64,000 bases of DNA, taken from the NCBI GenBank assembly GCA_023662825.1, contig JAMPIH010000001.1, forward strand, positions 248,001 to 312,000, in the 5' to 3' direction. This document shows positions 1 through 64,000 of this stretch, piece after piece (the first letter of the stretch is position 1; each line of letters begins with the position of its first letter). The notes below the pieces were generated by a model, which searched no databases, had not been told where the DNA came from, and saw nothing but the letters and a program-made list of their open reading frames with translations. The position numbers and the translations under genes were made by a program. This DNA is from Bacteroides sp. GTDB taxonomy: Bacteria > Bacteroidota > Bacteroidia > Bacteroidales > P3.

Positions 1-795
1 CTCGCTCCGGCTACGCAGGCAACGGCTTCCCTCGGCATATTTCCGCATCAACGCCGCCACAGCCTGCTGTCCCTTATGGCCTTTGAGCCCGTTGAGCACC
101 TCCGACATCAGATCATCGTAAGAGGAAGCCACCTCGTTCACCATCACCGAGGCCATTACCGCCCAACGGAAAAGCCTGTGCGCGACAAAGAGGTTGGTGA
201 GGCCGATACCTGTCATCACCGCCGTGCCGTTGGTTACGGCCAGTCCCTCGCGAACACCGATTTCCATAGGCTTTATGCCGGTTTCCCTAAGCACGTCCGC
301 CGTGTCGCACCGTTTGCCTTGGTAAAAGACCTCGCCTTCGCCTATCAGGGCAAGGGCGATATGGGCCAACTGCACCAAATCGCCGCTGGCTCCCACACTG
401 CCGTGCTCGGGAACCACGGGAACGATGCCGGCGTTGATAAAATCGACCAGCACTTCCAACATTTGCGGACTCACGCCCGAATGTGCCTGCACGAATGTCT
501 GTACACGGGCAATCATGGCAGCGCGCACGCAGAGTTCGGGCAAAGGCCTGCCCGCCCCGGTGGCGTGGCTGCGGATAATGTTGTATTGAAGTTCCTTAAG
601 ATGACTGTCGTCGATGCGCCATTGCGCCATCGGCCCGAAGCCGGTATTGATGCCGTAAATCACCTTGTCTTTGGCAAAATCCTTTAGAAATTCGTGACAG
701 GCGGTTATTTTAGCCCTGTCCTGAAAAACTATCCTCTCTTGGCCATATAATATACGCTTGAACTCGTCAAGCGACAATTTCTCATGTGTTTCCAT
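1..795 (-). CDS. hutH: HAL/PAL-family aromatic amino acid ammonia-lyase, C-terminal part cut by window edge
   Basis: The first 265 codons are present and the gene runs off the left edge. Members of this family remove ammonia non-oxidatively from histidine (or Tyr/Phe) using an MIO cofactor made from an Ala-Ser-Gly triad. The triad is visible in GSVGASGDLVQLAH, and the N-terminal substrate loop YGINTGFGP is intact. The selectivity-switch position reads Ser-His (NIIRSHATG), which is the histidase type rather than the His-His of tyrosine lyases. Bacteroidota also use relatives in aryl-polyene/flexirubin pigment clusters, and the missing left flank would decide between the two. The ATG at 795 is the only in-frame start, and a TAACTTTG -7 box lies upstream. 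The family is certain; histidine specificity is inferred. Confidence 0.85.
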   Translation of the reverse strand, partial: METHEKLSLDEFKRILYGQERIVFQDRAKITACHEFLKDFAKDKVIYGINTGFGPMAQWRIDDSHLKELQYNIIRSHATGAGRPLPELCVRAAMIARVQTFVQAHSGVSPQMLEVLVDFINAGIVPVVPEHGSVGASGDLVQLAHIALALIGEGEVFYQGKRCDTADVLRETGIKPMEIGVREGLAVTNGTAVMTGIGLTNLFVAHRLFRWAVMASVMVNEVASSYDDLMSEVLNGLKGHKGQQAVAALMRKYAEGSRCLRSRSE

Positions 796-821
796 TTTCC
801 CAGCATACGCATCATGACTTG

Positions 822-829
822 CAAAGTTA
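822..829 (-). promoter_or_regulatory. -7 box upstream of the ammonia-lyase gene
   Basis: TAACTTTG on the minus strand matches the Bacteroidota TAnnTTTG element, 27 bases before the start codon at 795. No good -33 TTTG is seen at 19-21 bases. The rest of 796-965 is AT-rich and shows nothing else. Confidence 0.45.
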
Positions 830-965
830 CTAAAAATGTTATAATATTATAGGGGCTTTTAAAACATTTCACTGATAACTCTATAAATAAAACTTTCCAC
901 ATTACCGTTCCATGCGACCATATCAATTTTTCAACATTATCATTCTCACATTTTCGCATATCAGA

Positions 966-2081
966 CTAGTGGTCCATCAACCGCTCCCCGCCCATCTTCA
1001 ACAAGTCCGTTTCCTTGAGCAGGCGCAGAATCTTGCTTATCCGTTTTTCCGGCTGTTCGCCTGCCACCGGCAAGGAATCCTCGGGTTCTTCATATTCCGC
1101 CCTCATATAGGCCAGATATTCCTCATAGGTTCCGAATTTCTCCCGTACCGGCACTTCCACCACTGTGGGCTTATATTTCTCGGTCAACCGCCATTCCATT
1201 ACCGTGCCGTTGTTCTTCCAAAGGCTTTCGGCCACTTCCTCCAGCGTCTTGAAATAGCCGGTGTTCTTGTTCATGGCCAAATCATAAATGTCAAGCACTC
1301 CGTGCGCCATGGTTCCCGAAAGTTTGTTGCCATCGGAAGGATAGATGGTTACGGTCTTTCCGATACGCTGGCCCGTGGTGCTTGCCGCGCTGATCAGCGA
1401 ACGGCATATCTTATAGTTGGTCACGTACTTGGCGTTCTCTTTCTTGGCCGGATCCAGACATACCGACACCCCGATGCCGGCCGGGTCGAATGTAACCCCG
1501 GTAATGCCGTATTCGTAGGAAATAAGCTGGGTCAGGTTGCCGCCCAACGAATGGCCTGTATTCTCGATTCTAAAGCCTTTCCAATGCTCCTTTACCATCT
1601 GATAGAACTTGCGGGCAGAGGGATATTGCGTGCCGAACGCCCGCATTTCCCGCACCGACTGCGAGTCCCGTACCACCTCGGCCACCTTGTGAACCGGCCA
1701 CGACAGCCATTCCACGCCGGCAATCCGGGCATCCGCGAGTATATCCAGAATGTCGGTCGAAGCCGTTTCGGTGGCGAAATGGGTAAGGATAACCGTATTG
1801 TCGCGTTTATCGATAAACACCGCCCCGCCGTAGCCGGTAAGCGCGTCGCGGTAAAACCCGTTGGCATCCAAGGCGGCAAAATCCTTTTGAGGCACTTGCC
1901 GGATATACCACGGCAGCGAATAGGCGTCTCTCGTCTTGTCCAACGTGGACTCGGCAGCGCAATAGAGATAATCCAAAGGCGTTCTCGGCCCGTTCTGCCC
2001 CATCGCCCCAAGCCAACAGAACAGAAACGCCAGGAATAGGAACGCCCGTTTACAAACCCTGTTCTTCATAAGGTTCAACAT
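966..2081 (-). CDS. Secreted lipase-like alpha/beta-hydrolase
   Basis: A 371-residue protein with an N-terminal signal peptide (hydrophobic residues about 13-27, cleavage likely after AMG). The serine-hydrolase elbow GHSLGG lies at residues 176-181, so Ser178 would be the nucleophile, in a context (ENTGHSLGGNLTQL) typical of class 3/DUF2974 lipases. An Asp at 199 (TFDPAG) may be the acid. The substrate cannot be told from the sequence. There is no T9SS tail and no lipobox, so a periplasmic or exported location is inferred. Start codons at 2081 or 2069 are both possible; 2081 is the longer version. It is probably a single-gene unit. Confidence 0.75.
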   Translation of the reverse strand: MLNLMKNRVCKRAFLFLAFLFCWLGAMGQNGPRTPLDYLYCAAESTLDKTRDAYSLPWYIRQVPQKDFAALDANGFYRDALTGYGGAVFIDKRDNTVILTHFATETASTDILDILADARIAGVEWLSWPVHKVAEVVRDSQSVREMRAFGTQYPSARKFYQMVKEHWKGFRIENTGHSLGGNLTQLISYEYGITGVTFDPAGIGVSVCLDPAKKENAKYVTNYKICRSLISAASTTGQRIGKTVTIYPSDGNKLSGTMAHGVLDIYDLAMNKNTGYFKTLEEVAESLWKNNGTVMEWRLTEKYKPTVVEVPVREKFGTYEEYLAYMRAEYEEPEDSLPVAGEQPEKRISKILRLLKETDLLKMGGERLMDH

Positions 2082-2093
2082 AATGCGAATATA

Positions 2094-2122
2094 CGAAAAA
2101 AGGCCCGGCGGTGCCGAGCCTT
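2094..2122 (-). terminator. Intrinsic terminator after the T9SS protein gene
   Basis: On the minus strand AAGGCTCGGC and its partner GCCGGGCCTT form a short-loop hairpin followed by a run of Ts. It ends the cluster that runs from 6030 to 2144. Confidence 0.75.
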
Positions 2123-2143
2123 CCTTATAATCCGAATGGAGAA

Positions 2144-2830
2144 CTACCGTACCACCACGCGTTTTACGGCTTCCTTGCCGTTGGCGCGCACGCGGATAAA
2201 GTAGATACCGGCATTGTCAAGCTGCATGGAAGTCAAGCCGGCGGCCACTTCCATCTGCCTTACCACCTGACCGTTGGCGTTAAAGATTTCCACATTGGCA
2301 CGGGCGGGAACATTGAGGTTGAACACGCCGTTGGCGGGATTGGGATAAACGCTCACACCGGCCAGTTCGTTGCGTTCGATGGCCGTAACTTCTTTTTTGG
2401 GAACGAACTTAACTTTAAAATTCAGGCTCTCATTGGTTTTGGTATCTGTAAAAGTACAGCCGATAACTACCGAATCGTAATCCTTCAGCGGTATGATGGC
2501 AAGATGCACGTCTTCATCTTTTCCCAAGAAACCGTTCGCTTCAATTTCCAAAGGATCAATATCACTTATACTTCCAAAACATTGCCTTGCACAAAATTGA
2601 GGTATCGCAACATCTTCCGGCACCAAATCAGTATTAAAAACCGGCTGGAGACTCAATTCTTCGGAAGACGTGTTGGAAATCACCAGACGTAAAGCTAAAG
2701 AATCCAGTTCTATAGTTTCTCCCTCTGTAATGGTGTTGCCTCCTTTAACTTCCATCTTAAAGGTTTGCTGAGCCAATGCCAAGCCCATGCTTGCCAAAAC
2801 GGCTACTATCGAAACGACAATCTTTTTCAT
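2144..2830 (-). CDS. Secreted protein with T9SS type A sorting domain
   Basis: A 228-residue protein with a signal peptide (MKKIVVSIVAVLASMGLALA). Its C-terminal ~75 residues are a type IX secretion sorting domain: VYPNPANGVF, then FNANGQVV, then GIYFIRV and a basic end. The central ~130 residues resemble no family I recognise. They hold two cysteines in a FCARQCFG context, perhaps a disulfide. It is last in the cluster tlpA-like / DUF6029 / Omp28-like / this gene, 26 bases after the Omp28-like gene. Family knowledge says such proteins are exported through the Sov/Por translocon and trimmed at the surface. A cell-surface location is therefore well supported; the function is unknown. Confidence 0.85.
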   Translation of the reverse strand: MKKIVVSIVAVLASMGLALAQQTFKMEVKGGNTITEGETIELDSLALRLVISNTSSEELSLQPVFNTDLVPEDVAIPQFCARQCFGSISDIDPLEIEANGFLGKDEDVHLAIIPLKDYDSVVIGCTFTDTKTNESLNFKVKFVPKKEVTAIERNELAGVSVYPNPANGVFNLNVPARANVEIFNANGQVVRQMEVAAGLTSMQLDNAGIYFIRVRANGKEAVKRVVVR

Positions 2831-2856
2831 TTTTATTTTGTTTATTGGTTTATTGA

Positions 2857-3684
2857 TTACTGTATATGTGCATAAGCAGCCTGCAGCACACTACGTGTAC
2901 TTGCATTCACCACCGCAACCACCACGGCAAGATCTTGCACCTTCCATTCCCCACTAACGGTAGCTGTATATTGCTTTGTAAAATCGGTTCCTTCCGTGGG
3001 TGTTGCATCCGCTATCTTGTCGCCCCAAACATCATCGCTGACAACGGTTCTCAGAACATGATTATGCACATATTCCTTAAAATGTTGTCCATTGAGACCC
3101 TCCTGCTGCGTTACGATATTGTTTTCCACCAACATCACGATCACATTGATATCTCCGTTTTCAAGATAATCCTTTTTAAAATTACCGTTCACATTTACCT
3201 GCACACTCGAACCGCTCACCTTGACCGAAGCCGCCAGATTTACGTAATCGGAGGTTGTATCGTCAAACACTTCCTTAATCGCACCGCTCCACGATTGCCA
3301 ATTCAACTTTCCCCCACGGTTAACCAAACCTGTGGGAAGGCTGTTTATCTGAAATGCCGTAGCATAAGTCTGCGCGATTTCCGTACGCAAATCAGGATCA
3401 TCGTCTATCGGAAGTGTTGAACTAACCATCCCCTTGGGATGCATCTCGACAACCACCAACTTGTTGCCGTAAGCCGCCTGCAAGGTCTTGATTTCTTCGG
3501 CCGCCTCCGGACAGTTAACACATCTTACGCCAGTATAGTCTTCCAACAACACGCACCGATTGCTCTTTACCTCAACAACGCCTTGGTCTATCAAGCGATT
3601 GCCGTCCTTAATCTTGTCGCAGGAAATAAAACCGGCCAACAAGCCTACCAAAACCAAACCGCCTATATACTTTATCGTTTTCAT
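2857..3684 (-). CDS. Omp28-like outer-membrane lipoprotein with thioredoxin fold
   Basis: A 275-residue lipoprotein whose lipobox-like AGFISC puts the lipidated Cys near residue 22. The segment LEDYTGVRCVNCPEA carries a CVNC pair in the thioredoxin-fold position, and the following VVEMHPKG is typical of the Omp28 family. This suggests a redox or scaffold role in the envelope. Its neighbours are a TlpA-like thioredoxin and DUF6029, a gene order I know from other Bacteroidota. Known Omp28 proteins are surface antigens of unclear biochemical role. The start at 3684 gives a normal signal peptide and lies 17 bases after the DUF6029 stop. Confidence 0.8.
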   Translation of the reverse strand: MKTIKYIGGLVLVGLLAGFISCDKIKDGNRLIDQGVVEVKSNRCVLLEDYTGVRCVNCPEAAEEIKTLQAAYGNKLVVVEMHPKGMVSSTLPIDDDPDLRTEIAQTYATAFQINSLPTGLVNRGGKLNWQSWSGAIKEVFDDTTSDYVNLAASVKVSGSSVQVNVNGNFKKDYLENGDINVIVMLVENNIVTQQEGLNGQHFKEYVHNHVLRTVVSDDVWGDKIADATPTEGTDFTKQYTATVSGEWKVQDLAVVVAVVNASTRSVLQAAYAHIQ

Positions 3685-3701
3685 GAATGCTTTTTTTTAA
3701 A

Positions 3702-5411
3702 TTAGAACGAAGAACTCATGGTAAGCATCACCCCGTTCGAGGCCGGCATTTCGCGGCATACCCCGCCCGCACACATGATACCCTTGCGGATTTTACCATA
3801 CGAAAGCGAGATACGGGTGGCATCGTGGATATAGCCCGCCGACACGTAGTAGTAGTGCAGACGCATATCCTTGTCGTTGTTGCCCACGTTCCACTGGTCG
3901 GAAACCGACACGAACCAATTGGGAGCGAAAGTATATTCCAAAGTTCCCATCAGCCAATCCTGCTCTATCTGCTTGGTGTGCAGGTATTGCAGTTCCAGAC
4001 GCAGGGCGTGTTTCTTAAGGAACATATAGGTAAAGTCACCCACCACGGTGTGGATATACGCCTTGGGTTCGCCGTGCCCTTCCACCACTTCCTGATTGTA
4101 GCGTTCGAACATATACATCAAGGTCATCTTGAAGTTCTTGTTGAACTTGTGGGCGATTTCCAAGTTGGCGTCAATAAAATACACCTCATCGGCATTCATG
4201 TGGAACATCTTGGTCTTGTATCCGTATGTTCCCGGATCAGGCGTCAATGCACCCGGCGCACTAGTTATATCGGTTCTTTCGGGAGCGAAAGCCACGCTGG
4301 CGTTCACCTTTAAGTCAGTCCCGTATTTGCCGCCCAAGGCCGTTCCGCGCTTAAACTTATATTGCACGTCGGCCTGAAACGCCACCTCACCCAGCGACTG
4401 GCAGGCATAGGGATAAAGCGAGGCCAGACTATAGGCATGCTGGCGGGTCAGTGCCGGCATATAGTTGATAAGGCCGAAATTGCCCTGTTCGGTACGGTCG
4501 GCACGGTAACCCATATTGTCCACGCTCTTGGCCTGCAACAATATACCGAAACCACGCGTGGAGTAACCGGCATTCAACAACAACGCCTGACCGGGACGGA
4601 AGATATAGCCGTTTTCACCCGAAGGGTCATTGGCTTTATAAACATATTCACCACCGATTGTAAAACCATTGCTCTCCACATTCAGACGGGCAGCCGCCGA
4701 ACCCACGTTCTTGGGCAGACCTATTTTATACTGATGCATGCCGTCGTCCTGCTGCTGCATCACCATAATAGTCTGGTCGTCCTGGTATTTGGAAACGAAG
4801 CTACCGCCCAAGGTAATGCGCGTGCCCCAGTCCTGCATGGGCTTGATAAAGTCGTTGAAGGCCAGATCCAAGTCCACACCGCGAATCAATCCCACATGAT
4901 CCCAGAAGTGGCGCTGGGTTCCCACCAAACCTTTAATCGTAATACCCTTGGTGGGGGTGATAATGGCGCGAACCCCGCTGATGGCGTTGTCGAGGCCCAG
5001 GTTCCAATCTTGATAGGAACGCAGGATCATGCCCGAACCGAACTGTTCGTAGAACGAACCGGCGGTAACGTCGATGATGTCGCCGCTGAAGCGGGCAAAG
5101 TAATAGGGAACGCCCCAGCCGTCCAATTGTTCATCATAACCCAGCATCGGCTTGAAGTAGCCCTCGAAACGCGCACCCAACGAGAACTTGCCGTTGGTGT
5201 ACTGCAGATAGGCGAAACTGTTGCTTCTGAATTTTTCGGGTACTTCGGGAGCCCCGATCAGGGAGTCTTTGAAGTACATCTGGGCATCCAGCTGGATGTT
5301 CCCCGACAAGGTTCCGCGAGCCATGACCTCCTCGAACTTGCTTTGCGCGGAAGCCGCCGCACAAAAGGCAAGGCTGGCGAGAACAGCGGTAAATAGTCTT
5401 TTTTTCATCAC
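3702..5411 (-). CDS. DUF6029 family outer-membrane protein
   Basis: A 569-residue protein with a clear signal peptide (MMKKRLFTAVLASLAFCAAASAQ). The body is rich in alternating aromatic/polar strands and ends in a phenylalanine (MLTMSSSF), as expected for an outer-membrane beta-barrel. The segment ARFSGDIIDVTAGSFYEQFGSG is what I associate with DUF6029. Its role is unknown. Its constant company of a TlpA-like and an Omp28-like protein hints at envelope redox or cargo handling, which is inference. The start ATG-ATG-AAA is well placed, and the gap to the upstream gene is 112 bases. Confidence 0.8.
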   Translation of the reverse strand: MMKKRLFTAVLASLAFCAAASAQSKFEEVMARGTLSGNIQLDAQMYFKDSLIGAPEVPEKFRSNSFAYLQYTNGKFSLGARFEGYFKPMLGYDEQLDGWGVPYYFARFSGDIIDVTAGSFYEQFGSGMILRSYQDWNLGLDNAISGVRAIITPTKGITIKGLVGTQRHFWDHVGLIRGVDLDLAFNDFIKPMQDWGTRITLGGSFVSKYQDDQTIMVMQQQDDGMHQYKIGLPKNVGSAAARLNVESNGFTIGGEYVYKANDPSGENGYIFRPGQALLLNAGYSTRGFGILLQAKSVDNMGYRADRTEQGNFGLINYMPALTRQHAYSLASLYPYACQSLGEVAFQADVQYKFKRGTALGGKYGTDLKVNASVAFAPERTDITSAPGALTPDPGTYGYKTKMFHMNADEVYFIDANLEIAHKFNKNFKMTLMYMFERYNQEVVEGHGEPKAYIHTVVGDFTYMFLKKHALRLELQYLHTKQIEQDWLMGTLEYTFAPNWFVSVSDQWNVGNNDKDMRLHYYYVSAGYIHDATRISLSYGKIRKGIMCAGGVCREMPASNGVMLTMSSSF

Positions 5412-5523
5412 CGGCTACGATGTATAGGTTTAAGGGTAAGACACCTTATTGCGAAACCGGCTGCGCGGCGGCCTTACGTTTGGCCTTGCGCTCGCCGGCT
5501 CCCCAAATGGCGTTATATAACGT

Positions 5524-6030
5524 TCATTTCTGCTTGACTTCTTCTCCGGCGTTGAGGCGACGAACCACATCGATCAGTTCCTGTTCGCTGCCGTCGGAAT
5601 AGCCGTTGTGCTGAAACACCACGTTGCCCTTGCCGTCGATCACGAATACGTGCGGGGGGTTCACCACGTTCATGGCGCGCTTGAAGTCGCCGTTTTCGTC
5701 CAGCATCACCTCGAATTCCCAAGCCTGGGCGTTGGCCAGCGTCTTCACGCGGGCCGAGGAACGGGAGTCGTCGATCGAAACGGCATACATCTTCACACCC
5801 GTTTCGTCCACCCAATCCAGATAGGCATCGTTGATGGCGCTCATTTCTTTCAGGCAAGGCTTGCACCAAGTGGCCCAGAAGTTGATGATCATGGGCTTAC
5901 CGTCGTTGGTAAGCTCGGAAGTATTGATTTGCTTACCGTTCAGGTTCTTGATGTTTACCGAAGGCATCTGCTGGGCGAAGCAGGCGCAGGCGAACAATGC
6001 CACAACGGTGGATAACAGAAGTTTTTTCAT
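5524..6030 (-). CDS. TlpA/ResA-like periplasmic thioredoxin
   Basis: A 168-residue exported thioredoxin-fold protein (signal peptide MKKLLLSTVVALFACACFAQ). The active site is WCKPC (Cys56 and Cys59) within NFWATWCKPCLKEM. A cis-Pro-type loop follows near NPPHVFVID. It likely reduces or isomerises disulfides in the periplasm, perhaps of the Omp28-like partner encoded downstream. It is first in the cluster and has its own promoter in a perfect inverted repeat (6062-6089). Oddity: after the TGA stop the frame stays open for 25 more codons to a TAA at 5446-5448, and these encode a strongly basic tail (GERKAKRKAAAQ). Confidence 0.9.
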   Translation of the reverse strand: MKKLLLSTVVALFACACFAQQMPSVNIKNLNGKQINTSELTNDGKPMIINFWATWCKPCLKEMSAINDAYLDWVDETGVKMYAVSIDDSRSSARVKTLANAQAWEFEVMLDENGDFKRAMNVVNPPHVFVIDGKGNVVFQHNGYSDGSEQELIDVVRRLNAGEEVKQK

Positions 6031-6061
6031 GGCTTTGATTTTTTACATTTCCATACCCCAA

Positions 6062-6101
6062 ATATTGTTCGCAAAAATACGAACAATATCCGATATACAA
6101 A
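6062..6101 (-). promoter_or_regulatory. Promoter with perfect 10-bp dyad around the -7 box (tlpA-like gene)
   Basis: Reading the minus strand, TTTG (6098-6101), an 18-base spacer and TATTTTTG (6072-6079) make a good Bacteroidota promoter. The -7 box is exactly the 8-base loop between ATATTGTTCG and CGAACAATAT. A dimeric regulator bound there would cover the -7 element. The remainder of 6102-6242 shows no gene. Confidence 0.7.
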
Positions 6102-6242
6102 AATAAATATTTAACAAACTCTTTATATGCCTTTTACCTCATCCCCAAAACTTCTACCCGCTGTTCTCCGCCCTAAACACAGACTCTTTCTTAATGCAGA
6201 AAACAACCCCCTATGCATAAAAGGCACGCGAAGTTACAAAAA

Positions 6243-7373
6243 TTACACCAACTTATAACCGTAAAACCGCCCCTCATCCTTATTTTCCCACACGGTAAGC
6301 TTGCGGTCGGGCTTGAGGCCCACGAACTTGATCACCTCCGCTTCCGTGCTGAAAATCCATGCCTGGGCACCGGTATAATGGCGTTTGAGCACGTCGCCCA
6401 CCTCGGTGTAGAAGTCTTCGGCCTCGAAATTCTCGGGCGAACCGACCTTGGGCATACGGATCACGATGTGCCAGCCGGCGGTGTCTTCCAAGCCTTCGGG
6501 TTTGACACCCTGCATAAAGTCGGAAAGCTGCAGGTTCACGTCCAAATGCAGGCGGATTTTCTTTAAACGCGCTTCGGTCTCTTCCACTGCCAGACCATCG
6601 GAATCTATGGCGATGATCTCGCCCTGCGGGTCGCATATCTCCTTGATGGCGGCATCCTTTATCTCTTTCCAGAGGTTGGGGTCGAAGTCGTTCCAATACT
6701 GGAAGGAATAGCCTTTCCGGTAATAACCGGCCGGCATATTGCTGGCCTGCATGGCGGCCTCGATGGCCAGAAGCCCGTTGCCGCAGAAAGGAACCAGCAG
6801 GTTCTTGTCGGGTGTCCAGCCACTCAGGGCCAGCAAGCCCGAGGCCAGCACCTCGCTGAACGAATTCGAATGCGGTTTCTGATAGCCCCGGTTGTGCAGC
6901 GAGAGCCCCGAGGAATCGAGCAGCAGCTCGCAGTGGTTCCCGCGCATGAACAACTCCACGCGAATGGTGTAGAACTCGTTGTCGACGGTGGGGCGTTGGC
7001 CGAACACGCGGCGGAAACGGTCCACGATGGCATCCTTTATGCGCTGGGCGGCGAAGCGGGTGTTCGAGAACACCGAATCGATGCAGGTGGCGCTCAATGT
7101 CATGAGGGCGTCCACGGGAAAGATCTTCTCCCAGGGCACATCGTACACCTGGTCGTAGAGGTCGTCCTGAGTCTTGATGTCGAACGACTTGACGTTCCTA
7201 AGGATACGCAGTGCCGTGCGGCAGAGGTAGTTGGCTTTGTACAGCACCTTTTGGTTGCCTTCGAACAGTACGGCACGGTTCGCCTCCTTTACGTCGGTGG
7301 CGCCTAAGGCCTTCAGTTCTTTGGCTAAAACGGGTTCCAGTCCTTGCAGGGTCTTGGCTATGTAACTCGGCAT
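6243..7373 (-). CDS. THUMP-domain RlmL-like RNA methyltransferase homologue, catalytic motifs degraded
   Basis: A 376-residue protein with the ordered architecture of bacterial RlmL/TrmN-type 23S/tRNA methyltransferases: ferredoxin-like N-terminus (1-60), THUMP (about 60-155), then a Rossmann domain. The typical LHNRGYQK and the W-N-D-F-D insert are present. The two key motifs are altered. The SAM loop normally written DPxCGSGT reads VPFCGNGL at 194-201. The catalytic NPPYG reads RMPKV at 306-310. It may bind RNA without methylating, or be specialised; that is inference. It probably shares a transcript with the thioesterase 11 bases upstream. Confidence 0.85.
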   Translation of the reverse strand: MPSYIAKTLQGLEPVLAKELKALGATDVKEANRAVLFEGNQKVLYKANYLCRTALRILRNVKSFDIKTQDDLYDQVYDVPWEKIFPVDALMTLSATCIDSVFSNTRFAAQRIKDAIVDRFRRVFGQRPTVDNEFYTIRVELFMRGNHCELLLDSSGLSLHNRGYQKPHSNSFSEVLASGLLALSGWTPDKNLLVPFCGNGLLAIEAAMQASNMPAGYYRKGYSFQYWNDFDPNLWKEIKDAAIKEICDPQGEIIAIDSDGLAVEETEARLKKIRLHLDVNLQLSDFMQGVKPEGLEDTAGWHIVIRMPKVGSPENFEAEDFYTEVGDVLKRHYTGAQAWIFSTEAEVIKFVGLKPDRKLTVWENKDEGRFYGYKLV

Positions 7374-7384
7374 CGTCTAAAAAA

Positions 7385-7792
7385 TTATTCCAGTTCGCAC
7401 TTCTTCCTGTTCTCCTCGGCTTTCTGCATAAAAGGTTCTGCCATTACCGAAAACCTTTCGTGGCGCGCCGTGCCCACCACCGAGAGGGCGTCGCGCACCT
7501 CGATGTCGAACACCGTCTTGCGGCCTTCCACGCCCGCGAGCGTGGCCGTGCAGCTAAGTTTCATGCCGCACAGGTCGGCCTTGAGGTGCTTGAGGTCAAG
7601 GGCCACGCCCACCGTGGTCTCGCCCTGCTCCATATAGGGTTCCAGCAGCACGCAGGCGGTCCTTTCCATAAGCGCGGCCATGGCGGGCGTGGCATACACT
7701 TCCAGCGAGCCCGAACCATGCACGCAGGCCAGATCCTGAGGTTCCACCGTTTTATGCACCGTGGCCGTGAGGCCTTGTTGTATTTCTTTCAT
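7385..7792 (-). CDS. FlK-like hotdog-fold thioesterase
   Basis: A 135-residue single hotdog domain. GSLEVYATPAMAALMERTA is the helix and loop characteristic of fluoroacetyl-CoA thioesterase-like proteins. The candidate catalytic set is Thr of YATP, Glu of LMERT and His of LDLKHLKA. Members hydrolyse small acyl-CoAs, and the physiological substrate in gut Bacteroidota is not known to me. It lies 11 bases from the THUMP gene downstream and 83 bases after kbl, separated from kbl by a terminator, so it may have its own promoter. Confidence 0.85.
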   Translation of the reverse strand: MKEIQQGLTATVHKTVEPQDLACVHGSGSLEVYATPAMAALMERTACVLLEPYMEQGETTVGVALDLKHLKADLCGMKLSCTATLAGVEGRKTVFDIEVRDALSVVGTARHERFSVMAEPFMQKAEENRKKCELE

Positions 7793-7818
7793 CTTTCCGT
7801 TGTTTTACCGCCTTTAGT

Positions 7819-7855
7819 AAAAAAGCCGGCAACCACAAAAGTAGTTACCGGCTTT
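7819..7855 (-). terminator. Intrinsic terminator after kbl
   Basis: On the minus strand a stem AAAGCCGGTAAC / GTTGCCGGCTTT with a short loop is followed by a T run. It lies 21 bases beyond the kbl stop. Confidence 0.85.
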
Positions 7856-7875
7856 CAATATTGCAATTATCAGGA

Positions 7876-9066
7876 CTATTTCAACACGCCCAGTTCCTTG
7901 CCCACTTTGGTGAAGGCCTGGATACACTTGTCGAGGTGCGCCCTTTCGTGGCCTGCCGAAAGCTGAACGCGGATACGCGCCTGACCCTTGGGAACCACCG
8001 GATAGTAGAAACCGGTAACGTAGATGCCTTCGTCGAGCAATTTGGCGGCGAATTCCTGCGACAGCTTGGCGTCGTAGAGCATTACCGCGCAGATGGCACT
8101 CTGGGTGGGCTTGATGTCGAAACCGGCCTCTTTCATCTTGCCGATGAAATATTCGGTGTTGGCATGCAGTTTGTCCTGCAGTTCGTTGGTTTCGTTCATC
8201 ATGTCGAACATCTGAATGGCGGCCGCGGCCACCATCGGAGGAATCGAGTTGGAGAACAAGTACGGACGCGAACGCTGGCGCAGCATATCGATGATTTCCT
8301 TGCGGCCCGTGGTGAAACCGCCCACCGCACCGCCGAACGCCTTGCCGAGCGTGCCGGTGAGGATGTCCACCTTGCCGCGGCAGTTGTACTGTTCGGTAAC
8401 ACCGCGACCGGTCTTGCCCACAACGCCCGCCGAGTGGCTTTCATCGACCATCACCAAGGCTTCGTATTTTTCGGCCAAGGCCAGGATCTTGTCGAGCGGG
8501 GCCACGTTGCCGTCCATCGAGAACACGCCGTCGGTCACCACGATGCGGAAACGCTGCGCCTGGGCTTCCTTGAGGCAGTTTTCGAGTTCGGCCATGTCGC
8601 CGTTGGCGTAACGGTAGCGTTTGGCCTTGCAAAGACGCACCCCGTCGATAATGGAGGCGTGGTTGAGCGCGTCGGAAATAATGGCGTCTTCTTCACCCAA
8701 GAGAGGTTCGAAAACACCGCCGTTGGCGTCGAAGCAGGCCGCGTAGAGGATGGCGTCTTCGGTGCCGAAGAATTCGGAAATCTTACGTTCCAGTTCCTTG
8801 TGCAGGTCTTGCGTCCCGCAGATAAAACGCACCGAGCTCATGCCGTAGCCCCTTTCGTCGAGGGCTTTCTTGGCGGCGGCAATCAGCTTGGGATTGTTGG
8901 AAAGGCCCAGATAGTTGTTGGCGCAGAAGTTGAGCACTTCCTGGCCTGTCTTTACCTTGATGTCGGCTTTTTGCGGGGTAACGATAACCCGTTCTTCCTT
9001 GTAAAGTCCAGCTTCACGGATCCCCTTGAGTTCGTCCTGAAGGAAATTTTGAAATTTTCCGTACAT
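7876..9066 (-). CDS. kbl: Glycine C-acetyltransferase (2-amino-3-ketobutyrate CoA ligase)
   Basis: A 396-residue alpha-oxoamine synthase of the PLP aminotransferase fold. It interconverts 2-amino-3-ketobutyrate plus CoA with glycine plus acetyl-CoA in threonine breakdown. Visible family marks are NFCANNYLGLSNNP, the glycine-rich GYGMSSVRFICGTQ, the DESHSAG aspartate that contacts the pyridine nitrogen, and the PLP lysine in LTGTLGKAFGGAVGG. Length and ends match Kbl rather than BioF or serine palmitoyltransferase. A threonine dehydrogenase is not adjacent. Transcription appears to start from the palindromic repeat copy at 9093-9152. Confidence 0.93.
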   Translation of the reverse strand: MYGKFQNFLQDELKGIREAGLYKEERVIVTPQKADIKVKTGQEVLNFCANNYLGLSNNPKLIAAAKKALDERGYGMSSVRFICGTQDLHKELERKISEFFGTEDAILYAACFDANGGVFEPLLGEEDAIISDALNHASIIDGVRLCKAKRYRYANGDMAELENCLKEAQAQRFRIVVTDGVFSMDGNVAPLDKILALAEKYEALVMVDESHSAGVVGKTGRGVTEQYNCRGKVDILTGTLGKAFGGAVGGFTTGRKEIIDMLRQRSRPYLFSNSIPPMVAAAAIQMFDMMNETNELQDKLHANTEYFIGKMKEAGFDIKPTQSAICAVMLYDAKLSQEFAAKLLDEGIYVTGFYYPVVPKGQARIRVQLSAGHERAHLDKCIQAFTKVGKELGVLK

Positions 9067-9092
9067 GGTATATGTGTTTTTAGATTTCGAAG

Positions 9093-9152
9093 TTGCAAAG
9101 ATACGAATAAGTCGAGAGCAAAGTAAAAGCTCGTTTTTACTTTGCCGAGACT
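9093..9152 (-). repeat. Palindromic promoter-bearing repeat, copy A (kbl)
   Basis: Core GCAAAGTAAAAGC paired with its inverted copy TTTTTACTTTGC, flanked by GTCGAGA and CCGAGAC. The conserved left end gives a minus-strand -7 box TATCTTTG at 9096-9103, 30 bases before the kbl start. The -33 element is poor in this copy. It is the same family as copies at 30977, 48411, 55839, 59847 and 60707. Confidence 0.8.
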
Positions 9153-9175
9153 CCTCACCGTATCAAGAATTATTA

Positions 9176-9183
9176 TACCTTTG
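9176..9183 (+). promoter_or_regulatory. -7 box of the small barrel gene
   Basis: TACCTTTG lies 30 bases upstream of the ATG at 9214. No clear -33 element is seen at the expected spacing. Confidence 0.5.
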
Positions 9184-9213
9184 CATACTTTTTCGAGAAA
9201 ACTAAATAACAAT

Positions 9214-9696
9214 ATGATGAAAAAACGTTTGATCATTGCCGCCTTCCTCTTTGTGTTAGGCATGGCAAGCGCGTTCGCCCAGCCTCGCGCCGTGGGTGTG
9301 CGTATCGGTTGGGGGATTGAATTTTCCTATCAACACACCTTGGGAAACAATATGTTGTCGGTTGACGCCGGTCTTCCCGCCTTCAACGGTATCAACGCTG
9401 CCGTTACCTACGATTGGATCAACCCTTTCAACACCAAGATTCCTTGGAATGAAAAAGGTGAATGGAACTGGTCGCTCGGCGTGGGCGGTGCCGGTGGTTG
9501 GTACTGGGGTGCCAACGAAGCTTTTGTTGGTGTAGCCGGCCGCGTGGGCGTGGAATACAACTTCTGGTTCCCGCTCCAGCTTTCCATCGAATGGCGTCCC
9601 TCTTTCGGCCCGTGGTTCGGCCATGGCAACGCCGGTTTCTATGGCGGCGGCTTGTTTGCCGGCGGTCTCGCCATCGGAGTCCGCTACAAATTCTAA
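9214..9696 (+). CDS. Small outer-membrane beta-barrel protein
   Basis: A 160-residue protein starting at the ATG-ATG-AAA pair, because the signal peptide MMKKRLIIAAFLFVLGMASAFAQ begins there. The mature part is Gly/Trp/Phe-rich with alternating strand-like segments and a C-terminal VRYKF ending, typical of 8-strand outer-membrane barrels. No family is recognised. A second small barrel of similar size (9765-10304) converges on it from the other side of a shared terminator, with little visible sequence identity. Confidence 0.75.
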   Translation: MMKKRLIIAAFLFVLGMASAFAQPRAVGVRIGWGIEFSYQHTLGNNMLSVDAGLPAFNGINAAVTYDWINPFNTKIPWNEKGEWNWSLGVGGAGGWYWGANEAFVGVAGRVGVEYNFWFPLQLSIEWRPSFGPWFGHGNAGFYGGGLFAGGLAIGVRYKF

Positions 9697-9716
9697 CCGG
9701 AATTTCAACACATAAG

Positions 9717-9748
9717 AAAGGGAGGCCGTCTGACCTCCCTTTTTTTTA
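9717..9748 (+). terminator. Terminator between two convergent barrel genes
   Basis: AAAGGGAGG and CCTCCCTTT form a 9-bp stem with a 7-base loop and an 8-T run on the plus strand. The minus strand has a weaker T-rich tail, so the same hairpin may also stop the gene at 9765-10304. Confidence 0.85.
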
Positions 9749-9764
9749 TCTCTTCTGCAGTCTG

Positions 9765-10304
9765 TTAAAAAATGTAATTCACACCGAGATTGACCCAGGC
9801 CTGCTCAAAGTTACCGAAGTCCAATTCAAGGTTGACACTGATGTTTCGCGTAAAATGGTAAGCGGTACCCGCAATGAACGAACCGGAAAGATAGCCTTTA
9901 CTACCGGAATCCTTCGCCTTGGTCGATTTATTTTCGATTGTCCACACCTTTACGGCACCGCCGAGGCCGACCCCTCCATAAACCTCCCATTCGGGAACCA
10001 CCACATTGAAACGATACGTTGTCCTTACCTTAAAGTCGATATAGTTGTCCGCCCACTTGCTCACCTTGCCGTTATCCCCATTCCACATATACCCCAACTG
10101 TCCGCCGATGGTGAACGAACCTTTCCAAACACGGGCCAAAGCATAGTCGTAGGTAACGTTAACCCCCACCAACTTGGAGAGTCCAAGCCGAAGCCCCCAG
10201 ACAGACCTTCCGGGAGCCACCCCCTCGTAAACACCGCCGGCCCTTGCCACGTTCACACCTGCAAAAGCCAATGCGATAACTGCAAGTCCAAAAAGTTTCT
10301 TCAT
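9765..10304 (-). CDS. Small outer-membrane beta-barrel protein
   Basis: A 179-residue protein with a signal peptide (MKKLFGLAVIALAFAGVNVARA). The mature part shows alternating strands (VNVTYDYALARVW, SFTIGGQLGYMW, ISVNLELDFGNF) and ends NLGVNYIF, a C-terminal Phe as the BAM recognition signal. It resembles the OmpW/OprF-type 'porin family' proteins common in Bacteroidota, but no specific family is claimed. It stands 57 bases downstream of the aminopeptidase P gene on the same strand. Confidence 0.75.
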   Translation of the reverse strand: MKKLFGLAVIALAFAGVNVARAGGVYEGVAPGRSVWGLRLGLSKLVGVNVTYDYALARVWKGSFTIGGQLGYMWNGDNGKVSKWADNYIDFKVRTTYRFNVVVPEWEVYGGVGLGGAVKVWTIENKSTKAKDSGSKGYLSGSFIAGTAYHFTRNISVNLELDFGNFEQAWVNLGVNYIF

Positions 10305-10361
10305 CTCTTTTGTTGTAGTTTTTGGGATTCCATTCCCTGATATGTGTCACGGGTTACCCGC

Positions 10362-11756
10362 CTATTCGGCGCGGGCGCAGGATTCCTCCACCTCTGCCAC
10401 CGTTTTGGGAATGTGCTGCCCCAAAACCTTGCAGCCTTTTTCTGTAATCAGCACGTCGTCTTCGATGCGGATACCGCCGAAATCCTTGTAGGCTTCCACC
10501 TTATCGTAGTTGATGTACTGGGTGAACTTGTCCTTGCTTTTCCACAGGTCGATCAGCGCGGGGATAAAGTAGATGCCGGGTTCCACCGTAAGCACGAAAC
10601 CGGGCTGCAGGCGGCGGCCCAGACGCAGGTAGGAAAGCCCGAACTGGTCGGAGCGCTTTATCTCGTCGTCGTAACCGAACAGGTTCTCGCCCATGTTCTC
10701 CATATCGTGCACATCCAGACCCATCATGTGGCCAAGGCCGTGGGGCATGAACATCGCGTGCGCGCCCTCCTGAACAGCCTGTTCCACATCGCCCTTCATC
10801 AGGCCGAGATCTTTCAGACCCTGGGCGATCACCTTGCAGGCAGCGATATGATAGTCGCGGTAAGGCAAGCCGGGCTTGAGGCTTTCGATGGTACTCATAT
10901 TGGCCTTGAGCACGATTTCGTAGATTTCTTTCTGACGGTTGCTGAACTTGCCGCCCACGGGCGTGGTGCGCGTGATGTCGGAACAATAGTTGCTGTGCGC
11001 CTCGGCCCCCACGTCGGCCACCATCATGCGGCCTTCCTTGAGCATATTGCCGTGGGCGTGGTTGTGCAGGGTCTGCCCGTTCATCGAAACGATGGGCGCG
11101 AACGACATCGAGCCGTGGTGTTGCAGGGCGATGCCCTCCATGGTGCCGCAAATCTGGTATTCGTAGGTACCGGGCTTGCACATGCGCTGGGCCGTGGTAT
11201 GCATCTTGTAGGCGATATCCATCGCGATCTCGATTTCGGCCAGTTCTTCCTTGCCCTTGATGGAACGCTGTTCGGAAATGGCCTTGATGAGTTCCACCGA
11301 CTGGCTTTCCTTTAGTTTGCCCACGGGAACCGACATCCATTCGCTCATCTGCTGCGCCACCTGCATATTGTAGGGAGCCACGAAATGAATCTTGCGGCGG
11401 CTCAGAACGGCCTTGTGCAGGAGATTCTTCAATTCGCTCACGGGCGCGGTCTCGCTAACGCCCGCTTCGGAAGCCATTTCGGATACGGAAGGCAGATGCC
11501 CCATCCAGATGATGTCGTCCATCGTGAGGTCGTCGGCGTAAATGAAATCCTTGTCGGCGTCCAGATCGATCACCCCGTACATATCCGGTTTCTGCAGGCC
11601 GAAAAAGTACAGGAAGTTGCTGTCTTGACGGAAGGGATAGGTGTTGCCCGCGTAATTGCAGGGAACTTCGAGATTACCCGGAAAGAAGACAATGCCGCCT
11701 TGCAGGGATTGTCTGAGTCTGGCTCGACGAGCCATGTAGATTTTCTTGTCGAACAT
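10362..11756 (-). CDS. pepP: Aminopeptidase P family protein (Xaa-Pro aminopeptidase)
   Basis: A 464-residue protein of the M24B family, removing N-terminal residues next to proline. It has a creatinase N-domain (about 1-170) and a pita-bread catalytic domain. The dimetal ligands are visible: Asp in MVADVGAEAH, Asp in YCSDITRTT, His in GLGHMMGLDVHD, Glu in TVEPGIYF and Glu in IRIEDDVLIT. The ATG at 11756 (MFDKKIY) is preferred to an in-frame ATG 12 codons upstream because family members begin at that point. It is cytoplasmic, as there is no signal peptide. Confidence 0.92.
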   Translation of the reverse strand: MFDKKIYMARRARLRQSLQGGIVFFPGNLEVPCNYAGNTYPFRQDSNFLYFFGLQKPDMYGVIDLDADKDFIYADDLTMDDIIWMGHLPSVSEMASEAGVSETAPVSELKNLLHKAVLSRRKIHFVAPYNMQVAQQMSEWMSVPVGKLKESQSVELIKAISEQRSIKGKEELAEIEIAMDIAYKMHTTAQRMCKPGTYEYQICGTMEGIALQHHGSMSFAPIVSMNGQTLHNHAHGNMLKEGRMMVADVGAEAHSNYCSDITRTTPVGGKFSNRQKEIYEIVLKANMSTIESLKPGLPYRDYHIAACKVIAQGLKDLGLMKGDVEQAVQEGAHAMFMPHGLGHMMGLDVHDMENMGENLFGYDDEIKRSDQFGLSYLRLGRRLQPGFVLTVEPGIYFIPALIDLWKSKDKFTQYINYDKVEAYKDFGGIRIEDDVLITEKGCKVLGQHIPKTVAEVEESCARAE

Positions 11757-11848
11757 ATCACATGTTTCTAAAAAGCCTTGGACTCCAGCCAATCCGCCAG
11801 AATCCTAAAACCTGCGAAGATACGAATTTTAATAAAATCGCGTTTCCC

Positions 11849-14254
11849 TTAGAGGAAAAGGCCGCCTATGCGGAACACCAGGAAAGACACGAGCCAGGCC
11901 ACCACCGTGGTATAGATTGCGGTAAAGACAGCCCATTTCCACGAACCGCTCTCCCGCCCGATGGCGGAGAACACCGCCACGCAGGGGAAATAAAGCAGCA
12001 CAAAGGCGATGAAAGAGAGCGCCGTAAGGGGTGTAAAGGTTTCGGCAGGATCCATGATGACGCTCATGGTGCTCACCACCACTTCCTTGGCCGACACGCC
12101 CGCCAGCAGGCAGATGCCCATCTGCCAGTTCATGCCCAAGGGCCTGATGACCGGTTCGATGAACTTGCCGATCCTGCCCAGGTAGGAGTTCTCCATGTGC
12201 AGTTTCTCGGCATCGGCCTGCATCCACGCGGCGGTCTGTTCCGAAACGTTCTCGGGAACGCCCACCTCGGGCGACACCGGAAAATAGCCCAAGGCCCACA
12301 CGATAACGGAGGCAATAAGGATAACACCCCCCATTTTCTTAAGGTACTGCATGGTGCGCGTGCCCAGGCTCTGTCCTACCGAACGCCAGGTAGGGAGACG
12401 GTAGGGCGGCATCTCCATCACGAAAGGACTGTCGAACGCCTTGAGGATCGTATGCCGGAACAGCAAGGCCGAAAGAATGGAGACAAGGATGCCGAACAGG
12501 TAGATGAAAAAGATTACCGTACCCGCCTTGGAGCCGAAGAACATACCCGTAAGCAGCACATAGACCGGAAGCCGCGCGCTGCACGACATAAAGGGCAGTA
12601 TCAGCATCGTGATAAGGCGGTCTTTCCTGTTCTCGATGGTGCGCGTGGCCATGATGGCCGGCACATTGCAGCCGAAGCCGATGATGAGGGGGATGAACGA
12701 CTTGCCGTGCAGGCCTATCGTGTGCATGAGCTTGTCCATGATAAAGGCCACCCGCGCCATATAGCCGGTGGCTTCCATAAGCGAGATGAAAAGGAAAAGG
12801 ATAAGGATGTTGGGCAGGAATACGATGACCCCTCCCACCCCCTGGATGATGCCGTCCACCAAGACAGCGCGCAGGATGTTATCGGGCATCAGGCCGTTGA
12901 GCCACCCGGCCAAGGCATCCACCCCGGCCTCGATCCAGTCCATCGGGTACTGGCCGATGGTGAAGGTGGCCTGAAACATAATCCAAAGAAAGGCCAGGAA
13001 GATGGGAAATCCCCAGATTCTATGGGTCAGTATGTTGTCTAACCTCTCGGTAATCCGGCCGCGCGAGGAGGTGGCGGCCTTGGCTTCGTTCTTTTGGGAA
13101 CGCGCCGGCCTGTAGCATTCCTTCAAGGCGCCGCGCACAAAGGCGTAGCGGTAGTCGGCGAACACCTGGTCGATGTCCTCACCGTAGATTTTCTGCAGGC
13201 GGTTGCGTTCGGCCTCGGCCATGCGCTTCATCTCGTCGGAATATTCCAGCACCTTGGCCTTGTCGAGCCATTCGGTATCGCCTTCCAGAAACTTGATGGC
13301 CAGATAACGCGACGAATAGATGTTGTCGTACCAAGGATCCTGCCAAATGGAAGCCTGCAGGTCGCGCAGGCTGTTCTCCATTTCCTCGGCATAGGGGATA
13401 TGCGTATGACGCACGGTCTGGTCACGGTCTTCATTCACGTCGATCACCTTGTCCAGCAGGGCTTCCGTGCCGCTCTGGGTGCGGCCTACGGTGGGCACCA
13501 CGGGCATGCCGAGGAGCTTGCCCAGATAGTCGTACTGCAGGGACGCACCGGAGGATTCCAGTTCGTCGTACATATTGAGGGCCATCACCACCCGATAGTC
13601 CATGTCGATAAGCTGGGTGGTCATATAGAGGTTGCGCTCCAGGTTGGAGGCGTCCACCACGTTCACGATTACATCGGGACGGCGTTCCAGCAGCTGCTCC
13701 ATCACCACCCGCTCTTCGGGCGAATAGGGCGAGAAGGAGTAGGTGCCGGGCAGGTCGGTAAGGCGGATACGGTGGCCTTTATAGACAAACTCGGCGGTCT
13801 TGGCATCCACCGTTACGCCGCTGTAGTTGCCCACATGCTCGAAACTGCCCGAAAGGGCATTGTAGAGCGAGGTCTTGCCCGTATTGGGGTTGCCCACCAT
13901 GCACACTTCGATAACCGAATGGCTGTCGAGTTTCTTCTCCAGGGGATTTTCCTGGGGATTGCCGTGGCAACCGTCCTGTTCCTGCCGGTGGAAGGGTTGC
14001 AGGGCAGCGTATTCCTGCGCTTCCTCGGGCGTGCATGCCAGCACTTCTATCTGCATAGCCTCGGCCCGGCGCAGGGAAACCTCGCTGTCCAGGATACGGA
14101 AAACGACAGGGTCCTTGAGGGGCGCGGAACGCAACACGCTCACCATCTGCCCGCGGACAAAACCCAATTCGATGATCCGGTGGCGGAAGGTTCCGCGGCC
14201 CCGGATCTTGAGGATCATGGCCTGTTGGCCTTCTTTCAAATCGTTTAACGTCAT
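11849..14254 (-). CDS. feoB: FeoA-FeoB fused ferrous iron transporter
   Basis: An 801-residue fusion. FeoA SH3-like domain 1-72; a short Cys/His-rich linker (QPFHRQEQDGCHG); then the FeoB G domain with G1 GNPNTGKTS at 121-129, G3 DLPG at 167-170 and G4 NMYD at 227-230. After that come the GDI region and about 8-10 membrane helices with the two Gate motifs (LPFMSCSARLPVYVLL and LLAGVSAKEVVV). It imports Fe2+ across the inner membrane, GTP-dependent. The FeoA fusion is usual in Bacteroidota. The upstream region carries a promoter and a dyad that could be an iron-responsive operator. Confidence 0.95.
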   Translation of the reverse strand: MTLNDLKEGQQAMILKIRGRGTFRHRIIELGFVRGQMVSVLRSAPLKDPVVFRILDSEVSLRRAEAMQIEVLACTPEEAQEYAALQPFHRQEQDGCHGNPQENPLEKKLDSHSVIEVCMVGNPNTGKTSLYNALSGSFEHVGNYSGVTVDAKTAEFVYKGHRIRLTDLPGTYSFSPYSPEERVVMEQLLERRPDVIVNVVDASNLERNLYMTTQLIDMDYRVVMALNMYDELESSGASLQYDYLGKLLGMPVVPTVGRTQSGTEALLDKVIDVNEDRDQTVRHTHIPYAEEMENSLRDLQASIWQDPWYDNIYSSRYLAIKFLEGDTEWLDKAKVLEYSDEMKRMAEAERNRLQKIYGEDIDQVFADYRYAFVRGALKECYRPARSQKNEAKAATSSRGRITERLDNILTHRIWGFPIFLAFLWIMFQATFTIGQYPMDWIEAGVDALAGWLNGLMPDNILRAVLVDGIIQGVGGVIVFLPNILILFLFISLMEATGYMARVAFIMDKLMHTIGLHGKSFIPLIIGFGCNVPAIMATRTIENRKDRLITMLILPFMSCSARLPVYVLLTGMFFGSKAGTVIFFIYLFGILVSILSALLFRHTILKAFDSPFVMEMPPYRLPTWRSVGQSLGTRTMQYLKKMGGVILIASVIVWALGYFPVSPEVGVPENVSEQTAAWMQADAEKLHMENSYLGRIGKFIEPVIRPLGMNWQMGICLLAGVSAKEVVVSTMSVIMDPAETFTPLTALSFIAFVLLYFPCVAVFSAIGRESGSWKWAVFTAIYTTVVAWLVSFLVFRIGGLFL

Positions 14255-14402
14255 TTCCTTTTTCTCCTTCCGGTTTTAAACATTTCCCGGTGCTATGTCC
14301 AAATGGTTTTGCAACATGGCAAACGGTTTAAAAACGGCTGCAATCTTACGGTTTCCGTTCCGCAAACGGATTGCGTTTTGCTCCCCTCGCTGCAAGCGGA
14401 AA

Positions 14403-14452
14403 CAAAATTACAATGGCTACAGAAAGCAGGAAATACCTGCAAATAGGTATTT
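14403..14452 (-). promoter_or_regulatory. Putative feoB promoter with overlapping dyad
   Basis: A minus-strand -7 box TAATTTTG (14403-14410) is followed 20 bases further upstream by a poor -33. The dyad AAATACC-N8-GGTATTT (14431-14452) covers that -33 position. A metalloregulator (Fur or DtxR type) is an inference from the gene it precedes. The remainder of 14255-14537 shows no gene. Confidence 0.4.
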
Positions 14453-14537
14453 TTAAGAAAATACGCGGAAAAGCGGAATCCCAAAAGACGATTCGGAGAA
14501 ACGGAAAGGATTTTGCGGAAACCGGCAACGGTCAAAC

Positions 14538-16391
14538 CTATTCGACCGTTACCGATTTTGCCAGATTCCGGGGCTGGTCAACGTTACAGCCCTTCTGCAC
14601 CGCGATATGGTAGGCCATCAGCTGCAACGGGATACAGGCCACGATGGTGGAGAGAATCGCCTCCGTGCGGGGTATCTCGATGGTGAAATCAGAGAGTGCC
14701 TTCACCTCCGTATCGCCCTCGTTCACAATGGATATGATACGCCCGTGACGGGCCTTCACTTCCTGGATGTTGCTCACGATCTTCTCGTAGTTGCCGCGGT
14801 TGGTGGCGATCACCACCACCGGCATCTCGGCATCGATAAGCGCGATGGGGCCGTGTTTCATTTCGGCTGCCGGGTAGCCCTCGGCATGGATATAGGATAT
14901 TTCCTTGAGCTTGAGCGCCCCTTCGAGCGCCAGCGGATAGTTGTAGCCGCGGCCTAAATAGAGGAAGTTGCGCGAATAGGTAAAGATCTTCACCACATCG
15001 GCGATCTGCGCGTCTTTCTTCAAGACCTGCTCTATCTTTTCGGGCAGTTCGAACATGGCCTTCACCGTCTGCTCCAGCTGCGATTTCTTGATGGTCTTCT
15101 TTTCTTTGGCCAGCGAGAGAGCCAACAACGTGAGCACGCACACCTGCGCCGTAAACGCCTTGGTGGAGGCCACCCCGATCTCGGGACCGGCGTGCATATA
15201 GCTGCCGCTGTCGGAAGCACGTGCGATGGAGGAACCCACCACATTGCAGATGCCATACACGAAAGCCCCGTTCTGCTTGGCGATCTTCACGGCGGCCAAG
15301 GTATCGGCCGTCTCACCCGACTGCGAAATGGCAATCACCACATCGTCGGGATAGATGATGGGGTTGCGGTAACGGAACTCGGAGGCATATTCCACCTCCA
15401 CTGGGATGCGCGCCATTTCCTCGATGGCATACTCGCCCACCAAACCCGCGTGCCAGGACGTTCCGCAGCCCACGATGATGATGCGGCGCGCCTTGAGGAA
15501 CTTGTCCTTGTTGTCGATCACGCCCGAAAGCGCCACCGTATTGCGCTCACCGTTGATGCGTCCGCTCAGGCTGTCGTGGATAGTCCTGGGCTGCTCATAG
15601 ATTTCCTTGAGCATGAAGTGCGGATAACCGTTCCGTTCGAGTTCGGAAAGGTTCATCTCCAGCTTCTGGATCAAGGGCACCTTCTTCACGTTCTTGAGGT
15701 TAGTGATCTCCAACTTGGGCTTACCCTTGAGGGGCACGGTCATCACCGCGATTTCCTCATCCTCGAGATACACCACATCCTTGGTATATTCCACGATGGG
15801 CGTAGCGTCGGAGGCGGCAAAAAGTTCATTCTCCCCGATTCCGATCACCAAGGGGCTTCCCTTTCTTGCCACGATAATGGTCCGGGGCGATTCCTTCGAC
15901 ATGATGGCCACCGAATACGCACCTATCACCTGGCTCAAGGCCTGATGCACGGCATCCACCAGCGAGATCTTGCTGCTGGTGCGGATATAGTCGATAAGCT
16001 GCACCAACACCTCCGTATCGGTCTCGCTGTAGAAGGTGCGGCCCTGCTTGAGCAATTCCTTCTTAAGGGTCTGGTAGTTCTCGATGATGCCGTTGTGAAT
16101 CAAGGCCAGATCCTCGAACTGCGAATAGTGGGGATGTGCATTGTTCTGGTTCGGCTCGCCGTGGGTGGCCCAACGGGTATGGGCGATGCCTATCGTGCCG
16201 CTCACATCCTTGTCTCTCACCGAGTCTTCCAGATCGGAAACCTTGCCGAGTTTCTTATAGACATTGAGCCGGTTATGGTTGTATATGCAGAGCCCCGCGC
16301 TGTCGTAGCCCCTGTATTCGAGCCGGTGCAGGCCTTTCATCAAGATGGGAAACACAGGCTGCTTGCCTATGTATGCAACTATTCCGCACAT
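14538..16391 (-). CDS. glmS: Glutamine-fructose-6-phosphate aminotransferase
   Basis: A 617-residue enzyme making glucosamine-6-phosphate for peptidoglycan and LPS. The N-terminal nucleophile Cys2 stands in MCGIVAYIG, followed by the Ntn-glutaminase domain (RWATHGEPN, HNGIIEN). Two SIS domains follow, with GCGTSWHAG, SQSGETADT and the C-terminal LAKSVTVE. It is 7 bases downstream of the DUF4270 gene, in a gene order often seen in Bacteroidota. The stop codon lies in the loop of a 10-bp hairpin (14524-14553). I see no glmS ribozyme, and the short upstream gap could not hold one. Confidence 0.96.
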   Translation of the reverse strand: MCGIVAYIGKQPVFPILMKGLHRLEYRGYDSAGLCIYNHNRLNVYKKLGKVSDLEDSVRDKDVSGTIGIAHTRWATHGEPNQNNAHPHYSQFEDLALIHNGIIENYQTLKKELLKQGRTFYSETDTEVLVQLIDYIRTSSKISLVDAVHQALSQVIGAYSVAIMSKESPRTIIVARKGSPLVIGIGENELFAASDATPIVEYTKDVVYLEDEEIAVMTVPLKGKPKLEITNLKNVKKVPLIQKLEMNLSELERNGYPHFMLKEIYEQPRTIHDSLSGRINGERNTVALSGVIDNKDKFLKARRIIIVGCGTSWHAGLVGEYAIEEMARIPVEVEYASEFRYRNPIIYPDDVVIAISQSGETADTLAAVKIAKQNGAFVYGICNVVGSSIARASDSGSYMHAGPEIGVASTKAFTAQVCVLTLLALSLAKEKKTIKKSQLEQTVKAMFELPEKIEQVLKKDAQIADVVKIFTYSRNFLYLGRGYNYPLALEGALKLKEISYIHAEGYPAAEMKHGPIALIDAEMPVVVIATNRGNYEKIVSNIQEVKARHGRIISIVNEGDTEVKALSDFTIEIPRTEAILSTIVACIPLQLMAYHIAVQKGCNVDQPRNLAKSVTVE

Positions 16392-16398
16392 AATGAAA

Positions 16399-17826
16399 TC
16401 AATTTTGGATAGTATCGTTCACCACCGTGTAGATCACCTCCAAACGCATTCCCTTCCCAGGCACGCCCGGTCCGTAAAACACGGCGCGGGTCGGCTGCTC
16501 ATAGCGTTCATCGGAGGGTGGCACGATATCTAAGTAGTTGTCGAACAATTTCCGGTTCGCGGTATCCACCGTGGTAAGGTATGCCAACCGTTGCAGATAC
16601 CGCGTTACATTAATCCGATACTGCCCTTTATTTCTGTTGTAGGTTCCTCCGGGATTGGAAACGTCCAGGATATCGGCTTCCGAACCACGGTTATAGTAAC
16701 GTATGCACTGCAATTGCGCGGGGAAATCTATATCCGGCGTAGCTCCGGCATCCACATTGTCCAGCACCACCACTGCCTGGTTGATGACCACTCTTCCCGA
16801 AACCACATCCTGAAATTCGGGAATACGGAAACGGATGCGGCTTCCGCCCGAACCCTCCACATACAGACGTTGCGAACCGCTGGCCGTATCGCCTTCCGTT
16901 TCCATCTGAGCCTTGTAGTAATTATCCGTAGAAAGGCTGAGGTCGCGCTTTACATACGTATAACGCAAAGGCCCCAACACGAATTTTTGATATGATGTTG
17001 ATGTACTGCCTTCCGAACCGGAACCGTTAAAATACACCGTAATATCCGCACCCAACGAAAATAGGTTTGAAACCGAAAAAACAATGCTTTCGTTTTCGGA
17101 AGCGCAAGGCGCAACCTTGATATAAAGTCCCTTCAAATAGCCCAATTGATGCAGGGATGCCAAATCCGAACGCTGGTCTTCATCCATATCCAAAATCCAA
17201 TTAAGCAGATCCTTGCCAAAGGATTTATCCAAATGAATCCTTAAATCGGCAATCGTATTCATACCCAAAACCGAATCATATACCGTATCGAAAGGCCGGG
17301 GATATGCGGTCAACATCCCTCCTATCGGAGTAGGGTCGTAAACGGGCTCCATATTGGAACAATAAGCGCTGTCGTAACCCTCTCCATCTATCAAGTCTTC
17401 GGTAATTTTATGGATGCTCAGGTTAAGTTTCCGTCCGTCCATGCGTTTATGGTCGGGAAAATTTCCCGAATACGGCAGAGTCAACACCACCGAATCCACC
17501 CTGCTGTTCCTGTCGAGGTCTGTGCCCGAGTAGTAGCTGTACGAATCATCACCATCTATACGAAGGGTTAGCAACTGCACCACAAGATTGTATGTCTCCG
17601 AACCGAAAACAGGGCTGAAGGAAGTACCCAACAAAACGGAACTTGAATTCTGAATAATCAACGAATCATCGCTGATACTGAACGCCTCAATCCTGAAAGC
17701 CGTGTCGTATTTAGACACCAAATCGTCTTCTGGATGGAAGTTCTTGCCCAAGATGGCGTCAGGGTCCGTCTTGCAGGAGGAAAGCCACAACAACAGGGCA
17801 ACCAAAGCAAAAATACCGCGAACCAT
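16399..17826 (-). CDS. DUF4270 family lipoprotein
   Basis: About 475 residues. The ATG at 17826 (MVRGIFALVALLLWLSSC) is chosen because it starts a standard lipoprotein signal with lipobox LSSC and lies 4 bases after the previous stop; an upstream ATG at 17868 would overlap that gene. The mature sequence has the DUF4270 pattern: an early GKNFHPEDD, then long beta-rich stretches (DSVVLTLPYSG, LYVEGSGGSRIRFRIP) and a C-terminal LEVIYT. It is a surface or outer-membrane lipoprotein of unknown role, located between a glycogen-synthase-like protein and glmS. Confidence 0.85.
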   Translation of the reverse strand: MVRGIFALVALLLWLSSCKTDPDAILGKNFHPEDDLVSKYDTAFRIEAFSISDDSLIIQNSSSVLLGTSFSPVFGSETYNLVVQLLTLRIDGDDSYSYYSGTDLDRNSRVDSVVLTLPYSGNFPDHKRMDGRKLNLSIHKITEDLIDGEGYDSAYCSNMEPVYDPTPIGGMLTAYPRPFDTVYDSVLGMNTIADLRIHLDKSFGKDLLNWILDMDEDQRSDLASLHQLGYLKGLYIKVAPCASENESIVFSVSNLFSLGADITVYFNGSGSEGSTSTSYQKFVLGPLRYTYVKRDLSLSTDNYYKAQMETEGDTASGSQRLYVEGSGGSRIRFRIPEFQDVVSGRVVINQAVVVLDNVDAGATPDIDFPAQLQCIRYYNRGSEADILDVSNPGGTYNRNKGQYRINVTRYLQRLAYLTTVDTANRKLFDNYLDIVPPSDERYEQPTRAVFYGPGVPGKGMRLEVIYTVVNDTIQN

Positions 17827-17830
17827 GCCC

Positions 17831-18652
17831 TTATTTGTTGGCTTGGAGAAATTTTCCATAAAACGCATTCACTTTTTCCACGTAGCCTTCCTCGCCGGGA
17901 AAGTTCAAGACAGGCTTCTTGGATGCCTTCACCATGGATTTGAGCCATGCCTGGTCGGCAACGTCCTTATCGGCGAACATCAAGCCGTCAGAACAATCTA
18001 TGGCCATTTTTGTCAGCTCCTCGCACGAGAACCTGCCGTATTTCTTGATGTCTTTCTCCGCGAAATTGTCGAACAGCAACTTGTCACCGAAAGACTCGGG
18101 AAATGTTCCTTCAAAACCGTCGTTATACAAGGCCGTGATGATCTTTGCGTTGGCAAAAACCGGGCTGTCCTGATAAAACTTGCGTACATAGAACGGCAAG
18201 AGGGAAGTGAACCAGCCGCTGCAATGGATGATGTCGGGAGCCCAAGACAGTTTCTTTACCGTCTCCAACACGCCGCGGGCAAAGAAGATGGCCTTTTCGT
18301 CGTTGTCGGGATACAGCTTGCCGCCATTGTCGGCGAACATATTCTTCTTGTAGAAGAACTCTTCGTTGTCGATAAAGTATATCTGCATCCGGGCCGCCTG
18401 GATGGAAGCCACCTTGATAACCAAAGGATGATCCGTGTCGTTGATTATCAAGTTTATTCCGGATAACCGTATCACTTCGTGAAGCTGATTCCGGCGTTCG
18501 TTGATAACGCCGTAACGAGGCATGAACGTCCGAATCTCGTTGCCTTGTTCCTGTATGCCCTGAGGCAAATACCGACCCATCTTGGACATCTGCGTCATCC
18601 GCGTATAGGGGTATATTTCCTGACTGACAAACAATATTTTCGGTTTCTCCAT
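17831..18652 (-). CDS. Glycogen/starch synthase N-domain-only protein
   Basis: A 273-residue protein matching only the N-terminal Rossmann domain of GT5 glycogen synthases (KILFVSQEIYPY, DIIHCSGWFTSLLPFYVR, ALYNDGFEGTFP). The C-terminal ADP-glucose domain is missing. The KTGGL motif that binds ADP-glucose is replaced by RMTQM. Such short proteins are recurrent in Bacteroidota upstream of DUF4270 and glmS, so this is not a recent truncation. It is unlikely to elongate glycogen by itself; a binding or regulatory role is inferred. The start at 18652 (MEKPKIL) fits the family. A CCGGAATATTCCGG palindrome lies upstream at 18676-18689. Confidence 0.8.
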   Translation of the reverse strand: MEKPKILFVSQEIYPYTRMTQMSKMGRYLPQGIQEQGNEIRTFMPRYGVINERRNQLHEVIRLSGINLIINDTDHPLVIKVASIQAARMQIYFIDNEEFFYKKNMFADNGGKLYPDNDEKAIFFARGVLETVKKLSWAPDIIHCSGWFTSLLPFYVRKFYQDSPVFANAKIITALYNDGFEGTFPESFGDKLLFDNFAEKDIKKYGRFSCEELTKMAIDCSDGLMFADKDVADQAWLKSMVKASKKPVLNFPGEEGYVEKVNAFYGKFLQANK

Positions 18653-18826
18653 CGGAGTTTGGTTTTTACGCCTTACCGGAATATTCCGGAAATATGCAAT
18701 ATGCAAAACGTGCGAAGTTACAAAAAATTTACGACAGAATCAACCCCTGCACCCCTTCTGGCTGTTTTTAAGCGGCTTTCCCCATGTCTTTTACCCCAAA
18801 CCCTTGGTATCACACGTTATGCAGGC

Positions 18827-18857
18827 TTGCAAAGCATAGCGGAAAGAACTACCTTTG
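18827..18857 (+). promoter_or_regulatory. recJ promoter
   Basis: TTG (18827-18829), 20 bases, then TACCTTTG (18850-18857): close to consensus for the Bacteroidota housekeeping sigma factor. The recJ ATG is 23 bases downstream. Confidence 0.75.
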
Positions 18858-18880
18858 TATGTTGGCGTAAAATTTACATC

Positions 18881-20692
18881 ATGTATCAAACCTGGGTGTC
18901 CAAACAAATCGACGGAAAAGTGCCGGAAGGCCTTCACGCCAATCCTCATGTGGCCAGACTCCTTTTCCAAAGGGGCATCAGGACCCGCGAAGATGCCGAC
19001 AGATTCTTCCATCCCGACTTGAACCAACTGCATGACCCTTTCCTGATGAAGGACATGGACAAAGCCGTGGAGCGTCTGCAACGGGCCCTTACCGACAAAG
19101 AACGCATCTGTGTATATGGCGATTACGACGTGGACGGCATTACGGCGGTGGCCCTGGTCTATTCCTTTCTGGAAAAGATAATGCCGGACACCGAAGATCT
19201 GGGTTTCTTTATCCCCGACCGCTATCTGGACGGTTACGGGCTTTCCAAACGGGGCATCGACTACGCCCATGAAAACGGCGTGAGCCTGATGATCGTGCTC
19301 GACTGCGGCATCAAGGCCAACGAAGAAGTTCTCTACGCCAAAGAGAAAGGCATCGACGTGATCGTTTGCGACCATCACTTCGCCGAGGGCGAGATTCCGC
19401 AGGCCTACGCAGTCCTGGATCCCAAGAGGGAAGACTGCCCCTACCCTTACAAAGACCTTTCCGGATGCGGCGTGGGGCTGAAGTTGGTTTGGGCCTACGC
19501 ACTCAAGAACAACATGGATCTGCGCCAGCACATCTACCCGCTCCTGGACCTGGCCGCCATGAGCATCGCCTCCGACATCGTGCCCATTTTAGGCGAAAAC
19601 CGCGTGCTGTCATACTTCGGGCTGATGCTTATCAACACCCGACCCCGCCCCGGCGTGTTCACGCTGTTCAACTACGCCAACATCAAGGCCTACAATCCGG
19701 CCATGAACCGCAACCAGCCTGCTCCGCTGGCCAGAGGCAGCGAGAAGAGCCACCGCGTTTTCGACCGCGAGATAACCAACAACGACCTCGTTTTCTCGCT
19801 CGGGCCGCGCATCAACGCCGCCGGACGGGTGCAGGACGGAAAGACCGCCGTGCAACTGTTGCTTTGCCGCGATTTAACTTCCGCCAAAGAGGTGGCCAAA
19901 CTGATCAACGACAACAACAACGACCGCAAGAACTTAGACAAGGAAGCCACCGAAGACGCCTTCGAACTCATCAGCAAGGATCTGGAAGACGCCGACAAAG
20001 CCACCACGGTGGTGTTCAAGGAATCGTGGAACCAGGGCATTATAGGCATCGTGGCCTCCCGGCTTATCGAAACCTACTACCGCCCCACCATCGTGTTCAC
20101 CACCGCCGCCAACGGAAGCCAGGACTCTCTGGTCGGTTCGGCGCGTTCGGTTAAAGGCTTCAACATTTACGAAGCCATTTCCGCCTGCGGACACCTTCTG
20201 GAACACTACGGCGGACACAAATATGCGGCCGGACTCACCATCAAACTGGAAAACTTCGAAAAATTCAAGGAGTTGTTCGAAGACGAAGTGAAGAAGCGGC
20301 TCAACGGCGAGGAACTGCAACGCGAGATCGAAATCGACGACGAACTGCTTTTCGAGGAAATCAATCAGGAACTGGTGAACACCATCAAGAACTTCGCGCC
20401 TTTCGGCCCCCGCAACCTCAACCCCATCTTCGCCAGCAAGCACGTCAAGGCGGCCAATACGCCCGGTGTCTCCGGCTCGCGCATCGTGGGAAACAACCAT
20501 CTCAAACTGATGATGTTCCAGCCCGAATCACGCTCGGAACCCTTGGACGGCATCGCCTTTCAGCAAGGGGAAGCCTATGCGAAAATCAAGGAAGGGAACT
20601 CGTTCGATATCTGCTATCACCTGGAAGAAAACACCTTCAACGGCAACACGTCCATTCAGCTCAACATACAGGACATACAGTTTCCGCAGTAA
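18881..20692 (+). CDS. recJ: Single-stranded-DNA-specific 5'-3' exonuclease RecJ
   Basis: A 603-residue DHH-family nuclease. Motif YGDYDVDG lies at 79-86 and the DHH triad at 164-166 (VCDHHFAEG), followed by the DHHA1 domain (HYGGHKYAAGLTI) and a C-terminal OB domain. It works in recombination and mismatch repair with RecQ, which is also encoded in this window (40827-43019). The start MYQTWVSKQ at 18881 is chosen because it follows the promoter directly and matches the family; the longer open frame upstream has no support. Confidence 0.95.
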   Translation: MYQTWVSKQIDGKVPEGLHANPHVARLLFQRGIRTREDADRFFHPDLNQLHDPFLMKDMDKAVERLQRALTDKERICVYGDYDVDGITAVALVYSFLEKIMPDTEDLGFFIPDRYLDGYGLSKRGIDYAHENGVSLMIVLDCGIKANEEVLYAKEKGIDVIVCDHHFAEGEIPQAYAVLDPKREDCPYPYKDLSGCGVGLKLVWAYALKNNMDLRQHIYPLLDLAAMSIASDIVPILGENRVLSYFGLMLINTRPRPGVFTLFNYANIKAYNPAMNRNQPAPLARGSEKSHRVFDREITNNDLVFSLGPRINAAGRVQDGKTAVQLLLCRDLTSAKEVAKLINDNNNDRKNLDKEATEDAFELISKDLEDADKATTVVFKESWNQGIIGIVASRLIETYYRPTIVFTTAANGSQDSLVGSARSVKGFNIYEAISACGHLLEHYGGHKYAAGLTIKLENFEKFKELFEDEVKKRLNGEELQREIEIDDELLFEEINQELVNTIKNFAPFGPRNLNPIFASKHVKAANTPGVSGSRIVGNNHLKLMMFQPESRSEPLDGIAFQQGEAYAKIKEGNSFDICYHLEENTFNGNTSIQLNIQDIQFPQ

Positions 20693-20729
20693 ACCGCTTC
20701 CCGAAAAAGATCTTGGGGGGGACGATTCC

Positions 20730-23312
20730 CTATTTCAGTTGTTCGGCAATACGCATACATTGCTGTGCAGCCTGGGTTTCGCCGGCCGCTTGGTAAATCT
20801 GCGCCATAAGCCGGTACGCGGGTGCATACGGCTGTATCTCGACCAATTTCAACAATTCGTTCAAGGCCCACTGTTGATTTTGCTGACGGAGGTAACAATG
20901 CGCCGCCAACCAGTAGCCCATTACCTCGCCGGGAGCGACTTTCTTGATATTTTGAGCCACGGAAAGCGCACCGGAAATATCGTTTCTATCGAAACAGGCA
21001 TTTGCCAGAAGAGAAAGTGCCGAGGTATTGGAAGGCACGTTTGAAGCCCAAACGGAAGCCACCGCAAATGCGCTGTCGGGTTTGTCCGTCCGCAAATAGA
21101 TATCCGCCAGATTTTCCAAGGCCTGCTCATTGTACGGATTGTATTGCAAAGCTGCCTTAAAAAAATGAACGGCACTGTCGGTCTTTCCCTCTTTCATGGC
21201 ACGGTAACCGTATAAATCGTTGCGGTCGGCGCGCTCGAGCACAATGCAGACGGGAAAGCCGTCCACCTCTTCCACATGAACCGTATTGACCGGCGGAAAC
21301 ACCTTTTTGTTCTTAATCCAGTCGGGATTCATGCCCGTAATAGCAAAGACAGCATAATCCCAATCGTTGTTTCCCATCTGGTAGATGCGCGAGAACGAGG
21401 TGCGGAAATGCGCGCTGTCTCTCAATTTCACGTAATAGTCCACCGAGGGAACGTGCCAAGTGGCTATCGTATATTTCTGACCGGGCCGCAAGGCCGATAT
21501 GTCGGCGTTTTCAAGCACCCATTCTGTAGCCTTGCGCGTGGAATGGTAGTAATAGTCCATTTCATACCTGCCGTAAGCGTTCTTCATGCCACCCGCCAAT
21601 TCATTGAAGTAAACGTATTCGTAGGGATGGTTCGCAAAAACATGACGGACAGGACCCGCCAACAGAACCAAGGGAAGCGCTATGCCCAGACCGTAACGCA
21701 GGTATTTGTTGTTAAACTGTTCGTAAAGCGAATGGAATCCAAGCCCCGCCAACGCCACCAAGGCGGAATAGCAAAACATGGAGTGCCGCCAGCCGCCATA
21801 GACATTGGCTTTGGTGTAGGAAATCCAAAATACCGGAAAAACAAAGCAGAAAAGCAGGAAGAATGTTCCGAAAGCGCGTCCGTTTTTCCATCCGGTAACG
21901 AGCGAGACCGATGCACCGGCAATCACCGCCACCGGAATGGTCATGAAGATATACTTGGGCGTATAATACCACGGAAGCGCATTGCTCCACTGCAAGCGTC
22001 CTTCAAACAACTGCCTGATGTTGACACTGAACGCACTCATTTCGGAAAAAGTGCCCATCACGTTCTTAATGGGAGCCACCAAAGCATAGGGCCACAGGAG
22101 AACACCCAGAATATATCCGCCGATACTTACGATGATACCGTAAGACAAAAGTTTTCTAAAAGCCTTGCCTTTGTTCCACGTGCCAAAACCGCCGGTCTTA
22201 CACAAGACAAAATAACGTATCAGTGCAAACAAGCCGAAATAGGCAATCAACAGCAGACCGCCCACACGCACGGCCATCGCCAGCCCTATGCTCACTCCCA
22301 ACATCACTATGGTTGATGTCTTGACCTTGGGGAAATCCTCACAAAAAACCCATATATAGAACATCCCCATCGTCATGAACGTAATGAAGCTGATGTCCTT
22401 GACATCGTTGAAGGAATGCCCTAAGAACCGGGGCGAAAAAAGGAAAAGAGTAAACGTAAGGATTGCCGGCAGATATTTGCGCTTGGCTATCCGGAACACG
22501 ATAAGGGCGGCAAACAGAATCGTCAGCCAGCCGCAAAAGGCGTTGGCGATATGCCTCGCCAGCATGATGTCTTCTATGTCTAACGCACGGCATACAAGAT
22601 AGACCACATTGTCCACGAACTGCCCGTACATGGGCAGGTTGTTGCTTGGAGTAACCGTAATCGCCGCCTGATCCTTGCCCAACGTACGGTAAAAATCATA
22701 CACGTGTTCGGCCTGGGGAATATGAAAATGTTCGTCGCCCGACATACCGGCCCCGAAACTACCCGCAATCATAAAGACCAAACCTACCGCACAAAGGATA
22801 TAGAATGCCAGTTTGTACTTGTCTTTCTTAAAGCTTTCCAAAAAGTTTTCGCTCTTGGCCTGCATATCGTCTTGTTTTTCTCGTGAACGTTCGAATACAA
22901 AGAGCTTATTGAGCACGAAGCCCAGAAAGCCTACGGGGATGCTCATCACGGCGGCGTTTACATAATCGCTGATCTCAAAGAAATGGTCGAGCACCGCCAT
23001 ACCGCCGATGTTGGCGAAATACATAATCACATAAACGGCTATAAAACGGGGCAGCAGATAGTATCTGCCGTTTTTGAACACAATGGAGCCGTAGGTCTTG
23101 AAATTGAAAAGGATGCCTATGATCTGCCCGATAAGCGCGGCGATGTTGCGGTTGTCGGTAACCAGCAGCCGCAGCAGGGAAAACACGCACCAGCCGAAGA
23201 GCGTGTTGAGGCCCGCCACCAAAAAGAAGCGTATCAGTTTTTTGTCGAGCATCCGCAAGCAAAACCGCCCCAACGCGAATGTTTCAAGCCAAGATGTAAG
23301 TTTTTGAGGCAT
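20730..23312 (-). CDS. GtrA / GT-C glycosyltransferase / TPR fusion membrane protein
   Basis: An 860-residue protein with three modules. Residues about 20-140 form a four-helix GtrA-type domain (KLIRFFLVAGLNTLFGW, FLGFVLNKLFVF), found in polyprenyl-phosphate-sugar flippases. Residues about 165-560 are a GT-C (PMT/ArnT-like) transferase with the acidic first-loop motif GDEHFH and a second FNDVKD. Residues about 690-860 are TPR repeats (NEQALENLADIYLRTDKPDSA and similar). The first two modules suggest moving and using a lipid-linked sugar in one polypeptide; the TPRs may bind partners in the periplasm. It starts 15 bases after the pseudouridine synthase gene. Confidence 0.8.
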   Translation of the reverse strand: MPQKLTSWLETFALGRFCLRMLDKKLIRFFLVAGLNTLFGWCVFSLLRLLVTDNRNIAALIGQIIGILFNFKTYGSIVFKNGRYYLLPRFIAVYVIMYFANIGGMAVLDHFFEISDYVNAAVMSIPVGFLGFVLNKLFVFERSREKQDDMQAKSENFLESFKKDKYKLAFYILCAVGLVFMIAGSFGAGMSGDEHFHIPQAEHVYDFYRTLGKDQAAITVTPSNNLPMYGQFVDNVVYLVCRALDIEDIMLARHIANAFCGWLTILFAALIVFRIAKRKYLPAILTFTLFLFSPRFLGHSFNDVKDISFITFMTMGMFYIWVFCEDFPKVKTSTIVMLGVSIGLAMAVRVGGLLLIAYFGLFALIRYFVLCKTGGFGTWNKGKAFRKLLSYGIIVSIGGYILGVLLWPYALVAPIKNVMGTFSEMSAFSVNIRQLFEGRLQWSNALPWYYTPKYIFMTIPVAVIAGASVSLVTGWKNGRAFGTFFLLFCFVFPVFWISYTKANVYGGWRHSMFCYSALVALAGLGFHSLYEQFNNKYLRYGLGIALPLVLLAGPVRHVFANHPYEYVYFNELAGGMKNAYGRYEMDYYYHSTRKATEWVLENADISALRPGQKYTIATWHVPSVDYYVKLRDSAHFRTSFSRIYQMGNNDWDYAVFAITGMNPDWIKNKKVFPPVNTVHVEEVDGFPVCIVLERADRNDLYGYRAMKEGKTDSAVHFFKAALQYNPYNEQALENLADIYLRTDKPDSAFAVASVWASNVPSNTSALSLLANACFDRNDISGALSVAQNIKKVAPGEVMGYWLAAHCYLRQQNQQWALNELLKLVEIQPYAPAYRLMAQIYQAAGETQAAQQCMRIAEQLK

Positions 23313-23327
23313 GGATTTCCGGTTTTG

Positions 23328-24239
23328 CTATAGATAATCGCCGTCCTGGCTTACCCAGTTGAACTTTGCCGGAGGCGTGATTTCCAGATGAACACGCCTT
23401 TCCTGCAAGGGATGCGGAAACGAAATGCTGTAGGCGAACAGCCGCACCGCCCTCTTTACGCGGGTGTCGGCGCCATATTTTCGGTCGCCCACGATAGGGC
23501 AGCCCATATCGCTCATGTGAACGCGTATCTGGTTCTTGCGGCCCGTTTCGAGCCGTATGCGCAAAAGCGAGAACAAGGCCTGCTCCTGCGGAGCCTGTCC
23601 GCCGTCCCAACCGAAGGTATCCACAATCCTGTAATGGGTAACCGACCACTTGGCGCCCTCCTCTTCCTCAGGCACCGAATACACCACCTGGCGGGCGTTT
23701 TCCTTGAGCCACGACTGCAAGGTGGCCTCTTTCTTGCGGGGCACGTTGTGCACCAAGGCATAATAATGCTTCTCGACCCTTTCCCAATTGTCCTGCAGGT
23801 ACTCCTGCGTCCGCTCGCTCTTGGCGAAAAGCAGTATGCCGCTCACCTCCCTGTCCAGCCGGTGCACGGTATAGGCACGGCAGTTGCCCCGGCTTTTCTC
23901 GAGAACGTATTTGTTGACCGCGCCGAACATGGAACGCTCCTTCTCGGTGGTACGCCCGGAAGAAAGGATGCCCGCCGGCTTGAATACGGCTATGATTTCC
24001 TCGTCTTCGAACAGCACCCTGAAAGGGGGTTTCTCACGATGGGTGTCGCGGTCTCCGTATTTCTTGAACGTAATCTCCTGACCCGCCCTAAGCCGGAAGT
24101 CGGGATGCCGCAGCACCGCCCCCCGGAACGTAACGCAACCGAAACGCACGGCCTTCTTGAGATGCGTCTTGTTGCTGTCGGGGAAAGCCCGCAGCAGCAC
24201 ATCCAGCAGGGAAGCGTTCTCGGTTACCTTGATATTCAT
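23328..24239 (-). CDS. RluA-family pseudouridine synthase
   Basis: A 303-residue RNA-modifying enzyme. It has an S4-like RNA-binding domain (residues about 10-60) and a RluA catalytic domain. The catalytic Asp lies in VHRLDREVSGILLFAKSE. Later motifs KNQIRVHMSDMGCPIVGDRKYG and FAYSISFPHP are complete. The Thr of the usual HRLDxxTSG is Val here. The substrate (23S rRNA or tRNA) cannot be assigned by eye. It is 3 bases downstream of rng, so the two are almost certainly cotranscribed. Confidence 0.9.
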   Translation of the reverse strand: MNIKVTENASLLDVLLRAFPDSNKTHLKKAVRFGCVTFRGAVLRHPDFRLRAGQEITFKKYGDRDTHREKPPFRVLFEDEEIIAVFKPAGILSSGRTTEKERSMFGAVNKYVLEKSRGNCRAYTVHRLDREVSGILLFAKSERTQEYLQDNWERVEKHYYALVHNVPRKKEATLQSWLKENARQVVYSVPEEEEGAKWSVTHYRIVDTFGWDGGQAPQEQALFSLLRIRLETGRKNQIRVHMSDMGCPIVGDRKYGADTRVKRAVRLFAYSISFPHPLQERRVHLEITPPAKFNWVSQDGDYL

Positions 24240-24242
24240 CGC

Positions 24243-25793
24243 CTAAAGCTTTATTTCCTCGCCGTTGCGGTCCAGGAACTTGTATTCCAGAAACCCGTTG
24301 GCATTGCCTTCCTCAAGCCGTATCCAGCGCTTGTACTTGCTCCACCACTTGCGCTGGTATCTCCAGAAACGGCGCATATAGGCATATACATAGGGACTCA
24401 GCACCACGCTGAAATGCTTGGCGTTCGTGTCCTTGATCAGGTATTCCACATCCCGGTCGATATCATCGACCACGCATACGCTGGGCCGGATCTTTCCCGT
24501 TCCCCCGCAGGCCGGACAGGTTTCCAGCACATCCACCTGGGTCTGCGGCCGGAAACGCTGGCGCGTAATCTGTATCAGGCCGAACTTGGTGGGCGGCAGC
24601 ACGGTATGGCGCGAGGGGTCGTTCTCCATGAACTTGACCATGGAATCGAACAGTATCTTGCGGTTCTGCGGCTCGCGCTGGTCGATGAAATCCACGATAA
24701 CGATACCTCCCATATCGCGCAGACGCACTTGGCGGGCGATCTCGGCCGCCGCCTCAAGGTTCACTTCCAAAGCGTTGGTTTCCTGGCTCTGTTCGGCGTT
24801 GACCCGATGGCCGCTGTTCACGTCTATAACGTGCATGGCCTCTGTATGCTCGATCACCAGATATGCACCGCTGCGCTTGATGTTGACCACCTTGCCGAAC
24901 GATGCCTTTATCTGCTTGGAAACCCCGTAATGGTCGAATATCGGCTCGCGGTCTTTGTAGAGCTTCACGATATTCTTCTTCTGCGGGGCGATGGTGCCCA
25001 CATAGGCCTGTATCTCTTCGAAGAGGTCTTCGTTATTGGTAACGATCTGGTCGAAGTCGTTGGTGAGGAAATCGCGCAGTATGCTTACCGTCTTGTCCAT
25101 CTCGCTGCACACCTTTACAGGCGGCGTGGCGGTGTGTAGATGGTTCTTTATCTGTTCCCACTTGCGGAAAAGGGCGTCCATGTCGCCGTGCAGTTCGGAA
25201 GCGGTCTTGCCCTCGGCCACCGTGCGCACGATAACCCCGAAATTCTTGGGACGCACGCTCTGTATCAGGTTGCGCAGGCGCATCCTTTCGTCGGGGCTCT
25301 TTATCTTCTGCGATATCGATATGCGGTTCGAGAACGGAATCAGCACCACATAACGGCCAGCGAACGACAGCTCGGAGCTGAGCCTCGGCCCTTTGGTGGA
25401 AATGGGTTCCTTGGTTACCTGAACCAGTATATGTTGATTCTGCTTCAAGACCGAGCTTATCTTCTCGGTCTTGGATAATTCTTCTTTCAGCTTGTAGGCC
25501 GAAATGTCCAGCTGCGCCTGGTCTCCGTTCAACGCGCAATTGGTAAACTTGTGCATGAGCTGCACCTGCGGCCCTAAGTCCAGAAAATGCAGGAAGCCCT
25601 CTTTGGGGGCGCCCACATCCACGAAAGCGGCGTTCAGGCCAGGCATGATCTTCTTGACCCTGCCCAAAAATATATCGCCTACCGAATGCTGTGTATTGCT
25701 CTTTTCTCTATGGAGTTCCACCAATACCTTGTCTTCCAGAAGGGCTATCACCACCTCCTGGGAGCCGGCATCTACTATCAGTTCTTTGTTCAC
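24243..25793 (-). CDS. rng: Ribonuclease G
   Basis: A 516-residue RNase E/G family endonuclease for rRNA and mRNA processing. An S1 domain (about 38-125, GDIFLGRVKKIMPGLNAAFVDVG) is followed by the DNase I-like core with two metal-binding aspartates: Asp in HVIDVNSG and Asp in GGIVIVDFID. The zinc-link pair is CPACGGTG. There is no RNase E-type long scaffold tail. It lies downstream of HU with a terminator between them, so some readthrough or a local promoter is expected. Confidence 0.95.
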   Translation of the reverse strand: MNKELIVDAGSQEVVIALLEDKVLVELHREKSNTQHSVGDIFLGRVKKIMPGLNAAFVDVGAPKEGFLHFLDLGPQVQLMHKFTNCALNGDQAQLDISAYKLKEELSKTEKISSVLKQNQHILVQVTKEPISTKGPRLSSELSFAGRYVVLIPFSNRISISQKIKSPDERMRLRNLIQSVRPKNFGVIVRTVAEGKTASELHGDMDALFRKWEQIKNHLHTATPPVKVCSEMDKTVSILRDFLTNDFDQIVTNNEDLFEEIQAYVGTIAPQKKNIVKLYKDREPIFDHYGVSKQIKASFGKVVNIKRSGAYLVIEHTEAMHVIDVNSGHRVNAEQSQETNALEVNLEAAAEIARQVRLRDMGGIVIVDFIDQREPQNRKILFDSMVKFMENDPSRHTVLPPTKFGLIQITRQRFRPQTQVDVLETCPACGGTGKIRPSVCVVDDIDRDVEYLIKDTNAKHFSVVLSPYVYAYMRRFWRYQRKWWSKYKRWIRLEEGNANGFLEYKFLDRNGEEIKL

Positions 25794-25807
25794 TCGTCAA
25801 ATCCTCT

Positions 25808-25846
25808 AAAAAAACACAGGGTTCGCCTGCAACGGCAAACCCTGTG
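25808..25846 (-). terminator. Strong terminator after the HU gene
   Basis: A stem of CACAGGGTTTGCC with GGCGAACCCTGTG (one mismatch), a 6-base loop and 7 Ts on the minus strand. It lies 19 bases past the HU stop and 15 before rng. Confidence 0.9.
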
Positions 25847-25865
25847 CTACATCACGGAAAAGAAA

Positions 25866-26150
25866 TTATTTCTTTTCACCTCTAACAGCCACCATAAAGG
25901 GCTTGGCGGGCTTGAAAGCGGGAATATTGTGCGCCGGAACAATCATCGACTTGTTCTTGGTGATGTTACGGGCGGTCTTCTGGGCACGATGCTTGATTAT
26001 AAAGCTGCCGAATCCGCGCAAATACACATTATTTCCCTTGATCATGTTGTCTTTAATGACTTCCATCATCGTTTCAACCGTAGCCAATACGGTAACTTTT
26101 TCAATTCCTGTCTTGTTGGCGATTTCAGCCACAACTTCAGCCTTTGTCAT
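25866..26150 (-). CDS. HU/IHF family DNA-binding protein
   Basis: A 94-residue protein with the complete HU fold: MTKAEVVAEIANKTG helix, LRGFGSF turn, and the DNA-inserting arm around ARNITKNKSMIVPAHNIPAFKP. It is a nucleoid architectural protein. The start at 26150 is preferred to longer frames because HU proteins begin with MTKAE. A -7 box TATCTTTG lies at 26270-26277, giving a long leader of about 110 bases. The family is certain; HU and IHF-type paralogues are hard to separate by eye. Confidence 0.93.
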   Translation of the reverse strand: MTKAEVVAEIANKTGIEKVTVLATVETMMEVIKDNMIKGNNVYLRGFGSFIIKHRAQKTARNITKNKSMIVPAHNIPAFKPAKPFMVAVRGEKK

Positions 26151-26269
26151 AGTGCGATATGTTTTTAAGTTATAACCCAATGGAACAGAGCCTATACAAG
26201 GCTTTAAGTGAGACCCTGCCTCCATAATTCACAACCTTTCAGATTTTTAACTTCTCCTCAAGGCTGGCG

Positions 26270-26277
26270 CAAAGATA
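26270..26277 (-). promoter_or_regulatory. -7 box for the HU gene
   Basis: TATCTTTG on the minus strand about 120 bases upstream of the start codon; the -33 is weak. The intervening leader has no obvious strong hairpin. Confidence 0.45.
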
Positions 26278-26314
26278 ACATTTTTTTTGAATTTAAAAAG
26301 TTACCGCCCAAACC

Positions 26315-26749
26315 TTAGAAAGGAAGCACATCTTCCTCAGGGTCATACTCCGGCTCTCCCTCTATTTTGGGGGGAATCGAAGGCATGGCCTCCACCCCTT
26401 TCAGGACAGTGGGCTTTTCGTCTTTCCTGCCGAGCATCTCCATGGTCTTGGCCTCCACCTCAACATAGTAGCGCTTCTGCCCTTTGTCTTCCCACATACG
26501 GGTGCGCAGCCGGCCTTCCACATAAATCTTCATACCCTTTTTCAGATACTTCTCCGACACTTCCGCCAAGCCGCCGTACAGCACCACCGAATGCCATTCG
26601 GTATGCTCGACCCGGTCGCCCTGCCTGCTCTTGTAATACTCGGTGGTGGCCAGCGTAAGGCGCGCCCGCTTGCGGCCGTTGTCGAAAACGTACACCTCGG
26701 GATCCTTTCCCAGGTTGCCGATCAGGATAACTTTGTTTACTCCGCTCAT
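26315..26749 (-). CDS. ssb: Single-stranded DNA-binding protein
   Basis: A 144-residue OB-fold protein: MSGVNKVILIGNLGKDPEV, then RVEHTEWHSVVLYGGLAEVSEKYLKKG, then YVEGRLRTRMW. A short linker leads to the acidic tip EEDVLPF, which recruits repair proteins. The length is usual for Bacteroidota. It is 71 bases downstream of mutY. In many Bacteroidota the gliding genes gldE and gldD follow ssb; here they are found about 24 kb away, at 50596-51994. Confidence 0.95.
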   Translation of the reverse strand: MSGVNKVILIGNLGKDPEVYVFDNGRKRARLTLATTEYYKSRQGDRVEHTEWHSVVLYGGLAEVSEKYLKKGMKIYVEGRLRTRMWEDKGQKRYYVEVEAKTMEMLGRKDEKPTVLKGVEAMPSIPPKIEGEPEYDPEEDVLPF

Positions 26750-26820
26750 AACTTTAAATTTTTAGGGGTTTGTACTATACATAAAACCCACTAAAGCCGT
26801 TTTTATCGAAGTTTTTGCGA

Positions 26821-27870
26821 TCAAAAAATTTTCAAATCCCTCAAAAACCGCCTTACAGATATCGGCAGGGCATATTCCGGAAGCGAATTTTTTTTGACCC
26901 TGAAGCAGTCTTCCCTGTTCTCCAGGTACTTTTCGAACCGGAACGCCCCGGCCTCCGCCCTGTAAAAATAGAAGTGCATCCTTCGGTGACTCAGCAGCTG
27001 GGTGCGGTGCTCCAGAAAAGTCACGCCCTCGGCCTCGCACACGGCGGGTCCGGCACTATCCGAGGCGGGAGCGCCGGGCAGTTCGGGCAAATCGTACATA
27101 CCCCGCCAGAGGTCGTTGTAGCCGCGCTTGCGCAGCCAGATGAAATCGTCGCCGCACACCAGCATGTAGTGCAACTGACAGACGGGAAGCGGCTTTTTCT
27201 TTTCCTTTACCGGCAGATGGGAAATCGCCCCGTGCGCGAAGGCGTGGCAAGCCTCCCTGAACGGACACAATGCCGGATCCTGCTGGCAAACGGGATTCTG
27301 CGGCGTGCAGGCCAAGGCCCCGAATTCCATGATGGCCTGGTTGAACGCCCCCGGTTTCTTCCTGTCGATGCGGTCGGCCAGCAGACCCTCTATCCTCTTG
27401 CGGCAGGCCGACGACTGAACGGGTTCGTAGATGCCGTCCAAACGGCAGATAAAGCGGATCACGTTGCCGTCCACCACCGGATGGCAAAGGTTGAAGGCGA
27501 ACGAACCGATGGCCGCCGCCGTGTAGGGGCCGATGCCCGGCAGGGCCTTTATGCGTTCGTAGGTGTCGGGGAAAACGCCTCCGTATTCATTCTGTACAAC
27601 CTTGGCTGCCGCGTGCAGGTTGCGCGCCCGCGAGTAATAGCCCAAGCCCTGCCAGAGCGCCAGCACCTCCCCTTCGGATGCCGCCGCCAGAGCGCCCACT
27701 TTGGGAAAACGTTCCACAAAACGTTCGTAATAGGGCAGACCCTGGTTCACGCGGGTCTGCTGCAGGATAATCTCCGAAAGCCAGATCCGGTACGGGTCGC
27801 TGATGTCCCGCCAGGGCAGATACCTCCGGTTGGCCTCGTACCACGAAACAAGCTGTTCCGAAAAATTCAT
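26821..27870 (-). CDS. mutY: A/G-specific adenine glycosylase
   Basis: A 349-residue base-excision enzyme removing A opposite 8-oxoG. The helix-hairpin-helix reads LPGIGPYTAAAI, with the catalytic Asp nearby in VVDGNVIRF. A NUDIX-like C-terminal domain follows. The iron-sulfur cysteines read C-X6-C-X6-C-X5-C (CTPQNPVCQQDPALCPFREAC, split here as CTPQNPVC and QQDPALC with PFREAC) instead of the common C-X6-C-X2-C-X5-C, i.e. four extra residues in the middle. A strong AAGGAGGG Shine-Dalgarno precedes the ATG, which is uncommon in this phylum. Confidence 0.93.
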   Translation of the reverse strand: MNFSEQLVSWYEANRRYLPWRDISDPYRIWLSEIILQQTRVNQGLPYYERFVERFPKVGALAAASEGEVLALWQGLGYYSRARNLHAAAKVVQNEYGGVFPDTYERIKALPGIGPYTAAAIGSFAFNLCHPVVDGNVIRFICRLDGIYEPVQSSACRKRIEGLLADRIDRKKPGAFNQAIMEFGALACTPQNPVCQQDPALCPFREACHAFAHGAISHLPVKEKKKPLPVCQLHYMLVCGDDFIWLRKRGYNDLWRGMYDLPELPGAPASDSAGPAVCEAEGVTFLEHRTQLLSHRRMHFYFYRAEAGAFRFEKYLENREDCFRVKKNSLPEYALPISVRRFLRDLKIF

Positions 27871-27889
27871 ATAGAACCCTCCTTAAACT

Positions 27890-27927
27890 GATAATCCGGT
27901 GATGTAAAGATACACCACCGGATTATC
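27890..27927 (-). terminator. Hairpin between dsbD and mutY
   Basis: GATAATCCGGTG and CACCGGATTATC form a perfect 12-bp stem around a 14-base loop. It follows the dsbD stop upstream of mutY and lacks a clear T run, so it is either a weak terminator or a processing or stability hairpin. Confidence 0.5.
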
Positions 27928-27949
27928 CATTGTCCGAATCCGCTCCGGA

Positions 27950-30004
27950 TTATTTTCCGAAAGCGTCCAGACCGCCCTGCAGATAGGCGATAAATGCCTC
28001 GATATCACCGGCATATCCGTATCCCTTGTCGGTAATGGGGTTGCCGTCGGCATCCAGCAGGTGATAGTAGGGAAGCGTGTTGGTCTTGAAGCGCGTTACC
28101 TGAAAGTCGGAATTGCGCTTGCCCATGGTCTTCTTTACCTTGCCGTCGATGGCGGAGGTTACCCATTCGCTTTCGGGCAGCTCGGTCTTGTCATCGCAAT
28201 ACATGGCGACAATCACGTATTTCTTGAGCAGTTCCTGAACGCGGGGATCCGACCACACGTCGTTTTCCATTTTCTTGCAGTTGGCGCAGGCATGTCCCTT
28301 GAAGTCGATGAACACCGGCTTGTTCTGCTGCTTGGCGCAGGCCAGCCCTTCTTCGTAGTCGAAGTAACCCTTGAGGTTGAAAGGCAGGTGCAGCTTGTCG
28401 GCGTACTTGGGCGTGCCGCACAGTTCCTGGCTCGTGCCGGGCATGGCCACGGTATTGGCCACGGCCGCGGGCTGGTTCAGGTTGAACTGCTGGGTGGTGA
28501 GCGGCGGAACCAGAGAGGAGACCATCTTCAGGGGCGCGCCGAACATACCGGGAATAAGGTACAGCACGAAGGTGAACGTAACGATCACCAGCAAGAGGCG
28601 AAACACGCCCACGTGGGGCACGTCCGAATCGTGCGAGAACTTGATCTTGCCCAGGAGGTAGAAGCCCATCAGCGTAAAGATCACGATCCAGATGGCCAGG
28701 TAAACCTCGCGGGTAAAGATATGCAGTTCATACACCTGGTCGATGTTCAGGATAAACTTCATGCCGAAGGCCAGCAGAACGAAGGCGAACACCACCTTCA
28801 CCGAGTTGAGCCAGCCGCCCGATTTGGGCATCTTGGCCAGCAGGGACGGGAACAGCGAGAGGATGAAGAACGGCAGGCCCATCGCCAGACCGAAGAAGAA
28901 CATACCCAGGAGCGGCTTGAGCACCGAGGTGCCCATGGCGGCTTCCACCAGCAGCGTGGCCACGAAAGGACCCGTGCAGGAGAAGGAAACGATGGCCAGG
29001 ACGGCCGCCATGAAGAAAGCCGAGATGTAACCGCCGTTGTCGGCCTTGGCGTCCAGTTTGTTCGACAGTCCGGAAGGCAGGGTGATCTCGAACATTCCGA
29101 AGAACGAGAAGGCGAAAATCAGGAACAGTAGGAAGAAGATAAGGTTGGGAATCCAGTGCGTGCTGAGCACGTTGGCGAAGTCGGCGCTCTTGGTGATGGC
29201 CACGATACCGCCGATCAATGTGTAAATCAAGGTGATGGACAAGGTGAAGATGGCTCCCTTGATGATGCCGGCCTTGCGGCTGGAACCGTCATCGGTGTCC
29301 ATGAAGAACGACACCGTCATGGGAATCATCGGGAACACGCAGGGCGTGAACACGGCGGCCAGACCGGCCAGGATGGCCAGAAGGAAGAATCCCCAGAGAG
29401 ACTCGCCTTCTTCCAGAGGCACGCTCGCGGCCTCTTCAACGGAGGCCACCACCTGGGCGGCCTCCTCTTTTACGGCCTGCACCGTTTCTTCCACCTGCGC
29501 TCCGGCTTCGTTCACCGCGTTCTCAACCTTGGCGGCCACCGAAACCTTTACGCCCTTTACCTTGAATTTCAGATCGACATCGTTGAACGGAATGCAGGTT
29601 TCATCGTTGCACACCTGATAGTCCACCGTGGCGGCGATTTCGAAGTCCTTGTCGGTGTTGATGGTTATCTTCTGACGGAATTCGGCGTTCTTGGCGAAGA
29701 AACGCACCAAGGTTCCGAAAATCTCGTCGGTTTCCTCGATGGGTTTGGGACTTTCCGACACCTTGCCCTTTACCGTAAAGCTTTCCGACTTGGGAAAGTT
29801 GAAAACAGTAGGCTGGGGACCGCCCTCTTCCATGAACTGCGAGTACAGGTGGTATCCGCCGCCCACTTCGGCCTTCATGACCAATTCGGCCTGGTTACCG
29901 TCGAGGTACTTTACCGAACAATTCCATTTTACAGGGTTGTCTTGCGAAAAACCTGCCCACACGAAGGCAATCGACAACCATGCCGCAAAAAGTAGCTTTT
30001 TCAT
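27950..30004 (-). CDS. dsbD: Thiol:disulfide interchange protein DsbD
   Basis: A 684-residue three-part electron conduit. The signal peptide (MKKLLFAAWLSIAFVWAGFSQ) is followed by an N-terminal periplasmic domain with Cys132 and Cys137 (QVCNDETCIPF), an Ala/Glu-rich linker (155-200), eight membrane helices with one Cys in FTPCVFPMIP and one in SFSCTGPFV, and a C-terminal thioredoxin domain with CANC. It passes electrons from cytoplasmic thioredoxin to periplasmic acceptors such as the TlpA/Omp28-type proteins at 2857-6030 (inference). The start at 30004 is fixed by the signal peptide. Confidence 0.95.
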   Translation of the reverse strand: MKKLLFAAWLSIAFVWAGFSQDNPVKWNCSVKYLDGNQAELVMKAEVGGGYHLYSQFMEEGGPQPTVFNFPKSESFTVKGKVSESPKPIEETDEIFGTLVRFFAKNAEFRQKITINTDKDFEIAATVDYQVCNDETCIPFNDVDLKFKVKGVKVSVAAKVENAVNEAGAQVEETVQAVKEEAAQVVASVEEAASVPLEEGESLWGFFLLAILAGLAAVFTPCVFPMIPMTVSFFMDTDDGSSRKAGIIKGAIFTLSITLIYTLIGGIVAITKSADFANVLSTHWIPNLIFFLLFLIFAFSFFGMFEITLPSGLSNKLDAKADNGGYISAFFMAAVLAIVSFSCTGPFVATLLVEAAMGTSVLKPLLGMFFFGLAMGLPFFILSLFPSLLAKMPKSGGWLNSVKVVFAFVLLAFGMKFILNIDQVYELHIFTREVYLAIWIVIFTLMGFYLLGKIKFSHDSDVPHVGVFRLLLVIVTFTFVLYLIPGMFGAPLKMVSSLVPPLTTQQFNLNQPAAVANTVAMPGTSQELCGTPKYADKLHLPFNLKGYFDYEEGLACAKQQNKPVFIDFKGHACANCKKMENDVWSDPRVQELLKKYVIVAMYCDDKTELPESEWVTSAIDGKVKKTMGKRNSDFQVTRFKTNTLPYYHLLDADGNPITDKGYGYAGDIEAFIAYLQGGLDAFGK

Positions 30005-30026
30005 TTTTATCGGGTTGTTTTGAAAT

Positions 30027-30278
30027 TTACGCTTTCTCGATCTTGTACTCGTAGCTTTCCATGATGGGATTGTGCAGCAATTCCTTGCAGGCCTTCTCCA
30101 CAATGGCGGCCGCTTTCTTCTGGTCGGCGGCTTCCACTTCGAGGGTTATGTGCTTGCCGATGCGGATATTCCCGGCATCCTTCACGCCCATGTTGTGCAA
30201 ACGGGCTTCAACGGCTTTCCCTTGCGGGTCGAGCAATGCCTTCAACGGCATCACGTTCACTTCTGCTTTGTATTTCAT
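30027..30278 (-). CDS. purS: Phosphoribosylformylglycinamidine synthase subunit PurS
   Basis: An 83-residue protein matching PurS from end to end (KAEVNVMPLKALLDPQGKAV, then RIGKHITLEV). In Gram-positives PurS bridges PurL and PurQ in the small-subunit form of FGAM synthase. It overlaps the pssA stop by 4 bases (ATGA), so translation is coupled. purQ and small purL are not in this window, so the partner genes must lie elsewhere, or PurS acts beside a large PurL. Confidence 0.88.
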   Translation of the reverse strand: MKYKAEVNVMPLKALLDPQGKAVEARLHNMGVKDAGNIRIGKHITLEVEAADQKKAAAIVEKACKELLHNPIMESYEYKIEKA

Positions 30279-30976
30279 GATATATCGTTGTTTCCGATGT
30301 TTCTACTCTCCATATAGAAATGCACCCACGAAAAGAGCGGGTACAGGAATACCGTCACCGCCAGCCCCAGGAATCCGAACAGGGCGAACAGCACGATGGC
30401 CGAGGCCAGGAAAAGATAGACGACGCGCTGCGCCTGCCACGAACGGTTCTGTATCTTGAACGAGAACATACGGTAGTTGCACACCAGCAGGAACGACATC
30501 ACGAACACCAGAACCAGCAGGTAATAGCCTTTGAGGAAAACGCCTTCATGACAGGCGTGCAAGGCCAGCGAGGCCCAGAATATGGCGTTGGCCGGGGTGG
30601 GAACACCCCTGAAGAAGTCGCTGTCGTCTTCGGTATTGAACTTGGCCAGGCGGTAGGCCGAGGCCGCCGCCATGACAAAGGCTATGCAAGCCCAGTAATG
30701 CCCCCAGGCGGGCTGCAAGGCCAGCATCATATAGGCCAGCACGGAAGGCGCCACGCCGAAACTCACCACATCCGAAAGCGAGTCCAGCTCACGCCCGATG
30801 GCGCTCTTGGCGTCCAACAGCCGGGCGGCCATGCCGTCGCAGAAATCAAAGACCGCCGCAATGAAGATAAACGCGCAGGCCATGCGCAGGTGCCCTCCGA
30901 AAGCATACGCAATCGACATACAGCCGCAAAGCAAATTACAAAGCGTAAGTATATTAGGTATCTTCTTGACGAACAT
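30275..30976 (-). CDS. pssA: CDP-diacylglycerol-serine O-phosphatidyltransferase
   Basis: A 233-residue inner-membrane enzyme making phosphatidylserine, the precursor of phosphatidylethanolamine. The CDP-alcohol phosphotransferase signature D-x2-D-G-x2-A-R-x8-G-x3-D-x3-D is complete (DFCDGMAARLL, then GRELDSLSD). About 6-8 hydrophobic helices. The start at 30976 (MFVKKIPNIL) matches the family. The frame stays open far upstream, through two copies of a palindromic repeat, but that part has no PssA homology. Confidence 0.93.
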   Translation of the reverse strand: MFVKKIPNILTLCNLLCGCMSIAYAFGGHLRMACAFIFIAAVFDFCDGMAARLLDAKSAIGRELDSLSDVVSFGVAPSVLAYMMLALQPAWGHYWACIAFVMAAASAYRLAKFNTEDDSDFFRGVPTPANAIFWASLALHACHEGVFLKGYYLLVLVFVMSFLLVCNYRMFSFKIQNRSWQAQRVVYLFLASAIVLFALFGFLGLAVTVFLYPLFSWVHFYMESRNIGNNDIS

Positions 30977-31150
30977 AGCCTGCAAAGATACGAATAAGTC
31001 GAGAGCCAAAAACAAATTTATTTGTTTTGGCTTTTGGGGGATGGGCATTTTAACGAAGTTAAAGATGCACATACACCAAGAGCCAAGGCAAACGAAAGTT
31101 TGCTTTGGCCGAGGCGGAGTATCTTCAACGAAGTTCAAGATACGAATAAT
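30977..31150 (-). repeat. Palindromic promoter-bearing repeat, tandem copies B1-B2 (pssA)
   Basis: B1 (about 30981-31073) and B2 (about 31074-31141) each hold a core hairpin (GCCAAAAACAAA with TTTGTTTTGGC; GCCAAGGCAAAC with GTTTGCTTTGGC) and a second hairpin around AACGAAGTT. Conserved minus-strand -7 TATCTTTG at 30983-30990, 7 bases before the pssA start, with CAAA 22 bases upstream. A more degenerate piece, GAGCATTGCCGAGGC, lies at 31225-31239. 31151-31266 holds no gene. Confidence 0.75.
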
Positions 31151-31266
31151 CCCAATATTTTCGGGTATTTGCCGGGGGCGCCAAGGCTTTAATACAACCA
31201 AGCCCCGGCAATGCCGGATATTTTGAGCATTGCCGAGGCAGGAATCAAGGTTGCCGCATCAAACGG

Positions 31267-32346
31267 CTACCGCACCGAAAACTTTTCCGTAAGCACCCCG
31301 CAGGGAGTCTTTACGCGGGCAAGGTAGATACCCGAAGGCATCCACGACACGTTGTAGCGGAACGAGGTTTGGTTATCCAATGTAGCGGCGTACAGAACAC
31401 GCCCGTTTACGTCCAGTATCTCCACCTTCTGGAGGTTGCAGCCCGTGGTGGTGAGCGTTATCGTTTCGCCGGCGGGATTGGGGTAAATCTTTATGCCAAT
31501 ATCTGCTTTGCCCGTTTCATTCGCCGTTTCGCCACAGTTGCCGTCCGTAAGATAAGTCTTGCCATCTGCAAAAAAGCAACGGAGTCTGCATTTTCCCCAC
31601 TCGGGATATAATCCCTGAACCTCTCCGAAAAAACCTCCCATAGACCCTATACCCTCTATGATGTACTCTTGATGCCAACCTGGGAAATGCCAGTATGAAT
31701 CCTCTTCCCCATTATCCGTCTTTCTTTCGGTAAGCGGTTGTGCAGCCTGCCGTTTCAGCATTTTACCTCCCATACTTACCGAATCAATGGCGGTTATTCG
31801 ATAGGCCATGAACCGAAAACTGTCGGATGGGTCGCGATATAGTTTCCATCGTTGATACGGGTCAAAACCCGGATTGGGAGTGAATGCTTCGGTATGGACC
31901 CAAACGGTATCGCCCGGTTTGGCCGATAAATCCAACAGCAAAAAGAAATCCTCGACAGCCACATTGTAGTAGAACAATTTTTCCCCTTCCGGATAGACAT
32001 ATTCATAGCTCGTTTCATACGAGCCGTCGCAAGACTCTATCTTGAGCCTTTTGCAAACTCGTTCACCCAACAAGGTATCGCCCGCCACAGACATGCGGAT
32101 GCACCCCACCCCGCTTCCCATCCCGTCGTCGGCAATGCTATAGCACCACTTCGAACCCTCGGCAAACCAAGGTGACTCGTTGGCTTCCTGTGCCTGGAGA
32201 GCAGAAATTCCGCCCCAAGACAAGAAGAAAAACAACAGCAAAAGACGTTTTGTATTCAAGGTCTTAGTTTTTAAGGTTAAACTGTATTTAATTAAATTAA
32301 TGTGTTCAATGGATGTATTCGCTTTCATAGTTGTTTCGATTAACAT
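31267..32346 (-). CDS. Secreted protein with T9SS type A sorting domain
   Basis: About 350 residues. The body (SPWFAEGSKWCYSIADDGMGSGVG and so on) matches nothing I recognise. The C-terminal 75 residues are a T9SS sorting domain (IYPNPAGETITL, ILDVNGRVLYAA, MPSGIYLARV). Its last ~210 bases are nearly identical to those of the gene at 33306-34520. The signal peptide core is RLLLLFFFLSWGGISALQAQ. The ATGs at 32346 and 32328 give an unusually long n-region, so a non-ATG start nearer the core is possible. Confidence 0.8.
   Translation of the reverse strand: MLIETTMKANTSIEHINLIKYSLTLKTKTLNTKRLLLLFFFLSWGGISALQAQEANESPWFAEGSKWCYSIADDGMGSGVGCIRMSVAGDTLLGERVCKRLKIESCDGSYETSYEYVYPEGEKLFYYNVAVEDFFLLLDLSAKPGDTVWVHTEAFTPNPGFDPYQRWKLYRDPSDSFRFMAYRITAIDSVSMGGKMLKRQAAQPLTERKTDNGEEDSYWHFPGWHQEYIIEGIGSMGGFFGEVQGLYPEWGKCRLRCFFADGKTYLTDGNCGETANETGKADIGIKIYPNPAGETITLTTTGCNLQKVEILDVNGRVLYAATLDNQTSFRYNVSWMPSGIYLARVKTPCGVLTEKFSVR
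31273..31482 (-). repeat. Near-identical sorting-domain segment, copy 1
   Basis: By hand count about 201 of 210 bases are identical to 33312-33521. Similarity stops abruptly at the start of the sorting domain. The last two codons differ. Confidence 0.9.
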
Positions 32347-32359
32347 CTAGCAATTATGA

Positions 32360-33220
32360 TTACCACACGTTTTTACCGATATAAATTTTTCCACTTCCAC
32401 TACCGGGAATTTTGAATGAACGGGTGCGGAGTCCCCGATCGAATGTGGTGAACTTGAAATCCACTTGCAATGAATCTCCAGACGATACCACTTCCGCCTC
32501 ATAGCCTACATTTTTGGGGCAGATACATGTTGCAAACATGCTGTCCGGCGCATAGTTCTCGGTCTCTTCGATTAAAAGTTGCCCGCCATTCTGTTTCACG
32601 GAAATATCCACTACCGTTTCGTGACAGTTAAGTATCATGCCCCGATGTTCGAATACGGCCTTTCCGTCTCCCGTAAACCGAAACCACAAATATTCCTCTC
32701 CAGCCACATTTACCGAGGCTATTCTATTTAAACACGAACTAACCCCCATCGTCGGCATATAATCTCCGTCTTCAGCCTCCTGTTCAAAAGGCATTTCAAC
32801 AAAGCGGACTTCCCTTTCAGTACGCTCCATACCTATAATGCAATAAGCTTGGTCGTAAATGCCAGTTTGCGGTTGATAGTTCCGATGCACTGATACGTTC
32901 ACAAAAGAACCGTCGTCTATCATCGATGCCACCTCTATTTCATACACGGGATGGGTACGGGTCGTATCAAAAAGGGCTATAACCTGCTGACAGGTAAAAT
33001 CGGGAATAGGAATATCGCACGAGATATTGCCAATCATCCGCATATACGAGCCTTCTTCCCTTATCAAAAAATAGCCTGGTAACTGTCCGTAACTTCCATC
33101 CGTGGAGCCCTTGCAAAGTTCGGAATATGCAAGCTTCGTATCTTCTTGTCCACATGAAAACATAAAAACGCTCATCAGGCAAGCCAATACGAAAAAAGGA
33201 ATCAAACCAGTGTTTTTCAT
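32360..33220 (-). CDS. Lipoprotein of unknown function
   Basis: A 286-residue lipoprotein: signal MKNTGLIPFFVLACLMSVFMFSC with lipobox MFSC. The mature part is Cys-rich (about nine cysteines, e.g. NISCDIPIPDFTC and FATCIC) and predicted beta-rich. No family recognised. It sits between two T9SS cargo genes on the same strand, 14 bases upstream of the first, and may be part of one surface-protein transcript. There are no catalytic motifs to see. Confidence 0.75.
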   Translation of the reverse strand: MKNTGLIPFFVLACLMSVFMFSCGQEDTKLAYSELCKGSTDGSYGQLPGYFLIREEGSYMRMIGNISCDIPIPDFTCQQVIALFDTTRTHPVYEIEVASMIDDGSFVNVSVHRNYQPQTGIYDQAYCIIGMERTEREVRFVEMPFEQEAEDGDYMPTMGVSSCLNRIASVNVAGEEYLWFRFTGDGKAVFEHRGMILNCHETVVDISVKQNGGQLLIEETENYAPDSMFATCICPKNVGYEAEVVSSGDSLQVDFKFTTFDRGLRTRSFKIPGSGSGKIYIGKNVW

Positions 33221-33258
33221 TCTAACCTCCCTTTATTTATTCAATTACAGCCTTGACA

Positions 33259-33290
33259 GGGATGCAGAGTTCAAATGCGCTCCGCATCCC
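33259..33290 (-). terminator. Hairpin between secreted-protein genes
   Basis: GGGATGC and GCATCCC form a 7-bp stem with an 18-base loop after the stop of the 33306-34520 gene. There is no T run, so termination is uncertain. Confidence 0.3.
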
Positions 33291-33305
33291 CCTTGGCTCT
33301 CCACG

Positions 33306-34520
33306 CTATTTCACCGAAAACTTTTCCGTAAACACTCCGCAGGGAGTCTTTACGCGGGCGAGATAGATACCCGAAGGCATCCACGACACGTTGTAGCGGA
33401 ACGAGGTTTGATTATCCAATGTGGCGGCATACAGAACACGCCCGTTTACGTCCAGTATCTCCACCTTCTGGAGGTTGCAGCCCGTGGCGGTGAGCGTTAT
33501 CGTTTCGCCGGCGGGGTTGGGGCTTAGGATTAACTCCGCTTTTGGGTGCTTTTCGGTTGGGGCGGCACCTACTTTCCGGATGTCTGTAACAAGCATTTCA
33601 GAATACGGATATCCCTTTAAACTATAGAAGTGTTCCACAAAACCGTTCATCACCTCAATACTATCTCCTTCCATGTAATCCACGCCTTGAAAGTGAAAAG
33701 GGAAGCCATCCACCGCCCATCCACTAAATGGTACTGTATCCATGTTATTGCTGAGAATGTGTACGCCATCATCCATCGCTACTGCCAATGCTTGATAACA
33801 ACAATCAAATTCGGGGAAAATCAACGCGGGCGTTTCGACAATCACCAATTTCCCTCTTCCGGAAATGTAATAATGATCATCTCCGGAATAACAACGGCCT
33901 TTCCCATGCATGCTCCATCCATCAATACAGAGCAGGGTTTCAAATATTTCAGAAGGAAGGCCTGATTTATGCCACGCTATGCCATGCAAGGCGGAACCAA
34001 TTCCGGTCAACCACATATCCATAACTTGATGGACGGTATCATAAACTTTCAAATAATGAGATTGACCAAATGGAAATGGAGCAATAGTGTCTCCGACCTC
34101 CAATACCCGAAATACTGGATTTTTGAGATTGTCCGTTTCTTCCACCCAATCCATCATCAGAACATCGTTCGCTTTCAAGGAAAAATCGAAAAGAACATGT
34201 TCCCGTTGACCGGTATAATCATAGACATAGACCCGAACGCTGTCTTCCCGTAGTGCATAGCCAGCCAAAGCCTCGTTTTGTTTATCGCCATCCTCTCGCC
34301 AAAAGATTTTCTTATAACTATTATTTCCAATGGCCGTGTCTCCCATAACAAAATATTGGTTGGTTCCGTTCCAATTTCCATCTATAACGGTATTTTCCCA
34401 ATATAACGACCATAATTTGAAAGGTTCAGTTTCGGGTACTACCTCGGGGTTCGCCCATGCGTTTAGCGATAATAGGTAAAGGCATAGTATGATTATTGGT
34501 CTTGCTTTCATGGTTTTCAT
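33306..34520 (-). CDS. Secreted protein with T9SS type A sorting domain
   Basis: A 404-residue protein with a signal peptide (MKTMKARPIIILCLYLLSLNAWA). The body carries no known domain; short similarities of style (KIFWREDGDK, RVLEVGDTIAPF) resemble the 31267 gene only weakly. The last 75 residues are a T9SS sorting domain that is almost the same in protein and DNA as that of the 31267 gene. Surface display is therefore likely; function unknown. ATGs at 34520 and 34511 are both plausible starts. Confidence 0.82.
   Translation of the reverse strand: MKTMKARPIIILCLYLLSLNAWANPEVVPETEPFKLWSLYWENTVIDGNWNGTNQYFVMGDTAIGNNSYKKIFWREDGDKQNEALAGYALREDSVRVYVYDYTGQREHVLFDFSLKANDVLMMDWVEETDNLKNPVFRVLEVGDTIAPFPFGQSHYLKVYDTVHQVMDMWLTGIGSALHGIAWHKSGLPSEIFETLLCIDGWSMHGKGRCYSGDDHYYISGRGKLVIVETPALIFPEFDCCYQALAVAMDDGVHILSNNMDTVPFSGWAVDGFPFHFQGVDYMEGDSIEVMNGFVEHFYSLKGYPYSEMLVTDIRKVGAAPTEKHPKAELILSPNPAGETITLTATGCNLQKVEILDVNGRVLYAATLDNQTSFRYNVSWMPSGIYLARVKTPCGVFTEKFSVK
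33312..33521 (-). repeat. Near-identical sorting-domain segment, copy 2
   Basis: Partner of 31273-31482 (about 201/210 identical). The upstream coding bodies are not detectably similar at the DNA level. Confidence 0.9.
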
Positions 34521-34856
34521 TTCTATTGGGTTATTATATTAACATTTGCGCCAAGTTCTATCGTTGTACCGGGATTTTACCAAAGTACTTCCGCGACCCT
34601 GAAATTGTTTCATTCTAACACAAAAGAAATATCGCTATCCGGATTTTCATGATGTTTGGTTTTTTGAGTTATTCGATATGTTACTTATTTTAGTCTAATA
34701 TTTCACAGATGCAGTGCATCTCAATCAGCATATGCAAACATATGCCATATGTTTCAAAAATAAAACAGCACCATATCAATATGTTTTTCGTACCTTTATA
34801 GGTTTGATTTCATATCCTTTGCCAGAAACGGCAATTACCAAAAAGAAAAAAAATCC
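34521..34856. other. AT-rich intergenic region with short perfect palindromes
   Basis: This 336-base stretch holds no convincing gene. It contains GATGCAGTGCATC (34708-34720) and AAACATATGCCATATGTTT (34736-34754), both perfect dyads that could be operators. It separates the surface-protein genes from the OstA-like directon, whose stop lies at 34857. Confidence 0.6.
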
Positions 34857-36374
34857 CTACCACCAAACGGGCGAGACGTCGAATTTCGATTGGGGCCAGT
34901 GTTCCGGTTTCCAGTGGAAGCCGCGCAGGGTGCGTTCGCGGCGGGTCAGCTTCCCTACCGGATAGAGCGCCGTCTTGGAAGGCTGCACTACCGTGATTCC
35001 GTTCACCGTGTTTTCCTTGAAGTACATCTTGAGGCTCTGGCTTTCGGTCTTGTTGACTCCCAGCAGCTCGTCCGGCTTGTCGCCCAGCACGTAATAGACC
35101 GACTGCGCCCCGCCCACCACGTGCGCCAGACGGAATTCCGAGCTGTCGTTGAAATAGCCCCATATCCGCCGACCTTTCACCTGGTTGTAGTAATGCTGCC
35201 CGATAGAAACGGGCGTGGTTACGAAAGCATTTTCATGTATCAGCACATGGTGCGGCTTGTTGTTGGAGAACCACACCTTGATCGAGTCGCCGTCTATCTG
35301 ATAACCCTGCAGCCACACCATCGGCTCGTAAAAAAGCTGCATAAGCGTGTCGGCATGGATGTAGGAAAGCGAGTCGCACTTGCCCTGGATGCCTTCGCGG
35401 AAGAACTTCACCCCGTGATACACAAACAACTCCTTGATATGGCGCGCCGTGTCGTAGGTCATAACCATCGTGTCGCCCGCAACAAAGAGCGAGTCGCCGT
35501 TCTCCACCATCACCCCGCGCGGGCTTTGGGTTATCATGGCGTAGCCCGCCCCCTCGTCGTTCTCGGCGTAATCGCCCGCAAGATAGCAGTCCCGCAAGGT
35601 ATCCTGAATAAAGACGTTGCCGAACACCTGCCCGCTTTTCCGCTCCAAGTCGTAGTAGATGCTGTCGCCGAAAAGGGTCTGCGTGGTCTTGGTCTTTACA
35701 TAGGCGTCTTTCTGCAGGCTCACCTTGTTCTCGTCCTGGTTGAACCAGCCCCTGCCGCCGTACATCAGGTAATCGGAAGTCTCGATATCGGTATGCCCCC
35801 TGAAACGGGTCAGCCCCTTCTTGCCGTAGTAGAGCGAATCGGTCCATATCGTGTAGTCGGGGTTCACGATCACCACGCTGTCGAAACAGTTGAACATTTC
35901 CGTGCGCCCATCGTAGAATCCCCGCAGGGAGGTGAGTTCCGTCTCTCCCGAAACCATATGCCCGCCGTTCCTGTAGTACGCCCTGTTCTTCATTCCCTCG
36001 TAGAGCAGGGAGGGCGTTTCCATCGTCATCTCCCCGTCCTTGAGCACCACATTGCGGTCCACCACATAGGAACCCGTGGCGCCGTCGTAATCGAGCACCT
36101 CGCCGGTAATATACACGTTCTCGGCCGTGTAGATGCGCAGGTTGTCGTAGGCCTGGCAGGAACCCGTCTTCTGGTCGTAGTCGGCGAAATCGCTGAAAAT
36201 GCGGTTGCCCCCGTGCTCAATCCTTACATGACCGATCAAGCGGTACACGCCCGGACGCTGCGGCAGGCTCACGATCGAATCGCCCGTAAACGACTGCCCC
36301 ATGGCCGCCTGCAATACAAAAAGCAAGCATAGGGCGACACCTGTGATTCGGTATGGACGAAAACTCCGGGGCAT
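34857..36374 (-). CDS. OstA-like LPS-transport (LptA/LptD N-domain) protein
   Basis: A 505-residue exported protein (signal peptide to MGQ). The repeating beta-jellyroll pattern of OstA/LptA-type proteins is visible over most of its length (IEHGGNRIFSDFADYDQKTGSCQAYDNLRIYTA..., VSLQKDAYVKTK, GQVFGNVFIQDT). Such proteins bridge LPS across the periplasm. lptB, the matching ATPase, is at 43116-43847, beyond the other end of this directon. It ends in PVWW and starts 4 bases after the stop of the PepSY-like gene, so the two are cotranscribed. Confidence 0.8.
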   Translation of the reverse strand: MPRSFRPYRITGVALCLLFVLQAAMGQSFTGDSIVSLPQRPGVYRLIGHVRIEHGGNRIFSDFADYDQKTGSCQAYDNLRIYTAENVYITGEVLDYDGATGSYVVDRNVVLKDGEMTMETPSLLYEGMKNRAYYRNGGHMVSGETELTSLRGFYDGRTEMFNCFDSVVIVNPDYTIWTDSLYYGKKGLTRFRGHTDIETSDYLMYGGRGWFNQDENKVSLQKDAYVKTKTTQTLFGDSIYYDLERKSGQVFGNVFIQDTLRDCYLAGDYAENDEGAGYAMITQSPRGVMVENGDSLFVAGDTMVMTYDTARHIKELFVYHGVKFFREGIQGKCDSLSYIHADTLMQLFYEPMVWLQGYQIDGDSIKVWFSNNKPHHVLIHENAFVTTPVSIGQHYYNQVKGRRIWGYFNDSSEFRLAHVVGGAQSVYYVLGDKPDELLGVNKTESQSLKMYFKENTVNGITVVQPSKTALYPVGKLTRRERTLRGFHWKPEHWPQSKFDVSPVWW

Positions 36375-36378
36375 CTTC

Positions 36379-37974
36379 CTATCGCAGTTTGCTGTAATCG
36401 TAGGGAACTTTCGAAACGAAATGCGCCTTGTGGTCGAAGGTAAGCATGAAGTACTTCCTTTCCTTGGTCGCCTTGTCCTTTACCCAGACGATGATCTCGT
36501 AGTAATTCTTGGGCTTTTCCTCGGCGGAGAACCGCTGCCTGTATTTCGATTCGTAAACCACCCGCTTGCCGGTCTCGAAACGGTATTTTTCGGGCGAGTT
36601 CAGGATATACTGCATGATGGGATACGACACGTCTTTCTTGCCGAAGAACAGCGCGGTGGTGGTATGCGTGCCGTCGGGCAGGATCACGGCCTCGGCGCGC
36701 TGTCCGAAATTGGTGAATATGGCACGGTAAATTCCGCTCGTGTCCTTGTATTGCCTTACGCCCTCCGCCTTGGGAAAGCGGTGGTTGAACGCCTTCTGCA
36801 CATTGTCGGGAAAGATGTTCTTTACCGAGATCTTGGCCGCCGTAAAGCTCCTGCCCTCCATGTTCGACACCATGCTTGCCCGGCGTTCCATCGGTTTGGG
36901 CTGAACCTCTCCGGGCTTTTCTTCCTTAACTCTTTCGGGTTGAGCCTCCGTTTCCTGCGGCTTTTCTTCCGTTATCTCCGGCTGAACCTCCGCCGGTTCT
37001 TCCCGTACTTCTTCCTTTTCGGATGACCGGCGTTCCTGAACCTCAACGGTTTCTTCGGGTTGAACTTCCTCCGGAACCCCTACATTTTCTTCGGGCTGAG
37101 CCTCAGCAACTTCTTCCACCGCTCCTTCCGGCTGTTCCCCAGCCTTCTCCTGCGGGGTTTCGTTCAAGGCCAAGTCCCCGCCTCCTTCTTCCTGAACGGT
37201 TACCTCTTTCGGCACCACGGCCACTTCTTCGTTCGGGCGGTCGGTCAACAGCACGCTGTCTTCGCGCTCAATGCGTTTCTGCGCGGTCTTGGACTGCACC
37301 GAAACCTTGGCGGCGATAAACTGGCGCCTGGTCTGCGGCCTGTAGATGGCCCTCCGGTTCTTTTTCTGCTGCTTTACGGTATCCACGCTCGCCAGATCCC
37401 TGTCGGCGGCTCGGAGCTTCTTCTCGTTGCTTACGTTCAGCTCGTTCTCCTGCATACGCAGCACCTCTTCTTCGGTAAGCGGCTCGAATTCATCCAGATC
37501 CTCTATCTCCTTGCCGTCTATGCTCACCACATTACCCTTCATGTCGAAGCAGACCTCGGTTAGATAGCCCTCTATGCCGTATATCGAGAAAAGGGCGTAG
37601 TAATGCCGGCCCTGCCAGCGGTCTTCCTCGTAGGTGCAGGAACGCAGCATGTAAAAGGCGTACTTCTCGCTGATGAAGTCGTGCGCCAGAAGCGGCAGCT
37701 GGCTTTCGGGCACCACCCGGCGGGTGCTCACCCATTCGCCGTTGGCCTGAAAGAGCGAGGATATTTCCTTGGGTTCAAGGTTGATGCGCGCCACATAGCC
37801 CATATCCGCCAGTTCCCAATGCACGATCCTATACTGCGAGTGCGGATGCGCCAGATGGAAGCTCGTCACCACTTCCTCCGGCAGATCCGACCACGCCACG
37901 CGCTGGGCCGCGGCACGTTGTACGCCCATGCAGAACACACAGGCCAGTAAGTACAGCGAGGCTCTCCTAAGCAT
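36379..37974 (-). CDS. Exported protein with two PepSY-like ends joined by a Glu/Pro-rich linker
   Basis: A 531-residue protein with a signal peptide (to AAAQ). The N-terminal ~150 residues (LPEEVVTSFHLAHPHSQYR...) and C-terminal ~150 residues (VQKAFNHRFPKAEGVRQYKD...) each resemble the PepSY/BLIP-like 'xxF...FP.A..V.W' module. Between about 250 and 370 lies a highly acidic low-complexity spacer with repeats such as EEVQPEETVEVQE and AQPEENVGVPE. Such a linker could span the periplasm. It overlaps purA by 8 bases and precedes the OstA-like gene, so an envelope role is inferred. Confidence 0.7.
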   Translation of the reverse strand: MLRRASLYLLACVFCMGVQRAAAQRVAWSDLPEEVVTSFHLAHPHSQYRIVHWELADMGYVARINLEPKEISSLFQANGEWVSTRRVVPESQLPLLAHDFISEKYAFYMLRSCTYEEDRWQGRHYYALFSIYGIEGYLTEVCFDMKGNVVSIDGKEIEDLDEFEPLTEEEVLRMQENELNVSNEKKLRAADRDLASVDTVKQQKKNRRAIYRPQTRRQFIAAKVSVQSKTAQKRIEREDSVLLTDRPNEEVAVVPKEVTVQEEGGGDLALNETPQEKAGEQPEGAVEEVAEAQPEENVGVPEEVQPEETVEVQERRSSEKEEVREEPAEVQPEITEEKPQETEAQPERVKEEKPGEVQPKPMERRASMVSNMEGRSFTAAKISVKNIFPDNVQKAFNHRFPKAEGVRQYKDTSGIYRAIFTNFGQRAEAVILPDGTHTTTALFFGKKDVSYPIMQYILNSPEKYRFETGKRVVYESKYRQRFSAEEKPKNYYEIIVWVKDKATKERKYFMLTFDHKAHFVSKVPYDYSKLR

Positions 37975-39271
37975 TCACTATCGTTTCTTCCCTGTCGGGA
38001 CCAACCGAAATCATCTTGATGTCCAGGCCCGTGTTGCGCACGATGTACTCCACATAGGCCTTGAATTCCTCGGGCAGGCTGTCGTAGGTGCGGGCGGCGG
38101 AAATAGGGGCTTTCCAACCCGGCATGCTCTCGTAAACGGGTTCCACCCGTCCGGCCTGTTCGGTATCGGGATAACGGCCTTCCACCGGCTTGCCGTCTAG
38201 TTTATAGGCCTGCGCCACCTCGATGCTCCCGAACCCGTCCATCACGTCGGCCTTCATCATCACCAGGTCGGTGACGCCGTTCACCATAAGCGTGTAGCGC
38301 AAGGCCGGCAGGTCCAGCCAGCCCGTGCGGCGCGCACGCCCCGTGGTGGCGCCGAACTCGTGCCCCTTCCGACGCAGCAGCTCGCCCGTTTCATCGTGCA
38401 GCTCGGTAGGGAAAGGACCGCTGCCCACGCGGGTGCAGTAGGCCTTGAAGATGCCGTACACCTTGCCGATGCTCGAAGGCGGAACGCCCAGTCCCACGCA
38501 GACCCCCGAAGTGGTGGTGCTGGAAGAGGTAACGAACGGATAGGAACCGAAATCCACATCGAGCAACGTTCCCTGCGCGCCCTCGGCCAATATCTTCTTT
38601 CCCTGACGCATGGCCTCGTCTAAATAATATTCGGTGGAGACCACCTCGAAACCGCGCAGTTCCTCCACGCCTTCCAGCCATTTGGCCTCGTATTCCTTCC
38701 ACGGCATGTTGTCGATGGCGGCGGCCTCTATGTCGAAGCCGTACTGCCTCAACTGCAGGATATGTTCAGCCTTGAGGTCGTTGTAGCGCTTGTCGAAATT
38801 AGGGCTGAAGATATCGCCCATGCGGAGCCCGCAACGCGCCGTCTTGTCGGTGTAGGCGGGTCCGATGCCCTTTACGGTGGAGCCTATCTTCCTGGCGCCC
38901 TTGCGGGCTTCCAGGGCGGCGTCCAGCAAACGGTGCGTGGGCAGGATAAGATGTGCCTTGTCGGATATCTTCATGCGTTGGCGCGGTTCGATGCCCGCCT
39001 GCCGCAACTCGGCCGTCTCCTGGCAGAAAATGCGGGCGTCCACCAACACGCCGTTGCCTATCACGTTTACCTTGCCTTCGTGAAAGATTCCCGAAGGAAT
39101 GGTGTGCAACACGTGTGTGGCACCGCCGAACTTGATGGTGTGTCCGGCATTGGGACCGCCCTGGAAACGGGCTATGATGTCGTATCGGGGAGCCAATACG
39201 TCCACAATCTTGCCTTTGCCCTCGTCTCCCCACTGGATCCCCAGTATCACATCTATTTTAGATCTCTGCAT
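37967..39271 (-). CDS. purA: Adenylosuccinate synthetase
   Basis: A 434-residue purine enzyme joining IMP and aspartate with GTP. The phosphate loop reads GIQWGDEGKGKIVD. The IMP-binding GPNAGHTI, GVGPAYTDKTAR-type (GIGPAYTDK) and RVGSGPFPTE motifs are present. The start at 39271 (MQRSKIDVILG) is chosen because it places the P-loop at the usual distance; an upstream ATG adds 20 non-homologous residues. It is 66 bases downstream of nadC in the recQ-to-OstA directon. Confidence 0.96.
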   Translation of the reverse strand: MQRSKIDVILGIQWGDEGKGKIVDVLAPRYDIIARFQGGPNAGHTIKFGGATHVLHTIPSGIFHEGKVNVIGNGVLVDARIFCQETAELRQAGIEPRQRMKISDKAHLILPTHRLLDAALEARKGARKIGSTVKGIGPAYTDKTARCGLRMGDIFSPNFDKRYNDLKAEHILQLRQYGFDIEAAAIDNMPWKEYEAKWLEGVEELRGFEVVSTEYYLDEAMRQGKKILAEGAQGTLLDVDFGSYPFVTSSSTTTSGVCVGLGVPPSSIGKVYGIFKAYCTRVGSGPFPTELHDETGELLRRKGHEFGATTGRARRTGWLDLPALRYTLMVNGVTDLVMMKADVMDGFGSIEVAQAYKLDGKPVEGRYPDTEQAGRVEPVYESMPGWKAPISAARTYDSLPEEFKAYVEYIVRNTGLDIKMISVGPDREETIVNA

Positions 39272-39337
39272 CTGTTTGTTTATTTGCTTTTTAAACACAA
39301 ACAACCCGGCACGCCACGGCGGCCGGATCATCTTTTT

Positions 39338-40192
39338 TTATTGAACCGCCTTCAGGCTCAGGTCCAGGGAGGCGATATGGTGTGTGAGCGCGCCCACCGA
39401 GATAAAGTCAACGCCCGTGGCGGCATAGCGCGCCAGGGTCTGCCGGGTGATTCCACCCGAGGCCTCGGTTTCGTACTTTCCCCCGATAAGGGCCACCGCC
39501 TTCTCGATATCTTCCGGACTGAAATTGTCGAGCATGATGCGGTTCACCCCGCCGTGTTCCAGCACCTGGTTCAATTCGTCGAACGAACGCACCTCGATCT
39601 CGATCTTCAGATCCTTGCCCTTTTCCTTAAGGTAGGCGTGCACCGAATCGATGGCCTGCGGGATGCCGCCGGCAAAATCGATATGGTTGTCTTTAATCAA
39701 AATCATGTCGAACAGGCCGAAACGATGGTTCATGCCCCCGCCTATCTTTACCGCCAGTTTCTCGAACACGCGGTTGTTGGGCGTGGTCTTGCGTGTGTCG
39801 AGCAACACGGTCTTGGTGTCTCCCATCAGCCTCACCAGCGAACGGGTGTGGGTGGCGATGCCGCTCATGCGCTGGATGTAGTTCAGGCTGAGGCGTTCGG
39901 CAATCAGGATGGAACGCGAGGAACCTTCCACGGTAAACACCTTGTCGCCCACCTTCACCTCGCTGCCGTCCTTTACCAAAGGCGTGAACACGGTCTGCGG
40001 ATCCACTTCCCTGTACACCATTTCGGCCACTTCCATACCGGCTATCACGCCCGCTTCCTTGGCCACCAGAACGGCCTTGCCCCTGGCGGAGGCGGGAATG
40101 GTGGACAAAGTGGTATGGTCGCCGTCGCCCACATCCTCCCGAATGGCCTGGCGGATGTAGCCGAGCATCATCTCTTTCTCGTCTATCTGCAT
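39338..40192 (-). CDS. nadC: Quinolinate phosphoribosyltransferase (nicotinate-nucleotide pyrophosphorylase)
   Basis: A 284-residue enzyme of de novo NAD synthesis turning quinolinate and PRPP into nicotinate mononucleotide. Marks: REDVGDGDHTT, the basic TRKTTPNNR loop, the GGGMNHRFGLFDMILIKDNH block and the barrel motif IEIEVRSFDE. nadA and nadB are not in the window. It is 4 bases downstream of the OmpH-like gene, so cotranscription is likely. Confidence 0.95.
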   Translation of the reverse strand: MQIDEKEMMLGYIRQAIREDVGDGDHTTLSTIPASARGKAVLVAKEAGVIAGMEVAEMVYREVDPQTVFTPLVKDGSEVKVGDKVFTVEGSSRSILIAERLSLNYIQRMSGIATHTRSLVRLMGDTKTVLLDTRKTTPNNRVFEKLAVKIGGGMNHRFGLFDMILIKDNHIDFAGGIPQAIDSVHAYLKEKGKDLKIEIEVRSFDELNQVLEHGGVNRIMLDNFSPEDIEKAVALIGGKYETEASGGITRQTLARYAATGVDFISVGALTHHIASLDLSLKAVQ

Positions 40193-40196
40193 GGCG

Positions 40197-40796
40197 CTAC
40201 TTTTTGGCCTTTTCGGCGGCGTATTCCTTGTTCAGGCCGTCCAGAATGGCCGAGGTGATGTCCATGGAAGGCTGCGAATACAAGATATTGCTGCTCTTTC
40301 CGGTATAGATGATCATGCTGAAGTTCTGGTTCTGCTCGTTGTAGCGCTTCACGTAATCCAAGATCCGGTTGGTAACTTCCTCCATGCGCTGCACCTGCAG
40401 GTTGGCCAGCTGGTTGGCGTAGGTCTGCTGCAGTTCGCCCAGCGACTGCTGTTTCTTGGTGAGTTCTTCCTCGCGTCTGTGCTGTTCGCTCAGGGTAAGC
40501 GTGGCACCGATCTTAAGGTAGTTCTCGTATTCTTTCTGAAAGGCGTTCGCCTGGTTCTGCACATCGGCCGTAAGGCGGGTTTCGGTGCGTTCCAGCTCGC
40601 GCTGAATGTCGGCCACCAGCTGGTATCCCATGTTGATGCTGTCGATGTTCACGGTGGCGATGGTAAGGCCTTCCACGGCGGCCACCGGCTGTGCCGCACC
40701 GGGGGTTCCGGCGGCATTCGGGTTGTTCTGGCAGGAAACGGCAATCATGCAGAGCGAGATCGCGAGAATGCCGGTCTTAAACATTTTCTTATTCAT
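40197..40796 (-). CDS. OmpH/Skp-like periplasmic chaperone lipoprotein
   Basis: A 199-residue protein with a lipobox (CMIAVSC) and a long coiled-coil in the Skp/OmpH pattern (GYQLVADIQRELERTETRLTADVQ..., QQSLGELQQTYANQLANLQ). Skp-type chaperones carry outer-membrane proteins across the periplasm. Here the lipid anchor would tether it. It lies between recQ (30 bases) and nadC (4 bases) in a tight directon that ends with an LPS-transport gene. Confidence 0.8.
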   Translation of the reverse strand: MNKKMFKTGILAISLCMIAVSCQNNPNAAGTPGAAQPVAAVEGLTIATVNIDSINMGYQLVADIQRELERTETRLTADVQNQANAFQKEYENYLKIGATLTLSEQHRREEELTKKQQSLGELQQTYANQLANLQVQRMEEVTNRILDYVKRYNEQNQNFSMIIYTGKSSNILYSQPSMDITSAILDGLNKEYAAEKAKK

Positions 40797-40826
40797 GGTC
40801 TTGTTTGTTTTTCTTGTTCTTGATGC

Positions 40827-43019
<2,193 letters not shown>

Positions 43020-43044
43020 GACAATTCGGGTTAAGAAATTTGTT

Positions 43045-43086
43045 TACTTTTGTGCGGCGCGCAAGCGCTGCACAATACCAAAGATA
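43045..43086. promoter_or_regulatory. Overlapping divergent promoters of lptB and recQ around a GNRA hairpin
   Basis: Plus-strand -7 TACTTTTG (43045-43052) serves lptB; minus-strand -7 TATCTTTG (43079-43086) serves recQ. Each lies within the region the other transcribes. Between them TGTGCGGCGC-GCAA-GCGCTGCACA (43051-43074) is a 10-bp hairpin with one G-T pair and a GNRA-type loop. Confidence 0.55.
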
Positions 43087-43115
43087 CAATTTTTACAGAA
43101 AAACAAAAAGCCGCC

Positions 43116-43847
43116 ATGATACTCCGCACCCAAGACATCGTAAAGATTTACAAGCAACGCACCGTGGTTGACCACGTTTCGATAGAAGTGAAGCAAGGCG
43201 AAATCGTTGGCTTGCTGGGTCCCAACGGCGCAGGAAAGACCACTTCTTTCTATATTATGGTGGGGCTGATCAAGGCGCTTTCGGGAAAAGTTTTCTTGGA
43301 CGACACCGACATCACCCGCCTGCCCATGTACAAGAGGGCGCAGCTGGGTGTGGGCTACCTGGCGCAGGAAGCCTCCGTGTTCAGGCACATGAGCGTGGAA
43401 GACAACATCGCCTCCATCCTGGAATTTATCGAGAAAGACCCCGCCGTGCGCAGGCAGCGCCTGGAAGAACTCTTGGGTGAATTCGGCATCGAGCACGTGC
43501 GCAAGACCAAGGGCATCAGCCTTTCGGGCGGCGAGAGAAGGCGTACCGAGATTGCCCGCGCGCTGGCCGCCAACCCCAAGTTCATCCTGTTGGACGAACC
43601 CTTCGCCGGCATCGACCCCCTGGCGGTGGAAGACATCAAGAAAATCGTGCTGCAGTTAAAGCAGAAGAACATCGGTATCCTGATTACCGACCACAACGCG
43701 CAGGAAACCCTTTCAATCACCGACCGCTCTTACCTGCTCTACAGCGGAAAGATCCTCAAGTCCGGTTCCTCCAGAGAACTGGCCAACGACCCAGAAGTAC
43801 GCGAAAAATATCTCGGCAAGGATTTCGAATTGAAAGAAATCCGTTAA
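43116..43847 (+). CDS. lptB: LPS export ABC transporter ATPase LptB
   Basis: A 243-residue ATPase that powers LPS extraction by LptFG. Walker A GPNGAGKTT lies at 35-43, signature LSGGE at 136-140, Walker B FILLDEP at 156-162, and the switch His in TDHNAQE. The typical LptB start MILRTQDIVKIYK supports the ATG at 43116 rather than an earlier frame. It functionally pairs with the OstA-like gene at 34857. The C-terminus (GKDFELKEIR) is short, as in other Bacteroidota. Confidence 0.95.
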   Translation: MILRTQDIVKIYKQRTVVDHVSIEVKQGEIVGLLGPNGAGKTTSFYIMVGLIKALSGKVFLDDTDITRLPMYKRAQLGVGYLAQEASVFRHMSVEDNIASILEFIEKDPAVRRQRLEELLGEFGIEHVRKTKGISLSGGERRRTEIARALAANPKFILLDEPFAGIDPLAVEDIKKIVLQLKQKNIGILITDHNAQETLSITDRSYLLYSGKILKSGSSRELANDPEVREKYLGKDFELKEIR

Positions 43848-43886
43848 CCCGCACCCTGCGTTACGGGCAGCACCTCCGGCAGCCAG

Positions 43887-43921
43887 TCGGTTTTTAGAAC
43901 TTGCAGCCGAGGGTAATCGTG
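43887..43921 (-). repeat. 35-bp direct repeat, left copy (pseudogene tail)
   Basis: Identical in all 35 bases to 45297-45331. Read on the minus strand it encodes the end of an OmpP1-like protein (TITLGCKF-stop). Upstream of it the frame continues as VFTKLEFVNTKPRMLFTKPHFC, only loosely like the intact gene, until an in-frame stop. It looks like the tail of a lost or donor gene. Confidence 0.85.
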
Positions 43922-43950
43922 CAAAAGTGAGGTTTGGTGAAAAGCATCCG

Positions 43951-43993
43951 GGGTTTGGTGTTCACAAATTCCAGTTTCGTGAACACCAAACCC
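43951..43993 (-). terminator. 15-bp perfect inverted repeat downstream of fic
   Basis: GGGTTTGGTGTTCAC (43951-43965) and its exact complement GTGAACACCAAACCC (43979-43993) with a 13-base loop. No T run follows on either strand. It may end the fic transcript or be a protein site; GTGAACACT nearby at about 44013-44021 repeats half of it. Confidence 0.5.
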
Positions 43994-44039
43994 GCTTATC
44001 TGTTCAAAAACATCCAAAAGTGAACACTTATGAACCTTT

Positions 44040-45179
44040 CTAATCGGTAACAGATTCTATGGGTGTAACAGTTTCTTCTTTTGTGTCGGATACATTTAGG
44101 AAAAGGTTCATCAGCGGTATATTCATATAGTAATAAGCTTTCCCGATTTTAGACCTTTCAACCAACCCAGTTTCTAAAAGCGTGTTCAAGTATCTATTGG
44201 CTGTTACTCGACTAACCATTAACTCCTTCTCCAAGAATTCAACCTTTGTATAGGGGTGAAAGAATAGGTTGTTGAGCAGCTCATGCCGATATTGTTTACC
44301 GAATTTAGGACGCAATACGCCCTTGAATTCCACCATTAGTTTTGAGATGCCCTTAACAAGGCGAGTTGTTTCAATGGCCGTCTCTTCAATCCCTTGAAGG
44401 ATAAACAACACCCAAGCCTCCCATTCTGAGGCATTGTTTTCGTTTTTGTCGCGAATAGACTGAATCAGCCGATAATATTCTGCCTTATTATGCGTGATGA
44501 AGCGGCTGAGATACAGAATCGGCAAATCCAGACGATTAGACAACACAAGGTACAATACACAGATAATACGACCCGTACGACCATTTCCATCATAAAAAGG
44601 ATGAATGCTTTCGAATTGATGGTGGATTATCGCCAATTTTATTAACGGGTCAAGGTCTGAGACGCTGTCGTCATTTATAAATTTCTCCAGATTGTCCATC
44701 AAATTAAGGATGGCCTGCTTATCCTGGGGTGGCGTATATACCACTTTGCCATCAGAACGTTTTAATGCTGTACCCGGTACACTTCTGAATCCGGCAGAGT
44801 TATGTTCCAGTATCCCTTGTATTTCCTTAATCACAGAAGAGGTAAGCACTCCCTTTTCTTTAACAAGATGAAATCCATGTTGCAGAGCCTCACGGTAATT
44901 CAGCACTTCTTTGGTGGCGGCATTGATGGCATACTCCGACAATGATGCCGCCGCGCCTTGATACAAGTCGTCCTGCGTGGTAACGATATTCTCGACTTCG
45001 GAACTATCCTTGGCTTCCTGCAGAGTCAAGGTGCTGACAAGAATGTTCTCATTCGGAATAGTCATGGCTACACCTTTCAATTCCGCCAACCTCCGGTTCG
45101 CGTTATTGAGCTGTTTAAGCACCGCCTTTGTTTCCAAATCGTACTTCAAAGGGAGGGTCGGTATGTTATATTGTGTCAT
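44040..45179 (-). CDS. Fic family protein with N-terminal inhibitory helix and winged-helix tail
   Basis: A 379-residue protein. The active loop HPFYDGNGR (193-201) is complete, so AMP transfer (or a related nucleotide transfer) to a hydroxyl side chain is expected. An inhibitory motif S-x3-E-N (Ser59-Asn64, SSEVEN) marks class II, self-inhibited Fic. A Fic_N region precedes the core and a winged-helix follows (KVEFLEKELMVSRVTANRYLNTLLE), suggesting DNA binding or autoregulation. It is more AT-rich than its neighbours and stands alone between 35-bp direct repeats. Acquisition by transfer is likely. No antitoxin gene is adjacent. Confidence 0.9.
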   Translation of the reverse strand: MTQYNIPTLPLKYDLETKAVLKQLNNANRRLAELKGVAMTIPNENILVSTLTLQEAKDSSEVENIVTTQDDLYQGAAASLSEYAINAATKEVLNYREALQHGFHLVKEKGVLTSSVIKEIQGILEHNSAGFRSVPGTALKRSDGKVVYTPPQDKQAILNLMDNLEKFINDDSVSDLDPLIKLAIIHHQFESIHPFYDGNGRTGRIICVLYLVLSNRLDLPILYLSRFITHNKAEYYRLIQSIRDKNENNASEWEAWVLFILQGIEETAIETTRLVKGISKLMVEFKGVLRPKFGKQYRHELLNNLFFHPYTKVEFLEKELMVSRVTANRYLNTLLETGLVERSKIGKAYYYMNIPLMNLFLNVSDTKEETVTPIESVTD

Positions 45180-45218
45180 CTTATCTCAAATTTTGCGGTT
45201 AATTTGGGTTGTTCATGA

Positions 45219-45226
45219 CAAAATTA
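45219..45226 (-). promoter_or_regulatory. -7 box of fic
   Basis: TAATTTTG on the minus strand about 40 bases upstream of the fic ATG at 45179; no good -33 seen. 45227-45296 shows no gene. Confidence 0.45.
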
Positions 45227-45296
45227 AGACACTTTTGTATAGTTTCATCACCCCAAAATATCCAACCAAGCCCTCCCTTTGAAAATCCCCGAAGTA

Positions 45297-45331
45297 TCGG
45301 TTTTTAGAACTTGCAGCCGAGGGTAATCGTG
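45297..45331 (-). repeat. 35-bp direct repeat, right copy
   Basis: The 3' end of the intact OmpP1/FadL-like gene (GCKF and stop) plus 7 bases beyond. Perfect match to 43887-43921, 1,410 bases away. Confidence 0.9.
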
Positions 45332-46806
45332 AAGGTGTATTTGGAGAATCGCAACTTGGCGGGGCTTACCAAGGGAGAGCCGTCTGCATCCAAGAGATAA
45401 TAGAAGTCGTCGATCCGTTTGCCCAGATTCGCCATAAAGCCGAAATCGAGGTTCCAACGTCCCAAGGCCAATCCCAAACCGGCCGTAACCGTGTGGTCCG
45501 ACCAACGGTTCTTCAACAACCCGCTCTTATACGGACAGGACTGCCAGACATAACCGGCACGGAAGCTCACGATGCCGGCCCGCCACTCAGTACCGGCCCT
45601 CAAGACACCCGACAGACGGTAGTTGTCGCGCACGATGGTGCGGATATACTGGTTGTATTCTATATCGTCGTCCACATCCATACGCATCTGGCGGTAGTTG
45701 ATCAACTCTCCCTCTACGGCTATCGCCCCGAAATTCTTAATAAGGAAAGCCGCGCTCAGAATGCCCTTCATCGGCGTGGACAGGCCGTAACGGTCTTCGT
45801 AACTGCTATGTATCGCGTTAGGCAGAACATCGTTGTTCGCCAGAACGTACTGCATGTCGGTCATCAAATCCATATCCGACCTTTCCTTTATCCAGTAATA
45901 GGTGGGCGTATGGAATGCCAAGCCCACACGGAAGAAATGCACCGGTTTGTAGATTAAACCCAGCTTAAGGTTGAGACCCGAACCGCTTACATCCATACGG
46001 TTCCTCACTTCATACGATTTAAAGTTAAACGGAAGGGGTAAACCTTCGGTATTCGATTCTTCGATTACACTTTTTTGGGTATAATTCACTATGGGAACAC
46101 CCAAGGTTACACCGAAAAACAGTTTGTCCGACCAGTTTCCGCCAAAGGAGAACGCCATCTCGGTGATATTGCCCCACTCCTGCAAGATGTGCTTTTGCGT
46201 CAAACCCTTGCCGAGAAAGCTTTCGTAGGTGTAATTCAAGGTGTCCAGATAATCCAACAGCCCCGTTTGATAGGCCAAATTACCGATATGGGCCACATCG
46301 CTGTGCTGTACGGCAAAATCGTAGCCGGCACTGCGGGCGGCCACGTCTTCCATATACGAGGACTGGGGATTGACGGCCTTAGTATAGACATTGTTGTTGA
46401 AATCCTTAATGCGGTTGGCGCCGAAACCCAGATGCAGGTTCCAGAGCCTGCCTTCCTCGCGGTTCCCGTTCTTGATGCAGAAAACCCCGCCGCCCTGCGG
46501 CAGGTGGATGCGTGTCTTATCCAAACTGTTGAGACGGTTGTAGTAGTCCGACTCCGTGTTTTGCGTAACCGTACCCAAGGTGAGGCTTATCTCGTGGCGC
46601 GTGTAGAAACCTATGCCCGCCGGATTGGTGCTGAGCGTGGTGAAGTTGGCGCCCAAGGCCCCGAACGCGCCGCCCATGGCGTTGAAACGCGCCGTTCCCA
46701 CCGGATTGAGCATGGAGTAGCGCAACAGATCGGCATCGTCCTGGGCGGACAAGCCACCGCAAAGGAGCAGTGCGCCGGCTGTAAGTATATGTCTTATTCT
46801 GAACAT
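45304..46806 (-). CDS. OmpP1/FadL-like outer-membrane transport protein
   Basis: About 500 residues with a signal peptide (FRIRHILTAGALLLCGGLSAQ). The N-terminal signature RYSMLNPVGTARFNAMGGAFGALGANFTTLSTNPAGIGFY is diagnostic of the OMPP1/FadL/TodX family, in which the N-terminal hatch plugs a 14-strand barrel for hydrophobic substrates. It ends TITLGCKF. The ATG at 46806 is preferred over 46842 because it starts the signal peptide. Its 3' end is duplicated beyond the fic gene. Confidence 0.88.
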   Translation of the reverse strand: MFRIRHILTAGALLLCGGLSAQDDADLLRYSMLNPVGTARFNAMGGAFGALGANFTTLSTNPAGIGFYTRHEISLTLGTVTQNTESDYYNRLNSLDKTRIHLPQGGGVFCIKNGNREEGRLWNLHLGFGANRIKDFNNNVYTKAVNPQSSYMEDVAARSAGYDFAVQHSDVAHIGNLAYQTGLLDYLDTLNYTYESFLGKGLTQKHILQEWGNITEMAFSFGGNWSDKLFFGVTLGVPIVNYTQKSVIEESNTEGLPLPFNFKSYEVRNRMDVSGSGLNLKLGLIYKPVHFFRVGLAFHTPTYYWIKERSDMDLMTDMQYVLANNDVLPNAIHSSYEDRYGLSTPMKGILSAAFLIKNFGAIAVEGELINYRQMRMDVDDDIEYNQYIRTIVRDNYRLSGVLRAGTEWRAGIVSFRAGYVWQSCPYKSGLLKNRWSDHTVTAGLGLALGRWNLDFGFMANLGKRIDDFYYLLDADGSPLVSPAKLRFSKYTFTITLGCKF

Positions 46807-46861
46807 GGCTGAATGATTCTTTTTTGTAAAAACCTTAAACAATGGTGGTTAAAACCGCCTT

Positions 46862-48364
46862 TTACCGGGTACGCCTCGTGGAGGAACCAGACGAACCGCC
46901 CGAGCCGGAACCGGAAGAACGGGATACCGAACCTCCACTCGAGGTGCTGCGCGGCGAAGACACCGTGGTGCTGCGGGTCGTGGTGGCCGGACGTGCGGTG
47001 GTGGCCGGTCTTGTGGTGGTGGCGGGCTGGGTGGCCGGACGCGGGCTGGCGTTATAGCGCGGGCTTACGTAGGAAGAGGTGCTGCGGCTGCGGTCGTAAA
47101 CCGGAGAACTGTAGGGGCTGGGTTGCGACTGACGGGTCCGCGTGGTGGGCTGCTGCTGACCGGCGGTGCCGGCGGGACGCATGGGCTGCGTGCCGCGAAC
47201 GGGCTGGGTCTGCGTGGAAGTGGCGCGCTGCGGATTGCCCGTGGCGGCCGCATTCGTGGTGGTGGTGCGGCGCGTAGGAGCCGTAGGTGTGGCGGGGCGC
47301 GTGGGCGTGGAAGGCAGCTTGACGGTTTCCTTGTTCGACAGGCGCGTGGAAACGCTTTCCATCATGGCCGAAGGCGTGGCGGTGGCGCGGCGCGTGGGGG
47401 TCGTGGTGGTTGTGGTGGTTGTGGATGTTCCGCCGTTCGTGGGGCGGGCAACGCTGCCCGAGACCTGCGAACTGGCCGTGGATGCCGAACTTACCGCGCG
47501 TTCGTAGCGTTCGGCGAAGGTACGGCGCGTGGCTGTAGGCAGGGAGGGCGTGGAGGTATTGGCTACCGTGCCGCCAACGGTGCCGGCGGAGGTAAGCGAT
47601 CTTGCCGTACGTCGCGCGGAGGCCACCGACGGGTTGGTTACGGAACTGCTGCGGGTGCGGCGGCCGTAATAACTCTGTGTATAGGTGTTACGGTCATAGG
47701 GATTATAGCAGTAGTCGTAGCTGTTGCCGAAACGTCCGTCCCAATAACCGTTCCAGTAGCCGTTCCAATAACCGTCATGATAGCCGTGATGGTATCCGTG
47801 TCCGTAATTCCAGCCCCAGGAGTAACTTGGCCAATAACAGGATGAATAACCCCAATAGCCGCAATTTCCGTAGGCGAACGAGAACGGCCCGTAGCTGAAG
47901 CCCCACGACCAGCCCGGCCTGTAGTAGGTGTATCTCGGATACCACCAGTCGTAGCCTAAGTAAATGCTGGTGCCGTAGCTGTACGGATCGGAATCGTACC
48001 AGTAGGAATTGGTGTAGTAATCGGAATAATAGTCGTCGCTTACGTAAGCGTCGTTCTGAAAGCGGCGCAGACGCGAGGAGTATTCGTAATCGTAATAATT
48101 GTCGTAATTGAAGGTATCCGCCGGCTCAGGTTCGGATTCGTAGGAATAGGAATCGGCATACCCGTACCCGTTGTCTTGTTTCTGGTTCTGCGATTGTTTC
48201 CACTGCTGCTCGAGGCGTTGGCGGCGCTCCTGCTCACGGGTGGGCATATTGCCGTAGACATCGTCGGCGGCCACCATGAAGGTGGTGCCGCAGGAACTGA
48301 ACAAAACCGCCGTCAGCGCCACCGAAACGGCGGCCATCAGGATTCTGTTTTTCGAGGACAACAT
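46862..48364 (-). CDS. Low-complexity Tyr/Gly-rich and Thr/Ser/Arg-rich lipoprotein
   Basis: About 500 residues. The ATG at 48364 follows a good AAAGGAG ribosome site and starts a lipoprotein signal (lipobox VLFSSC). An early Arg/Gln/Glu coil is followed by a Tyr/Asp-rich region (80-150), then a Tyr/Trp/Gly/His region with tandem GYWN units, then ~240 residues of Thr/Ser/Arg/Pro repeats such as TTTRPATTARPATT. There are no catalytic motifs. An extended, perhaps glycosylated, surface or periplasmic protein is inferred. Similar 'YXWD/vitelline-membrane-like' low-complexity lipoproteins are known from Bacteroidota with no function. Confidence 0.7.
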   Translation of the reverse strand: MLSSKNRILMAAVSVALTAVLFSSCGTTFMVAADDVYGNMPTREQERRQRLEQQWKQSQNQKQDNGYGYADSYSYESEPEPADTFNYDNYYDYEYSSRLRRFQNDAYVSDDYYSDYYTNSYWYDSDPYSYGTSIYLGYDWWYPRYTYYRPGWSWGFSYGPFSFAYGNCGYWGYSSCYWPSYSWGWNYGHGYHHGYHDGYWNGYWNGYWDGRFGNSYDYCYNPYDRNTYTQSYYGRRTRSSSVTNPSVASARRTARSLTSAGTVGGTVANTSTPSLPTATRRTFAERYERAVSSASTASSQVSGSVARPTNGGTSTTTTTTTTPTRRATATPSAMMESVSTRLSNKETVKLPSTPTRPATPTAPTRRTTTTNAAATGNPQRATSTQTQPVRGTQPMRPAGTAGQQQPTTRTRQSQPSPYSSPVYDRSRSTSSYVSPRYNASPRPATQPATTTRPATTARPATTTRSTTVSSPRSTSSGGSVSRSSGSGSGGSSGSSTRRTR

Positions 48365-48410
48365 ATATACTCCTTTCTGCATTATAGGTGTACGCAATTT
48401 TGCGTATTTC

Positions 48411-48500
48411 TAACTTCGTCGAAAATACCCAGTCTCGGCATAGTCAACTTGAAAGCTCGCTTTCAGTTGCCTCTGCTCTCGACTTTTTGTATTTTTGCCC
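48411..48500 (+). repeat. Palindromic promoter-bearing repeat, copy D (proS)
   Basis: Inverted relative to copies A-C. The second-hairpin remnant (ATTTCTAACTTCGTCGAAAAT) is followed by the core CAACTTGAAAGC / GCTTTCAGTTG. It delivers the best promoter in the family: TTG (48467-48469), 20 bases, TATTTTTG (48490-48497), pointing at proS. Confidence 0.82.
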
Positions 48501-48557
48501 CGATTCAAAAGGGGGCGGAGGCCTCTTATTGCAATAACCGTACCAAAGTAGAAAAAA

Positions 48558-50027
48558 ATGGCTAAAGATTTCTCTACCAGAGCCGAAAGTTATTCGGAAT
48601 GGTATAACGAACTGGTTACCCGCGCCGACCTGGCCGAACAATCTGCCGTGCGTGGCTGCATGGTGATCAAACCCTATGGCTACGCCATCTGGGAAAAGAT
48701 GCAGCACACCCTTGACCAGATGTTCAAGGATACCGGACACCAGAACGCCTATTTTCCGCTGTTCATTCCCAAATCGTTCCTGAGCCGCGAGGCCGACCAC
48801 GTGGAAGGTTTCGCCAAGGAATGCGCCGTGGTCACCCACTACCGCCTCAAGGCCAACCCCGACGGCGGCGTAACGGTGGACCCGGCCGCCAGACTCGAAG
48901 AGGAACTTATCGTCCGCCCCACTTCCGAAACCATTATATGGAACACCTACAAAGGTTGGATCCAGTCGTACCGCGACCTGCCCATATTGGTGAACCAGTG
49001 GGCCAATGTGGTGCGTTGGGAAATGCGCACGCGCCTGTTCCTGCGTACCGCCGAATTCCTGTGGCAGGAAGGGCACACCGCCCACGCCACCAAGGAGGAA
49101 GCCGAGGCCGAGGCCCGCAAGATGCTGGAAGTATATGCCGATTTTGCAGAGAACTACATGGCCATGCCGGTAATCAAGGGCTACAAGACACCCAACGAAC
49201 GTTTTGCCGGCGCGCTCGAAACCTATTGCATCGAATCGATGATGCAGGACGGAAAGGCCCTGCAGGCCGGCACCTCCCACTTCCTGGGGCAGAACTTCGC
49301 CAAGGCCTTCGACGTTACCTTCCTCAACAAGGAAAACAAGCTCGAATACGTATGGGCTTCGTCCTGGGGCGTTTCCACCCGCTTGATGGGTGCGCTCATC
49401 ATGACCCACTCCGACGACAACGGCCTGGTGCTGCCGCCCAAACTGGCGCCCATTCAGGTGGCCATCGTGCCCATCTACAAGAACGCCGAACAGCTGGCGC
49501 AGATCTCGGAAGCCGCCAACAAGATAAAGGCGGAACTGCAGGCCAAGGGCATCAGTGTGAAGTACGATGACGACGACAAGCAGAAACCGGGCTGGAAGTT
49601 CAACGAATACGAGTTCAAGGGCGTTCCGGTGCGTATCGCCATCGGCCCCCGCGACATGGAGAACGGCACGGCCGAGATCTGCCGCCGCGACACGCTCGAG
49701 AAATCCATCCACAGCCAATCCGAGCTGGGCACGCTCGTTCCCGGACTGCTGGACCAGATTCAGCAGAGCCTGTTCGACCGCGCGCTCAAGCACCGTCTGG
49801 ACAACACCGTGAAAGTGGACACTTGGGAAGACTTCAAGGTGCAGATAGAACAGGGAAAGTTCCTGTTGGCGCATTGGGACGGCACAACAGAAACCGAGGT
49901 GAAGATCAAGGAGGAAACCAAGGCCACCATCCGCGCCATTCCTTTCGACACGCCCGAGGAAGAAGGCAAGTGCATCTATACCGGCAAGCCTTCGCACCGT
50001 CGTGTAATCTTTGCCAAAGCTTACTAA
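48558..50027 (+). CDS. proS: Prolyl-tRNA synthetase (archaeal/eukaryal type)
   Basis: A 489-residue class II synthetase of the short type without the bacterial editing insertion. Motif 2 reads [24 protein letters not shown]; the proline pocket is in RPTSETIIW; motif 3 is in [15 protein letters not shown]. The anticodon-binding domain and the C-terminal zinc-like tail follow, ending RRVIFAKAY. This type is normal in Bacteroidota. It is first in the plus-strand operon proS-pth-gldE-like-gldD, starting 60 bases after the promoter in the repeat element. Confidence 0.95.
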
Positions 50028-50030
50028 ACC

Positions 50031-50594
50031 ATGAAATTCCTCATTGTCGGATTGGGCAATATAGGCGCCGAATACGAAGGCACGCGGCACAACATCGGCT
50101 TTATGGTGTTGGACCGACTGGCCGCCGAAAGCGGCGTGAAATTCAGCATGGACCGCTATGCCTACTGGTGCGAGATCAAATGCAAGGGGCATCTGCTGGA
50201 GCTGATCAAGCCCACCACCTACATGAACGACAGCGGCAAGGCGGTGCGCTACTGGCTGGAACAGGAAAAGATTCCGGTGGAACGCTGTCTGGTGATTGTG
50301 GACGATCTGGCGCTGGATCCCGGCCAGTTGCGCATGAAATCGGGCGGCAGTGCGGGTGGACACAACGGCCTGGCGAACATCGAGGCCCTGATCGGCACGC
50401 AGGCCTACCCTCGCCTGCGTTTCGGCATCGGCAGCAATTTCCACAAGGGACAGCAGATCGATTACGTGCTGGGGCAGTTCAGCCGTCAGGACATGGAGGC
50501 GGTGGAACCCAAGATCGACATAGCCTGCGAGATGATTAAGAGTTTTGCCTTCGCCGGCATCACCAATACGATGAATGCCTTTAACAACAAGTGA
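50031..50594 (+). CDS. pth: Peptidyl-tRNA hydrolase
   Basis: A 187-residue enzyme recycling peptidyl-tRNA. Key residues are visible: Asn in GLGNIGAEY, the catalytic His in TRHNIGF, Asn in TYMNDSG, Asp in IVDDLALDPGQLR, and GSAGGHNGLANIE. It starts 3 bases after the proS stop and ends 1 base before the next start, so the run is a tight operon. Confidence 0.96.
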   Translation: MKFLIVGLGNIGAEYEGTRHNIGFMVLDRLAAESGVKFSMDRYAYWCEIKCKGHLLELIKPTTYMNDSGKAVRYWLEQEKIPVERCLVIVDDLALDPGQLRMKSGGSAGGHNGLANIEALIGTQAYPRLRFGIGSNFHKGQQIDYVLGQFSRQDMEAVEPKIDIACEMIKSFAFAGITNTMNAFNNK

Positions 50595-50595
50595 T

Positions 50596-51408
50596 ATGCC
50601 CGCGTTTCCCCGGTTTAAAAGACTTTTCGGCAAGAAAGAGGCTGCGGTTCCCTCCGTGGAAACGGTAACGGCGCCCGACTTGGCCGAGGCCGCGCCCGAG
50701 GCGCTTAAATTCTTTGCCGGATTCTCCGAAATCGAGGCCAGCCAGATCATGACGCCGCGCGTGGGCGTGGTGAGCCTGCCGCTCTCGGCCACTTTCGAAT
50801 CGGTGATCGAGACGGTGCAGGAATCCGAATACTCGCGCCTGCCGGTATTCGACGGCGACCTGGACCATATCAAGGGCATCCTCTACATCAAGGATCTGAT
50901 TCCGCACATGCGCGAGAACGAAGACTTCGCCTGGCAGAAACTGCTCCGGCCGGCCATCTTCGTGCCCGAAACGCGCAAGATCGAGAACCTGCTCAAGGAG
51001 TTCAAGAAGAAACGCCTGCACATCGCCATCGTGGTGGACGAATACGGCGGAACCAGCGGCATCGTTACCTTGGAAGATATTCTGGAGGAACTGGTGGGCG
51101 AGATCCACGACGAGTTCGACACCACCGAAGAAGAGAAACTCTACCAGAAAACCCCGCACGGCGACTATGTCTTCGACGGCCGGATGCCGATTCACGATCT
51201 TTGCAAGCTGCTGGAGAAAGACGACGATTACTTCGACCTGGACGGGGGCGACTACGAGTCGCTGGCGGGATTCGTGCTCGAGAAGTTAGGCTATTTCCCG
51301 AATGTGGGCACACACTTCAATTTTAAGGAATTTACGCTCAACATCGATGCCACGGGCGAGAACCGCATTACTCGGATAAGGATGAAAATCAACCGGAATG
51401 AAAATTGA
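50596..51408 (+). CDS. CorC/GldE-like CBS-pair protein without membrane domain
   Basis: A 270-residue soluble protein. Two CBS domains (about 50-180: [63 protein letters not shown]) and a CorC_HlyC domain (190-268, [30 protein letters not shown]). GldE, the partner of GldD in gliding bacteria, has this same C-terminal half plus an N-terminal DUF21 membrane domain, which is absent here. It overlaps gldD by 11 bases, so I read it as a GldE relative reduced to the CorC layout. The start at 50596 follows the pth stop. Confidence 0.85.
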
Positions 51409-51994
51409 TTTCCGTTCGTTCTTGCATTGTTGCACCCTCTTGGGGATGCTTGCGGGCCTGTGCGCCTGCCGCGAGGACTACACGCCCAGACCGCGCTGCT
51501 ACATGCGCATCGACCTGCCCGAGAAGGCCTACCGAAACTTCGACACAGCGGCCTACCCCGCCACGTTCCGCATGCCGGCTTACGCCCGCTTCGTGCCGGT
51601 GGAATCCAATCAGAGACAGAAGAACACGCTGTGGGCGGACATCGCCTTTCCGGGGCTGAACGCCGCCGTTTATTGCAGCTATATCTTCAGGCCGAACTTA
51701 GATTCGTGCATCACCAACACGCTGTTCTTCATACAGCGCCATATCTCGAAGGCCACCGGGGTGGACGAATGGGAAATCAACGACCCCGATCAAAAAAAAT
51801 ATGGTTACCTTTACCATATCAAGGGCAGCGACGTGGCGTCGCCCTACCAGTTTTACCTTACCGACAGCAACCGCTACTTCGTGCGCGGCTCGTTCTCGAT
51901 AAACTGCACGCCCAACAACGACTCGCTCGCTCCCGTGATCCGTTTTATAAAGGCGGACATCGACACCTTGATTGAAAGCTGGCGGTGGAAATAA
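51398..51994 (+). CDS. gldD: Gliding-motility lipoprotein GldD-like
   Basis: A 198-residue lipoprotein (lipobox GLCAC). The pattern YTPRPRCYMRIDLPEKAYRNFD, then YHIKGSDVASPYQFYLTDSNRYFVRGS, then PNNDSLAPVIRFIKADIDTLIESWRWK is that of GldD. In Flavobacterium GldD is needed for gliding and supports the gliding/secretion apparatus. Non-gliding Bacteroidales keep it, and this organism has T9SS cargo. Translation is coupled to the upstream gene by an 11-base overlap. Confidence 0.85.
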   Translation: MKIDFRSFLHCCTLLGMLAGLCACREDYTPRPRCYMRIDLPEKAYRNFDTAAYPATFRMPAYARFVPVESNQRQKNTLWADIAFPGLNAAVYCSYIFRPNLDSCITNTLFFIQRHISKATGVDEWEINDPDQKKYGYLYHIKGSDVASPYQFYLTDSNRYFVRGSFSINCTPNNDSLAPVIRFIKADIDTLIESWRWK

Positions 51995-52034
51995 AGCGAG
52001 AAACGGAAACAGAAAACCTAAAATCCATCATACT

Positions 52035-52775
52035 ATGAAAGCGATCAAACAACTCTTGATGACGGTCTTGGCTACAGGCTTGCTTTGCGCCTGCCATGCC
52101 CAACCTTCCGTGCGCATCGACTGCAACCAGCCTACCGTTACCAGAAACCACGAGATTACGGGCTTCAATGCCTTGACGGCTTCGCATGCCTTCGAAGTCG
52201 ATATGTTTCCCTCCGACCGGGAATCGGTGCAGATTATGGTGCCTGGCGACATGGAAAAATACGTGGTGGTTTCTCAAAAGGGAAATACCTTGTATATCGG
52301 TTTGAAAGACGGTTTTTCGTACTCTTTCCGCGACAAGGATTGCCTAAAGGCTTACGTCTATTTTAAGGATTTAGCGCAGGTAAAGGGTTCGGGGGCCGCA
52401 GAAATAGACATCAAAGGAACCTACGATGCCCGTAACGGGAATCTGACAATCGACCTTTCGGGTGCTTCTTCGTTCGATGGCCGCGTGCTGAACCTCGCCA
52501 AACTGAAAGCCGAACTCTCAGGTGCTTCGGAATTGGATATGAAAGGCTCGGCCACCGATGTGGAACTGACCGCTTCCGGCGCTTCGGAAGCCGATCTGGA
52601 AGACCTTTTCGTACGGAACTTCAGCGGCCACGTTTCGGGCGCCTCCAAAGCCGAGCTCAATGTATCGGAAACCTTCTCTGGCAGCGCCTCCGGTGCTTCC
52701 AGAATCGAAGTGAAAGGCCGGCCGCGCGTGCTCAAGGCCGACGACAGCGGCGCCTCCACGATTCGCTTCGAATAA
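52035..52775 (+). CDS. Head GIN domain (DUF2807) lipoprotein
   Basis: A 246-residue lipoprotein (LLCAC lipobox) with the 'head GIN' N-terminal part (ITGFNALTASHAFEVDMFPSDRESVQIMVPGDMEKYV) and a parallel beta-helix. The helix is made of repeats built on LSGAS / ASGAS (DLSGASSF, ELSGASEL, TASGASEA, VSGASKA, ASGASRI, DSGASTI). It is a secreted or surface putative adhesin. The start at 52035 fits the signal peptide. It follows gldD by 40 bases and ends at a strong terminator. Confidence 0.88.
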   Translation: MKAIKQLLMTVLATGLLCACHAQPSVRIDCNQPTVTRNHEITGFNALTASHAFEVDMFPSDRESVQIMVPGDMEKYVVVSQKGNTLYIGLKDGFSYSFRDKDCLKAYVYFKDLAQVKGSGAAEIDIKGTYDARNGNLTIDLSGASSFDGRVLNLAKLKAELSGASELDMKGSATDVELTASGASEADLEDLFVRNFSGHVSGASKAELNVSETFSGSASGASRIEVKGRPRVLKADDSGASTIRFE

Positions 52776-52795
52776 GCCTTGCCGCATATAGACAG

Positions 52796-52830
52796 AAAGA
52801 GGTCGGTTCGTTGGAGAACCGACCTCTTTT
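52796..52830 (+). terminator. Terminator between convergent GIN and GT2 genes
   Basis: AAAGAGGTCGGTT and AACCGACCTCTTT form a 13-bp stem with an 8-base loop, then Ts. It can serve both converging transcripts, better on the plus strand. Confidence 0.88.
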
Positions 52831-52874
52831 GTCTTATAGCAAAATTGCCCGAAAACCGCCTTACGGACGGGCTC

Positions 52875-53870
52875 TTACTGTTCTTCTTTCCGCGCTTCCC
52901 CTTTCTCTTGTCCGGCAGAGGCAGACTCGGAAAGGTGAGACCTGTAGCTGTTGATGTAATAGACGGGACGGCGCTTCGATTCGATGAAGATGCGTCCGAC
53001 ATATTCTCCAATGATGCCGATACTCAGCAACTGCACGCCGCCCAAGAAGAGGATCACCACGATCAAGGTGGGGAAACCACCCACGGGGTCGCCGAAAACA
53101 GCGGCCTTGACAAGGTAGAACACGCCCAGAATCATCGCCAGCGAAGCGGTGAGCGAACCGATAAGGGTGGATATGCGCAAGGGAAAGTTGGAAAAGGAGA
53201 CGATGCCGTCAACCGCCAGGAAAAACAGTTTCTTGAAACTCCACTTGGTGGTGCCAGCCACACGGTCGTCGCGGTTGAAGTCAATGCCGGTTTTCTTGAA
53301 ACCGATCTGACAGAAAAGCCCCTTGGTGTAGCGTTCCGACTCGCGGAGCTCCTTCAGGGCCTCGATGCACTTGCGGTCGAGCAGGCGGAAATCGCCCACG
53401 TTCTCGGGGATATCCAGACTGGACCCCCTCTGTAAAATCCGATAGAAAAGAAGCGAGAACTTGCGCTTGAGCAACGATTCCTTGCCGCGCGAAATCCGGT
53501 GGGCGTACACATCGTCATAGCCCTCCTCCCATTTCTGCAACATCTCCTTTATCAAGCGGGGAGGATCCTGCAGGTCGGCGTCGATAATCACCATGCAGTC
53601 GCCCTTTACATAATCGAAACCCGCCAGCATGGCCTTTTCCTTACCGTAGTTGCGAGAGAGATCCACCACGCTCACACGCTTGTCCGCATGGTAGAGTTCT
53701 TCCAGAATCTGCAAGGTGCGGTCTTTCGATCCGTCGTTTACGAAAAGCACCTCCCAATCGTAATCGTCGGTCATGATCTTCTGCAATTCCGACCAAAGAT
53801 GCGGCAAAGAAGCCTCCTCGTTATAGCAAGGAACCAGAATGGAAACAAGTTTTTTCTGCACGGCGTTCAT
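52875..53870 (-). CDS. GT2 family glycosyltransferase (polyprenyl-phosphate sugar type)
   Basis: A 331-residue membrane-anchored GT2 like GtrB/ArnC/DPM. The N-terminal GT-A domain has SILVPCYNEEASLP, the nucleotide Asp in LFVNDGSKDRT and the DAD metal motif in VIIDADLQDPP, plus RISRGKES. Two membrane helices follow (about 235-300). It would make a lipid-linked sugar for use by the GT-C enzyme 4 bases upstream or by the GtrA-GT-C fusion at 20730. The start at 53870 (MNAVQKKLV) fits the family; an upstream ATG would overlap the neighbour. Confidence 0.9.
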   Translation of the reverse strand: MNAVQKKLVSILVPCYNEEASLPHLWSELQKIMTDDYDWEVLFVNDGSKDRTLQILEELYHADKRVSVVDLSRNYGKEKAMLAGFDYVKGDCMVIIDADLQDPPRLIKEMLQKWEEGYDDVYAHRISRGKESLLKRKFSLLFYRILQRGSSLDIPENVGDFRLLDRKCIEALKELRESERYTKGLFCQIGFKKTGIDFNRDDRVAGTTKWSFKKLFFLAVDGIVSFSNFPLRISTLIGSLTASLAMILGVFYLVKAAVFGDPVGGFPTLIVVILFLGGVQLLSIGIIGEYVGRIFIESKRRPVYYINSYRSHLSESASAGQEKGEARKEEQ

Positions 53871-53874
53871 CTCT

Positions 53875-55344
53875 TTAATTTTGGCGTAATCGATACAATT
53901 CGAGTTTGCAAACGGAAGTATCCGTTTGGAAAGCGAGGTCGTAGTTCGCTTCGATGTATTCACGGCCTTTCGGAAAATAAGACGTTCTGTCCACTACCAC
54001 CCATTTCGGGCAATGCGTTTCTATGCTCTCGGTCTCCTCTAAATTACCGTATTCTAAATGCCAGCAACAGAAAATACGATTGCTGGGAACAATACCGTGA
54101 TGCGGAAAAATGCCCATATTGCTCCAGCCGAAGCTTACTAAATTGTAGCACCAGATATCGTTTTTCTCGTTATCGGGGACACGGGCAAAAAGTTTACCCG
54201 CCTCTTCGTATACTTTTGTAATTTTCTTATCTTTCTTTAGAACCCTCACCCATTCATCCGTAGATTGGCGAACATTTCTCCCTGGATGCGCAAATCCGCA
54301 ACCGGCAATCAATATCCACAAAACAAGCGAAATATAATACTTATTGAACAACAGGCTTATACAAAGGGAAAACAAGGGCATATAGATGAGATAGTAATGC
54401 GGAAAGTTATATTTCCCCACGAGAAAATAAGACAATACCGCTACTGGAACGAAAACGAAATAAAGATAGGACAACTCTTTTTTCTTTCCAACGGCCAAAA
54501 TACAAGACAGGAGAAAAAAGATGAGAATATTGGTATTTCCGTAGTTGTAGCGTACATGATGGGATTTTTGAGAATACAGATAGTTGAAGGTAAACTGTCC
54601 GTCCCAAAATTCCGGCAGCGCATTCTGTGCGGCGAAATAAATTACAAACGGCAAAATCAATGTAGCGAACCCGGCTAAGAACCAAAGGATGGAAATCAAC
54701 GTTTTCTTGTATCTTTTTTTGATAAAGCCATACAGGCACAGCCCCGCAAAAAGCCCGCCCACCTGCATCACAGCATCGCTCATCCTCAACAGAAAAATCC
54801 ACGAAAAACAGAGACCGATAAAATAACTTCCGAATACTTTGTCGGGATTTTTATAAACACGCAAGGTAAGATAGAGTGATAGTGCGATAGCCGGCACCAT
54901 AAAACCCTCAACCAGGTTTCCCCCTTCACTAAAAATCGCCCAAAAAAGAAGTGCAATCAACGAAACCCAAAAAGCATTTCTACAAGAAGTGAAAAAACAT
55001 GAAACGAGATATATGAGGTAAAGGGTGACGGAAAGAAAGAGGACACTCAACAAATAAAGTCCGGTTTTCCCTCCCATCCCAAGAGCTACTGCATTTATAT
55101 AAAAAATGAGGGGGCCTTTATGATCGAATAAATCCCGGTATGGCAGTTTTCCGTCCAAAATTCCTAAGCCCATAATCTTGAAAATGGAACTATCCGCACC
55201 TTCGAATACAAACAACGGAGAAACCGTCCATGCAAACATCAGACAGAAAATGGTGGCAAGGGCAATCCAAATCAACCAAAGGAAAGGACTGTTGAAAAAA
55301 GACGGTTTGTCGGTCGAAATTAAAGTCGGACAGCGAAAATTCAT
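53875..55344 (-). CDS. GT-C family membrane glycosyltransferase
   Basis: A 489-residue protein with about 10-12 membrane helices. The first periplasmic loop carries EGADSSIFKIMGLGILDGKLPYRDLFDHKGPL, the acidic and Lys/Gly pattern of lipid-linked-sugar transferases (PMT/ArnT-like). A C-terminal soluble segment (380-489) holds CCWHLEYG. It is coded just upstream of the GT2 gene, so the two probably work together: the GT2 charges a lipid carrier and this enzyme transfers the sugar in the periplasm. The acceptor is unknown. Confidence 0.8.
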   Translation of the reverse strand: MNFRCPTLISTDKPSFFNSPFLWLIWIALATIFCLMFAWTVSPLFVFEGADSSIFKIMGLGILDGKLPYRDLFDHKGPLIFYINAVALGMGGKTGLYLLSVLFLSVTLYLIYLVSCFFTSCRNAFWVSLIALLFWAIFSEGGNLVEGFMVPAIALSLYLTLRVYKNPDKVFGSYFIGLCFSWIFLLRMSDAVMQVGGLFAGLCLYGFIKKRYKKTLISILWFLAGFATLILPFVIYFAAQNALPEFWDGQFTFNYLYSQKSHHVRYNYGNTNILIFFLLSCILAVGKKKELSYLYFVFVPVAVLSYFLVGKYNFPHYYLIYMPLFSLCISLLFNKYYISLVLWILIAGCGFAHPGRNVRQSTDEWVRVLKKDKKITKVYEEAGKLFARVPDNEKNDIWCYNLVSFGWSNMGIFPHHGIVPSNRIFCCWHLEYGNLEETESIETHCPKWVVVDRTSYFPKGREYIEANYDLAFQTDTSVCKLELYRLRQN

Positions 55345-55465
55345 AATTCAATCCTCTTGCTTTTCTGCAAATGTATGATTAATCTTTCCTTTCCCCAAAT
55401 CGACAGGGAACGGTTAAGGAAGGTCTGGAGATATTCCGTTATTGAAACCTGACTGACAGTAGTCC

Positions 55466-55822
55466 TTACTTCTTTCCGTATTTCTTCTCGAAGACTTCGT
55501 AGTGGGATGTGCCCCATTCGAGCATGGCGTCGATAATCGGCAGGAGCGAGGCACCGAGTTCCGTTATCCTGTATTCGGAACGGGGCGGAAGTTCGGGGTA
55601 GATGGTCTTGGTCACCAGGCCGTCTTCCACCATCTCCTTAAGCTGTATGTCAAGCACGCGGGGAACGGCTTCCGACAGGCACTTGTGAATCTCGCTCGGC
55701 CGCATGGACTCCCCGCTCCTCAACTCATCGAGGATGCACGATTTCCACTTCGATTCAATCAGGCTCATCGTGAGCCGCAAGGGACAGTCGAGATCGACGG
55801 GTATTTTCTTTTCGTAGGCCAT
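55466..55822 (-). CDS. HxlR family transcriptional regulator
   Basis: A 118-residue winged-helix protein: CPLRLTMSLIESKWKSCILDELRSG, then MRPSEIHKCL, PRVLDIQLKEMVEDGLV, then YRITELGASLLPII. The N-terminal Cys13 (DLDCPL) is the residue that senses electrophiles or oxidants in the YodB/HypR type. The flavoproteins divergently encoded from 56048 are plausible targets. The start at 55822 matches the family. Its promoter is delivered by the palindromic repeat at 55839-55921. Confidence 0.9.
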   Translation of the reverse strand: MAYEKKIPVDLDCPLRLTMSLIESKWKSCILDELRSGESMRPSEIHKCLSEAVPRVLDIQLKEMVEDGLVTKTIYPELPPRSEYRITELGASLLPIIDAMLEWGTSHYEVFEKKYGKK

Positions 55823-55838
55823 GTCTTGAAGTTTGACG

Positions 55839-55921
55839 CAAAGATATCCGCAACCCGAGCGCAAAGACAACTGAAAGCTGGCTTTGCCGAGGCGAAGTAT
55901 CTTCGACGAAGTCAAAGATAC
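55839..55921 (-). repeat. Palindromic promoter-bearing repeat, copy C (hxlR)
   Basis: Minus strand: TTG (55868-55870), 21 bases, TATCTTTG (55839-55846), 17 bases before the hxlR ATG. The core GCAAAGACAACTGAAAGC / GCTTTGCC is followed by the second hairpin GTATCTTCGACGAAG...AAGATAC. 55922-56047 otherwise holds only the leader of the plus-strand genes. Confidence 0.82.
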
Positions 55922-56047
55922 ATAATATCGCGTAAAATCAGGATACCGAAAAATTTTTCTATACCCGAATCTTTTTTCGGTACTTGTTTAGAATTTTATA
56001 CCCGCATAATTTTGCCGCTGGAAATTCACCCTAAAAAACACAACATC

Positions 56048-56431
56048 ATGAGAGCATCCATCAAGGAATACGAGGCGGTGCAGGCCGCGGCGGAAAATTT
56101 CGTGAAGAGCGTGGCCGAGGGCGACAGCCGGCACGCGAAGAAACTGTTTACGGACGATGCCGTACTGTTCGGCATCCTGGACGGGGAACTGGAACACGGC
56201 TCCATCGAACAGTTCTACAAGAATGTGGACACCGTGGCCGCCGGAAAGGACTTCAAGGCCCGCATCGACGTGGTGGCGGTTGAGGAAACGCTGGCCGTGG
56301 TGCGCGTGCTCGAGGAAAGCTGGGGCGGACGCATCGACTTTACCGACTATCTGCTGCTTCTCAAGCTGAACGGCGAGTGGAAATGCGTGGCCAAGGCCTA
56401 CAACCAGAACTCCGACACGATTAAGAAATAA
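56048..56431 (+). CDS. NTF2-like (putative lumazine-binding) protein
   Basis: A 127-residue NTF2-fold protein without a signal peptide: YEAVQAAAENFVKSVAEGDSRHAKKLFTDDAVLFGILDGEL, ending in a strand pair with KLNGEWKCVAKAYNQ. The family binds small hydrophobic ligands or acts as a small enzyme; the ligand is not evident. The ATG at 56048 is the family start; the open frame further upstream is antisense to hxlR. It is 2 bases before the flavoprotein gene, so they are cotranslated partners. Confidence 0.85.
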   Translation: MRASIKEYEAVQAAAENFVKSVAEGDSRHAKKLFTDDAVLFGILDGELEHGSIEQFYKNVDTVAAGKDFKARIDVVAVEETLAVVRVLEESWGGRIDFTDYLLLLKLNGEWKCVAKAYNQNSDTIKK

Positions 56432-56433
56432 CC

Positions 56434-57054
56434 ATGAAAGTACTTTTGGTTAACGGCAGCCCCAACGAGAAAGGCTGCACCTATACCGCGCTCTCGGAAG
56501 TGGCGGATACTTTGCTCAAACATGGAATTGAAACCGAGCTTGTATATCTTGGGAAAAAGCCGGTGGCCGGCTGCATCGCCTGCATGAAGTGCTTCGAGAC
56601 CGGACACTGCTTCCGCGACGACATCGTCAAGGAACTGCAGGACCGGCTTGACGAGTTCGATGCCATCGTGCTCGGATCTCCGGTCTATTACAGCAATCCG
56701 ACCGGGCAGATCCTTTCGTTCGCCCAACGCCTTTTCTTCTGCAAGGAAAATGAATTGGCGGGCAAACTCGGAGCATCTGTCGTATCCTGCCGCCGCGGCG
56801 GGGCTTCCGCCACCTTCGAGTCGCTCAACCAGTTCTTTACCATCAGCAATATGCCGGTGGTGTCTTCGCAGTATTGGAATTCCGTGCATGGCTTCACGCC
56901 CGAGGACGTGCGCAAGGATGCCGAAGGCCTGCAGACCATGCGCTCGTTGGGCGAAAACATGGCGTGGATGCTGAAATGTATCGGGCAAGGACGCGAGAAC
57001 GGCACCGAAAAGCCCGTTTACGAAGCGCGCCTGCGCACCCATTTCATTCAATAA
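56434..57054 (+). CDS. Flavodoxin-fold NAD(P)H/FMN oxidoreductase with Cys cluster
   Basis: A 206-residue FMN_red-type flavoprotein (LLVNGSPNEKGCTYTAL phosphate loop; GSPVYYSNPTGQ). The cysteines Cys47, Cys50, Cys53 and Cys59 form C-X2-C-X2-C-X5-C (CIACMKCFETGHC), the compact pattern of iron-sulfur flavoproteins that hold a 4Fe-4S cluster. It likely reduces quinones, peroxide or O2 for protection (family knowledge; the substrate is inferred). It is in the middle of the cassette 56048-58298. Confidence 0.88.
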   Translation: MKVLLVNGSPNEKGCTYTALSEVADTLLKHGIETELVYLGKKPVAGCIACMKCFETGHCFRDDIVKELQDRLDEFDAIVLGSPVYYSNPTGQILSFAQRLFFCKENELAGKLGASVVSCRRGGASATFESLNQFFTISNMPVVSSQYWNSVHGFTPEDVRKDAEGLQTMRSLGENMAWMLKCIGQGRENGTEKPVYEARLRTHFIQ

Positions 57055-57076
57055 AAACCATTAAAATCTACAAAAG

Positions 57077-57529
57077 ATGAAGACAAACCTGTTAGGTATC
57101 GCCGCGGGCGTGATGTGTTTCGCCTCGGCTTGCTGCACCGACGGAAAGGATCCGCAGACCGCCTGCACGAAAGGCAATGCCACGGCCGAAGAAAAGGCGG
57201 CCATTGCGGCGGCCATCGACTGCTACATCGAAGGCGGCCGCCAAGGTTCTTCCGAGGTGGCCCGCAAGGGTTTTGCCCCAACCGCCACCATGTCGTGGTA
57301 CGAAAACGGACAGCTGCAGAGCGTGCCCATCCAGACACTCTACGATGGTTTCGACGCGATGGAAGGCGGCGAGGTTTCCTACGAGATGACCTTGTGCGAG
57401 GTGGCCGGAGACGTGGCGGTCGTGCGTATCGAGTCGCAGTTCGGAGACGCCCGCTACACGGATATGTTCTCGCTGGTGAAAGACCGCGAGGGCTGGAAAA
57501 TCGTGAGCAAGATCTACCACGTGAAGTAA
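57077..57529 (+). CDS. Exported NTF2-like (putative lumazine-binding) protein
   Basis: A 150-residue protein with a lipoprotein-like signal (MKTNLLGIAAGVMCFASAC). The NTF2 fold is visible in AAIDCYIEGGRQGSSEVARKGFAPTATMSWYENG and the end DMFSLVKDREGWKIVSKIYHVK. It has the same fold as the 56048 gene but is exported and only distantly similar. It follows the flavoprotein by 22 bases. Ligand unknown. Confidence 0.82.
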   Translation: MKTNLLGIAAGVMCFASACCTDGKDPQTACTKGNATAEEKAAIAAAIDCYIEGGRQGSSEVARKGFAPTATMSWYENGQLQSVPIQTLYDGFDAMEGGEVSYEMTLCEVAGDVAVVRIESQFGDARYTDMFSLVKDREGWKIVSKIYHVK

Positions 57530-57646
57530 GGGGCTGTTTGTACGGATATTCACCCCGGTTTTCCTTTGGATGGCCGGGGATTTTTTATCCGTAATTCGGG
57601 TAATCCTATCCGCAATCTGTCTTAACTTCATTTGGGGATGGCAGAT

Positions 57647-57654
57647 TACCTTTG
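57647..57654 (+). promoter_or_regulatory. -7 box next to the flavodoxin start
   Basis: TACCTTTG ends only 5 bases before the ATG at 57660. Transcription from it would begin at or just before that ATG, so the message would be leaderless or use the ATG at 57672. Confidence 0.5.
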
Positions 57655-57659
57655 CAAAA

Positions 57660-58298
57660 ATGAAAACGAATATGAAAAAGACAATCTTTATCCTGGCGGC
57701 ATTGGCGGTATCCCTGATGTTTACGGCCTGCGCGCAGAACGGCAAAACGCAAAGACAAAACGAACAGACAATGAATACGGAAAAGAAGGTGCTTGTGGTG
57801 TTCTTCTCGCACACGGGCGAAAACTACGGCGTGGGCTACATCACCAAGGGCAACACCCATATCGTGGCCGAAATGATTGCCAATACCACGAATGGAACTC
57901 TCTTTGAAATCGCGCCCGTGCAGGCCTATCCCGACAAGGACTACAACGCCTGCGTGGAAACGGCCAAAAAGGAAAAGGAAAGCGGGGCGCGTCCCGAGAT
58001 CAAGGCCGACATCGCGGTGGAGGACTACGACGTGATCTTTATCGGCTATCCCAACTGGTGGGGCGATATGCCGATGCCAGTCTATACCTTTATCGAGAAA
58101 CACGACTGGCAGGGCAAAACCGTGATTCCGTTCTGCACGCACGAAGGCAGCGGATTGTCGGATACGGAACGGTACATAGCCGCCGCCTGCAAGGGTTCCA
58201 CCGTGGGCAAGGGCCTCGCCATGCAGGGAACCACCGCCCAGAAGCATCAGGAACAAGCCCTGAAGGCGGTTCAGAAATGGCTTGAAAACGCGTTGTAA
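57660..58298 (+). CDS. Exported flavodoxin (lipoprotein)
   Basis: About 210 residues: a lipoprotein signal (MKKTIFILAALAVSLMFTAC) and a flavodoxin domain, VLVVFFSHTGENYGVGYITKGNTHIVAEMI, with Gly/Trp loops IFIGYPNWWGDMPMPVYTFIEKH and PFCTHEGSGLSDTE. Periplasmic or surface-anchored flavodoxins of this type are common in Bacteroidota near AraC and HxlR regulators. It likely carries electrons in stress defence (inference). ATGs at 57660 and 57672 are both possible; the promoter position favours 57672. Confidence 0.85.
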   Translation: MKTNMKKTIFILAALAVSLMFTACAQNGKTQRQNEQTMNTEKKVLVVFFSHTGENYGVGYITKGNTHIVAEMIANTTNGTLFEIAPVQAYPDKDYNACVETAKKEKESGARPEIKADIAVEDYDVIFIGYPNWWGDMPMPVYTFIEKHDWQGKTVIPFCTHEGSGLSDTERYIAAACKGSTVGKGLAMQGTTAQKHQEQALKAVQKWLENAL

Positions 58299-58303
58299 GG
58301 GAT

Positions 58304-58885
58304 TTACTTCCTTATCTGCAGGTGAGCCATCAGTTCGCCGGCGAAGGGGGCTTCGCCCACTTGCTGGAAGCCGAGGGCATCGTAGAGCCGGCGGGCGGTG
58401 GCGTTGGTCTTGTCGCACAGCAGGCCGAGGGGTTTGCCGATCTGCAGACCGCGCTGCGCCATCGCCTGAATCAACGCCCGCGCCACGCCCTTGCCGCGAT
58501 AGGCAGGAAACACAGCGAGGCTGTCGAGATAGAACTCGCCCGCCTCGCATTCATCATCCACCTTGCCGTCCATATCCCTCTCGAACACGAGGCGGACTTC
58601 CTCAAAGAACGCCTTGCGCAGTGGATGCAACAAGGCGCCGTCGTAGCCGACCGCAAACCCCATGGGTGTTCCTGTTTCGTCAACGGCCTTCAGGCTGTTG
58701 CGGTAGGAATACTGCGAATCCTCGCGGGCGGCAAGCCTGGTAAAAAGGCGTTTCACATCCTCCACCGTCTTCTCTCCCGCAAAACTGCGGGCAAGTTCGT
58801 CCCCGATGGCGGTCACAACCACCTCCCCGATAAGGGCGGCATCCGATTTCTCGGCATTCAGAATTCTTATCTCCAGTCTGTCCAT
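58304..58885 (-). CDS. GNAT family N-acetyltransferase
   Basis: A 193-residue acetyltransferase. The acetyl-CoA loop is in DSLAVFPAYRGKGVARALIQAM (R/Q-x-x-G-x-G/A as YRGKGVA), followed by NATARRLYDALGFQQVGE. The N-terminal half (IGDELARSFAGE, DSQYSYRNSLKAVDE) is typical of Bacteroidota members. Substrate not identifiable. It converges on the flavodoxin gene with 5 bases between the stops, and no terminator is visible there. Confidence 0.9.
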   Translation of the reverse strand: MDRLEIRILNAEKSDAALIGEVVVTAIGDELARSFAGEKTVEDVKRLFTRLAAREDSQYSYRNSLKAVDETGTPMGFAVGYDGALLHPLRKAFFEEVRLVFERDMDGKVDDECEAGEFYLDSLAVFPAYRGKGVARALIQAMAQRGLQIGKPLGLLCDKTNATARRLYDALGFQQVGEAPFAGELMAHLQIRK

Positions 58886-59024
58886 AGTGCAAAAATAGGA
58901 AATCGTTTTTCAATGCTGTGATTTTTTTGATTTGGGAAATGTATTCCACCGCCAGTTCAAATCTTTTGAGCCGTCCAACAAACAAAAACGAGCCGTTCAG
59001 CAAAGTTTTTCAGGGATTGTTTTG

Positions 59025-59032
59025 TAGTTTTG
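59025..59032 (+). promoter_or_regulatory. -7 box of the AraC-type gene
   Basis: TAGTTTTG 23 bases upstream of the GTG start; a TTT at 16 bases is a weak -33. Confidence 0.5.
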
Positions 59033-59055
59033 CGTGTTTTTAAAACTTTAGCGCG

Positions 59056-59886
59056 GTGGAAGAATTACGCACTTTTGAGGGTTCGGACGTGTTCATTGCC
59101 AGTTACTTTACCGACAACCGCGAATGCGCCCACGCCAACAAGGAACATACGCTGATTTATATCCGCTCGGGCGAGCTGGAGATAACCGACCGCGGCCGGA
59201 AGACCATCCTGCGGCCGGGCGACTGCGCCTTTATGCGGCGCGACAACCAGATGATGCTGCAGAAGCGCGTCAAGGACGGCGTTCCCTACCATTCGGTGGT
59301 GCTGAAGTTCTCGCGCAAGTTCCTGCGGGAATTCTACCAGGGCATCGACAAGGACACCCTGCCCGAACATGCCCGCCGCAACAAGAAGAGCCTGACGGTG
59401 CTGCCCGCCGACCGTCCCGACATCAAGAGCCTGTTCGAATCCGTGATCCCTTATTTCGAGTCGAATATGAAGCCTTCCGAGGAAATCCTGAAACTGAAGA
59501 TGACGGAGGGGGTCTATGTGCTGCTCAACACCGACAGGAACCTCTACGCCTCGCTCTTCGACTTTACCGAACCTTGGAAGATAGACCTGCTGGAGTATAT
59601 GAACGAGAACTATATGTACGAGCTTTCGATGGAGGAGATGGCCGGCTACACGGGGCGGAGCCTGGCTTCGTTCAAGCGTGACTTCAAGAAGGTGAGCGAC
59701 CTTTCCCCGCAGAAATGGGTCATCAACCGCCGCTTAGACGCCGCCCGCGAGATGCTTTCGGCGGGCAATTCGAAAGTGACGGACGTCTGCTATCAGGTGG
59801 GCTTCAAGAACCTATCCCACTTCTCCAAGATTTATAAGGAGAAATTTGGTTTTCAACCGACCTCCTCTCGCCTCGGCATAATTTAA
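59056..59886 (+). CDS. AraC family transcriptional regulator
   Basis: A 276-residue regulator with GTG start (no ATG fits before residue 59). N-terminal cupin-like sensor (about 1-160: HTLIYIRSGELEITDRGRKTILRPGDCAFM), then two HTH motifs (MEEMAGYTGRSLASFKRDFKKVSDLSPQKW; VTDVCYQVGFKNLSHFSKIYKEKFG). It may control the nearby redox cassette (inference). The last 12 codons (FQPTSSRLGII and stop) are supplied by a dispersed repeat element rather than by the usual family ending. Confidence 0.9.
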   Translation: MEELRTFEGSDVFIASYFTDNRECAHANKEHTLIYIRSGELEITDRGRKTILRPGDCAFMRRDNQMMLQKRVKDGVPYHSVVLKFSRKFLREFYQGIDKDTLPEHARRNKKSLTVLPADRPDIKSLFESVIPYFESNMKPSEEILKLKMTEGVYVLLNTDRNLYASLFDFTEPWKIDLLEYMNENYMYELSMEEMAGYTGRSLASFKRDFKKVSDLSPQKWVINRRLDAAREMLSAGNSKVTDVCYQVGFKNLSHFSKIYKEKFGFQPTSSRLGII

Positions 59887-59975
59887 GCAAACTTAACTTC
59901 TGCGCTCGGCTTATCGAGGAGGGTGGTTTTCAGCCGACCTCCTCTCGCCTCGGCATAGCCTAAGCGGGATTTGCC
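59847..59975 (-). repeat. Palindromic repeat, copy E (two partial units at the araC 3' end)
   Basis: Two units, starting with GGTTTTCAACCGACCTCCTC (59850) and GGTTTTCAGCCGACCTCCTC (59927), each followed by TCGCCTCGGCATA. The first continues into AAGCAAACTTAACTTCTGCG. The first unit overlaps the end of the AraC gene. Together with copy F they form a variant ending in GGTCGGTTGAAAACC (minus strand). 59976-60107 carries only the 60040 repeat and no gene. Confidence 0.75.
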
Positions 59976-60039
59976 GAGGTTTTTCGTGCCCCATTGGCTG
60001 AACTTAGTGGCTTTGGAGGAAGACACCCTACCACCATCC

Positions 60040-60074
60040 GTTCCGAAACCGCGAGTTCCGAAATGGCGGTTTCG
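60040..60074. repeat. GTTCCGAAAC-type 35-bp repeat, copy 1
   Basis: GTTCCGAAACC then GCGAGTTCCGAAATGG then CGGTTTCG. It matches 63309-63343 at all but about three positions. Internal GTTCCGAAA units occur twice and CGAAA/TTTCG are inverted. Confidence 0.75.
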
Positions 60075-60107
60075 ATTCGCACCGGTTGTTTTATCAGAAT
60101 TGTAAGA

Positions 60108-60443
60108 TTAAAAAACGGCGGCGACTTTACGGATATTGTTGATTCGTTCCATGAACGAGGGATTGGCTTGGGCCATCTGCTTATTGTAGTCGGACTGCAA
60201 CTTCAACCAGATATCCGCCTCAATGCCCAAGGCGGCTTCCAGCAAGAGCGCGTATTCGGTGCTCACCGCCCTCTTTCCGTTGAGTACGGCATTGAGCACG
60301 GAGGCCGGAATACCGATTTGAGCGGCAAGATCTTTCTGCGACATGCCCCGGTATTCAAGTTCATCCTTAATCATCTCTCCCGGATGGACAGGCCGGCTAG
60401 GAGTAAGGTTATTCGCTATCATATTGGGTTTAACACCCTTCAT
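60108..60443 (-). CDS. higA: HigA-type antitoxin
   Basis: A 111-residue XRE-type antitoxin (start chosen at 60443, 9 bases after GGAAAGAG; 60452 also possible). TPSRPVHPGEMIKDELEYRGMSQKDLAAQIGIPASVLNAVLNGKRAVSTEYALLLEAALG is the HigA/VapI helix-turn-helix. It neutralises the upstream HigB toxin and represses the operon. Toxin-first order is the HigBA hallmark. The toxin stop is 7-16 bases upstream. Confidence 0.9.
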   Translation of the reverse strand: MKGVKPNMIANNLTPSRPVHPGEMIKDELEYRGMSQKDLAAQIGIPASVLNAVLNGKRAVSTEYALLLEAALGIEADIWLKLQSDYNKQMAQANPSFMERINNIRKVAAVF

Positions 60444-60459
60444 TGTGAACATCTCTTTC

Positions 60460-60855
60460 CTATTTATAGTGGTTCGACAATTCCATTATATTGCAAACGG
60501 TCAGTATCGGTTCTTCCGTGGTTTGGGTAACCGTAAATTCCACCCGATACCGGTCATTGACACGAATGGAAGACCTGCCGGCCTTGTTGCCCGTCAACAC
60601 TTCGTAGTTAAGTGAGCGGATGGGCCACAGGGCTTCGATAGAAGAAGCCGTTATCAAAAAACGTATCGCTTTTTGATAGCGACGCACGATATCGGGCTGA
60701 TAGCGGTGTTGGTTTTCAACCGACCTTTTTCGCGCCTCGGCATAGTCCGAGCAAGCTCGGCCTCTGCGCTCAGCTGCAGAAAAACGTTCCTTGTCCTTGC
60801 ATCTGCCCTCTTCGTACAATTGGCGCAGGTATTCCTCTTCGAAAACAACAATCAT
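60460..60855 (-). CDS. higB: HigB/RelE-type toxin with in-frame repeat insertion
   Basis: A 131-residue protein where the family is about 105-110. Ends match RelE/HigB ribosome-dependent mRNases: MIVVFEEEYLRQLYEEGRCKDKERF at the start and YQPDIVRRYQKAIRFL...SLNYEVLTGNKAGRSSIRVNDRYRVEFTV...NIMELSNHYK. Between KERF and RYQPD lie about 25 extra residues (SAAERRGRACSDYAEARKRS and VENQH) encoded exactly by a dispersed palindromic repeat. The frame is kept, so the toxin may still be made; activity is uncertain. Start 60855 (or 60864). Confidence 0.85.
   Translation of the reverse strand: MIVVFEEEYLRQLYEEGRCKDKERFSAAERRGRACSDYAEARKRSVENQHRYQPDIVRRYQKAIRFLITASSIEALWPIRSLNYEVLTGNKAGRSSIRVNDRYRVEFTVTQTTEEPILTVCNIMELSNHYK
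60707..60784 (-). repeat. Palindromic repeat, copy F, inside higB
   Basis: Minus strand: GAGCGCAGAGGCCGAGCTTG, then CTCGGACTATGCCGAGGCGC, then GGTCGGTTGAAAACC. It has the same order of blocks as copy E and the same GAG-GCA...AAGC/GCTT...TGCCGAGGCG frame as A-D. About 75 bases, a multiple of three, with no stop in the higB frame. Confidence 0.8.
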
Positions 60856-60880
60856 AAACCCCAAATCGTTAACACCATAA

Positions 60881-60923
60881 CAAATGTATGGACAAATTAT
60901 CAGATTAGCAAATTTGATAATTT
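60881..60923 (-). promoter_or_regulatory. higBA promoter and overlapping operator dyad
   Basis: Minus strand TTTG (60909-60912), exactly 20 bases, TACATTTG (60881-60888). A perfect 9-bp dyad AAATTATCA (60894-60902) and TGATAATTT (60915-60923) straddles the -33, a natural site for HigA repression. 60924-61019 shows no gene; it has a TGGGCG/CGCCCA hairpin near 60951. Confidence 0.75.
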
Positions 60924-61019
60924 TTCAATTTCGGGAAATCCATGGGCGTTTTCGCCCAATGCCCATGCCGCAAAATCGGAAACCGTTTCCCAAAGTCGAA
61001 ACTTTTTATAGTTTGGGAA

Positions 61020-61267
61020 ATGAATGGTAATAAAATAATGATACAATCACAATTGTATCAGACAATTAAGTATATTTGCAAATACTCCCGACAAGAAGAT
61101 ACCGACTACGAGGGAATACGCATAGCCGACATTCCCCGATGGCTGCTTGAATGATTCCCGACAACAGTTATGCAAGCAATGAACGCGGCCTTTCGCCTGA
61201 GGACATGAAGAAGATTTTTCTAATGTCGGGATTCTTTGTGTTTGGGAAACGAGGTGATTTGTATTAA
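61020..61267 (+). other. Two tiny overlapping open frames of uncertain status
   Basis: The first (61020-61154, 44 codons: MNGNKIMIQSQLYQTIKYIC...IRIADIPRWLLE) ends in ATGA, where the second begins (61151-61267, 38 codons: MIPDNSYASNERGLSPEDMK...). The overlap looks like translational coupling or a frameshift in one older gene. No family recognised. The second runs into the conserved promoter of the next gene. They may be a decayed remnant. Confidence 0.25.
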
Positions 61268-61272
61268 TTTTG
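61241..61272 (+). promoter_or_regulatory. Promoter of small lipoprotein 1 (duplicated leader)
   Basis: TTTG (61241-61244), exactly 20 bases, TAATTTTG (61265-61272). The next ~50 bases, including GGGCGGTCGGGATTCGGGTT, recur upstream of the lipoprotein at 63568. Confidence 0.75.
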
Positions 61273-61385
61273 TGGAGGACTTGGTTTCGGGCGCAGGGGG
61301 CGGTCGGGATTCGGGTTTGAAATCACAGCCCGCCCGCAGACGGAAGCCGGCGGGAAAGCGGGTATGAACCTCAAAAAAATAAAAG

Positions 61386-61826
61386 ATGAAGAATTTGAAT
61401 TTATTGACGATTTTGGCGAAACGCGCCTTCTTCGCACTGGCATTGGCGGGCACGGGATTGATGGCGGGATGCGACAAAAAAACTGAAGACCCGTATTCCC
61501 AACCGATAGACCCGGTACAGGTTTTGAAATTTGGTGAATATTTTAAAAATGATTCCATTCAATATGAAAATGTTATGAAATATGCCAACGACCCGCGTAT
61601 CACAACAATAATTTATTTTATGGATTCAATAAACAACAATAATAACTATGGTGGGCATAATACTTCAAATATTTCTTTTATACGCGAATACTTACAGGAA
61701 CGGCTGAACTATACATCCAAAGCAACGGGGAGTGGAACATTTAAGTTTATGGCCGGTGCCGCATCGCCCGAGGACAGTCTGTGGTTCGTGCAAAACGGCT
61801 GGCAAATCAGACCGTATCGAAGATAA
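61386..61826 (+). CDS. Small lipoprotein, paralogue of the one at the right edge
   Basis: A 146-residue lipoprotein: NLLTILAKRAFFALALAGTGLMAGC with lipobox MAGC. The mature part contains a Asn-rich stretch (SINNNNNYGGHN) and ends SPEDSLWFVQNGWQIRPYRR. The edge gene shares the signal (NLLMIWAERVFFALALAGT), the middle (YFMDS.N / MVVESDNN) and the end (DSLWFVQNGW). No known family. It is AT-rich in the middle and has its own promoter and terminator. Confidence 0.75.
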   Translation: MKNLNLLTILAKRAFFALALAGTGLMAGCDKKTEDPYSQPIDPVQVLKFGEYFKNDSIQYENVMKYANDPRITTIIYFMDSINNNNNYGGHNTSNISFIREYLQERLNYTSKATGSGTFKFMAGAASPEDSLWFVQNGWQIRPYRR

Positions 61827-61859
61827 AACGCCGCCCAGGCGATGCCTTCTTTTGCCCTC

Positions 61860-61892
61860 ACGCCCCGCCTCCCGCGGGGCGTTTTTAGTTTT
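61860..61892 (+). terminator. Terminator after small lipoprotein 1
   Basis: ACGCCCCGC, a 5-base loop, GCGGGGCGT, then TTTTTAGTTTT. The 61893-61955 remainder has no gene. Confidence 0.88.
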
Positions 61893-61955
61893 CCAGATTA
61901 CACATCGGCACCCTCTAAAACTCCCCGTGTCCTTGGGGAGGAAGCGAAGTTTCGG

Positions 61956-63275
61956 CTACATATCTTTCATGGAAAGGACCTTGCGGGAAACGGTGTAACC
62001 CTTGAACTGTCCGGTAACCTGCAGGAATTTCGCCACCTTTTCTTCTAATACAGCGGGGTTGTAGCGGTCAGCGTTCCGCTTGATTTCGAAAAAACACGCC
62101 TCCCGGGTCAGTTCGTTTTCGGCAATCAGGTCGATTTCGTTCTCTCCCTTGCGATTCCACCAACCACCTATGCGTGTGTATTTTCCGCTTTCCGCCAGCA
62201 CCTGTCTGAAATACCTTTCCAGCATCAGGCCGCTGAAAGTCTCGTAGTCGCGGTTTACTAAGGTCTTCAAGGCATCGAAGGCCTCTATCTCCAACATGTA
62301 GCCGTATTTGTAGATGAAGCGGAACCAAAACGTAAGGAAGTTGTCTTTCAGCACGTAGCGCATGTTCTTGTTCGAATTCTTCTCGAACAAGGGCTGTTTC
62401 TTCCCTATCAGTTCGTATTCGGTTTCCAGCCGGGTCAGGTAGCCGCCGGTTTCCCGCCCCACGGCGTTTTCTATTTCCGCACGGCTGTTCTTGCCTTGCG
62501 CGATGGCGGAGAGTATCGAGAAATAAATGCCGTATTCCCGCCCGAACTCTTCCACCAGCATAGCCTTGCCCTCTCCTGTAAAAACCGAATCGGGACGGAG
62601 AATCTGACGGATCATCTTAGCCTTGGTGGTGGCGCCGGCATCCATCAACAGCTGCACATACTTGGCCACCCCGCCCGTAAACGAGTAGAGAGCCAGCAGG
62701 TCTTCGGGCGTATAGGTTCCGTTGTGGCTTTTAAGAATCTCTTTCAAGACCGAGGGCGTAAAGGGGCGTATGCTCATAAAACGGGTCTGCCGGTTATACA
62801 GGGGCTCTTTGCCGTCCATAAAGATCCGGCTCATCATGGAATGAACCGAACCGCACACAATCAGGTTGACATGCGCCCGGGTATGATACAGGTCCCAAAG
62901 ACGCTGCATGTCGCCGTACACGGATTTATTCACACGGTAAAACTCCTGGAATTCATCGATAAAAAGCGTAAGCGGATGGGAAACGGACCATTTCAGCAGG
63001 AATTCGAAGACTTCGGCGAAGTTTTGGGCTTTTCCTATCGTGGGCACCCCTAACTTCCCGGAGATTTCCGCCTGATAGGTCTCGCAAAGTTCGCTTTCGG
63101 TCTTCCGGCTCACGAAGAAATAGAGGAAGGGCATGTCTTCGTAGGCCTTCCAAACGAGCGAGGTCTTGCCGATACGCCGCCGCCCCGTAAGGACGGTGAA
63201 CTGGGCCTGCTTTTGCACCTGCTTGCGGATTTCCCGCAACAAACGTATTTCCTGTTTTCTGTCAAAAAATTTCAT
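61956..63275 (-). CDS. AAA ATPase with C-terminal PD-(D/E)XK-like (DUF234) domain
   Basis: A 439-residue protein of the archaeal-type ATPase family common in Bacteroidota. Walker A GRRRIGKT at 31-38, Walker B TLFIDEFQEF at 103-112, sensor region LIVCGSVHSMM. A winged-helix segment (about 255-300) is followed by DUF234 with nuclease-like residues: GENEIDLIAENE (Asp) and ACFFEIKRN (E-x-K). Function is unknown in most cases; mobile or defence roles are suggested by the family's patchy spread. It is flanked by two related lipoprotein genes and by a GTTCCGAAAC repeat just upstream. Confidence 0.88.
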   Translation of the reverse strand: MKFFDRKQEIRLLREIRKQVQKQAQFTVLTGRRRIGKTSLVWKAYEDMPFLYFFVSRKTESELCETYQAEISGKLGVPTIGKAQNFAEVFEFLLKWSVSHPLTLFIDEFQEFYRVNKSVYGDMQRLWDLYHTRAHVNLIVCGSVHSMMSRIFMDGKEPLYNRQTRFMSIRPFTPSVLKEILKSHNGTYTPEDLLALYSFTGGVAKYVQLLMDAGATTKAKMIRQILRPDSVFTGEGKAMLVEEFGREYGIYFSILSAIAQGKNSRAEIENAVGRETGGYLTRLETEYELIGKKQPLFEKNSNKNMRYVLKDNFLTFWFRFIYKYGYMLEIEAFDALKTLVNRDYETFSGLMLERYFRQVLAESGKYTRIGGWWNRKGENEIDLIAENELTREACFFEIKRNADRYNPAVLEEKVAKFLQVTGQFKGYTVSRKVLSMKDM

Positions 63276-63308
63276 AGGCGTGTCTTGTCAATCATTCCGA
63301 AACAACAG

Positions 63309-63343
63309 GTTCCGAAACGGTGAGTTCCGAAATGGTGGTTTCG
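63309..63343. repeat. GTTCCGAAAC-type 35-bp repeat, copy 2
   Basis: GTTCCGAAACGG, TGAGTTCCGAAATGG, TGGTTTCG; a further ATTCCGAAAC precedes it at about 63292. It lies 34 bases upstream of the ATPase start and could be its operator or a mobile repeat. 63344-63474 shows no gene. Confidence 0.75.
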
Positions 63344-63474
63344 GAACTGCAAATGTAGTGAAAAAAACATAAAAACGCATCCCACAATTACGAAATCAGT
63401 GATTTCGCAATCATCTCCGGCTTGTCCATGCCGCAGAAGCATGAAGTTGTTTCCCAAATTCAATCTTTTTAGTT

Positions 63475-63504
63475 TTTGAAATCGAGTGATTTGTATTAAT
63501 TTTG
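63475..63504 (+). promoter_or_regulatory. Promoter of small lipoprotein 2 (duplicated leader)
   Basis: TTTG (63475-63478), 18 bases, TAATTTTG (63497-63504). From GTGATTTGTATTAATTTTG on, it follows the 61265 promoter region closely for about 80 bases. Confidence 0.7.
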
Positions 63505-63567
63505 TGGATAACCTGGTTTTGGGCGCATGGGGCGGTCGGGATTCGGGTTGAAATCAAACAAAAGACA

Positions 63568-64000
63568 ATGATAATGGAAAAACGTAACTTATTGATGATT
63601 TGGGCGGAGCGTGTGTTCTTCGCACTGGCATTGGCGGGCACCGCCGGATTGATGTTACCCGCGTGCGAGAAAGAGAAGGATAAACCAATATACCGTGCCC
63701 CGTATGAGAAGGAATTGTTTTTTAAGCAGGGTAAGATGGATTCTGTTCAGGAACCTGTTGTTAAAAAATATGTAGATGATACCGCGTGCAAGCATATATA
63801 TATGGTTGTAGAATCCGATAATAATTACACAGCATATGACGCAGAAGATATTAATATAATAAAAACACAGCTTCAACGCAGAATAGATATTTCCAACAAA
63901 GTCTCAGGTCGTGGTGATTTTCATTTTAGACCGAATACAGCCAGTGTAAATGATAGTTTGTGGTTTGTACAAAATGGCTGGACCGTTCGTCAAAAACAGT
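63568..64000 (+). CDS. Small lipoprotein, cut by right window edge
   Basis: At least 144 residues with no stop before the edge. Start ATG-ATA-ATG (63568 or 63574). Signal MEKRNLLMIWAERVFFALAL with lipobox LPAC, then a charged EKEKDK. The visible end NDSLWFVQNGWTVRQKQ aligns with the end of the 61386 gene, so only a few codons are probably missing. Function unknown; see the paralogue entry for shared segments. Confidence 0.75.
   Translation, partial: MIMEKRNLLMIWAERVFFALALAGTAGLMLPACEKEKDKPIYRAPYEKELFFKQGKMDSVQEPVVKKYVDDTACKHIYMVVESDNNYTAYDAEDINIIKTQLQRRIDISNKVSGRGDFHFRPNTASVNDSLWFVQNGWTVRQKQ

Follow-up and report, generated by a model that had tools for sequence, protein, structure and literature searches.

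We found that a fic gene has been inserted at the 3′ end of a resident outer-membrane protein gene (omp) in a Bacteroides sp. chromosome, and that the 3′ tail of the resident gene has been duplicated. The insert is flanked by perfect 35-bp direct repeats and encodes no recombination enzyme of its own. We consider it likely that a fragment carrying fic was joined to the chromosome by non-site-specific recombination at two points about 37 bp apart, with the target between them being copied. The locus lies in the window, which is the whole stretch of 64,000 nucleotides that we analysed, and we compared it with related genomes, of which G010 is the nearest same-genus genome found. Its features are as follows.

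43116..43847, + strand: ABC ATPase gene, lptB-type, 243 aa, by family match; borders the empty site on its other side
43887..43921: copy of the duplicated target distal to omp, identical over 35 bp; homology with the empty site of G010 reaches 43923
43922..45296: the insert, bounded by the two 35-bp copies; 1,375 bp, about 42% GC, absent from G010
43951..43993: inverted repeat beyond the 3′ end of fic, with 18-nt arms of 94% complementarity around a 7-nt loop (GTGTTCAC..GTGAACAC), operator- or hairpin-like
44040..45179, − strand: fic, predicted SoFic-type protein adenylyltransferase, 379 aa, with Fic_N, Fic and SoFic-like C-terminal domains
45297..45331: copy of the duplicated target on the gene side, made up of the final 28 nt of omp, stop codon included, and 7 nt more
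45304..46806, − strand: resident omp gene, 500 aa, intact, identified as an ORF with orthologues in relatives

The insert duplicates the 3′ tail of an outer-membrane protein gene

The original prediction, made from the window sequence, was of perfect 35-bp direct repeats around an AT-rich fic gene. A repeat search of the window bore this out and placed the two identical 35-nt copies 1,410 bp apart, a spacing at which chance identity over 35 bases is negligible. In the 2.27-Mb genome, the 35-mer is represented by these two copies only, with up to 3 mismatches allowed. GC content is about 0.38-0.48 in the insert, in comparison to about 0.50-0.62 for most of the flanks, and the mean of 0.42 compares with 0.53 over the 400 kb of the same contig that we examined. 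The fic gene is the sole long ORF of the insert with a family match. No integrase, transposase or recombinase ORF is present among the insert's ORFs, and both the ORF list and the family matches agree with the earlier statement that no integrase is encoded inside.

The gene-side copy proved, as had been proposed, to be the 3′ end of the resident gene; it covers the last residues, TITLGCKF, and the stop codon, plus 7 nt. For the distal copy, the same gene tail was recovered, but the loose similarity reported beyond it is not aligned homology, and the empty-site alignment ends there. We could not confirm the name OmpP1/FadL for the resident gene, which has no Pfam match and only weak matches, below cut-off, to the NCBIfam families PorV and BamG.

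In G010, the lptB-type flank is followed by a short spacer with a single copy of the repeat and then by the omp gene, and this empty site resolved both joints to the base. At the left joint, homology to G010 extends 2 bases beyond the 35-bp copy, through CGTGCA (43923), and at the right joint it begins exactly at TCGG (45297). Positions 43922-43923, at the edge of the insert, may be part of the duplicated target. From this alignment, the original target probably measured 37 bp, and base 36 of the gene-side copy would have been substituted afterwards. Both window copies carry T where G010 reads C, which is expected if one local sequence was duplicated; an att site of the same species would look alike.

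In G007 and G003 as well, the lptB-type gene adjoins omp without fic. An omp match was present in 11 of the 12 other genus genomes searched and was single in ten of them, with G007 having an extra weak match of 60 residues. Two omp genes at this position occur in none of the relatives examined, and fic is not conserved at the site in the genomes searched, being absent there from G010, G007 and G003. The G010 empty site and the intact omp ORF together support the proposed insertion at the gene's 3′ end with the resident gene left whole. No other cargo was seen at the omp site in the relatives read (one genome per species).

Sequence features of Fic and its neighbouring hairpins

All three domains of the fic product exceed their Pfam cut-offs. 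Among solved structures, those nearest to the fic product are 9vjc (E 3.5e-78) and SoFic entries, for example 3eqx. SoFic-type Fic proteins (PDB 3eqx, 3zcn; 9vjc) share the same three domains over nearly the whole length, and the catalytic motif is present; the window protein differs from them in scoring 353.6 bits against the NCBIfam SoFic equivalog, below its cut-off of 550. By these matches it is a SoFic relative, and we do not call it an orthologue. Two motifs were read from the translated sequence, HPFYDGNGRTGR as the catalytic motif and SSEVEN as a putative inhibitory one. From these motifs, we infer an auto-inhibited (class II) adenylyltransferase, with a C-terminal domain of predicted DNA-binding type. 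The fic gene would be cargo and not a mobility enzyme.

In addition to the inverted repeat listed above, a second palindrome is found 3′ of fic at 44001-44026 (TGTTCA..TGAACA). Many other fic genes adjoin similar hairpins of differing sequence (e.g. L064, L086, L157), and such hairpins are perhaps operators of the C-terminal domain. We considered the 43951-43993 hairpin as an integron attC and rejected this for the window given the 35-bp duplication, which insertion of a single integron cassette would not produce. Some distant fic genes do lie amid integron-like repeat arrays (L084, L088, L148). A literature search for Fic together with integron cassettes returned Fic and toxin-antitoxin papers, and the term 'integron cassette' was absent from the excerpts returned.

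The fic gene groups with a gene from another lineage

A tree of 33 sequences pairs the window fic with the fic gene of a Ca. Amulumruptor genome as its sister (support 100/100) and places the fic genes from the same genus as the window in a separate clade (support 100/99). The two sister genes are 86% identical over the match, and the best omp match in that Ca. Amulumruptor genome is 29% identical to the window omp. On this phylogenetic evidence, fic is foreign and has moved between lineages. Same-genus fic genes of SoFic type are located elsewhere, adjoining prfB in the three loci with ORFs read. When we compared the window with the islet carrying the sister fic (L073), the DNA was alike only over the fic coding region, and no conserved element ends were found. 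Plasmid and phage records yielded no vehicle, all fic relatives in them being below 60% identity, and a donor sequence for the insert was not found.

Two further long duplications distinguish the genome pair

Self-comparison of 400 kb of the window's contig revealed another islet with a single gene (G000:C11:94569-95984), which encodes an AAA_14/DUF4143 ATPase.

L247:14512-16041 = G000:C11:94512-96041, outside the window: AAA_14/DUF4143 islet including its repeats, which are perfect 57-bp copies of the recX 3′ tail

Exact empty sites for this islet are present in G010 and G007, and the insertion has altered the end of RecX from SLIRFSE to SLIQKYL. Reciprocally, G010 carries a 6.3-kb insert (G010:C22:246645-252969, in L323) at which 105 bp from the 3′ tail of a gene are duplicated, and the window genome has the empty site. 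The readable C-terminus of that gene resembles, by eye, an SdhB/FrdB-type iron-sulfur subunit.

Insertions were listed without choosing cargo by aligning the 400-kb stretch with the collinear G010 contig. Long target duplications were judged genuine in 3 of the 18 clean cases examined, namely fic (37 bp), the ATPase (57 bp) and the G010 insert (105 bp). In the remaining clean cases, either a dispersed repeat or poor matching accounts for the overlap, or there is a gap of 0-82 bases, an approximate value taken from BLAST match ends. Of the overlaps at three other G010 insertions, those of 49 and 54 bp were set aside because a dispersed repeat (TTATTCGTATCTTTG and relatives) is shared by both, and the one of 24 bp was set aside for its poor match. 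Empty sites are confirmed for the omp islet, the recX islet and the G010 insert only. The three duplications for which an empty site is confirmed are all located at gene 3′ ends, and this counts against element-less joining, since an integrase would also favour 3′ ends.

DUF4143-family ATPases are strikingly abundant in the 2.27-Mb window genome, with at least 17 matches (17 of 23 candidates scored); a literature search on their horizontal transfer returned nothing on topic. Other repeats were observed on this contig. At 31273-33522 of the window, 211-bp repeats (96%) form the C-terminal ends of two neighbouring genes and are probably paralogous sorting-type tails, not an islet. At 61233-63556, two similar small lipoprotein-like genes have near-identical upstream regions, with an ATPase_2/DUF234 gene between them (about 61956-63275). 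Outside the window, G000:C11:197591-201622 holds a CRISPR-like array with the repeat GTTTCAATTCTAACAAGTTCGATTCAAAC.

Repeated gene ends at other fic loci vary in sequence and length

At other fic loci, the ends of resident genes are repeated on the far side. The repeated sequences are unrelated and, with comparable islets included, measure 35-464 bp.

Endonuclease I gene, 3′ end: 59 bp, identical
fhs, 3′ end: 79 bp, 92%
TonB-receptor-like gene, 3′ end: 53 bp, 87%
PBP4-like gene, 3′ end: 44 bp, 91%
tRNA-Thr, 3′ end, at a distant fic locus: 51 bp, 88%
porX, 5′ end: 464 bp, 97%; encloses a UvrD-like helicase split into two frames, and fic
Region upstream of parE (5′ end), L111:2057-3647: about 170 bp, 79%; proteobacterial fic directly upstream of parE
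Open frame of 937 aa, 5′ end: 45 bp, 82%

For the endonuclease I and fhs islets, the syntenic neighbour was not found in one relative and the gene was absent from the other. Topoisomerases are known Fic targets, and the position of fic upstream of parE may not be accidental. At L154, a 55-bp repeat occurs three times around fic and a further short segment (1265-1361, 3104-3161, 3672-3767), and it looks as if insertions had piled up at one place.

We then counted flanking repeats by script, using one-kilobase flanks and E below 1e-5. Repeats were found at 17 of 106 fic loci, 7 of 26 HipA loci, 5 of 29 ORF6N loci and 11 of 28 DUF4143 loci, counts that include integron-like arrays, operator repeats and dispersed repeats and so are upper bounds for target duplications. 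Core omp control loci showed none (0/26; pooled accessory vs core p=0.003). The HipA and ORF6N cases likewise include resident gene ends, and the DUF4143 figure is a script count alone.

Untargeted joining best fits the scars

For the route by which the joints formed, we infer the following. A short foreign Bacteroidales DNA fragment with a SoFic-type fic would have joined the chromosome at the omp 3′ end, at two points ~37 bp apart. The 37 bp between the joints would have been copied, so that one copy completes the omp gene and the other lies beyond the insert. Illegitimate recombination during DNA repair or uptake could have made the joints, either by filling in a staggered break or by template switching; homology-assisted illegitimate recombination is a further possible reaction. 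Purifying selection would then explain why the duplications are seen where resident genes end, since the gene remains complete there.

Site-specific integration at the 3′ end of the gene, with the 35 bp as att core and a small non-autonomous islet mobilised in trans by another element's integrase, is in our estimation unlikely. The length is within the usual range of att cores, and the locus resembles integrase-driven islands at tRNA or gene 3′ ends in its clean 3′-end insertion, direct repeats and restored, intact gene; the repeat of a tRNA-Thr 3′ end at one distant fic locus also speaks for such an event. However, the window islet differs from such islands in lacking an integrase, and no reuse of the site by other cargo was seen in the relatives read (one genome per species). 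The 35-mer occurs just twice in the genome, the window and sister fic have no islet ends in common, and the sequences duplicated at comparable islets are unrelated, differ in length (up to 464 bp) and occur at gene starts too. The analogy with genomic islands at tRNA 3′ ends, drawn in the original prediction, is not supported. With a fixed att core, one sequence of one length would be expected each time; the scars differ in both and are also found at gene starts. Such a pattern would be expected from joining at two points that are tens to hundreds of bases apart, with survival only of insertions that leave one complete copy of a resident gene. We give an equally low probability to a Bacteroidales mobility mechanism that acts in trans and inserts single-gene addiction or defence islets (Fic, HipA, AAA/DUF4143, ORF6N) preferentially at gene ends, duplicating tens to hundreds of target bases.

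Slightly less probable again is a homology-assisted insertion, in which DNA already bearing the omp tail beside fic, such as a circle from another strain, entered by a single crossover in the tail. Repeats of at least 35 bp are long enough for homologous pairing, and the T common to both window copies (C in G010) points to one closely related source sequence. This reading nevertheless requires an earlier event that put fic beside the omp tail, an arrangement found in no genome but the window's. Decay of a tandem omp duplicate, with fic inserted later between the copies, would explain the second gene tail but is very improbable, given the single copy in G010 and left-joint homology that ends exactly at 43923 with no omp sequence beyond. 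Least probable is an assembly artefact or strain mixture: the genome is in 24 contigs and the arrangement was found in one genome only, but the contig measures 438 kb, both flanks are collinear with G010, and a second, independent islet bears this type of scar, its empty sites being exact.

Discussion

Bacterial gene gain is mostly credited to plasmids, phages, transposons and integrases. The scar described here looks like a common, untargeted route of gene gain rather than a dedicated mobile island. Insertion of this type has already been described: insertion with long target duplication was named from restriction-modification genes, with Helicobacter pylori as the first case (Nobusato et al. 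2000 Gene 259:99; Furuta et al. 2010 NAR 38:2428; via PMC1643837, PMC3031569, PMC3874152). According to these sources, the published duplications are direct, variable and on the order of 100 bp, and arise without a transposon. The window likewise presents an insertion against an empty allele in a close relative (G010), and the insert is free of IS elements, transposases and integrases. Its duplication of 35-37 bp is likewise far longer than usual transposon duplications, and lengths are likewise variable, at 37, 57 and 105 bp within one genome pair and 44-464 bp at other fic loci, where empty sites are not confirmed. The published cases carry restriction-modification genes, in contrast to the fic and AAA_14/DUF4143 ATPase genes found here, in Bacteroidales. 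Restriction-modification cargo is an association in the literature and not a structural feature of the insertion. The present case adds Fic as cargo, in Bacteroidales, along with the ATPase example from the same genome.

Homology-facilitated illegitimate recombination, as summarised in PMC2884548, combines one homology-anchored joint with one illegitimate joint and replaces a resident segment. It is alike in that foreign DNA is gained without mobile-element enzymes, but differs from the present case, in which the target is duplicated and no donor sequence offering a homologous anchor was found.

A repeated gene tail beside foreign DNA is, by itself, no proof of an integrase att site. In conclusion, two closely related gut genomes show, to the base, the states before and after gene gains whose only trace is a long target duplication, and this genome pair is material with which to test element-less insertion and why addiction- and defence-type genes are often its cargo.
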